The notes under the pieces were generated by a model. That model had not been told where the DNA came from and did not search any database. It saw only the letters and a list, made by a program, of their open reading frames with translations. DNA of 33,184 bases from an uncultured Erysipelotrichaceae bacterium. GTDB taxonomy: Bacteria; Bacillota_I; Bacilli_A; Erysipelotrichales; Erysipelotrichaceae. Shown piece by piece: positions 1-33,184 of this stretch. The DNA is taken from contig CADABS010000036.1 of the NCBI GenBank assembly GCA_902786245.1, positions 1 to 33,184 of the forward strand, given 5' to 3'. Position numbers and translations under genes: made by a program. Numbering within the stretch: position 1 is the first letter of the stretch; each line of letters begins with the position of its first letter.

Positions 1-29
1 TGTCCTGCAGTTTTTCATTATGGTCTGTT

Positions 30-58
30 AAAAAGGAGGCACTCTTCTGAGTACCTCC
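30..58 (-). terminator. Rho-independent terminator, minus strand
   Basis: Read on the minus strand, GGAGG and ACTC arms (one mismatch between them) close on a 4-nt loop and are followed directly by five T. The plus strand after the hairpin has no T run, so it works leftward. No minus-strand gene ends just to its right, so what it terminates is unclear. Confidence 0.6.
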
Positions 59-94
59 TCAACTCAAGACCTGGTTTCACTTACTTTGCGTAAG

Positions 95-126
95 ATCCCC
101 GGTATACAGCCGGGATTTATTTTTTT
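95..126 (+). terminator. Rho-independent terminator, plus strand
   Basis: ATCCCCGG pairs with CCGGGAT (one bulged C) around a 7-nt loop, followed by TTATTTTTTT. It ends a plus-strand transcript entering from the left of the window and insulates the acetyltransferase gene from it. Confidence 0.75.
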
Positions 127-141
127 CAGCCGAAGCATCTG

Positions 142-172
142 TTCCGTATTTGCCATGGCATTCGGCTATAAT
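142..172 (+). promoter_or_regulatory. Probable promoter of the GNAT gene
   Basis: A perfect TATAAT lies at 167-172, with a weak -35 (TTCCGT, 142-147, spacer 19). Transcription would start near 179, just before the AAAGGAG ribosome binding site at 181-187. Confidence 0.45.
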
Positions 173-196
173 GTGGAGACAAAGGAGATCCTGTAT

Positions 197-703
197 ATGA
201 GAATCCGCAGAACCGAAGAATCCGACGTCAGCCGCGTTATGGAAATATATGCACATGCCCGGCAGTTCATGGCTGAAAACGGCAATCCGAACCAGTGGGG
301 ACCGACCTGCTGGCCGCCGGAATCGCTGATTCATCAGGACATCCGTGACGGACACAGCTATGTATGCGTCAATGATGAAGGAAATGTCATCGGTACATTC
401 TTCTTTATCTGCGGCGAAGATATTGAACCGACCTACCGGCAGATCACGGAAGGAAACTGGAAGGATGACAGCGCCTATGGCGTCGTGCACAGGATCGCTT
501 CCGATCATTCGGAAAGAAGCATTGGCAGATTCTGTCTGCGCTGGGCCTATGAACAGTGCGGCCACCTGCGGATCGATACCCATGGCGACAATACCGTCAT
601 GCAGGGTCTGCTGGAAAAAGAAGGATTCAAACACTGCGGAACGATCTATGTGGAAGAAGACGAATATCCCCGCAGAGCCTATGAAAAAAGCGAAGCCATC
701 TGA
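197..703 (+). CDS. GNAT family N-acetyltransferase
   Basis: A 168-residue single-domain GNAT protein that would transfer an acetyl group from acetyl-CoA to an unidentified amine; it is soluble and cytosolic. The N-terminal part carries the N-P-N-Q-W-G stretch (residues 30-35) seen in a subgroup of small GNATs. The C-terminal part has the LRIDTH...N..MQ..L.K.GF..CG.I arrangement of the acetyl-CoA-binding half. The start at 197 is chosen because AAAGGAG sits 9 nt upstream. The reading frame stays open back to 86, but that extension runs through the terminator at 95-126 and the TATAAT box at 167-172, so it is not coding. The gene is monocistronic, with its own terminator overlapping the stop codon. 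The family assignment is firm; the substrate is not known. Confidence 0.9.
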   Translation: MRIRRTEESDVSRVMEIYAHARQFMAENGNPNQWGPTCWPPESLIHQDIRDGHSYVCVNDEGNVIGTFFFICGEDIEPTYRQITEGNWKDDSAYGVVHRIASDHSERSIGRFCLRWAYEQCGHLRIDTHGDNTVMQGLLEKEGFKHCGTIYVEEDEYPRRAYEKSEAI

Positions 704-719
704 GAAGGATGGCTTTTTT
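694..719 (+). terminator. Rho-independent terminator after the GNAT gene
   Basis: AGCCATC pairs with GATGGCT (7 bp, 7-nt loop), then six T. The hairpin includes the GNAT stop codon. On the minus strand the same hairpin is followed by TCGC and six T, so it may also stop the convergent AraC-family gene. Confidence 0.8.
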
Positions 720-1590
720 ACACGGATGACTGATTGCGGGTGATTGCGCTCTTCCGGTATTTCAGCGGACTTGTGCCGACGATGGAGGTGAAGCGGGTAC
801 TGAAGGAAGAATCATCGGAAAAGCCGGTTCCCAGCGCAATCTCATGAACGGTCTTATCCGTGACTTCCAGATATTCTTTAGCTTTGGTAATGCGCATGTT
901 GAGAATGTAATTATACGGAGTTGTGCCGAGATACATCCGGAACAGGCGCATGTAATATGCCTTGGACATGGCCGCAATCTCCAGCAGCTCCGACAGATCG
1001 ATATGCCGGGTATAGTTTTCCCGGATGTATTCCGCGGTTTTCATGATCAGCTGCTGATTGCCTGACTGCCCGGCTGTTTTCTCAAGGATCATATCCGTCA
1101 GGATCCGGTGGATTAGTACGCTCTGCCGCAGCGTTGCCTCAGCGGAGGAGGGACCTTCCAGATTTGTCAGCAGCGTATCAAAGCGGTTCTGCAGAATCGT
1201 GTTCTTGGCATGCAGGACCGTATTTCTGCCATCCGGGATCAGCAGGCTTTCCAGTGCCATGACGCCGCTGCCGTCAATATGGGCCCAGTAATGCGTCCAG
1301 CGGCCGGTCTGCGGGGCAGTGCTGTAGGACTGCGGTGTCCGGCAGTTGATGAACAGGATCTCTCCCGGTCTGAGTTCCTGGGTCAGATCGTTCTGGGAAA
1401 TCAGACCGCATCCGTCAATGGTATAGAAAAGCAGATAGCTGTCTTTGTAATCGCGGATCGTATTGAAATTCTGACGGGCATAGAATATACCGGCTTCTGT
1501 ACAGAAATACGGCTGTTTCAGTGCGAATTCATTCGGTGTCGTACGCAGCCACAGGCTGCCCCGTTCAATATCCAGTTCATAGGTAAGCAT
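718..1590 (-). CDS. AraC family transcriptional regulator, probable rhamnose regulator
   Basis: A 290-residue two-domain activator. Residues about 15-140 look like the cupin-type sugar-binding domain (a DLTQELRPGEILFINCRTP segment and a YWAHIDG stretch). Residues about 185-285 form the double helix-turn-helix of the AraC/XylS family, with the closing signature IALGTGFSDDSSFSTRF followed by G-T-S-P-L-K-Y-R. It starts at 1590, with GGAGA 8-9 nt upstream on the minus strand. It diverges from rhaB across 132 bp, so the likely role is L-rhamnose-responsive activation of rhaB-rhaD-isomerase, like RhaS/RhaR; the position supports this but the sequence alone does not prove the effector. The stop codon overlaps the T run of the facing GNAT terminator. 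Confidence 0.9.
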   Translation of the reverse strand: MLTYELDIERGSLWLRTTPNEFALKQPYFCTEAGIFYARQNFNTIRDYKDSYLLFYTIDGCGLISQNDLTQELRPGEILFINCRTPQSYSTAPQTGRWTHYWAHIDGSGVMALESLLIPDGRNTVLHAKNTILQNRFDTLLTNLEGPSSAEATLRQSVLIHRILTDMILEKTAGQSGNQQLIMKTAEYIRENYTRHIDLSELLEIAAMSKAYYMRLFRMYLGTTPYNYILNMRITKAKEYLEVTDKTVHEIALGTGFSDDSSFSTRFTSIVGTSPLKYRKSAITRNQSSV

Positions 1591-1722
1591 GGCTTTCTCC
1601 AGTAGACTTTTTCAAAAAAACTAAAGACTTATCTACATGGAATTATAGTATATCCGCGGTTATTCTAGTGTTGTAAAGCAAAACAAAATATAAAGAATAT
1701 TTCAAAAAAGGAGGCTGTGGCC
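1591..1722. promoter_or_regulatory. Divergent control region between AraC-type regulator and rhaB
   Basis: An AT-rich 132-bp intergenic region. On the minus strand a perfect TATAAT (plus-strand 1642-1647) would start the regulator transcript near 1635. On the plus strand TTGTAA at 1671-1676 precedes an A-rich stretch, but no -10 at usual spacing leaves room for the AGGAGG (1709-1714) of rhaB, so the rhaB promoter may be activator-dependent. A CCGCGG palindrome lies centrally at 1653-1658. I could not define an AraC half-site pair. Confidence 0.4.
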
Positions 1723-3147
1723 ATGACAAAGTACCATCTTGCGGTGGATATCGGTGCTTCTTCGGGAAGACATATCATCGGATGGCTGGAAGACGGCAGG
1801 ATCAGACTGAAGGAAATATACCGTTTTGAAAACAGACTGATGGAAAAAGACGGACATCTTTGCTGGGATATCGACGGACTCTTCGGACATATTCTGGCCG
1901 GGATCCGGGAATGCGGAAAACAGGGAATCATTCCCGAAACAATGGGCATCGATACCTGGGCGGTAGACTATGTACTGATCGGAAGAGACGGACAGAGGAT
2001 CGGCGATGCGGCTGCCTACCGCGATGAAAGAACCAACGGCATCCGGGAAGAACTGGAAAACAGCGGTGTGCTGCGGTTTGCGGATCACTATTCTTCGACC
2101 GGGATCCAGTATCAGAAATTCAATACGGTCTATCAGCTGCTGGCACTGAAGAAGGAACATCCCGAACAGCTGGAACAGGCTGAACGGATGCTGATGATAC
2201 CGGATTATCTGCAGTATCTGCTGACCGGGAAAGCGGTACAGGAATATACCAATGCTACGACAACGGCGCTGGTCAATGCGAAGACGAAAGACTGGGATGA
2301 TGAACTGATTGAAAAACTCGGTCTTCCCCGGCGCATATTCAATGAAATAGCCATGCCGGGTACGGTCCTGGGCGGATTCACAGAAGAGGTACAGGAAAAG
2401 ACCGGAATGAATATCAGGGTCATTCTGCCGGCGACCCATGATACGGGCAGTGCCTATCTGGCAGTACCTGCCAGAGATGACAATGCCATATTCCTTTCTT
2501 CCGGGACATGGTCTCTGCTGGGAGTGGAAAACAGCGAACCGGTCACCAGTGAAGAAAGCATGCGCAATAACTTCACCAACGAAGGCGGCTATGCATACCG
2601 CTTCCGCTATCTCAAGAATATTATGGGTCTCTGGATGATACAGAATATCCGCAGAGAACTGAAGGATGAACAGGGCAGTCTGCCTTCCTTCCCGCAGCTG
2701 ATCAAAGAAGCAGAGAAATGCAGTGATTTCAATGCACTGGTGGATGTGGATGACGACCGTTTCCTGGCTCCGGATTCAATGATCGAAGAAGTCAGAAAAG
2801 CATGTGCGGATACGGATCAGAAAATTCCCCAGACAACCGGAGAAATCATGCGGACCGTATATATCTCCCTGGCGGATGACTACCGCCGGGCAATCGATGC
2901 GCTGGAAAAGATCAACGGCAGAAAGTATACATCAATCAATATTGTCGGCGGCGGCAGCCAGGATATGTATCTGAATCAGCTGACCGCGGATGCGGCAGGT
3001 CTGCCGGTATATGCGGGACCGACAGAAGGAACCGCACTGGGCAATCTGCTGGTGCAGATGCTGGAAGAAAAAGAAATCGCGTCGCTTCAGGACGCCAGAA
3101 ATATGATCAGAGAAAGCTTTGAAATCAGGGAGGTAAAGCCGAGATGA
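1723..3147 (+). CDS. rhaB: Rhamnulokinase
   Basis: Phosphorylates L-rhamnulose to L-rhamnulose 1-phosphate with ATP (EC 2.7.1.5), the second step of L-rhamnose catabolism. It is 474 residues long, normal for the FGGY kinase family. The N-terminal ATPase motif DIGASSGRHIIGW (residues 9-21) is the RhaB version of the FGGY phosphate-1 loop. D-T-W-A-V-D-Y and the adenosine-side loop GGGSQ (409-413) followed by ...GPTEGTALGN are also typical. The start at 1723 is preferred: AGGAGG at 1709-1714 is 8 nt upstream, whereas the in-frame GTG at 1717 would leave only 2 nt. Its stop codon overlaps the rhaD start (ATGA), so the two are translationally coupled. First gene of a three-gene rhamnose operon. 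Confidence 0.96.
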   Translation: MTKYHLAVDIGASSGRHIIGWLEDGRIRLKEIYRFENRLMEKDGHLCWDIDGLFGHILAGIRECGKQGIIPETMGIDTWAVDYVLIGRDGQRIGDAAAYRDERTNGIREELENSGVLRFADHYSSTGIQYQKFNTVYQLLALKKEHPEQLEQAERMLMIPDYLQYLLTGKAVQEYTNATTTALVNAKTKDWDDELIEKLGLPRRIFNEIAMPGTVLGGFTEEVQEKTGMNIRVILPATHDTGSAYLAVPARDDNAIFLSSGTWSLLGVENSEPVTSEESMRNNFTNEGGYAYRFRYLKNIMGLWMIQNIRRELKDEQGSLPSFPQLIKEAEKCSDFNALVDVDDDRFLAPDSMIEEVRKACADTDQKIPQTTGEIMRTVYISLADDYRRAIDALEKINGRKYTSINIVGGGSQDMYLNQLTADAAGLPVYAGPTEGTALGNLLVQMLEEKEIASLQDARNMIRESFEIREVKPR

Positions 3148-3980
3148 GTATCATGGATGTAAAGTTTGTCAGCGGATTCGTCCGCATGTGCAATGACGGA
3201 TGGCTGCAGGGATGGCATGAAAGAAACGGAGGAAATCTTTCCTACCGCATTAAGCCGGAAGAACTGGAAGAAGTCAGAGAATACTTCCATGAACCGGGTG
3301 AATGGAAACCGATCGGAACAAGTGTTCCGGATCTTGCCGGGGAATACTTCATGGTCACCGGATCAGGCAAATATTTCCGCAATGTCATTCTGGATCCGGA
3401 AGATACATCCTGCATCATCGAACTGGATGAAAAGGGTGAAAACTACCGGCTTCTGTGGGGGCTGTGCAACGGCGGCAGGCCGACCAGCGAACTGCCCAGC
3501 CATCTGATGAACCATGAGGTCAAAAAGAAGGCAAGCAACGGCACGCACAGAGTCATCTATCATGCCCATACGACCAATGTCATCGCACTGACATTCGTAC
3601 TGCCTCTGCAGGATGAAGTATTCACCAGAGAACTCTGGGAAATGGCAACGGAATGTCCGGTCGTCTTCCCGGACGGAGTCGGGGTTGTCGGATGGATGGT
3701 TCCGGGCGGAAGAGATATCGCCGTTGCGACAAGCGAACTGATGAAGAAATATGATGTTGCGATCTGGGCGCATCACGGCATGTTTGCCAGCGGCCCGGAT
3801 TTCGATCTGACATTCGGACTGATGCATACAGTTGAAAAATCAGCAGAGATCCTGGTCAAGACACTGAGCATGTCCCCGGTCAAACTGCAGACGATCACAC
3901 CGCAGAATTTCAGAGATCTGGCAAAGGATTTCAATGTCACCCTGCCGGAGCAGTTCTTATATGAAAAGGAAGGTAAATGA
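3144..3980 (+). CDS. rhaD: Rhamnulose-1-phosphate aldolase
   Basis: Class II (zinc) aldolase that cleaves L-rhamnulose 1-phosphate to dihydroxyacetone phosphate and L-lactaldehyde (EC 4.1.2.19). Its 278 residues are close to the 274 of the E. coli enzyme. The metal ligands are in place: H140 and H142 in the Y-H-A-H-T-T-N motif and H211 in the AHHGMFASGPD motif. E116, in the G-R-P-T-S-E segment, matches the catalytic glutamate. The gene overlaps the rhaB stop by ATGA with AGGGAGG upstream, and its own stop overlaps or abuts the next gene. The L-lactaldehyde produced needs a reductase or dehydrogenase that is not in this locus. Confidence 0.96.
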   Translation: MSIMDVKFVSGFVRMCNDGWLQGWHERNGGNLSYRIKPEELEEVREYFHEPGEWKPIGTSVPDLAGEYFMVTGSGKYFRNVILDPEDTSCIIELDEKGENYRLLWGLCNGGRPTSELPSHLMNHEVKKKASNGTHRVIYHAHTTNVIALTFVLPLQDEVFTRELWEMATECPVVFPDGVGVVGWMVPGGRDIAVATSELMKKYDVAIWAHHGMFASGPDFDLTFGLMHTVEKSAEILVKTLSMSPVKLQTITPQNFRDLAKDFNVTLPEQFLYEKEGK

Positions 3981-3982
3981 AC

Positions 3983-5401
3983 ATGTTAGTCAATACAAAA
4001 GCAAGAGTCGGTGTATTCTCCATTGCCCTTGGCGCCTATCTGCCGCAGTTCCCCTCCCTCGTACCCGAATTTGAGGGACAGTATAAAGAATTCAAGAAGA
4101 TGATTCCGGATACCGTTGAACTGATTGACGGCGGCATCGTTACGACCAAGGAACAGTCGCAGGCAGCCGGAGATCAGTTCCGGGCTGCAGATGTCGATCT
4201 GGTGATTATGCAGCTGCTGACCTATGCGACCAGCTACAATATGCTGCCGGCGGTCAGAGACCTGAATGTTCCGGTTGTTCTGGTCAACGTACAGAAACTG
4301 AAAGCACCTGATTATGCCCATACGGACAATGCCAAATGGCTGGGTGAACTGTATGCATGCGGTGCGGTCGGTGAAATGGTCGCGGATCTGGAAAGAGCAG
4401 GCAAGCGCCATGCGGTCATCACCGGTGTCGTTGAAGGCGGCGATCCCCAGGTACAGGCGGAAATCGAAGACTGGTGCAGAGCAGCCCAGGTCAGAAGAAG
4501 ATTCCGCGATACGAATCTTGCTCAGATCGGCAGACCGTATCCGGGCATGATGGATCTGTATATCGATGAAACCAATCTGTATCACAGAATGTTCGTCTAC
4601 ACAAAGCAGTTTGACTGGGAAAAGATGTGGGCCATTGCGGATGATATCACGGATGAAGAAATGATCCGTGCCAAGGCTCAGGATATCCTGGATACATTTG
4701 ATATCGAAGGCGGCGGAACGATTGAGAAAGTCTGGGATATGGCGAAGTATGTCGTTGCCTTTGAAAGATGGGTCAAAGACGAGCAGCTCGGCTTTGTCGC
4801 TTCGCATTATGACGGATTCTCCCAGGGAATCGCGGGCAAGCTGGACAGTATGCTCATACCGGCATTCTCAATGCTGATCAAGCAGGGTACCGCCTGCGCG
4901 GTCGAAGGCGATATCAAGGTTGCCATGGCGATGTCGATCCTGAAGACGATTGCCGGCACCGGTCAGCTCTCGGAAATGTATTCCATCGATTTCAATGAGG
5001 ATATATGCATCATCGGCCACAGCGGCAGCGGCGATGCGGATATTTCCGAAAAGAAACCGACGATGAAGATCGTCGATGTATTTCATGGCAAGACAGGCGG
5101 CGGCTATCTGACCCAGTTCTATCCGCCGGCAGGACCTGTTACCTATCTGGCAATTACTCAGGACAGGGACGGACATTTCAAGTTCGTCGCTGCAGAAGGC
5201 GTCAACGAAGAAGGTCCGATCTTCACCTTCGGCGATACAAATATGCGCACCCGCTTCACCTGCGGTGCCCGTGAGTTTGTCAACCGCTGGTCGGAAGCTG
5301 GTCCGACGCATCATATGGCAGCTGCCGTCGGCAGACATATCGATACGATCGTCAAGGTAGCCAAGATCTTCGATATTCCGGTTGAGATCATTACCAGATA
5401 A
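3983..5401 (+). CDS. L-arabinose/L-fucose isomerase family protein in the rhamnose operon
   Basis: A 472-residue aldose-ketose isomerase of the AraA/FucI fold, unrelated to the TIM-barrel RhaA. Counted from the ATG at 3983, candidate metal and catalytic residues are E308 (V-E-G-D-I-K), E331 (L-S-E-M-Y), H346 (I-I-G-H-S-G) and H443/H444 (P-T-H-H-M). They fit the Glu-Glu-His-His set known for AraA (E306, E333, H350, H450 in E. coli), so an active enzyme is expected. It is third in the operon after rhaB and rhaD, which lacks any rhaA, so by context it should turn L-rhamnose into L-rhamnulose. An earlier ATG at 3977 overlaps the rhaD stop as ATGA but lies only 3 nt from GGAAGG; 3983 has 9-nt spacing. 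The fold is certain, the substrate inferred. Confidence 0.85.
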   Translation: MLVNTKARVGVFSIALGAYLPQFPSLVPEFEGQYKEFKKMIPDTVELIDGGIVTTKEQSQAAGDQFRAADVDLVIMQLLTYATSYNMLPAVRDLNVPVVLVNVQKLKAPDYAHTDNAKWLGELYACGAVGEMVADLERAGKRHAVITGVVEGGDPQVQAEIEDWCRAAQVRRRFRDTNLAQIGRPYPGMMDLYIDETNLYHRMFVYTKQFDWEKMWAIADDITDEEMIRAKAQDILDTFDIEGGGTIEKVWDMAKYVVAFERWVKDEQLGFVASHYDGFSQGIAGKLDSMLIPAFSMLIKQGTACAVEGDIKVAMAMSILKTIAGTGQLSEMYSIDFNEDICIIGHSGSGDADISEKKPTMKIVDVFHGKTGGGYLTQFYPPAGPVTYLAITQDRDGHFKFVAAEGVNEEGPIFTFGDTNMRTRFTCGAREFVNRWSEAGPTHHMAAAVGRHIDTIVKVAKIFDIPVEIITR

Positions 5402-5407
5402 GACAGA

Positions 5408-5448
5408 GCATAAGAAAACAGGATGGCCTTCATCCTGTTTTCTTATGC
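5408..5448. terminator. Bidirectional terminator, 18-bp perfect hairpin
   Basis: An uninterrupted 18-bp stem (starting GCATAAGAAAACAGGATG) with a 5-nt GCCTT loop. The A-rich outer part of each arm gives a T-rich 3' side on both strands. It separates the plus-strand rhamnose operon from the minus-strand hybrid kinase, whose TGA stop (5430-5432) falls at the edge of the loop. Confidence 0.8.
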
Positions 5449-6485
5449 ATGTTTTCCGCTTCCGCGATCAGGCTTTCCAGTGTTTCGAACAGATCATCCG
5501 GATCTACCGGCTTGGACAGATGTGCATTGAGTCCTGCCTGCAGGCTTCTCTCAACATCTTCATCAAATGCATTGGCGGTCAGCGCTATGATCGGAATGCG
5601 TTTTGCGTCTTCCCGCTCAAGGGCACGGATCGTGCTTCCGGCAGTCAGTCCGTCCATGACAGGCATGCGCATGTCCATCAGAATTGCGTCATAGTATCCG
5701 GCCGGATGGGACTCGAACATATCTACGGCGATCTTTCCGTTTTCAGCCAGTTCGGTCTGGATCTGCCGGGTACCGAGTATCATTATCATGATTTCTGCAT
5801 TGATCTGCACGTCTTCTGCCAGCAGGATCCGTCTTCCCTGCAGATCTGCTTTTGCAGGTCTGGATGCGCTTCTCTTGCGCAGGGCCTTGCTGTATTCATC
5901 CAGAACTGAAGAAATGAACAGAGGCTTGGAGATAAAGGAATCCACACCGGCTTCCTGCGCCTCTTCGACGATGTCATCCCACTTGTAGGCCGTCAGAATG
6001 ATGATCGCAGATTCTCTGCCGCAGATGGAACGGATCATCCGGGCAGTTTCAATACCGTCGATGTCAGGCATTTTCCAGTCGATAAGGATCAGATCATACG
6101 GATTTCTGCGGGCATGGCGGAGTCTGACCATTTCTGCGGCTTTTCTGCCTGATTCCGCTGTTTCCGGCGCAATGCCGTTCTTTTTCAGAATCAGACGCGC
6201 ATGTTCCAGAGCAATCGGATCATCGTCGACGATCAGTACATTCAGTTCATGCAGGTTGATCTGTGCCGGCGCATCCCAGCGTTGGTTTGTATTATCCAGC
6301 GTCAGCACAACCGTAAAGACGGAGCCTTTGCCTTTTTCGCTTTCAGCCTTGATGGTGCCGTTCATCATTTCAACCAGGTTTTTGGTGATTGCCATACCGA
6401 GGCCGGAACTTCCGTATTTATTCGTTGAAGAAGAATCTTCCTGCGTGAAAGCGTCAAACAGTTTCGGCAGGAATTCCGCATCCAT
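5430..6485 (-). CDS. Hybrid histidine kinase, C-terminal part (end of ATPase plus two receivers)
   Basis: A 351-residue frame that continues the kinase after the TAA. It holds the F and G2 boxes of the ATPase domain (residues 9-35, ending S-S-G-L-G-M-A-I). REC1 (about 80-203) has the D-D-D acidic pocket at 87-89, phospho-acceptor D136 and K187. REC2 (about 218-343) has acidic E224/D225, phospho-acceptor D271 and K325. Both receivers look chemically complete. No HPt or DNA-binding domain follows, so output would go through a separate phosphotransfer protein or regulator. The first ATG (6485) is only five codons past the stop and lacks a clear Shine-Dalgarno sequence, so independent translation would be weak. 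Confidence 0.7.
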   Translation of the reverse strand: MDAEFLPKLFDAFTQEDSSSTNKYGSSGLGMAITKNLVEMMNGTIKAESEKGKGSVFTVVLTLDNTNQRWDAPAQINLHELNVLIVDDDPIALEHARLILKKNGIAPETAESGRKAAEMVRLRHARRNPYDLILIDWKMPDIDGIETARMIRSICGRESAIIILTAYKWDDIVEEAQEAGVDSFISKPLFISSVLDEYSKALRKRSASRPAKADLQGRRILLAEDVQINAEIMIMILGTRQIQTELAENGKIAVDMFESHPAGYYDAILMDMRMPVMDGLTAGSTIRALEREDAKRIPIIALTANAFDEDVERSLQAGLNAHLSKPVDPDDLFETLESLIAEAENMHKKTG

Positions 6486-6500
6486 TCCGATACCGGTATC

Positions 6501-8522
6501 TTATACCGTGAACTTCATGGTTGTCTTATTGTCAAACTGTGCTGTCTTTTCGATATTGAACCAGATACTGCCGTCTTTCGGCGTAAATTTGACCGCATTG
6601 CCGAGAATATTGATCAGCACCTGCCGCAGTTTCATATCATCGCCGATATAGTAGTCATCCACATTGCCGGTAATCGAGCAGTGATAATGCAGACCTTTTT
6701 CGGAACACTGGTCGCTGATGATCGTATTGATCTTTTCAATCAGCTGCGAGAAGGAGAATTCTTCGCTCTTCAGACTCATACGGCCGGATTCAATGCGCGA
6801 CATATCGAGAATGTCATTGATGATATCCAGCAGATGATGTGCGGAAGAACCGATTTTTTCAAGATGTTCTCTGGTCTGCGGGGACAGATTCTCATCTGCA
6901 AGAGCGATATTGTCAAGACCGATGATCGCATTCATCGGTGTCCGTATTTCATGGCTCATGTTGGAAAGGAATGCCGTCTTTGCCTTGTTTGCTTCCTCTG
7001 CCGCATGGAGTGCATCGCTGAGTACCTGATTCCTGTTCAGATTTTCTTTTGTCTCTCTGTCGATGTCGGAGAAACTGATGCCGACTGCGTGCGGTGTGCT
7101 GTCTTCAGCATCCTGTCTGACAGCAGCCATCCGCAGAAGTTCGTAGCGCTCTTTCTCTCCGTCGGTGTACAGATAACGGAAGGAAATGACAGGATCGGTT
7201 TCCAGGGCGGATCTGACAGCTTCCGGCTGAATGAACTGCAGGAACTGACTGCGGTTCGCTTCGGCTACATACGTTTCGGCAAATCTGGTAAATGTTTCAA
7301 GATACGGGAAGCGGGTGCCTTCCTGTATTTTCTGGTTATTGCCTGTTTCTGCCCGGTAGCATATGCCGCTGTCTTCATCCAGGTCAACGTAATAGACGCT
7401 GCGGTAGTCAGAGGCCAGAGCGGTGATCATGTCATCCTGCTGCGCTCTCTGTTTTTCCTGTTCCAGAAGCTGTTCCTGCAGAACGATGCGCTGCTCAAGT
7501 TCTTCCCGCTTGATTCTGTTTTCTGTTTCGGATTTTTCTTTTTCCAGCAGAAGACGGGCATTCCTGCGGGTCTGCCGGATCATGATGGAGAACATGGCAA
7601 TCAGCACAGCTGCGGTGAGCACGGACATGATCATGGAGCGGGTAAGGATACTGCGGCTGATTGAACTGATCTGTTCGCTGATGATGCTTTCCCGGATCAG
7701 ATAGGTAAGCATCCAGTCCGTTCCTTCGATCGGAACATAATACATCGTTTCCTGAATGTCATTGTAAATAAAGGATATCGTTCCGGTATTCCCCTCGGCA
7801 AAGTCACTGTTCATCTGTTCTTTTGAACCGGTTTTGAACTGGGCATGGTCCATGGCCGCAAGGAGGTTGTCTTCACTGGCCAGACCGCCGAGGATGACAT
7901 CCGTCAATGAGGTTCCGTCGGAAGTATAGAGATTGCAGAAAGTCGTATTATTCCCGTCTGACTGCAGGGAAACACCTTCCAGCATCCGGTGCATATCGAT
8001 TTCCATGAAGCAGACGATCAGATTTCTGCCTTCATATTCAAGCGGACCTACCGGAATGGCGATAATGACGCTTTTTCTGTCCGGATACGTCATGACGGAT
8101 ATCTCCGCAGAAGTTATGTTTCTGTAATCAAAAGAGTATTCCCCGATATCATTGCGGATGCCCGAGGATGTATAGATCAGACCTTCTGTGTCCACAAAAG
8201 CAAATTTATCAAGCTCATAGAGTTTTTTCATCTGGGACTGATAATTCTGCAGATGTTCTTCATCGCTGAGATCGGTCTCATCCATCAGTTCAACAGCAGT
8301 CTGCAGATTGCGGACATTGCTGCGGAGATTGGATGCGACGACCTGCTCCCGCCGGCCTGCAAGTTCATTCAGATAAAGAAGACTGACGGAATGAACTGCG
8401 TCCTCTGTCGATCTGATTGCGCTCCGGCCGATCAGTACGGTACTTAAAACAAGCAGTATAATCACAGCAATACTGACTGTATATGCAATACGTCTCTGTC
8501 TGTTATCTTTTACGGAATCCAT
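6501..8522 (-). CDS. Hybrid histidine kinase, N-terminal part (sensor, HisKA, partial ATPase)
   Basis: A 673-residue product as the sequence stands. Residues 12-32 are TM1 and about 294-315 TM2; the roughly 260 residues between are an extracytoplasmic sensor resembling double-Cache domains (for example FAFVDTEGLIY at 107-117). A charged coiled coil follows (about 318-363), then a PAS-like region (about 364-490). HisKA has the phospho-acceptor H524 in NMSHEIRTPMN. The ATPase N box (D-D-M-K-L-R-Q-V-L-I-N-I-L-G-N-A) is present, but the protein ends at M-K-F-T-V before the G1 box. It starts at 8522 with AAGGTGG upstream, divergent from fruK. The ligand is unknown. Alone it lacks half the nucleotide lid and should not autophosphorylate. 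Confidence 0.7.
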   Translation of the reverse strand: MDSVKDNRQRRIAYTVSIAVIILLVLSTVLIGRSAIRSTEDAVHSVSLLYLNELAGRREQVVASNLRSNVRNLQTAVELMDETDLSDEEHLQNYQSQMKKLYELDKFAFVDTEGLIYTSSGIRNDIGEYSFDYRNITSAEISVMTYPDRKSVIIAIPVGPLEYEGRNLIVCFMEIDMHRMLEGVSLQSDGNNTTFCNLYTSDGTSLTDVILGGLASEDNLLAAMDHAQFKTGSKEQMNSDFAEGNTGTISFIYNDIQETMYYVPIEGTDWMLTYLIRESIISEQISSISRSILTRSMIMSVLTAAVLIAMFSIMIRQTRRNARLLLEKEKSETENRIKREELEQRIVLQEQLLEQEKQRAQQDDMITALASDYRSVYYVDLDEDSGICYRAETGNNQKIQEGTRFPYLETFTRFAETYVAEANRSQFLQFIQPEAVRSALETDPVISFRYLYTDGEKERYELLRMAAVRQDAEDSTPHAVGISFSDIDRETKENLNRNQVLSDALHAAEEANKAKTAFLSNMSHEIRTPMNAIIGLDNIALADENLSPQTREHLEKIGSSAHHLLDIINDILDMSRIESGRMSLKSEEFSFSQLIEKINTIISDQCSEKGLHYHCSITGNVDDYYIGDDMKLRQVLINILGNAVKFTPKDGSIWFNIEKTAQFDNKTTMKFTV

Positions 8523-8664
8523 TCTTTACCACCTTGCACTGGAAGACTATCTGTCTCTATTGTATATGCTTTTTCACAGGAATAACGGTATGAATTTTCA
8601 TGAGAATGCACATATATAAGATAAAATAAAAACAGATATTATTCAGATGGAGGAATTGGACCAT
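8523..8664. promoter_or_regulatory. Divergent intergenic region, hybrid kinase / fruK
   Basis: On the minus strand TACAAT (plus 8559-8564) could be the kinase -10, giving a leader of about 30 nt with AAGGTGG. On the plus strand TATAAG (8615-8620) or TAAAAT (8622-8627) could be the fruK -10. Neither has a good -35 at the right spacing, so these are weak calls. Confidence 0.3.
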
Positions 8665-9567
8665 ATGATTTATACAATAACGCTGAATCCGGCTCTGGAC
8701 TATGTCATCCGGGTCGACGGTTTTCAGGTCGGAAAGATCAACCGCAATACAAAAGAAAACATTTACTGCGGAGGAAAAGGAATCAATGTTTCCCTGATCC
8801 TGAGAGAACTGGATATTGAGAGTACTGCCCTTGGCTTTATTGCGGGATTTACAGGAAAAGCGCTGCGTGAAGGAATTGAAGGCAGAGGTATCCGGACAGA
8901 TTTTATTGAGACGGCAGAGGGAATGACAAGAATCAATGTCAAGATGAATTCCGGTGTGGAAACGGAAATCAACGGACGGGGACCGGAAATCACTTCTGCG
9001 GATTTTGCGGAACTGAAAGAAAAACTGCACCGTCTGCAGGCCGGCGATATCGTTGTGCTTTCAGGCAGTGTTCCTTCCTGCATGCACAGCGATACATATG
9101 AACAGATCATTGCATCTCTGCCGGAAGGGGTGCATCTGGTCGTTGATGCGGAAAAGAATCTGCTGCTGAAGACACTACCGCACAGACCGTTTCTGATCAA
9201 GCCGAATCATCTGGAACTGGCGGAAATCTTTGATACGGAGATACGCAGCGAAGAAGAGATCATTCACTATGCGTTCGAACTGCAGAAAAAAGGCGCCCGG
9301 AATGTCCTTGTGTCGATGGCAAAAGACGGAGCGGTTCTTGCGGCAGAGAACGGAGAAATCTATCAGCTCGGCGTAGCCAGAGGAACCGTTGTGTCTTCCG
9401 TAGGCGCAGGCGATTCCATGGTCGCCGGTTTCCTGGCAGGGTATCTGAAGACAAGAGACTATGCCTATGCGATGAAGCTCGGTACTGCCTGCGGCGGCGC
9501 AACGGCTTTCCATTCCGGCCTTGCGACCAAGACGCAGATCATGGAAACATTCAATACACTGGAATAG
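8665..9567 (+). CDS. fruK: 1-phosphofructokinase
   Basis: Phosphorylates fructose 1-phosphate to fructose 1,6-bisphosphate with ATP (EC 2.7.1.56). It is a PfkB/ribokinase-family enzyme of 300 residues. It opens with M-I-Y-T-I-T-L-N-P-A-L-D-Y, diagnostic of FruK/LacC-type kinases, followed by the substrate-side glycine motif C-G-G-K-G-I-N-V-S (35-43). Near the C-terminus G-A-G-D-S-M-V-A-G-F carries the catalytic base D250. The start at 8665 is set by GGAGG at 8649-8653 and by alignment of the family N-terminus; the in-frame ATG at 8647 overlaps that ribosome binding site. No FruA transporter or DeoR-type regulator is adjacent. A tagatose-6-phosphate kinase is the main alternative. Confidence 0.88.
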   Translation: MIYTITLNPALDYVIRVDGFQVGKINRNTKENIYCGGKGINVSLILRELDIESTALGFIAGFTGKALREGIEGRGIRTDFIETAEGMTRINVKMNSGVETEINGRGPEITSADFAELKEKLHRLQAGDIVVLSGSVPSCMHSDTYEQIIASLPEGVHLVVDAEKNLLLKTLPHRPFLIKPNHLELAEIFDTEIRSEEEIIHYAFELQKKGARNVLVSMAKDGAVLAAENGEIYQLGVARGTVVSSVGAGDSMVAGFLAGYLKTRDYAYAMKLGTACGGATAFHSGLATKTQIMETFNTLE

Positions 9568-9571
9568 CGCT

Positions 9572-10090
9572 ATGGCAAAAGATATCTATGCAAGAATATC
9601 ACGTCCGCCCCGTACTTCTGCGGACAGATCTGTTCCGGTCATGATCATGACGGTCGTGCTGCTCAGTATTGTGCCTGTCAGCCTGTTCGTATTCTCCATC
9701 CGGTATTCTCTGCAGTACCGGGATTACATGAACAGTCTGACCAATTCGTTTACATCATCGGAAACCGCATCGCGTTTTACCGGAAGTGTTTCTGTTGAAG
9801 GTGAGCCGGTGCAGATCGACAGCACCCGGGCCAGTGAACTGTTCTTTGAAATCAATCAGGCCGGTATGGGAAGGACCTGCCGGAAAAAGACAGATGAATC
9901 CGGTATTGAGATCCTTTTCATCGACGGAGCAGCACTGCAGATCACAGATACGGTAATGAAAATCGAAAACGGTGAAACAGAAGAAGGTGTAACGGTTGAC
10001 TATATGTATCCGGACGGACGCCGCTATATCTATGAAACCGTGCAGCTGCGGTATATCGCACTGCGGAAACTTCTGACCGGTCACTGGTAA
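9572..10090 (+). CDS. Small membrane-anchored protein of unknown function
   Basis: A 172-residue protein I do not recognise. A basic N-terminus (about 20 residues) precedes one hydrophobic segment (about 21-44, V-P-V-M-I-M-T-V-V-L-L-S-I-V-P-V-S-L). By the positive-inside rule the remaining 128 residues face outside. That domain is polar, has a single cysteine, and looks like a small alpha+beta fold (strands such as G-I-E-I-L-F-I-D-G-A-A-L-Q-I). It starts 4 nt after the fruK stop without a strong ribosome binding site, so it is probably co-transcribed and perhaps coupled to fruK. No terminator lies between them. No function is suggested by any motif. Confidence 0.7.
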   Translation: MAKDIYARISRPPRTSADRSVPVMIMTVVLLSIVPVSLFVFSIRYSLQYRDYMNSLTNSFTSSETASRFTGSVSVEGEPVQIDSTRASELFFEINQAGMGRTCRKKTDESGIEILFIDGAALQITDTVMKIENGETEEGVTVDYMYPDGRRYIYETVQLRYIALRKLLTGHW

Positions 10091-10146
10091 TCATACAGGC
10101 GGCTGAATAATACGGTATATATGCATGTATTTCATGTAATTTCTGC

Positions 10147-10205
10147 TTTTTATTTCAGTCAAATAAGAATATACTAAGGTTTGATATTGGATTTTCGATA
10201 TTGGA
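10147..10205 (+). promoter_or_regulatory. Probable pckA promoter and leader with a direct repeat
   Basis: TATACT at 10170-10175 could be the -10, with a weak TTTTTA -35 (10147-10152, spacer 17). Transcription would start near 10182. The leader then holds GATATTGGA twice, at 10183-10191 and 10197-10205, 14 bp apart, just before the AGAGGA ribosome binding site (10208-10213). Confidence 0.35.
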
Positions 10206-10219
10206 AGAGAGGATATAGG

Positions 10220-11836
10220 ATGACTGAAGTCAATTTAACAAAGTATGGAATTACCGGAACAAAAGAGATCGTATACAATCCGTCATATGAACTTCTGTTC
10301 GAAGAAGAAATGAAACCTGAACTGACAGGCTATGAAAAAGGTCAGCTGACAGAACTGGACGCTGTCAATGTCATGACAGGTATCTACACCGGCCGTTCTC
10401 CTAAGGACAAGTACATTGTCATGGACGAGAATTCCAAAGACACCGTCTGGTGGACTACACCGGAATATCCGAATGACAACCATCCGCTTTCTGAAGAAAA
10501 CTGGGCGAAACTGAAGAACATTGCACTGAAGGAACTGTCTGACAAGCGTCTGTTTGTCGTCGATGCATTCTGCGGTGCCAACAAGGACACACGCATGGCT
10601 GTACGCTTCATCATGGAAGTCGCATGGCAGGCACATTTTGTCAGAAACATGTTCATCAAGCCGACGGCAGAGGAGGCAGAAAACTTTGAACCTGATTTCA
10701 TCGTTTATACAGCTTCTCTTGCAAAAGTCGATGATTATAAGGAAATGGGACTCAACTCTGAAACAGCAGTTGCGTTCAATATCACCAGCCGTGAGCAGGT
10801 TATCCTGAACACATGGTACGGCGGCGAAATGAAGAAGGGTATGTTCTCCATGATGAACTACTACCTGCCGCTCAAGGGCATTGCGGCAATGCACTGCTCT
10901 GCCAACACAGATATGGAAGGAAAGAACACAGCAATCTTCTTCGGTCTTTCCGGAACCGGCAAGACAACTCTGTCCACAGATCCGAAACGTCTGCTGATCG
11001 GCGATGACGAGCACGGCTGGGACGATGAAGGTGTCTTCAACTTCGAAGGCGGCTGCTATGCCAAGGTTATCAACCTGGACAAGGATTCCGAACCGGATAT
11101 CTACAACGCGATCCGCCGCGATGCTCTGCTTGAGAACGTTACCGTTGATGAAAACGGCAAGATCGACTTTGCGGATAAGAGCGTAACGGAAAACACACGT
11201 GTTTCCTATCCGATCGATCATATTGAAAAGATCGTTCAGACGATCCGTCCGACATCTTCCGGACCTGCAGCAGAGAATGTCATCTTCCTCTCCGCTGACG
11301 CATTCGGCGTTCTGCCGCCTGTATCGATCCTGACACCGGAGCAGACACAGTACTACTTCCTGTCCGGATTCACAGCGAAGCTGGCCGGTACGGAACGCGG
11401 CATCACTGAGCCGACACCGACATTCAGCGCATGCTTCGGTCAGGCCTTCCTCGAACTGCATCCGACAAAGTACGGTGAAGAACTGGTCAAGAGAATGCAG
11501 CAGAGCGGTGCCAAGGCTTATCTGGTCAACACCGGCTGGAACGGCACAGGCAAGCGTATTTCCATCAAGGATACCCGCGGCATCATCGATGCGATCCTCA
11601 GCGGCGAAGTACTGAAGGCTCCGACAAAGAAGATTCCTTATTTCGATTTCGAAGTTCCGACAGAACTGCCGGGTGTTGATTCCGGAATCCTGGATCCCCG
11701 CGATACATATGCAAATGCATCCGAATGGGAAGAAAAGGCAAAGGATCTGGCTGGCAGATTCATCAAGAACTTCAAGAAGTACGAAACAAACGAAACCGGC
11801 AAGGCACTTGTCGCAGCCGGTCCGAAACTTGACTGA
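10220..11836 (+). CDS. pckA: Phosphoenolpyruvate carboxykinase (ATP)
   Basis: Interconverts oxaloacetate + ATP and phosphoenolpyruvate + ADP + CO2 (EC 4.1.1.49). In a fermenter it may run toward oxaloacetate formation or drain oxaloacetate made by citrate lyase. At 538 residues it has the usual length of ATP-type PEPCKs. R-S-P-K-D-K-Y-I-V binds the substrate carboxylate, and the kinase-1a P-loop is G-L-S-G-T-G-K-T-T (242-250). L-I-G-D-D-E-H-G-W is the kinase-2 metal site, and late in the protein [10 protein letters not shown] is also typical. The start at 10220 has AGAGGA 6 nt upstream; an upstream in-frame start at 10181 would begin in the promoter/leader. It is monocistronic between its own leader and a strong terminator. 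Confidence 0.97.
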
Positions 11837-11852
11837 GCAATCTGAAATGCAG

Positions 11853-11883
11853 AGAAGGCAGACACGGTCTGTCTTCTTTTTTT
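11853..11883 (+). terminator. Rho-independent terminator of pckA
   Basis: AGAAGGCAGAC pairs with GTCTGTCTTCT (11 bp including one G-T pair) around an ACG loop, followed by a run of seven T (11877-11883). Confidence 0.88.
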
Positions 11884-11951
11884 CTGTGAGCTTATGAACT
11901 GATAAACAGGAGATATTGCGCTAATATATAAAGAGAAGGAGAGTTTATCAT

Positions 11952-12353
11952 ATGACAGATCTTGAGAGAGTTTGTTCATTCCTGAAAGAAGCAGGAACAT
12001 ATTATCTGGCAACGGTGGAAGGCGATCAGCCCAGAGTACGTCCGTTCGGCACAGCCCACATTTTTGAAGGACGTCTGTATATTCAGACCGGTCTTGTCAA
12101 AGATGTCGCCAAACAGATGGCGGCCAATCCGAAGATTGAAATCTGCGCATTCACCAAGGGCACATGGGTAAGAATCGCAGCGGAGGCAGTGCTTGACGAG
12201 AGAATCGAAGCACAGGAATCCATGCTGGAAGACTATGAAAGTCTCCGCAGGATGTACACGCCGGGTGACGGCAACACCGCTGTCTACTGGCTGAAAAATG
12301 CAGTGGCGACGTTCAGTTCCTTCACTGCTGCACCGGAAACCGTAACATTCTGA
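11952..12353 (+). CDS. Pyridoxamine 5'-phosphate oxidase family (FMN-binding) protein
   Basis: A 133-residue split-barrel flavoprotein of the PNPOx-like superfamily, cytosolic and expected to be dimeric. The order Y-Y-L-A-T-V-E-G-D-Q-P-R-V-R-P-F-G, then G-R-L-Y-I-Q-T-G and V-A-K-Q-M-A-A-N-P-K-I-E-I-C, is characteristic of the short members of this family. These typically bind FMN and act as reductases or nitroreductase-like proteins rather than as true vitamin B6 oxidases. AAGGAG lies about 10 nt upstream of the ATG. It is monocistronic, flanked by the pckA terminator and its own. The substrate is unknown. Confidence 0.85.
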   Translation: MTDLERVCSFLKEAGTYYLATVEGDQPRVRPFGTAHIFEGRLYIQTGLVKDVAKQMAANPKIEICAFTKGTWVRIAAEAVLDERIEAQESMLEDYESLRRMYTPGDGNTAVYWLKNAVATFSSFTAAPETVTF

Positions 12354-12361
12354 CACAGTTG

Positions 12362-12382
12362 AGCCCGCAAGGGCTTTTTTCT
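12362..12382 (+). terminator. Rho-independent terminator after the PNPOx-like gene
   Basis: AGCCC pairs with GGGCT around a GCAA tetraloop, followed by a T run. Confidence 0.85.
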
Positions 12383-12402
12383 TTGAACGTAAAGAGTTTA
12401 AG

Positions 12403-12422
12403 CAGTTGAACTGTGCTAGAAT
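12403..12422 (+). promoter_or_regulatory. Extended -10 promoter with an overlapping inverted repeat
   Basis: TAGAAT at 12417-12422 is preceded by TG one base upstream (12414-12415), an extended -10. The perfect inverted repeat CAGTT-G-AACTG (12403-12413) lies immediately upstream and touches this element, so it could be an operator. It drives the FucI-like gene, whose AAAGGAG is at 12442-12448. Confidence 0.45.
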
Positions 12423-12458
12423 ATCTGTGCAGGATTTATACAAAGGAGCATTTATATC

Positions 12459-13655
12459 ATGAAAATCGGAGTTTATTACGTAGAATCCAATAACGCGGAT
12501 ACTGTCAATATCAACCAGTACAACCGCGATCTTGTCAGTGATCTGGCAGAGAGAACCGGTTATGACATTGATTTTGTCGGCCTGGAAGATGTGAAGAACA
12601 GAGATATGCTGCTGGTGTTCATCGGCGGCGGAGGAACAGAAGGAATGTTCAAGGCAGTACTGGACAGACTGCCGCAGCCGGTATTCCTCCTGACGACCGG
12701 AAAGAACAATTCTCTGGCAGCTTCCATGGAAATTCTTTCCTATCTGGTACAGAACAATATCAAAGGTGAGATCATTCACGGTTCCAACGAGAAAATGGCA
12801 CACCGCATTCAGACCCTGGCAGCGGTCTTTGCCGCAAAGAAGAAGATTTCTTCCATGCGTCTGGGCTGTGTCGGCAAGCCGAGCGACTGGCTGATTTCTT
12901 CCGATGTTGACAGAGAAGAAAGCAAAAAGAGAAACGGAATTGAAATCGTTGATATTCCGATGGATGAATTCTTTGCGGAAATCGCAAAGAAGGAATATAC
13001 ACCGAATGAATATACGGACCGGATCAAGGCATTCAACTGGCATCCGGAAGATACGGAACTGTGCTGTCAGATCTACGGTGCCCTGAAGCGTCTGGTAGAG
13101 AAGTACAGACTGGATGGTGTCACCGTGCGCTGCTTTGACCTGCTCGGACCGGTCAGAGGTACAGGATGCCTGGCGCTTGCAGTTCTCAATGCGGAAGGTG
13201 TCTATGCCGGATGCGAAGGCGATATGCCGGCGCTGATCTCCATGGCAGTCATCGGCGAACTGACCGGCAAGCCTGCGTTCATGGCAAATCCGTCCCGTAT
13301 CGAATCCGATAACGGAACGATGATTTTCGCACACTGCACGCTGCCGCTCAATATGCCGGAGAAGATCGAACTGATGACGCATTTCGAATCCGGACTGGGA
13401 GTTGCTTTCCGCGGTACGATTCCGACGGGCCCGGTCACGGTGTTCAAGACATCCGGCCTGATGGACAGATATTTTGTCAAGACAGCGGAACTGAAAGAAA
13501 ATCTGACAGAGACAAATCTCTGCCGTACCCAGATCCGCATTTCCATGCCGGAAGAAGACATGAATTATTTCCTGACCCGTTCCATCGGCAATCATCATAT
13601 TATCGTCACCGGTGATTACGAAGAACTTGTCAGAGAATTCTACCGCTGGCTCTGA
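12459..13655 (+). CDS. L-fucose isomerase-like protein of unknown function
   Basis: A 398-residue protein of the FucI/AraA C-terminal superfamily (COG2407-like). The N-terminal half resembles a Rossmann-type region (V-F-I-G-G-G-G-T-E-G near residues 53-62). The C-terminal half carries G-C-E-G-D with E253 at the position of the first metal ligand in FucI. Twenty-four residues later, where E. coli FucI has D361 (E337 + 24), this protein has N277 (F-M-A-N-P). H292 and H379/H380 may supply the other ligands. Metal binding may therefore be altered or lost, and isomerase activity should not be assumed. The gene has its own extended -10 promoter and terminator and no sugar genes beside it. Confidence 0.75.
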   Translation: MKIGVYYVESNNADTVNINQYNRDLVSDLAERTGYDIDFVGLEDVKNRDMLLVFIGGGGTEGMFKAVLDRLPQPVFLLTTGKNNSLAASMEILSYLVQNNIKGEIIHGSNEKMAHRIQTLAAVFAAKKKISSMRLGCVGKPSDWLISSDVDREESKKRNGIEIVDIPMDEFFAEIAKKEYTPNEYTDRIKAFNWHPEDTELCCQIYGALKRLVEKYRLDGVTVRCFDLLGPVRGTGCLALAVLNAEGVYAGCEGDMPALISMAVIGELTGKPAFMANPSRIESDNGTMIFAHCTLPLNMPEKIELMTHFESGLGVAFRGTIPTGPVTVFKTSGLMDRYFVKTAELKENLTETNLCRTQIRISMPEEDMNYFLTRSIGNHHIIVTGDYEELVREFYRWL

Positions 13656-13680
13656 AACCGGACTTTGTTCCGGTTTTCTT
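13656..13680 (+). terminator. Rho-independent terminator after the FucI-like gene
   Basis: AACCGGA pairs with TCCGGTT (7 bp, 6-nt loop), followed by TTCTT. The T run is short and interrupted. Confidence 0.75.
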
Positions 13681-13732
13681 AAAATCCTGCGGGCAAAAAA
13701 AAGGATACAATAGACGGAGAGGATCATGTGAT

Positions 13733-14212
13733 ATGGGAAGACTGAAGGATCTCAGAGCAATTGCTGAAAAAAGACTGGCGGCAGTGGAAAATGAAGAGAA
13801 GAGAAACAGTGCACTGGTGCATCTGTACGGTGTTTCTCTGGCAGCGGTGCTGGTAGCCGACCGGCGCGGCATTGATCCGGAACTGCCGGCAATGGCTGCC
13901 ATCCTTCATGATATGCATGCATATCTTTCCGGCTCCTATGACGATCATGCCCATAAGGGTGCTGTTCTGGCGGAAGAAATCCTGGCTGAGCTGAATGCGA
14001 CAGATCCGGAAGAAACAAAGCAGATCTGTTCCATGATTTATCATCATGATGATAAAGATGTCATTGACGGACCGCTGGAGGAAGTACTGAAGGATGCGGA
14101 TGTGATCCATCATTGTTTCCATGATCCATCCAAACCGGTCAAGGAAAAGGAAAAACAGCGGTACAACCGGCTGATTGAAGAGTTTTCTCTGCAGATCGGT
14201 CTGCTGCCGTAG
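13733..14212 (+). CDS. HD domain phosphohydrolase-like protein
   Basis: A 159-residue HD-superfamily protein, cytosolic. The metal-binding pattern is H30 (A-L-V-H), H59-D60 (A-A-I-L-H-D), H104/H105 (M-I-Y-H-H-D) and D121 or D123 (L-K-D-A-D-V). That order is usual for small HD hydrolases acting on nucleotides or phosphoesters. The YqeK-like layout (an early histidine helix, then A-A-I-L-H-D) is similar, but I would not name the substrate. GGAGAGGA lies upstream of the ATG. Its TAG stop overlaps the AGGAGGG ribosome binding site of the next gene, so it is the first gene of an operon with the alpha/beta hydrolase and the AI-2E-family transporter. Confidence 0.8.
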   Translation: MGRLKDLRAIAEKRLAAVENEEKRNSALVHLYGVSLAAVLVADRRGIDPELPAMAAILHDMHAYLSGSYDDHAHKGAVLAEEILAELNATDPEETKQICSMIYHHDDKDVIDGPLEEVLKDADVIHHCFHDPSKPVKEKEKQRYNRLIEEFSLQIGLLP

Positions 14213-14223
14213 GAGGGTATACG

Positions 14224-14928
14224 ATGTTTATCAATCTGTCGTCTGCACAGCTGTATTATGAAAAAGAAGGAAGCGGAAGACCGCTTGTTCTTGTCCATGG
14301 CAACGGTGAGGACCATACGATATTCAATGAAGCAGTACAGGTGCTGAAAAACAGATTTACATGCTATTCTGTAGATTCAAGAGGACATGGCGAAAGCGCA
14401 GCGGCGGATGTTCTGCATTATGAAGACATGGCTGCGGATATGACGGAGTTCCTGGAAAAGCTGGATCTCAGAGACACTGTTTTCTACGGTTTCAGCGACG
14501 GCGGCATTATCGGGCTTCTGGCAGCTGCACAGACAGACAGGATCACATCGCTGATCGTCAGCGGTGCCAATCTGACCCCGCAGGGTGTCAGACTGCCATT
14601 GCGGATCATGATCAGAATGATGTATCTGCTGAAAAAAGATGACCGGCTGCGGCTGATGCTGGAGGAACCGCAGATCACAAAGGAAACACTGCACAAGATC
14701 GGGGCGGAAACACTGGTTCTGGCCGGGGAAAAGGACCTGGTCCTGCAGAAGGAGACGATGTATATCGGTGCGCATATATGCCGTTCAAAAACCATGATCC
14801 TGCCCGGGGAAGGGCATGGAAGCTATATTGTTCATCAGACAAAGATTGCTCAGATTATCAATGATTTCATTGCAGGACCGGGCAGTCCGGATGAACTTGG
14901 GAAGGAACAGAATGAAATCCAGATTTAA
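14224..14928 (+). CDS. Alpha/beta fold hydrolase
   Basis: A 234-residue serine hydrolase with a complete catalytic triad: S91 in the nucleophile elbow G-F-S-D-G, D171 in G-E-K-D-L-V and H198 in G-E-G-H-G-S. The H-G-N-G segment after strand 3 provides the oxyanion hole. There is no signal peptide and only a short cap (about residues 118-155), so it is a small cytosolic esterase or related hydrolase of unknown substrate. AGGAGGG (14211-14217) sits 6 nt before the ATG. Its last 17 nt overlap the start of the next gene, implying translational coupling. Confidence 0.88.
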   Translation: MFINLSSAQLYYEKEGSGRPLVLVHGNGEDHTIFNEAVQVLKNRFTCYSVDSRGHGESAAADVLHYEDMAADMTEFLEKLDLRDTVFYGFSDGGIIGLLAAAQTDRITSLIVSGANLTPQGVRLPLRIMIRMMYLLKKDDRLRLMLEEPQITKETLHKIGAETLVLAGEKDLVLQKETMYIGAHICRSKTMILPGEGHGSYIVHQTKIAQIINDFIAGPGSPDELGKEQNEIQI

Positions 14929-16042
14929 AAACAGGAATTGGTATCCGAATACAATTGCAATCTGTTCAGGGGTCGTTCTTTACGTATTTCTGACGAATCT
15001 GCCGGCGATCAACGGTGCGCTGAAATCCGTACGCGGGTATTTTTCGGCGGTCCTGCTGGGCTGTGTCATTGCGTATACGATCAACCCTCTGGCTCGTTTC
15101 TATCAGAAGATCCTGCCGATTCACAGTGACAAGACGCGCTGGGAGATATCCGCTTTCGCAGCGCTGATCACGGTCATCGCGGCATTCATGATGCTGTTGC
15201 TGACGATCATTCCGCAGCTGATTGCCAGTGCGGAACTGTTTGTTTCCAATCTGGACAGCTATGCTGCATCGCTGGAAAAACTGATCGACGGACTGCATAT
15301 AGAAGGCCTGGGAAATCTTCAGGAACTGATTGATTCATGGGCAGATTATCTGGGCGCGTTTATTACCCAGAACATCGACAAGATTCTAAGTACTTCTGCC
15401 GATATCGGCAAAGGCGCAGTCAATTTCGGCATTGCGACGATCCTTTCGATCTATCTGCTGCTGGAGAAGGCACATCTGAAGGAACAGTCGCTGCGTCTGA
15501 TGAATGCGCTTCTTTCGGAAGAACAGACAGCGAAGCTGCTGCAGTTTTTCCGCCGCTGCGACAGTATTCTTGTGCGGTATATTTCCTGCAGCGTCCTGGA
15601 AAGCTTCATTGTCGGTTTTGCGAATGCAATGTTTATGAACATATGCGGCATGGAATACATCGGTCTGATTTCCGTGATCGTCGCGGTATTCAATCTGATT
15701 CCGACATTCGGACCTCTGATCGGCGGTGTTCTCGGCGCGTTCGTACTGGTGCTGATCAAGCCTTCGCATGCGCTTCTGTTTCTGATCTTTACGATCATCC
15801 TGCAGACGATTGACGGATATATCATCAAACCGAAGCTGTTCGGAAATACACTGGGTGTTTCCGGTCTGCTGATTCTGATTTCCGTCATCGTATGCGGAAA
15901 TATGTTCGGCGTTGTCGGTATCTTACTGGCGATTCCGATTGCGGCCATCGTTGATTTCATGTATTCGGAACTGCTTCTGCCGATGCTTGAAAAACTGCGC
16001 CGGGAAAAAGAAGCACAGGAAAATGTATCAAATCAGCCGTAA
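14912..16042 (+). CDS. AI-2E family transporter (PF01594-type membrane protein)
   Basis: A 376-residue polytopic membrane protein of the AI-2 exporter-like family. The hydrophobic segments are arranged as usual: a pair near residues 12-50, one at about 80-105, a long soluble insertion (about 105-170), then several from about 180 to the end. The family landmarks N-L-I-P-T-F-G-P-L-I-G-G and I-I-K-P-K-L-F-G-N-T-L-G-V-S are present. Members include possible autoinducer-2 exporters and Na+/H+ antiporter-like proteins, so the cargo cannot be told from sequence. The start at 14912 follows GGGAAGGA by about 6 nt; the frame stays open to 14816, inside the hydrolase gene, without a ribosome binding site. 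Confidence 0.88.
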   Translation: MKSRFKNRNWYPNTIAICSGVVLYVFLTNLPAINGALKSVRGYFSAVLLGCVIAYTINPLARFYQKILPIHSDKTRWEISAFAALITVIAAFMMLLLTIIPQLIASAELFVSNLDSYAASLEKLIDGLHIEGLGNLQELIDSWADYLGAFITQNIDKILSTSADIGKGAVNFGIATILSIYLLLEKAHLKEQSLRLMNALLSEEQTAKLLQFFRRCDSILVRYISCSVLESFIVGFANAMFMNICGMEYIGLISVIVAVFNLIPTFGPLIGGVLGAFVLVLIKPSHALLFLIFTIILQTIDGYIIKPKLFGNTLGVSGLLILISVIVCGNMFGVVGILLAIPIAAIVDFMYSELLLPMLEKLRREKEAQENVSNQP

Positions 16043-17515
<1,473 letters not shown>

Positions 17516-17526
17516 TCTCTTTACTG

Positions 17527-17552
17527 AAGGCGGAAATCTATCCGCCTTTTTT
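17527..17552 (+). terminator. Rho-independent terminator after the GH1 gene
   Basis: AGGCGGA pairs with TCCGCCT (7 bp, 6-nt loop), followed by six T. Confidence 0.9.
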
Positions 17553-17564
17553 CATGAGAAGTAT

Positions 17565-17573
17565 TGCTATAAT
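17565..17573 (+). promoter_or_regulatory. Extended -10 promoter of the AAA-CYTH gene
   Basis: TGCTATAAT is a perfect extended -10 (TG plus TATAAT at 17568-17573). The -35 position falls in the T run of the preceding terminator. Transcription would start near 17580, after the in-frame ATG at 17576, which rules out that ATG and supports 17594. Confidence 0.6.
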
Positions 17574-17593
17574 GAATGCGGAGTGTAAAGCAT

Positions 17594-18691
17594 ATGGAAA
17601 TCACGAAAATTGTCATAACAGGCGGTCCCTGTGCCGGAAAGACGACAGCGATGAGCTGGATCCAGAATCATCTTTCAAGACTGGGCTATACGGTTCTGTT
17701 TATTCCGGAAACCGCTACGGAACTGATCACCGGCGGCGTATGTCCCTGGACGACCGGAACCAATCTGGATTATCAGAAATGCCAGGTGAAGCTGCAGCTG
17801 GTCAAGGAAGAACTGTTTGAACAGGCTGCCAGAACGATGCCGAAGGATAAGATCGTCATCGTCTGCGACCGCGGCTTCATGGATAACAAAGCGTATATGA
17901 CAGATGAAGAATTCGCGGAAGCAGTTGCGTCTGTCAATGGCAATGTCGTGGAACTGCGGGATTCCTATGATGCGGTATTCCATCTGGTTACCGCCGCCAA
18001 GGGAGCGGAAGAATTCTATACAAAGGAAAACAACGCTGCCCGCTATGAGAATGTGGAACAGGCAATCAAGATGGATGATGCGCTGATTGCGGCCTGGACC
18101 GGACATCCGCATTTCCGGGTCATCGACAATTCTGTATCCTTTGATGAAAAGCTGAAGCATCTGATGAATGAGATCATCAGCTTCCTCGGCATCGACCAGA
18201 AAATCGAAACCGAAAGAAAATATCTGATCGAATATCCGGATATTGCCTGGCTGGAAAACAATCCGTACTGCCGCCGGATCGATATCGTCCAGACCTATCT
18301 GAATGCGCCGGAAGGAACAGAGAGAAGAGTCCGGCAGAGGGGTGAGGGAGATCATTATATCGCTTATGAGACGGTCAAGAAGCCGGCGGATGAAGAAGGC
18401 CTGAAGCGTATTGAAGTGGAACGCAGACTGACGGAAGATGAATATCTGCGGCTGCTGGAAGATGCGGATGAAACAAGAATGCCGATCCATAAGACAAGAT
18501 ACTGTCTGACCTATGAACAGCAGTATTTTGAAATCGATGTATATCCGTTCTGGGATGACAGAGCAGTCATCGAAATCGAACTGAGCCAGAATGATCAGCG
18601 GGTGTACTTCCCACCGGAAATCCATGTCATTAAGGAAATCACATCGGATCCGGCATATAAAAACGCAGCGCTGGCGCTGCGCAGAGTATGA
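17594..18691 (+). CDS. P-loop ATPase (AAA_28-like) fused to a CYTH domain
   Basis: A 365-residue two-domain cytosolic protein. Residues 1 to about 200 are a small P-loop NTPase/kinase-like domain: Walker A G-G-P-C-A-G-K-T-T at 10-18, and V-I-V-C-D-R-G-F at 88-95 as the Walker B or D-R-G kinase-type motif. Residues about 203-365 are a CYTH (triphosphate tunnel) domain beginning with E-T-E-R-K at 205-209, the E-x-E-x-K signature. Charged strand residues follow (R-R-V-R-Q-R-G, K-R-I-E-V-E-R-R, I-E-I-E-L). CYTH domains bind triphosphates or polyphosphate with divalent metal. The pairing suggests phosphoryl chemistry on a triphosphorylated compound, but the substrate is unknown. GGAG lies about 10 nt upstream of this start. 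Confidence 0.85.
   Translation: MEITKIVITGGPCAGKTTAMSWIQNHLSRLGYTVLFIPETATELITGGVCPWTTGTNLDYQKCQVKLQLVKEELFEQAARTMPKDKIVIVCDRGFMDNKAYMTDEEFAEAVASVNGNVVELRDSYDAVFHLVTAAKGAEEFYTKENNAARYENVEQAIKMDDALIAAWTGHPHFRVIDNSVSFDEKLKHLMNEIISFLGIDQKIETERKYLIEYPDIAWLENNPYCRRIDIVQTYLNAPEGTERRVRQRGEGDHYIAYETVKKPADEEGLKRIEVERRLTEDEYLRLLEDADETRMPIHKTRYCLTYEQQYFEIDVYPFWDDRAVIEIELSQNDQRVYFPPEIHVIKEITSDPAYKNAALALRRV
18659..18681 (-). terminator. Minus-strand terminator inside the CYTH coding end
   Basis: Read on the minus strand, CGCAGCG pairs with CGCTGCG (7 bp, CCAG loop) and is followed directly by TTTTT. It lies just past the stop of the minus-strand aldo/keto reductase and within the last codons of the convergent AAA-CYTH gene. 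The plus strand has no T run here. Confidence 0.7.
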
Positions 18692-18692
18692 T

Positions 18693-19892
18693 TTACCGGG
18701 AAGATGATTTTGTCTTTCTGAACATGAATGCCCTGACGGCATTGATACCGATCTTATACGGAAGCGGGCGGAGATCTCTGTCCGCTTCTTTGAGTTTCTG
18801 CCGGATCGGAATCTGCTGGGGACAGTGCTGTTCGCATTTTCCGCACCGGATGCACTGGTCGGCAAAGGCGGGTTCTGCGGTAAGCCCTACGGTCTGGGCA
18901 AACTGGAATCTGCCCTCATGTCTGCTTTCGGTATACATCGTATTCCAGCAGCGGAAGATACCGGGAATGTCTAATCCCTTCGGACATGGCATGCAGTAGC
19001 GGCATCCTGTGCATCCGACTTTTTCATTGTTATTGATTGCTTTCTTTACTTTTTCAAGTACTGCAAAGTCTGCCTCTGTCATCGATCCGGGTACGGTTTC
19101 CGAAGCGATCCGGCAGTTTTCAGCGACCATTTCAGCGGAATTCATGCCGGAAAGGACAACGGTCACTTCGGGCTGGTCGAACAGCCAGCGCAGGCCCCAT
19201 TCCGCCGGTGTCCAGCTGCGTCCGCTGCTGCGCATTGCGCTTTTTGCGTCTTCCGGCAGCATATTGACGAGTTTTCCGCCCCGCAGAGGTTCCATGATGA
19301 TGACGGGGATGCCCTTTGCATGGGCTGCCTGCAGACCGGCTCTGCCGGCCTGGCTGACCTCATCCAGATAGTTGTACTGGATCTGGCACAGATCCCAGTC
19401 ATAATCGTTCAGGATCTTCAGGAAGTTATCGGTATTGCCATGATAGGAGAACCCGATATTGCGGATGGCGCCGCTTTTCTTTTTTTCATCGATCCAGTCA
19501 AGGATCCCGACGGATTTGAGCTTTTCCCACATCGCAATATCCGTTACATGATGCATCAGGTAGTAATCGACATAATCGGTGCGCAGACGGCTCAGTTCCT
19601 CATTGAAATAGCGGTCGAGCGCTGCATAGGACGAAATCAGATACTGCGGCAGCTTGGTTGCGATATGAACCTTTTCACGGATGCCGTTTTTTTCCAGGAT
19701 TTCACCGAGAGCTTCTTCACTGCCGCCATAGACATATGCCGTGTCAAAGTAATTGACGCCGGCCGCATATGCGGACATGATTTCTTTCTCGGCTTTGGCG
19801 GTATCGATGCCTGTGCCTTTTTTCGTAAACCGCATGCATCCGTAGCCAAGTACAGACAGCGGACTGCCGTTTTTATCATTTCTGTATTGCAT
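18693..19892 (-). CDS. Aldo/keto reductase with C-terminal 2x[4Fe-4S] ferredoxin domain
   Basis: A 399-residue oxidoreductase. Residues 1 to about 285 are the AKR TIM barrel with the catalytic tetrad D50, Y55 (D-T-A-Y-V-Y-G-G), K80 (A-T-K-L-P) and H114 or H115. The C-terminal domain binds two [4Fe-4S] clusters: C294, C297, C300, C303 (C-T-G-C-R-Y-C-M-P-C-P) and C347, C350, C353, C357 (C-I-R-C-G-K-C-E-Q-H-C-P). This architecture is common in anaerobes and suggests electron transfer between ferredoxin-type clusters and a carbonyl substrate. The start at 19892 has AGGAG about 8 nt upstream on the minus strand. Its stop lies one base from the stop of the convergent AAA-CYTH gene. The substrate is unknown. 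Confidence 0.92.
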   Translation of the reverse strand: MQYRNDKNGSPLSVLGYGCMRFTKKGTGIDTAKAEKEIMSAYAAGVNYFDTAYVYGGSEEALGEILEKNGIREKVHIATKLPQYLISSYAALDRYFNEELSRLRTDYVDYYLMHHVTDIAMWEKLKSVGILDWIDEKKKSGAIRNIGFSYHGNTDNFLKILNDYDWDLCQIQYNYLDEVSQAGRAGLQAAHAKGIPVIIMEPLRGGKLVNMLPEDAKSAMRSSGRSWTPAEWGLRWLFDQPEVTVVLSGMNSAEMVAENCRIASETVPGSMTEADFAVLEKVKKAINNNEKVGCTGCRYCMPCPKGLDIPGIFRCWNTMYTESRHEGRFQFAQTVGLTAEPAFADQCIRCGKCEQHCPQQIPIRQKLKEADRDLRPLPYKIGINAVRAFMFRKTKSSSR

Positions 19893-19960
19893 AGTTACAA
19901 CTCCTGTTCAAAGCATAGCATGCATGTGTCCGGAATGGGTTTCAGATGATTATCCTTTTT

Positions 19961-20003
19961 TTCGGTTCGGTATTTGTGTATCATATTGTTTGCTGTACGG
20001 AGG
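19961..20003 (+). promoter_or_regulatory. Possible promoter and ribosome binding site of the NifX-SlyD fusion
   Basis: TTCGGT (19961-19966) and TATTGT (19984-19989) are spaced by 17 bp, a modest match to a vegetative promoter. ACGGAGG at 19997-20003 is the ribosome binding site and fixes the start at 20012 rather than the in-frame ATG at 19946. Confidence 0.35.
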
Positions 20004-20011
20004 TTGTTGAT

Positions 20012-20869
20012 ATGAAAATTGCAGTTACTTATGACAATGGCAATGTCTTCCAGCATTTCGGAAGAACAGAGAATTTTAAAGTATATGATATTGAAAACGG
20101 AGAAATCGCATCTTCGCAGATCATTTCCTCAAACGGCATCGCCCATGAAGCACTGGCGGATATGCTGAAAGAATACGGCGTGGAACTGCTGATCTGCGGC
20201 GGTATGGGCCCCGGTGCAAGAGCTGCGCTCGCAGATGCCGGCATTGAGGTCTGTGCCGGTGCTGAAGGAAATACGGATGATGCGGTCAAAGCATATCTCA
20301 GCGGTGAACTGACCGGTTCTGACGCGGTATGCGATCACCATGATCATCATCATGAAGAGGAACATGGCTGCGGTTCGGAAGAGGGATGCGGCGGCTGTTC
20401 TGAGGAAGGCTGCGGCGGATGTCCGGGCCACTGTACGGTTGAAGGAAAGAACGCCGGCAGAAAATGCACGGTTCATTACAAAGGGACATTTGATGACGGC
20501 ACCCAGTTCGATTCGTCTTATGACCGGGGTCAGCCGCTGGAATTTGTCTGCGGTGCGGGAATGATGATCCGCGGATTCGACCAGGCAGTTGCCGATATGG
20601 AACCGGGTCAGATCACAGATGTCCATCTGATGCCGGAGGAAGCATACGGCTTCGCCGATCCGCGCATGATCCTGGTTCTGCCGATTGCAGACCTGCCGGG
20701 CAGTGAAAACCTGACGCTCGGACAGAGGGTATATCTCTCCGATGAACTCGGACGCCGTTTCGGTGTCACGGTTACCGAAAAGGATGATACGAATATCACC
20801 CTGGATGCCAATCATCCGATGGCAGGAAAAGAACTGAATTTCAGAATTGAACTGATCAGCGTCGAATAA
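20012..20869 (+). CDS. NifX/NifB-like cluster-binding domain fused to a SlyD-like FKBP prolyl isomerase through a His/Cys-rich linker
   Basis: A 285-residue, three-part protein. Residues 1 to about 105 are a dinitrogenase Fe-Mo cofactor-type domain (M-K-I-A-V-T-Y-D-N-G, F-Q-H-F-G-R-T, then L-L-I-C-G-G-M-G-P-G-A-R). Residues 107-141 form a metal-binding linker with 7 His and 7 Cys, including H-H-D-H-H-H and two tandem copies of S-E-E-G-C-G-G-C. Residues about 146-285 are a SlyD-type FKBP (V-H-Y-K-G-T-F-D-D-G-T-Q-F-D-S-S, A-Y-G-F-A-D, insert-in-flap region, D-A-N-H-P-M-A-G-K-E-L-N-F). SlyD normally has its metal-binding tail at the C-terminus; here the equivalent lies between domains. A metallochaperone for nickel, iron or a cluster is a reasonable guess. 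No hydrogenase or nitrogenase genes are nearby. Confidence 0.88.
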   Translation: MKIAVTYDNGNVFQHFGRTENFKVYDIENGEIASSQIISSNGIAHEALADMLKEYGVELLICGGMGPGARAALADAGIEVCAGAEGNTDDAVKAYLSGELTGSDAVCDHHDHHHEEEHGCGSEEGCGGCSEEGCGGCPGHCTVEGKNAGRKCTVHYKGTFDDGTQFDSSYDRGQPLEFVCGAGMMIRGFDQAVADMEPGQITDVHLMPEEAYGFADPRMILVLPIADLPGSENLTLGQRVYLSDELGRRFGVTVTEKDDTNITLDANHPMAGKELNFRIELISVE

Positions 20870-20881
20870 TGTACAGATCAG

Positions 20882-20912
20882 CCCTTCCATCTGGTGGCGG
20901 AAGGGTTTTTTT
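20882..20912 (+). terminator. Rho-independent terminator after the NifX-SlyD fusion
   Basis: CCCTTCC pairs with GGAAGGG (7 bp, 10-nt loop), followed by seven T. Confidence 0.88.
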
Positions 20913-20960
20913 CTTCCCGGTTTTGTATACAATGAAATCAGAGAGAGACCGGGCAATATC

Positions 20961-21626
20961 ATGACTGCACATCTGTGGCTGATACTGTTTATTGTTTTCA
21001 GCATACTTCATCTCATTTCCAGCTGGGCGGATGACCGGGCGAAGCGGAGAATCACGAAACCGTTTCTGCTTCTGTTTCTTCTGCTGTACTATGTTTTTTC
21101 TGCGGAGAATCCGTCTGTTTTCCTGATCCTTGCGCTGTTCTTCAGCTGGCTCGGCGATGTGCTGCTGATGCCGAAAGGACATCACTGGTTTGCATACGGA
21201 GGCATTGCATTCATCTGCAGCCATGTTTTCTTCATGGCTGTATATCTCCGCCGGATCGCATTTGCGGATATCCCATGGGTCCTGATCACAGCGGCAGCGC
21301 TGCTGTATTCAAGCATATCGCTGAAAATCATCCGGATGGTAAAAGATACGGCACCGCGGATCATGGTTCTGCCGATGTATGTCTATCTGCTGTGCAACAG
21401 CGTCATGAATCTGTTTGCGCTGATGCAGCTGTGCTCCCTGCACAGCCTCGGTGCTCTGACCGCATTCTGCGGAGCGGTTCTGTTTTTCGTTTCCGACTGC
21501 ACACTGTTTCTGGTCCGCTATTACAGACGTCCGGATATCATTGCCAGAAAACATTTCACGGTGATGCTTGCCTATCTGCTCGGTGAGTTTCTGATCGTAG
21601 CGGGGACATTGATGCTGAAGGGATAG
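20961..21626 (+). CDS. YhhN family membrane protein (lysoplasmalogenase-like)
   Basis: A 221-residue polytopic membrane protein with about eight hydrophobic segments. R-R-I-T-K-P-F-L-L-L (about residues 29-38), F-S-W-L-G-D-V-L-L-M (about 61-70), an internal P-M-Y-V-Y region and the late V-S-D-C segment match the YhhN/TMEM86 family. Conserved Asp residues in membrane segments form the proposed active site. Characterised eukaryotic members hydrolyse lysoplasmalogens; the bacterial role is mostly unproven, so this is a family-level call. TATACA/TACAAT at 20926-20933 is a plausible -10, and the leader is purine-rich (AGAGAGA) before the ATG. It is convergent with the ECF S-component gene. Confidence 0.75.
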   Translation: MTAHLWLILFIVFSILHLISSWADDRAKRRITKPFLLLFLLLYYVFSAENPSVFLILALFFSWLGDVLLMPKGHHWFAYGGIAFICSHVFFMAVYLRRIAFADIPWVLITAAALLYSSISLKIIRMVKDTAPRIMVLPMYVYLLCNSVMNLFALMQLCSLHSLGALTAFCGAVLFFVSDCTLFLVRYYRRPDIIARKHFTVMLAYLLGEFLIVAGTLMLKG

Positions 21627-21645
21627 GCCATCAGATTGCAATATG

Positions 21646-21670
21646 AAAAAGCTGCCGCAGACTGCGGCAG
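21646..21670 (-). terminator. Rho-independent terminator of the ECF S-component gene
   Basis: On the minus strand CTGCCGCA pairs with TGCGGCAG around a 3-nt loop, followed by CTTTTTC. It lies between two convergent genes; the plus-strand side has only a weak T-rich tail and may still serve the YhhN gene. Confidence 0.75.
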
Positions 21671-21679
21671 TTCATATAT

Positions 21680-22249
21680 TCAGTTCTGTGCGATCTGCCG
21701 GAAGGACCGGTAGAGTGCTTTATACAGAAGGACGGACACAAATACGCAGATGACTGCGTTGAAGGCAGTGACACCGCCCAGCCAGGTGGTGAGAATGGCT
21801 GCAGCTTCCGCGGTCGTGCGCAGCAGGAATCTTCTGTAAATATATCCGATGACAGGTTCAAAGATGACATTGAAGCCCAGGGCCGCCGCAGCACTGAGAG
21901 CGGTGATGCGGGTAATGGACTTCGCATCTTCCGTATTGTGCAGCGACATTTTCTGTGCCAGTTTTCCGGCAATGAATCCGATCATGAATTTCAGAAAGAA
22001 TGTCTTCGGAGCAGATGCGATATACAGGGGATCCAGAATATCCGCAATCGACAGTCCGACAGCACCTGCCAGTCCGCCGTATACCGGACCGATCAGCCAT
22101 CCGGACAGAACGACGACCGCATTGGCAACATGAATTGCCACGGCACCGCCGCCGGGAACCGGGATATTGATCTTTGCATAGGTGAATACGACATAGTTCA
22201 CTGCCGCAAACATGACCGTAAAGCTCAGAAGTCTTGTTTTTCTGTTCAT
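21680..22249 (-). CDS. ECF transporter S component (substrate-binding membrane subunit)
   Basis: A 189-residue membrane protein with about six hydrophobic segments, the size and layout of energy-coupling factor S components. The first helix region ends in Y-A-K-I-N-I-P-V-P-G-G-G-A-V-A-I-H, followed by N-A-V-V-V-L-S-G-W-L-I-G-P-V-Y-G-G-L-A-G-A-V-G, where the small-residue (A/G-rich) helix would contact EcfT. It would bind a vitamin or similar micronutrient. No EcfA/EcfT genes are adjacent, so it probably shares a group II ECF module encoded elsewhere. I see no riboswitch in the 136 bp upstream. The start at 22249 follows AAAGGA by about 6 nt; the frame extends upstream to 22609 but that part overlaps the HAD gene. 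Confidence 0.82.
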   Translation of the reverse strand: MNRKTRLLSFTVMFAAVNYVVFTYAKINIPVPGGGAVAIHVANAVVVLSGWLIGPVYGGLAGAVGLSIADILDPLYIASAPKTFFLKFMIGFIAGKLAQKMSLHNTEDAKSITRITALSAAAALGFNVIFEPVIGYIYRRFLLRTTAEAAAILTTWLGGVTAFNAVICVFVSVLLYKALYRSFRQIAQN

Positions 22250-22385
22250 GGTGTTCCTTTCTGATATGAGCATTAGTATACACCAGCGGATGTGACAAGT
22301 GAACCGCTTTGACTGCATGCATTTCCTGATACAAAACCGGATGTATTCCGATACAATGTCTGTAGCTGAAAAAGGAGAAACCGGC

Positions 22386-23021
22386 ATGAAAACAGATGCG
22401 GTGATTTTTGATATCGACGGAACCCTGACCAACAGCATCCGTCCGATTATTGCGTCCTGGAACAGATATCTTGCGGAACTCGGAAAGCCGCATGTTCCGC
22501 TGAATGAGCAATCAGCAGCTTCGCTGATGGGAAAGACAATGGATGACTGGGCGATGGCAGTTCTGCCGGATCTGCCTCTTGAGGAAGCCAGAGAAAAAGC
22601 GGAAATCATGGAACAGAAGGAAAATGAAGAGATCCGTCTGCACGGAACCGATCTGTATCCGTATGTCAGAGAAACCTTTCAGCAGCTGTCCAAAGACTAC
22701 CGGCTGTTTATTCTCTCCAACTGTGGCAGAGGCTATATCGAAGCGGTCATGGCCCATGCCGGCATTGAGGAATATGTAACGGATCATATCTGTTTCGGAG
22801 ACAATGGCCTGGATAAGCCGGAGAATCTGCGGAAACTGATACGGGATCATGATCTGCAGCATCCCGTCTATGTCGGCGATACTGCCCGGGATCAGGAGTG
22901 CTGCGAAGAAGCAGATGTACCTTTTATCTTCGTTTCCTGGGGCTTCGGCGATGTTCCGGATGCGCAGTACCGGTGCGATTCGCTGCGGCAGCTGGCTGCC
23001 GTGATCCCGGAGGTCGTATAG
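22386..23021 (+). CDS. HAD family hydrolase (phosphoglycolate phosphatase-like)
   Basis: A 211-residue HAD-superfamily phosphatase, cytosolic. Motif I is D-I-D-G-T-L-T (D9 nucleophile, D11 acid/base), motif II L-S-N, motif III the Lys in G-L-D-K-P-E-N and motif IV G-D-T-A-R-D. The helical cap between motifs I and II (about residues 18-80) makes it a C1-type HAD like Gph or PgmB. The C2-like W-G-F-G end is common in phosphoglycolate phosphatase-like members, but the substrate is not determined by sequence. AAAAGGAGAAA lies just upstream of the ATG at 22386; the earlier in-frame ATG (22299) would cover the TACAAT box at 22352-22357. Confidence 0.88.
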   Translation: MKTDAVIFDIDGTLTNSIRPIIASWNRYLAELGKPHVPLNEQSAASLMGKTMDDWAMAVLPDLPLEEAREKAEIMEQKENEEIRLHGTDLYPYVRETFQQLSKDYRLFILSNCGRGYIEAVMAHAGIEEYVTDHICFGDNGLDKPENLRKLIRDHDLQHPVYVGDTARDQECCEEADVPFIFVSWGFGDVPDAQYRCDSLRQLAAVIPEVV

Positions 23022-23050
23022 GTTTTTCTTTTTCCCGGGAAATATACAGA

Positions 23051-23080
23051 AAAAAGCTGTATCAGTGCGATACAGCTTTT
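23051..23080. terminator. Bidirectional terminator between the HAD and CitMHS genes
   Basis: AAAAGCTGTATC pairs perfectly with GATACAGCTTTT (12 bp, AGTGC loop). The A/T ends give T runs on both strands, longer on the minus strand, so it serves the convergent HAD gene and the citrate operon. Confidence 0.85.
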
Positions 23081-23101
23081 GAAATAGTCTGAAGATGCTG
23101 A

Positions 23102-24517
23102 TTACAGCGGCATGATGCCGAAGATGATGGCTACGATCATGCACAGAAAGGAGAAGCCCCATACGTACATGAAGCTTGCCTTGATGTGGTCTTTGATATC
23201 GACTTCTGCAAGACCAGTGCCGAGCAGAGTAGCCGGAACCATCGGGCTGATGAATGTAGCGCAGTTGCGGCATACGACCATTGCGACAGCGATCGGCAGT
23301 GCTTCAACACCGAAGGCCTGACCGATACCGATGACGACCGGCAGCATTCCGTAGAAGTAGGAGTCTGTATCAAATGCCAGAGCAAGAGGTACAGAGAGGA
23401 TACCGATGACCAGCGGCAGATGTCTTCCGAGAGCTGCAGGAAGAACTGCGGATACAAGACCTGCCAGGCAGCGGACAACAGACGGAATTGCGTCTGCAGG
23501 CAGTTCCATTGTCTTTGCGGAAATGACTGCACCGTCTGCACCGAGGCTGGATGTCAGAATACCCATCAGGACAGCAGCGCCCATCAGAGTGGAACACATC
23601 ATCAGAGCCGGACCGGCATGCAGGTTGATGATCTTTTTGTGCATCTTGGCAGTGAAGCCATAGTTGACAAACAGAGCAAGTGCAACACCGATCATGAACG
23701 GATAGTAGCTCGGGAATACATCCCAGATCAGCATTGCGATAACGCCGATCGTGAGCAGAATGTTGAACAGGAACAGCTGCGGACGTGCCAGTTCCGGATT
23801 GCTTGCCGGAACGGAGGCGTCATCGCTTTCTTCTTCAACGACTTCGCCTTCTTCAGCAGCAAGTTTTCCATTCAGGCCTGCACCGCGTGCTTTTTCCTGT
23901 ACGCCTGTGAAGTATGCATGAACCAGAGACAGGATAATACCGCAGATCTGGATCGGCAGAATTGTCTGCCAGAGGCTGCCTGCTTCAATACCGAGTACGG
24001 AAGCAGCACGCATCGTCGGACCTGCCCAGGGCATCAGGTTCAGAACACCCATGGCAAGGACTGCGATACGGAGCAGACTTGTCTTGCGCATATGCATGCG
24101 CTTGAATACCGGCAGCATCGCCGGGACGACGATACAGAATGTAGAAGCGCCGCCGCCGTCGAGATGGCCGACCAGAGCGATGATGCATGTGACGATGCAG
24201 ACACCGATGACGTTGTCACCGACGAATGTCATCAGCTTGCCGATGATGACATCGAACATGCCCGCATCTGTCATGATGCCGAAGTAGAGTACGGAGAAGA
24301 CGAACAGGGCAGCAGTAGGTCCGGTACTGTTGAAGCCTGCCTTGATCATCGATGCAAGGTTGTCAAAGGTGAATCTTCCGCCGATGACAAGAACCAGTGC
24401 GAGAATTGTCGGCCATACGATAAATGCGATAGCCGGCTGCGTTTTACTCTTGAACAGTGTTACAACGATCGCGACGATCGTCAGAAGTCCAAGAATACCA
24501 ACGACTGTTGAACTCAT
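23102..24517 (-). CDS. CitMHS family citrate transporter
   Basis: A 471-residue secondary transporter with about 12 hydrophobic segments and a central acidic hydrophilic loop (about residues 213-247). It resembles the CitMHS family (citrate-metal:H+ symporters such as B. subtilis CitM/CitH). The segment G-H-L-D-G-G-G-A-S-T-F-C-I-V-V-P-A and the late C-R-N-C-A-T-F-I-S-P-M-V-P-A-T are typical reentrant-type motifs of this family. It is the last gene of the operon with the citrate lyase subunits, which strongly supports citrate (or metal-citrate) import. AAGGGG precedes the ATG. The metal preference (Mg, Ca or other) cannot be read from sequence. Confidence 0.9.
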   Translation of the reverse strand: MSSTVVGILGLLTIVAIVVTLFKSKTQPAIAFIVWPTILALVLVIGGRFTFDNLASMIKAGFNSTGPTAALFVFSVLYFGIMTDAGMFDVIIGKLMTFVGDNVIGVCIVTCIIALVGHLDGGGASTFCIVVPAMLPVFKRMHMRKTSLLRIAVLAMGVLNLMPWAGPTMRAASVLGIEAGSLWQTILPIQICGIILSLVHAYFTGVQEKARGAGLNGKLAAEEGEVVEEESDDASVPASNPELARPQLFLFNILLTIGVIAMLIWDVFPSYYPFMIGVALALFVNYGFTAKMHKKIINLHAGPALMMCSTLMGAAVLMGILTSSLGADGAVISAKTMELPADAIPSVVRCLAGLVSAVLPAALGRHLPLVIGILSVPLALAFDTDSYFYGMLPVVIGIGQAFGVEALPIAVAMVVCRNCATFISPMVPATLLGTGLAEVDIKDHIKASFMYVWGFSFLCMIVAIIFGIMPL

Positions 24518-24549
24518 GTTTTTTTATCCCCTTTCAGATTTTATGAATA

Positions 24550-26100
24550 TCAGAGCGGTTTTACCTGACGGACAACGTCCATGATCGTTCCGTCACGCGC
24601 TTCGATGATTCCTACGACACGGTCTTCGAATTCAACCGGATCCGGAGTGCCTGTAATGGAGTAAGCGATGTCTCTGAGTTCTTCGATTGTCTTCAGAGGT
24701 ACGCAGTCCGCTTTCTGCAGAGCTTCCAGCAGGTCAGGTCTGTTCGGATTGACTGCTACACCGTAGTCGGTAACGACGATATCGACGCTTTCACCCGGTG
24801 TGGTGACTGTTGTTACATCTGTGCAGATTGCCGGAATACGGCCCTGCAGCAGCGGGCAGATGACGATCGTGCACTTGGCACCCTGGGCTGTGTCAGGATG
24901 GCCGCCCTGTGCGCCGGTGATAATGCCGTCGGATCCTACAACAACGTTGCAGTTGAAGTGAACGTCGACTTCCAGAGATGCCAGAATGACGTAGTCGAGT
25001 TTATTGACGAATGCGCCTTTGTTGAAAGGATTCGCATATTCGCTTGCCGTGATGTAGTAGTGATTCGGGTTTTCGATGTTGGTAACCGCATCGAGATCGA
25101 ATGCCTGTGTATCCATCAGGACATTGACCAGTCCCTTTTCAAGCAGGTCGCACATCGGCTTTGTCAGACCGCCGATGCCGAATCCCATCTTGACGCCTCT
25201 TTCTTCCATGATCCGTGTCAGAGAGATCGTGGAAGCGATGGAAGCGCCGCCGACACCGGTCTGATAGGAGAATCCGTCCTTGAAGTACGGTGTGTTGACG
25301 ACGACCTGTGTGCAGTATTCCGCCATCATCAGCTTGCGCTGGTCCGTGGTCGGCTTGGCTGCGCCGGTTGCGATCTTTTCCGGAATGCCGATGGCGTCAA
25401 CGACGCATACATAGTCGACATTCGTCATGGAAATCTGGGCCGGATAGTTCGGGAACGGAACCAGGCAGTCGGTAATTGCGACGACATAGTCTGCGCAGTC
25501 CGCATCGACGGCAGAGTAGCTGATGACACCGCAGTTTGTCTTTCCGCCGGTACCGCTCAGGTTGCCGTATTCATCAGAAGTCGGAGCGCCGATGAAGGCG
25601 ATGTCGACTTTGGTTTCACCGGAGAATACGGAACGGACACGGCCGCCGTGACTTCTCATGATTGCCAGTCCCTGCAGCTTACCGTTGGAAATTGCTTCAC
25701 CGATCTTGCCGCGGACACCGGATGCTTCGATGCTGGTGATCGTTCCGTCTTCGATCATCGGAACGATTGCTTCATGGGCTTTGCCCAGGGAAGTCGCTGC
25801 CAGCTTGATGTTCTTGAGACCCATGTTGTGGATTTCGTTCATGACCATGTTGACGATCAGGTCGCCTTCACGGAAATGATGGTGGAAGCTGACGGTCATG
25901 CCGTCATGCGCATTGCACTTCTCCAGTGCTTCACGGATGCTCTGCACGATTTTGCTGTGCTGGTTGTCCATGACCGGGTGTACCGTCGGCGCGGAACGCT
26001 GGAACGGAACGCCTTCTTTATAGTTGTTGCCCTGGAAGGGCTCTTTTCCCGTCAGACTGAGGATCTCTTCAGGGATTTCACGTCCTACTGCATTTTTCAT
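24550..26100 (-). CDS. citF: Citrate lyase alpha subunit (citrate:acetyl-ACP transferase)
   Basis: Swaps the acetyl group on the acyl carrier protein for citrate, forming citryl-ACP and acetate (EC 2.8.3.10). It is 516 residues long, close to the usual 500-520. The N-terminal N-A-V-G-R-E-I-P-E and the segment S-F-H-H-H-F-R-E-G-D are characteristic. So are F-I-G-A-P-T-S-D-E-Y-G-N, G-V-G-G-A-S and the late G-A-Q-G-G-H-P-D-T-A motif, which place it in the CoA-transferase fold. It starts 2 nt after the citE stop with AAGGGGG as ribosome binding site inside citE, so it is tightly coupled. Cytosolic; part of the D-E-F complex. Confidence 0.97.
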   Translation of the reverse strand: MKNAVGREIPEEILSLTGKEPFQGNNYKEGVPFQRSAPTVHPVMDNQHSKIVQSIREALEKCNAHDGMTVSFHHHFREGDLIVNMVMNEIHNMGLKNIKLAATSLGKAHEAIVPMIEDGTITSIEASGVRGKIGEAISNGKLQGLAIMRSHGGRVRSVFSGETKVDIAFIGAPTSDEYGNLSGTGGKTNCGVISYSAVDADCADYVVAITDCLVPFPNYPAQISMTNVDYVCVVDAIGIPEKIATGAAKPTTDQRKLMMAEYCTQVVVNTPYFKDGFSYQTGVGGASIASTISLTRIMEERGVKMGFGIGGLTKPMCDLLEKGLVNVLMDTQAFDLDAVTNIENPNHYYITASEYANPFNKGAFVNKLDYVILASLEVDVHFNCNVVVGSDGIITGAQGGHPDTAQGAKCTIVICPLLQGRIPAICTDVTTVTTPGESVDIVVTDYGVAVNPNRPDLLEALQKADCVPLKTIEELRDIAYSITGTPDPVEFEDRVVGIIEARDGTIMDVVRQVKPL

Positions 26101-26102
26101 GA

Positions 26103-27002
26103 TTACAGATCCCCCTTATAAACACCGGATGCCTTGGCAAGTGCCAGTGTACGCTTAGCGCCGTCATAGAAGGCGATATCGATCATCTTGCCGTCAACGG
26201 TGAAGACGCCGATGCCCTGTGCTTTCTTCGTATCGATTTCACGGACGACCTTTTCCGCGAAGATAATGTCTTTTTCAGTCGGTGTGAAGATCTCATGTAC
26301 GATCGGAATCTGGCGCGGGTTAATGATGGATTTTCCGTCAAAGCCCATCGTATGGATCGTTTCGACATCGCGGCGGAAGCCGTCCATGTCTTTCAGATTT
26401 GTGTAGACAGTGTCAAAGCACTGAACGCCGGCAGCTCTTGCCGCAATGATCATGTGCTGGCGGGCACCCATCAGCTCGACACCGGTGCCGGAGATTGTTG
26501 TCTGCAGGTCCTTTGTATAGTCGCCGCCGGAAAGAGCGATACCGAACAGTCTTTCCGAAGCAGAGCAGACTTCAAATGCATTCATGACGCCTTTGGCAGA
26601 TTCAAGCGCAGCCATGATCAGTGTGCTTCCGTCTTCTCTGCCGAATTCTTTTTCTGCTGCGATGACAGCATTTTCAACTCTGCGGACATCCTCTGCGGTT
26701 TCTGTTTTCGGGATACGGATCGCATCGCAGCCGCCGGCAACTGCACAGCGGATATCTTCTTCCCAAAGATCCGTGTCCAGACCGTTGATTCTGACTACGC
26801 GCTCAACACCGCGGTAATCGATTTCCTGCAGTGCATGATACAGGGAGTAGCGGGCTGCGTCTTTTTCACGTTCGGCGACCGCATCTTCCAGATCGAGCAT
26901 GATGGAGTCAGGTGCATAGATATAAGGGTCTTTGATGAGACCAGGTTTCTGGCAGTTCAGAAACATCATGCTTCTGCGGAGACGCTTCAGATTCGGATTC
27001 AT
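26103..27002 (-). CDS. citE: Citrate lyase beta subunit (citryl-ACP lyase)
   Basis: Cleaves citryl-ACP to oxaloacetate and acetyl-ACP (EC 4.1.3.34). It is 299 residues with the TIM-barrel fold of the HpcH/HpaI-CitE family. L-R-R-S-M-M-F starts the barrel, D-S-I-M-L-D-L-E-D-A-V supplies Mg-binding acids, and R-I-P-K-T-E and A-A-L-E-S-A-K-G contribute the second metal/substrate strand. G-K-S-I-I-N-P-R-Q-I-P is the closing motif. The start at 27002 overlaps the citD stop as ATGA, with GGGGAGGAG about 8 nt upstream. The frame is open up to 27062, but that part lies inside citD. Confidence 0.97.
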   Translation of the reverse strand: MNPNLKRLRRSMMFLNCQKPGLIKDPYIYAPDSIMLDLEDAVAEREKDAARYSLYHALQEIDYRGVERVVRINGLDTDLWEEDIRCAVAGGCDAIRIPKTETAEDVRRVENAVIAAEKEFGREDGSTLIMAALESAKGVMNAFEVCSASERLFGIALSGGDYTKDLQTTISGTGVELMGARQHMIIAARAAGVQCFDTVYTNLKDMDGFRRDVETIHTMGFDGKSIINPRQIPIVHEIFTPTEKDIIFAEKVVREIDTKKAQGIGVFTVDGKMIDIAFYDGAKRTLALAKASGVYKGDL

Positions 27003-27298
27003 TTGATTGCTCCTCCCCACGGCAGATTGTTTGTGATGCCGTTGCTGCGGTAAACAGCGCATTCGACGCGCGCCTTGATCGTGCAGTCGAGTGCTCCCTT
27101 ATCGACAACCGTGACTTTTGCGTCCGTAACGTCCAGATTCGCAAGTGTTTCATTGATGACTTTGCGGATCTGTTTTCCGAACTGGCGGATTACAGCGCTC
27201 TCGAGATCGAGTTCGACCGTACCGCTGCCGGGTTCGACAGTTACCATGCAGTCACTGGACTCGAGGGTTCCTGCTACCGCTGCCTTTTTGATTTCCAT
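26999..27298 (-). CDS. citD: Citrate lyase gamma subunit (acyl carrier protein)
   Basis: A 99-residue acyl carrier of the citrate lyase complex. The prosthetic group 2'-(5''-phosphoribosyl)-3'-dephospho-CoA is attached to a conserved serine near residue 14; here S14 lies in G-T-L-E-S-S-D (10-16). The rest (V-T-V-E-P-G, L-E-S-A-V-I-R-Q-F-G, D-K-G-A-L-D-C-T-I-K-A-R-V-E-C-A) fits CitD closely. The start at 27298 is fixed by AAAGGAG about 10 nt upstream and by the family N-terminus; the frame extends upstream to 27487 but that stretch is AT-rich and lies in the divergent control region. First gene of the minus-strand citrate operon. Confidence 0.96.
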   Translation of the reverse strand: MEIKKAAVAGTLESSDCMVTVEPGSGTVELDLESAVIRQFGKQIRKVINETLANLDVTDAKVTVVDKGALDCTIKARVECAVYRSNGITNNLPWGGAIK

Positions 27299-27466
27299 AA
27301 TGGCAATTTCTCCTTTCCTATATAGATAATGTGCCTTACATGTACAATTTAGCAGATAAAGATATAACTTAAAAATACGAATAATACCATAAAGATATAA
27401 TAAAATACTTATACATCTGAAAATGATGGTACTATCAGTATAGCGCTTACATTCGGGAGGTGGCAT
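27299..27466. promoter_or_regulatory. Divergent citrate control region with a 12-bp direct repeat
   Basis: A 168-bp strongly AT-rich region between the divergent citD and LysR-type genes. ATAAAGATATAA occurs exactly twice, at 27356-27367 and 27389-27400, 33 bp apart (about three helical turns) on the same strand. This is the best candidate for a regulator binding pair. I could not settle either promoter: TTGTAC/TATATA on the minus strand is well spaced but too close to the citD ribosome binding site. Confidence 0.5.
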
Positions 27467-28384
27467 ATGAATTTCAGACAGGCACAATATATCTGTACGA
27501 TTGCTGCAGAGGGCAGCATTACGGCGGCTGCGAGGAAACTGAGTGTCTCTCAGCCATCATTGAGCCAGATGGTGCGGCAGATCGAAAGCGAAACCGGTGT
27601 AGCACTGTTTGACCGTTCGTCTCTGCCGATGCAGCTGACATATGCCGGTGAGAAATATGTCGAATGTGCACAGACCATCATCACCGCTTCCAGGAGACTT
27701 GAAAACCAGCTCCAGGATATACGGAAGGAAAACAGCGGACGGCTGCGGGTCGGCATCAGCGTACAGCGTTCCATGCGCATACTGCCGTATGTCATTCCCG
27801 TATTTACTTCGCGCTATCCGGATGTCTCTCTGGAAATTACCGAAGCGGGAAGTGTGCGGATCGAAGAGATGCTGCGGACCGGCGATGTCGATCTGATGTT
27901 TGCCGCAACCGATACGACCAGTGCGGAATTCGACTATCAGCTGATCGAGAAGGAAATCATCGGGATCCTGGCCGGCTCATCCTCCGGTCTGGTCGATGTA
28001 TTCCGCAACGGCACTTCGCTTTCCGTGGAAGATACTGCGGCAGAGAAATATGTATATCTGAAGCCAGGACACAGCGTCCGCAGCATTCAGGATTATCTGT
28101 TCAGGAAATATGCGCTTGAGCCGAAGGTGATCCTGGAAACGGATTCGCTGGAAGTTGCCAGAAGAGTGACAGTTTCATCCGGTGCGTGCATGCTCTGCCC
28201 GAATGTGTATTATGATGATGCTATGATTGATGCAGGCGGCGTGTTCTATCCGCTGAAAAAGTATGAGAACAAAAGGCACTATTATGCCTGTACAAGAAAA
28301 AGCGAGGTACTGCCCCGCTTTGCCCAGGATATGATTGAAATGGTCCGTTCGGTGCTGCGCAATGAACTGGAATCTGAAGACTGA
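27467..28384 (+). CDS. LysR family transcriptional regulator, probable citrate regulator
   Basis: A 305-residue LysR-type regulator. The N-terminal winged helix-turn-helix (about 3-60) reads I-A-A-E-G-S-I-T-A-A-A-R-K-L-S-V-S-Q-P-S-L-S. A linker helix follows, then a periplasmic-binding-protein-like effector domain from about residue 88 (G-R-L-R-V-G-I-S). GGGAGGTGG is the ribosome binding site. It is transcribed divergently from citD-citE-citF-transporter and followed by citXG after 11 nt, so it should control one or both citrate units. Citrate as inducer is inferred from position. Most characterised citrate systems use CitA/CitB two-component or GntR-type CitI/CitO regulators, so a LysR regulator is less usual. 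Confidence 0.93.
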   Translation: MNFRQAQYICTIAAEGSITAAARKLSVSQPSLSQMVRQIESETGVALFDRSSLPMQLTYAGEKYVECAQTIITASRRLENQLQDIRKENSGRLRVGISVQRSMRILPYVIPVFTSRYPDVSLEITEAGSVRIEEMLRTGDVDLMFAATDTTSAEFDYQLIEKEIIGILAGSSSGLVDVFRNGTSLSVEDTAAEKYVYLKPGHSVRSIQDYLFRKYALEPKVILETDSLEVARRVTVSSGACMLCPNVYYDDAMIDAGGVFYPLKKYENKRHYYACTRKSEVLPRFAQDMIEMVRSVLRNELESED

Positions 28385-28395
28385 GAGGAACCTTT

Positions 28396-29748
28396 ATGGA
28401 AAAGATACAGCAGGTTGATCTGGCAATGATGCTGGACGCAAGAGAAAGACGGTCTTTCCGGCAGCGGGAACTGCTGGAACAGTATCAGCGTCCCCTGATC
28501 AGTTTTTCCATGAATATCGCCGGTCCCGTGAAGAATACACCGCTGATCAGAAGAGGTTTCACGGAAGGACGCCGGCAGCTGCTGGAAAGGATCCGGGAAG
28601 CAGGCGGAAAGATTCTTTTTCAGGAAGAAACGGATGAAGCGACCGGATGCGAAGGCATGTACATCACGGATCTGGATGAGCAGAAAATCAAGCAGCTGAC
28701 CTGCGCAGTTGAAGAAGAAACTGCAGCCGGGCGGCTGTATGACATGGATGTCATCGATACCTGCGGAAACAAACTGGAGCGTCCTGCGCCGCGCAGATGT
28801 CTGATCTGCGGAAAACCGGCCAAAGAATGCGCCCGCAGCCGGACGCATTCCGTCGCTGAACTGCAGGAAGCGACAGGAAGAGTCCTGAAAGAATCACTGG
28901 ATCAAAGCGACCGGAACATAATTGCATCGCGCACGGTTCAGGCCCTTCTGTACGAAGTATGCGTAACACCTAAACCCGGTCTTGTCGACCGGAATGACAG
29001 CGGCAGCCATGCGGATATGGATATCTATACATTCATGGCCAGCGCTTCTGCCCTCTGGCCGTATTTCGCATCCTGCGCAGAGACCGGTATGGAATCGGCA
29101 GAGCTGCCCGCCCCGGAAACATTGAAAAGACTCAGAGATCCGGGAAAAGAAGCAGAGCGCAGAATGTACAGAATGACAGCCGGAATCAATACCCATAAAG
29201 GTGCCATCTTCTCCATGGGAATCCTCTGTGCCGCTTTCGGCAGACTGGCTCCCCAGGACCGGTATGATCCTGATCAGGTACTGGCTGAAGCAGCCGCGAT
29301 GACTGCCGGCATCACGGAAAGAGAACTGCATGGCGTCAATGCGGAAACAGCCGTGACCGCCGGACAGAAGATCTATGCGGAATACGGCATCGCCGGTATC
29401 CGGGGCGAAGCGGAAGCAGGCTTCCCCGCGGTCAGAGAACACGGACTGCCGGTGCTGGAAGAAGGACTGAAATCGGAAAAAAGCAGGGATGAAGCAGGCA
29501 GAGCTGCGCTTCTTGCCATCATCGCATCTACACCGGATACCAATATGATCCACAGAGGCGGCATTGCGCTGCAGAAGAAAACAGCTGCCCAGGCCGCAGA
29601 AATACTGAAGAATAATGCATATCCGGATGCGGATACGATGGCACAGCTGAATGCGGAATATATCAATGAACGCCTGTCACCCGGCGGCAGCGCAGATCTT
29701 CTGGCGGTGTGCTGGCTGATGCATTTTCTCAAGGAGGAACGGGCATAA
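28396..29748 (+). CDS. citXG: Bifunctional CitXG: holo-citrate lyase synthase and triphosphoribosyl-dephospho-CoA synthase
   Basis: A 450-residue fusion of two cofactor enzymes. Residues 1 to about 165 are CitX, which transfers the phosphoribosyl-dephospho-CoA group to apo-CitD (EC 2.7.7.61). It has R-L-Y-D-M-D-V-I-D (113-121) and R-C-L-I-C-G-K-P-A-K-E-C-A-R-S-R-T-H-S (134-152). Residues about 172-450 are CitG, which makes the triphosphoribosyl precursor from ATP and dephospho-CoA (EC 2.4.2.52), with L-L-Y-E-V-C-V-T-P-K-P-G-L-V-D-R, G-I-N-T-H-K-G-A-I-F-S and H-G-V-N-A-E-T-A. AGAGGAA is the ribosome binding site. Its TAA overlaps the citC ATG (TAATG). Such CitXG fusions are known in other bacteria. 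Confidence 0.95.
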   Translation: MEKIQQVDLAMMLDARERRSFRQRELLEQYQRPLISFSMNIAGPVKNTPLIRRGFTEGRRQLLERIREAGGKILFQEETDEATGCEGMYITDLDEQKIKQLTCAVEEETAAGRLYDMDVIDTCGNKLERPAPRRCLICGKPAKECARSRTHSVAELQEATGRVLKESLDQSDRNIIASRTVQALLYEVCVTPKPGLVDRNDSGSHADMDIYTFMASASALWPYFASCAETGMESAELPAPETLKRLRDPGKEAERRMYRMTAGINTHKGAIFSMGILCAAFGRLAPQDRYDPDQVLAEAAAMTAGITERELHGVNAETAVTAGQKIYAEYGIAGIRGEAEAGFPAVREHGLPVLEEGLKSEKSRDEAGRAALLAIIASTPDTNMIHRGGIALQKKTAAQAAEILKNNAYPDADTMAQLNAEYINERLSPGGSADLLAVCWLMHFLKEERA

Positions 29749-30788
29749 TGGAATACTATATTTCCGAAATCCGCATGAATGATGCAAGAGCACTGGCAAA
29801 GGTTGACAGGCTGCTTGAAAAAGAAGGCATCCGCAGGGATAATTCCCTGGATTATATATGTGCCATGTATGATGAAGAAGGAAATATTGCGGCGACCGGC
29901 AGCTGTTACGGCAATACGCTGCGGTGCTTTGCGGTCAGCAGCGGTCACCAGGGAGAAGGACTGCTCAACCAGATCGTCACGCATCTGATCGATGTCCAGT
30001 CAGCCCGGGGCAATTTCCATCTGTTCTTATATACAAAGCCGTCTGCCGCAATGTTCTTCCGTGACATCGGCTTTCATGAGATTGCCCGGGTCGAAAACAA
30101 GCTCGTTTTCATGGAAAACCGCAGGAACGGATTTTCTTCGTATCTTGCGGCTCTGGCAGAGACCCGACAGGAAGGTAACAGCGCAGCGGTCGTCATGAAT
30201 GCCAATCCGTTTACCAGAGGCCATCAGTATCTGGCGGAACAGGCGGCCGCATCCTGCGATCATCTGCATCTGTTTGTCGTATCCGAAGATAAGAGTCTGG
30301 TGCCTTTTTCCGTCCGGAAACGCCTGGTCGAAGAAGGTACGCGCCATCTGCCTAATGTCATACTGCATGACTGCGGGCCGTACATCATCTCTGCCGCGAC
30401 ATTCCCGGGATATTTTCTGAAAGATGAAGAAGATATTGTTCAGGGACAGGCAAGACTGGATCTGACCGTGTTCAGAAGGATTGCGGAAACGCTGAACATA
30501 TCTGCAAGATGGGTGGGGGAGGAACCGGTCAGTGCCGTTACATCGGTGTATAACCGGATCATGCAGGAAGAACTGCCGGGATACGGCATTCAGTGCATCG
30601 TCGTGCCGCGGCTGGAGGCGGACGGCATGGCGATCAGTGCCAGTACGGTCAGAAAATGCATTCAGGATCAGGATTACGGTCTACTCAGAAAACTTGTGCC
30701 GGATTCCACCTATGCATATCTGATGAGTGAAGAAGCACGCGATGTGATCGCCGCAATCAGAAATGAGGAAGATGTGATCCATCACTGA
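29748..30788 (+). CDS. citC: [Citrate (pro-3S)-lyase] ligase
   Basis: Activates citrate lyase by acetylating the thiol of the CitD prosthetic group with acetate and ATP (EC 6.2.1.22). It is 346 residues. Residues 1 to about 125 form a GNAT-like domain (G-N-T-L-R-C-F-A-V and H-Q-G-E-G-L-L-N). From about 145 it is a nucleotidyltransferase of the HIGH superfamily: N-A-N-P-F-T-R-G-H-Q-Y-L (151-162, T-x-G-H motif) and I-S-A-S-T-V-R-K (296-303). It starts at 29748 overlapping the citXG stop, with AAGGAGG 10 nt upstream. It is the last gene of the plus-strand citrate unit and ends at a strong hairpin. Confidence 0.96.
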   Translation: MEYYISEIRMNDARALAKVDRLLEKEGIRRDNSLDYICAMYDEEGNIAATGSCYGNTLRCFAVSSGHQGEGLLNQIVTHLIDVQSARGNFHLFLYTKPSAAMFFRDIGFHEIARVENKLVFMENRRNGFSSYLAALAETRQEGNSAAVVMNANPFTRGHQYLAEQAAASCDHLHLFVVSEDKSLVPFSVRKRLVEEGTRHLPNVILHDCGPYIISAATFPGYFLKDEEDIVQGQARLDLTVFRRIAETLNISARWVGEEPVSAVTSVYNRIMQEELPGYGIQCIVVPRLEADGMAISASTVRKCIQDQDYGLLRKLVPDSTYAYLMSEEARDVIAAIRNEEDVIHH

Positions 30789-30794
30789 AATCAA

Positions 30795-30823
30795 AAACAA
30801 AGCGGAGGCTGTGTCCTCCGCTT
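30795..30823. terminator. Bidirectional terminator between citC and the MATE gene
   Basis: AAGCGGAGG pairs perfectly with CCTCCGCTT (9 bp, 6-nt loop). On the minus strand it is followed by TGTTTTTGA; on the plus strand by CAGTATTTT, weaker. It separates the convergent citC and MATE genes. Confidence 0.8.
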
Positions 30824-30836
30824 CAGTATTTTCAGA

Positions 30837-32171
30837 TCATCTCCGGTCCGTCAGTTTTTTCATATGCATGAATACATATGGTATTTCAAACAGCAGCATG
30901 GCTGTCCAGCCGATCCCGCTGGCGGCAGCGATGCCCCGGATCCCGGTTCTTTCCGCCAGCATATAGGTGCCAAGGGTGCGCAGGGAGATCTGGATGAATG
31001 TACAGAGTATCGTGACCGGGATCTTTCCGACGCCGCGGCAGTAGCCCTGGAAACCGTTGGTCAGACCGGGCAGGACATACAGGAATGCCATGATTGCAAG
31101 ATATGCGGTTCCTTCCCGGATGACGGCTTCATTGCCGCTGCCGGAGACAAACAGGGCGGTCAGATATCTGCCGGTGAACAATACAGCGATGCCGATGAAA
31201 ATGCCGTAGACGATCTCCATGGCGATACCGGTCAGGAATCCCCGGCGGATGCGCTCCGGTTTTCCGGCGCCGCGGTTCTGGGCAATCAGGGTCGAGATGG
31301 ATGCGGCGATGCTCTGCTCCGGAATCAGGGCAAAGCTGTCGATCCGGCTGACCGCATTGAATGCGGCAATGGTGCTGACACCCAGCATGTTCACCTGCGA
31401 CTGGATCAGAACCTTGCCGATCGGCTGCACCGCCTGCTGCAGTGCCGAGGGAAGACCGTAGTTCATGACTTTTTTCAATATGGCCGCATCTGTTTTCAGA
31501 TCATCTTTCTCCGGCAGAAGCTGCGGCATTTCCCGGACGATGCACCGGTATGCCAGACCGGCGGAAACCGCCTGGGCAAAGACGGTCGTCGCGGCGCTGA
31601 CGGCGATGCCGAAATGGAAGATTCCCAGCAGGACCAGATCAAGAACGATATTCAGGACGGAGCATACTGCCAGAAAGCGCAGCGGTGTTTTCGAATCGCC
31701 GACGCTTTTGATGGCGGCAGCCAGCGCATTATAAATAAAGGTAAAAGGAATGCCGATAAAGGTAATGCGCAGATAGATACCGGTAATCGCAAAGATTTCG
31801 GCAGGCACAGACAGAATACGCAGGATGGCAGGTGTCAGAAGAACCCCGGGAACCATGATGGCCAGGCTCAGCAGCAGACCTGCTTTCATGACGGCGGACA
31901 GCGATCTGCGGAAGGAGACCATATCTTTGGCACCGTAGCATTCGCTCATGAATACACCGGCTCCGATGCATAATCCGGATACCGCCAGTATGACAAGGTT
32001 CATGACCGGAGCGGCGATGCCTTCTGCCGCCAGGGCTTCCTTGCCGATCAGCCGTCCGGCGATCATGGAATCGGCCGCGTTATAGGCCAGCTGCAGCCAG
32101 TTGGCCAGTATTAAAGGAAGCGCATAGCGCCACAGATGCGAATACAGGCTTCCTTCTGTCATGTTTTTCAT
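30837..32171 (-). CDS. MATE family efflux transporter
   Basis: A 444-residue, 12-segment membrane protein of the multi-antimicrobial extrusion family, which exports cationic or organic compounds using Na+ or H+ gradients. The start L-P-L-I-L-A-N-W-L-Q-L-A-Y-N-A-A-D-S-M-I-A-G-R is typical of the NorM/DinF-like N-terminal helix. The internal duplication (second half from about residue 230, Y-G-L-P-S-A-L-Q-Q-A-V-Q-P) is also seen. It is preceded by AGGA and lies 6 nt after the pectinesterase-family gene, so they share a transcript. Substrate unknown; nothing in the sequence ties it to pectin. Confidence 0.93.
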   Translation of the reverse strand: MKNMTEGSLYSHLWRYALPLILANWLQLAYNAADSMIAGRLIGKEALAAEGIAAPVMNLVILAVSGLCIGAGVFMSECYGAKDMVSFRRSLSAVMKAGLLLSLAIMVPGVLLTPAILRILSVPAEIFAITGIYLRITFIGIPFTFIYNALAAAIKSVGDSKTPLRFLAVCSVLNIVLDLVLLGIFHFGIAVSAATTVFAQAVSAGLAYRCIVREMPQLLPEKDDLKTDAAILKKVMNYGLPSALQQAVQPIGKVLIQSQVNMLGVSTIAAFNAVSRIDSFALIPEQSIAASISTLIAQNRGAGKPERIRRGFLTGIAMEIVYGIFIGIAVLFTGRYLTALFVSGSGNEAVIREGTAYLAIMAFLYVLPGLTNGFQGYCRGVGKIPVTILCTFIQISLRTLGTYMLAERTGIRGIAAASGIGWTAMLLFEIPYVFMHMKKLTDRR

Positions 32172-32177
32172 AAAATC

Positions 32178-33035
32178 CTACCGGAGTTTCTTTGCCCAGC
32201 TTACGCGTCCTTCCCGCAGCGGATATTCATAGAAGCGCGCTGTTCTGTCGCGGTCTGTATCATTCCATTTATCAAAGCCTTCGGTGCAGATATGGGGACC
32301 GTATGTACAGTCTTCAAAGACGCAGAGTCCGTAATCGCGCCAGGGTCTGGCTAAATAGATACTGTTGTCATCAACGGTGTCTTCTGCTGTGAATGTGCAG
32401 CTGCGGAAACGGAATCCCTCGGTCTGGGAAAGCGGATGGGCGGGAGCGGCAGTGTAGCCGGTATGGCGTTCATCATAGACGGAGCGGATCTCGCAGTTTT
32501 CGAACAGTGCTTCGCCGCAGCCGAATATGAAGTCGACGGTTCCTTCGATCAGGCAGTCTCTGAAATACTGGCGGCAGTATTTTGTCTGGCGCAGGTCATC
32601 GGTCAGAAAACCGTCATACCGCTCGATCAGGTCATCCGGCAGGGGTCCGGCGAACAGGGTATCCTGGGTGGATGTCAGCCGGCACCGGTTCATATGGAAG
32701 TCATCGCCGTATACGGTCAGAGCGACTTCCTGTCCTTTGATTTCGGGATGGCCGGCATCATTGGCAATGGTCAGGTCTTCGATTGTGACATGATCGCTGA
32801 CAACGGCCGCTGTCCATGTCCGGAATGTATTGAATGCTTTGCCGTCAGAGGCAGTCTTCTCGGCATAATCATCCCAGATGATGACTGTTTTATCCATGCC
32901 GGCACCGCGGATGGTCAGCCCGGGTGTACTGATTTTCAGCTTGATCCGGAAAATGCCTTCCGGAAGCTGGACGGTTGTGTTTTCTTCTGTGTTTTCCAGA
33001 AGTGCCGGGAGTCTTTCTGCTGTTAATTCTGCCAT
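32178..33035 (-). CDS. Pectinesterase family protein (CE8-like), no signal peptide
   Basis: A 285-residue right-handed beta-helix protein of the pectin methylesterase family (EC 3.1.1.11 if active). The catalytic landmarks are Q124-D125 in T-S-T-Q-D-T-L-F, D168 in T-V-D-F-I-F-G (nucleophile) and R230-P-W232 in Y-L-A-R-P-W-R, where most members have L-G-R-P-W. There is no N-terminal signal peptide or lipobox, so it should be cytosolic and act on imported short methyl-esterified oligogalacturonides rather than on polymer (inference). AGAGG lies about 9 nt before the ATG. First gene of a two-gene operon with the MATE transporter. No pectate lyase or uronate pathway genes are in the window. Confidence 0.9.
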   Translation of the reverse strand: MAELTAERLPALLENTEENTTVQLPEGIFRIKLKISTPGLTIRGAGMDKTVIIWDDYAEKTASDGKAFNTFRTWTAAVVSDHVTIEDLTIANDAGHPEIKGQEVALTVYGDDFHMNRCRLTSTQDTLFAGPLPDDLIERYDGFLTDDLRQTKYCRQYFRDCLIEGTVDFIFGCGEALFENCEIRSVYDERHTGYTAAPAHPLSQTEGFRFRSCTFTAEDTVDDNSIYLARPWRDYGLCVFEDCTYGPHICTEGFDKWNDTDRDRTARFYEYPLREGRVSWAKKLR

Positions 33036-33092
33036 AATGTATACCTCTGTTTTAACTTAATAAAGTATAATGGATGAAAAACATAATCTAAC
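33036..33092 (-). promoter_or_regulatory. Possible promoter of the pectinesterase-MATE operon
   Basis: On the minus strand TATACT (plus 33064-33069) is a good -10 with a poor -35 (GTTAGA, plus 33087-33092, spacer 17). Transcription would begin near 33057, leaving room for AGAGG before the ATG. The rest of the window to 33184 is AT-rich and holds no gene that I can see. Confidence 0.35.
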
Positions 33093-33184
33093 AGTAAACA
33101 ATTTTGTGGATAGAACGATAGCTGACTTATAATGAATCTGCCATGAATAGAAATACTTAAGCAGCCATTCAACTCTATTCTTGG

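Follow-up and report, generated by a model that had tools for sequence, protein, structure and literature searches.

Which enzyme supplies L-rhamnulose in a rhamnose operon that has no rhaA? The question is raised by a stretch of 33,184 nucleotides (hereafter the window) from an uncultured Erysipelotrichaceae bacterium, in which rhaB and rhaD are followed by a third gene, here called X. A sequence-only reading of this DNA had proposed that an enzyme of an unrelated fold does the rhamnose isomerisation step here, and on the comparative genomics described below that reading very probably holds. We consider it highly likely that X encodes the L-rhamnose isomerase of the rhaB-rhaD-X operon, an enzyme of the AraA/FucI type that is predicted to take the place of RhaA. 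RhaA is a TIM barrel, and the L-rhamnose isomerase of E. coli is reportedly related to xylose isomerase. Two isomerase types, RhaA and RhaI, are named in the available part of the main reconstruction of rhamnose catabolism (PMC3870299), and the best reading of X is as a third, non-homologous solution to L-rhamnose isomerisation, predicted from the evidence presented here.

The layout of the locus (Table 1) agrees with the operon of coupled or near-coupled starts that had been described, as rhaB runs 4 bases into rhaD and a gap of 2 bases lies between the end of rhaD and position 3983. RhaB and RhaD each exceed one curated cut-off and score below that of a second equivalog model (NF007925, 482 bits vs a cut-off of 639, for RhaB; TIGR02624, 324 bits vs 401, for RhaD). 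The rhaB frame is listed from a GTG at 1717, and an AGGAGG site precedes the ATG at 1723 that we chose by eye; in a RhaB tree the nearest records of this kinase are from Erysipelotrichaceae, some of them Solobacterium. The AraC-type regulator that had been seen facing the operon is likewise recognised by its Pfam models, and loci L046, L052, L053, L057, L061, L063, L064, L069 and L119 have a homologue on the opposite strand upstream of RhaB. Upstream regions from the window and nine related loci all carry the ACTTTTTCAAAAAAAC block and the TATxxT-like element, which may be a regulator site and a promoter, respectively. X itself is listed as an open reading frame of 474 codons at 3977-5401. However, start 3983 is the likelier one, giving 472 amino acids, because the N-terminal MLV is at least 90% conserved among 57 aligned members, because MLV is the first possible start in all nine related loci with listed frames, and because an AGGAAGG-like upstream site is better spaced for it by eye. 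The earlier choice of this start is therefore preferred, and its residue numbering E308, E331, H346 and H443/H444 is exact. Elsewhere in the window, a hybrid histidine kinase (HisKA, HATPase and two receiver domains; 5430-8522, minus strand) is present as two frames, split by an in-frame TAA near 6501 within the ATPase domain, which could reflect a pseudogene, a sequencing error or a split gene. Citrate fermentation genes lie at 23102-29748 and encode a citrate transporter-like protein, CitF, a CitE-like lyase, a LysR regulator and a fused CitX-CitG.

Table 1. Features of the rhamnose locus, in window coordinates.
Feature	Position	Strand	Basis or remark
AraC-family regulator	718..1590	-	divergent from operon; HTH_18 (PF12833), HTH_AraC (PF00165) and AraC_binding (PF02311) over cut-off
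Conserved intergenic block, ACTTTTTCAAAAAAAC plus downstream part; possible regulator site	1606..1640		alignment of 10 upstream regions
TATxxT-like element, after the conserved block	1661-1666		same 10-region alignment
rhaB, L-rhamnulokinase	1723..3147	+	TIGR02627, 573 bits vs cut-off 528
rhaD, L-rhamnulose-1-phosphate aldolase	3144..3980	+	NF002963, 325 bits vs cut-off 170
X, predicted AraA/FucI-fold L-rhamnose isomerase, 472 aa	3983..5401	+	alternative start 3977
Inverted repeat directly 3' of X, possible operon terminator	5417..5440	+	by eye

Profile searches with Pfam and NCBIfam place X over no named-family cut-off. Matches below cut-off are to the C-terminal domains of fucose isomerase (Fucose_iso_C, PF02952; 26.6 bits vs a gathering cut-off of 29.3) and arabinose isomerase (Arabinose_Iso_C; 24.6 vs 25), to the AraA equivalog NF002795 (42.7 vs 622) and to sulfoquinovose isomerase SftI (NF048012; 47.8 vs 700), which matches all 57 X members at E ≤ 0.001 with a best E of 9.1e-15. 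Neither the RhaA model TIGR01748 nor the RhaI model TIGR02635 matches X at E ≤ 0.001. A phmmer search of PDB sequences returned only two matches (E 0.74-0.76) and an X profile gave a weak AraA match (E 0.16); a structure model was required because these sequence searches gave nothing meaningful. The AlphaFold2 model, built from the window protein and 56 of 80 related loci described below, has a mean pLDDT of 74.9 and a pTM of 0.73, with residues 177-207 below 50 and the N-terminal packing unsure. Foldseek returned 41 PDB matches at E ≤ 0.001, every one of them to AraA, FucI or D-arabinose isomerase, with AraA the best at 6.2e-24. VIA-align superimposes the model on AraA with a Z of 26.0 and an rmsd of 2.6 over 274 residues of the central and C-terminal part, and on FucI with a Z of about 22-23; the whole-chain TM is about 0.5. 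RhaA does not appear among the 50 structural-match rows listed from the two programs, which are the whole of the comparison with TIM barrels. Thus, the modelled fold of X is of the AraA/FucI type, as the sequence-only reading had supposed.

The Glu-Glu-His-His set that had been picked out in X is also borne out by comparison, since E308, E331, H346, H443 and H444 show no variation across 57 sequences (the window and 56 loci) and line up with E. coli AraA and with three paralogues; their counterparts in AraA we take to be its catalytic residues. X is thus predicted to carry the metal-binding and catalytic set of AraA (EC 5.3.1.4) as well as its central and C-terminal fold, but is only 17% identical to the E. 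coli enzyme and has RhaB and RhaD as partners where AraA has AraB and AraD. It shares the fold of FucI (EC 5.3.1.25) and the C-terminal PF02952 match below cut-off, but has 472 residues as compared to about 590-605 and lacks a match to the FucI N-terminal domain. With RhaA (EC 5.3.1.14) it shares the operon slot and the predicted reaction, and with RhaI the predicted reaction and the role of an alternative to RhaA (PMC3870299, available part), while differing from both in the missing profile matches and from SftI in the low score. Within the AraA/FucI superfamily, X is best classed, as a prediction, as a new type of L-rhamnose isomerase.

From these features we infer a pathway in which the regulator most likely responds to rhamnose by activating rhaB-rhaD-X. 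X would then convert L-rhamnose to L-rhamnulose by an ene-diol route as in AraA and FucI, with a divalent metal presumably held by E308, E331, H346 and either H443 or H444. RhaB would phosphorylate the L-rhamnulose, and RhaD would split the product into DHAP and L-lactaldehyde.

A single-protein scan of genome contigs yielded at least 595 stretches, at least 591 of them encoding X relatives, from which we kept 80 loci with X proteins 88-93% identical, in records from Erysipelotrichaceae, Lachnospiraceae, Oscillospiraceae, Blautia, Gemmiger and others. Asking how often rhaB and rhaD are linked to X turned the one operon of the sequence-only reading into a widespread family: both genes lie within 2 kb of X on the same strand in 57 of the 80 loci, in the order RhaB-X-RhaD (44), RhaB-RhaD-X (10) or others (3). 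Four loci have RhaB only, two have RhaD only and 17 have neither, some being cut by contig ends; RhaA occurs in none of the 80. The genes for the next two rhamnose steps are thus present and co-located with X in the window and in these 57 loci. Among the recurring clusters of frames, named by scanning one member each, two are AraC-type regulators (19 and 10 loci) and another, in 11 loci, is an iron-containing alcohol dehydrogenase that NCBIfam matches best to lactaldehyde reductase (287 bits vs a cut-off of 523); four further clusters resemble antisense frames. Examples picked by eye near X include a rhamnose mutarotase in L055, an alpha-L-rhamnosidase in L082 and a GH88-family hydrolase in L084.

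An evenly drawn survey of 145 genomes of the family found full-length close X only in the window's own genome and distant homologues elsewhere, which suggested a rare gene. This was not upheld by a survey of 315 genomes of the order, where X occurs in 25, 24 of them from the genus of the window. The own genome also encodes a second, distant homologue (23% identity; contig C64, L015), two genes from a 3-hydroxyisobutyrate-dehydrogenase-like gene, which probably serves another sugar or sugar-acid pathway.

If X stands in for RhaA, the two should avoid one another, and this is what we observe in two lineages. Searches of the window's genome, a draft of 2.75 Mb that is 96.5% complete, for rhaA (detected with TIGR01748), RhaI_grampos and the FucI domain PF07882 found nothing at E ≤ 0.001, which extends to the draft genome the absence of rhaA that the sequence-only reading had noted in the operon. 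In the order survey, RhaB (E ≤ 1e-40) was found in 72 genomes and together with X in 23; two X-positive genomes, G208 and G218, have no RhaB match. Among the RhaB-positive genomes, rhaA is present in 0 of 23 with X vs 43 of 49 without (Fisher 1.2e-13, shared descent ignored). A sample of 250 Lachnospiraceae genomes, the family of Blautia sp. Marseille-P3087, contained X (at least 79% identity) in 21 and RhaB (E ≤ 1e-60) in 118, with RhaB found anywhere in the genome in 21 of 21 X-positive vs 97 of 229 X-negative members. We tested 80 of these 118 for rhaA, 75 taken as listed and then the 5 X-positive ones left over, and found it in 2 of 21 genomes with X (G367 and G506) vs 46 of 59 without (Fisher 4e-8, shared descent ignored). 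A wider set of 62 X-positive genomes, 24 from the order and 38 from the 80 loci, includes a single one with rhaA, that of Parablautia intestinalis. Thus, X and rhaA largely exclude each other, and X stands in for other L-rhamnose isomerases with three genomes as exceptions; this exclusion supports the proposed non-orthologous replacement. The own genome lies in 102 contigs and many X relatives are metagenome-assembled, so that rhaA might have been lost in assembly gaps and the replacement be only apparent. We regard this as extremely improbable, since the RhaB-positive genomes with and without X are of broadly similar completeness and differ so sharply in rhaA, and since X often occupies the operon slot.

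Some RhaB-positive genomes have neither isomerase: 6 of 72 in the order (G214, G253, G058, G114, G109, G004) and 13 of the 80 tested in Lachnospiraceae (G355, G357, G368, G369, G387, G400, G406, G432, G433, G437, G440, G452, G465). RhaB passes the TIGR02627 cut-off in only 28 of the 315 order genomes and 70 of the 250 Lachnospiraceae genomes, so that some of these kinases may not be rhamnulokinases, which could explain part of this group. All 19 lack close X, RhaA and RhaI_grampos; other kinases, assembly gaps or a further isomerase would each fit them. They also leave room for the idea that X is an accessory isomerase and that the L-rhamnulose comes from another, unrecognised enzyme, for instance a divergent TIM-barrel isomerase. 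To this idea distant X paralogues that coexist with RhaA in some rhamnose loci lend some colour, as does a RhaI search confined to the RhaI_grampos model, as distinct from the rhizobial RhaI model. Even so, RhaI_grampos is over cut-off in 0 of 74 genomes (24 other X-positive genomes of the order, 31 further X-positive ones, and the 19 with neither isomerase), hence in 0 of the 55 X-positive genomes tested, and its three weak matches all fall in X-positive genomes (G348, G388, G463). Furthermore, no second isomerase occurs among the named recurring clusters of the 80 loci, the four antisense-like clusters aside. An accessory role for X is therefore very unlikely, and X as the isomerase itself is the reading we carry forward.

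The strongest evidence here that X and RhaA make the same product is their exchange beside one RhaB family. A quick IQ-TREE of 109 RhaB rows, with SH-aLRT support only and changes counted in both directions, requires 14 changes when rows with X are set against all others, 12 of them forced by the starred branches. With labels assigned by adjacency only (70 X and 33 RhaA, 103 rows), 13 changes of isomerase are needed, and the count is again 13 over 76 rows (43 X and 33 RhaA) after Parablautia and the X rows from genomes untested for rhaA were dropped. Long-branch rows do not drive the number, which stays at 13 without L162, L169 and L141. Close RhaB rows can differ in partner; for example, those of Blautia L090 and L108 sit with X vs that of G473 with RhaA. 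Thus, one kinase family works beside either isomerase. This result also bears on whether X isomerises some other sugar that RhaB and RhaD can use (L-lyxose, L-fucose or an L-mannose-like sugar), with an operon that is not primarily for L-rhamnose. AraA/FucI-fold enzymes do act on L-arabinose and L-fucose, RhaB and RhaD are somewhat promiscuous, and none of the named families settles which sugar X acts on. However, the same RhaB clades beside RhaA or X, with 13 changes between them, point to the same substrate. X and RhaA also largely exclude each other, and we consider another primary sugar improbable. L-rhamnose thus remains the predicted substrate of X.

Lachnospiraceae also hold relatives of X at 28-40% identity. 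In L147-L155, L183 and L195 these paralogues are sometimes in tandem, and some adjoin rhaM, a sugar-binding protein, ABC transporter parts or RhaA; in G500 and G451 a paralogue and RhaA lie in one cluster. Fourteen sampled Lachnospiraceae genomes have a paralogue and no close X, and all eight of those tested are rhaA-positive (G365, G390, G403, G451, G462, G484, G500, G502). Because paralogues sit next to RhaA in some rhamnose loci, finding an AraA-fold isomerase among rha genes does not by itself mean that RhaA has been replaced; closeness to these genes would not suffice to show that X is the rhamnose isomerase, and exclusion and exchange carry the argument. The nearest literature case, from the available part of PMC3557285, is Cphy_0584 of Clostridium phytofermentans, an unassigned "isomerase" in a rhamnose transporter operon that is 38-fold up on rhamnose in an organism that also has RhaA. 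Its arrangement resembles that of some X paralogues, and on this likeness it may belong to their group. It seems likely that L-rhamnose isomerases include a third class, structurally unrelated to the others and of AraA/FucI fold, which gut Firmicutes have exchanged with RhaA about a dozen times, and that the wider family, including the 28-40% paralogues of which some lie beside RhaA, RhaM or sugar ABC transporters, consists of deoxy-sugar isomerases with rhamnose-linked roles.

We found no prior report of an AraA/FucI-fold rhamnose isomerase in the literature searched, outside which lay most subscription papers, preprints and supplements, and none appears in the available parts of PMC3870299, PMC6384099, PMC3557285, PMC7478625, PMC4871866 and PMC5583593. 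The last of these, a gut survey, describes fucI in its available part as having no homologues among rhamnose-catabolising enzymes and required domain PF07882, to which X has no match. If our reading is correct, X breaks that no-homologue premise at the level of fold. Where RhaA or RhaI is used as the mark of rhamnose use, genomes with X would be scored as incomplete, or X would be misnamed. X would explain the use of L-rhamnose, a plant sugar, by many gut bacteria that apparently lack the textbook gene. It would also be one more instance in which different folds serve the same sugar isomerisation, here with numerous natural swaps next to a single kinase that can be compared, and offer a new scaffold for rare-sugar isomerases.

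X is also unusually conserved, with a mean identity to the window of 89.5% over 80 loci as compared to 54.5% for RhaB and 68.5% for RhaD (59 loci each). Recent horizontal transfer was considered as the cause and ruled out, since fourfold sites of X are on average 38% identical (26-52%), which is near random; the slow evolution of X therefore reflects selection. X thus stays about 90% identical across distant Firmicutes (the window and L045-L124) while its operon partners average about 55-69%.
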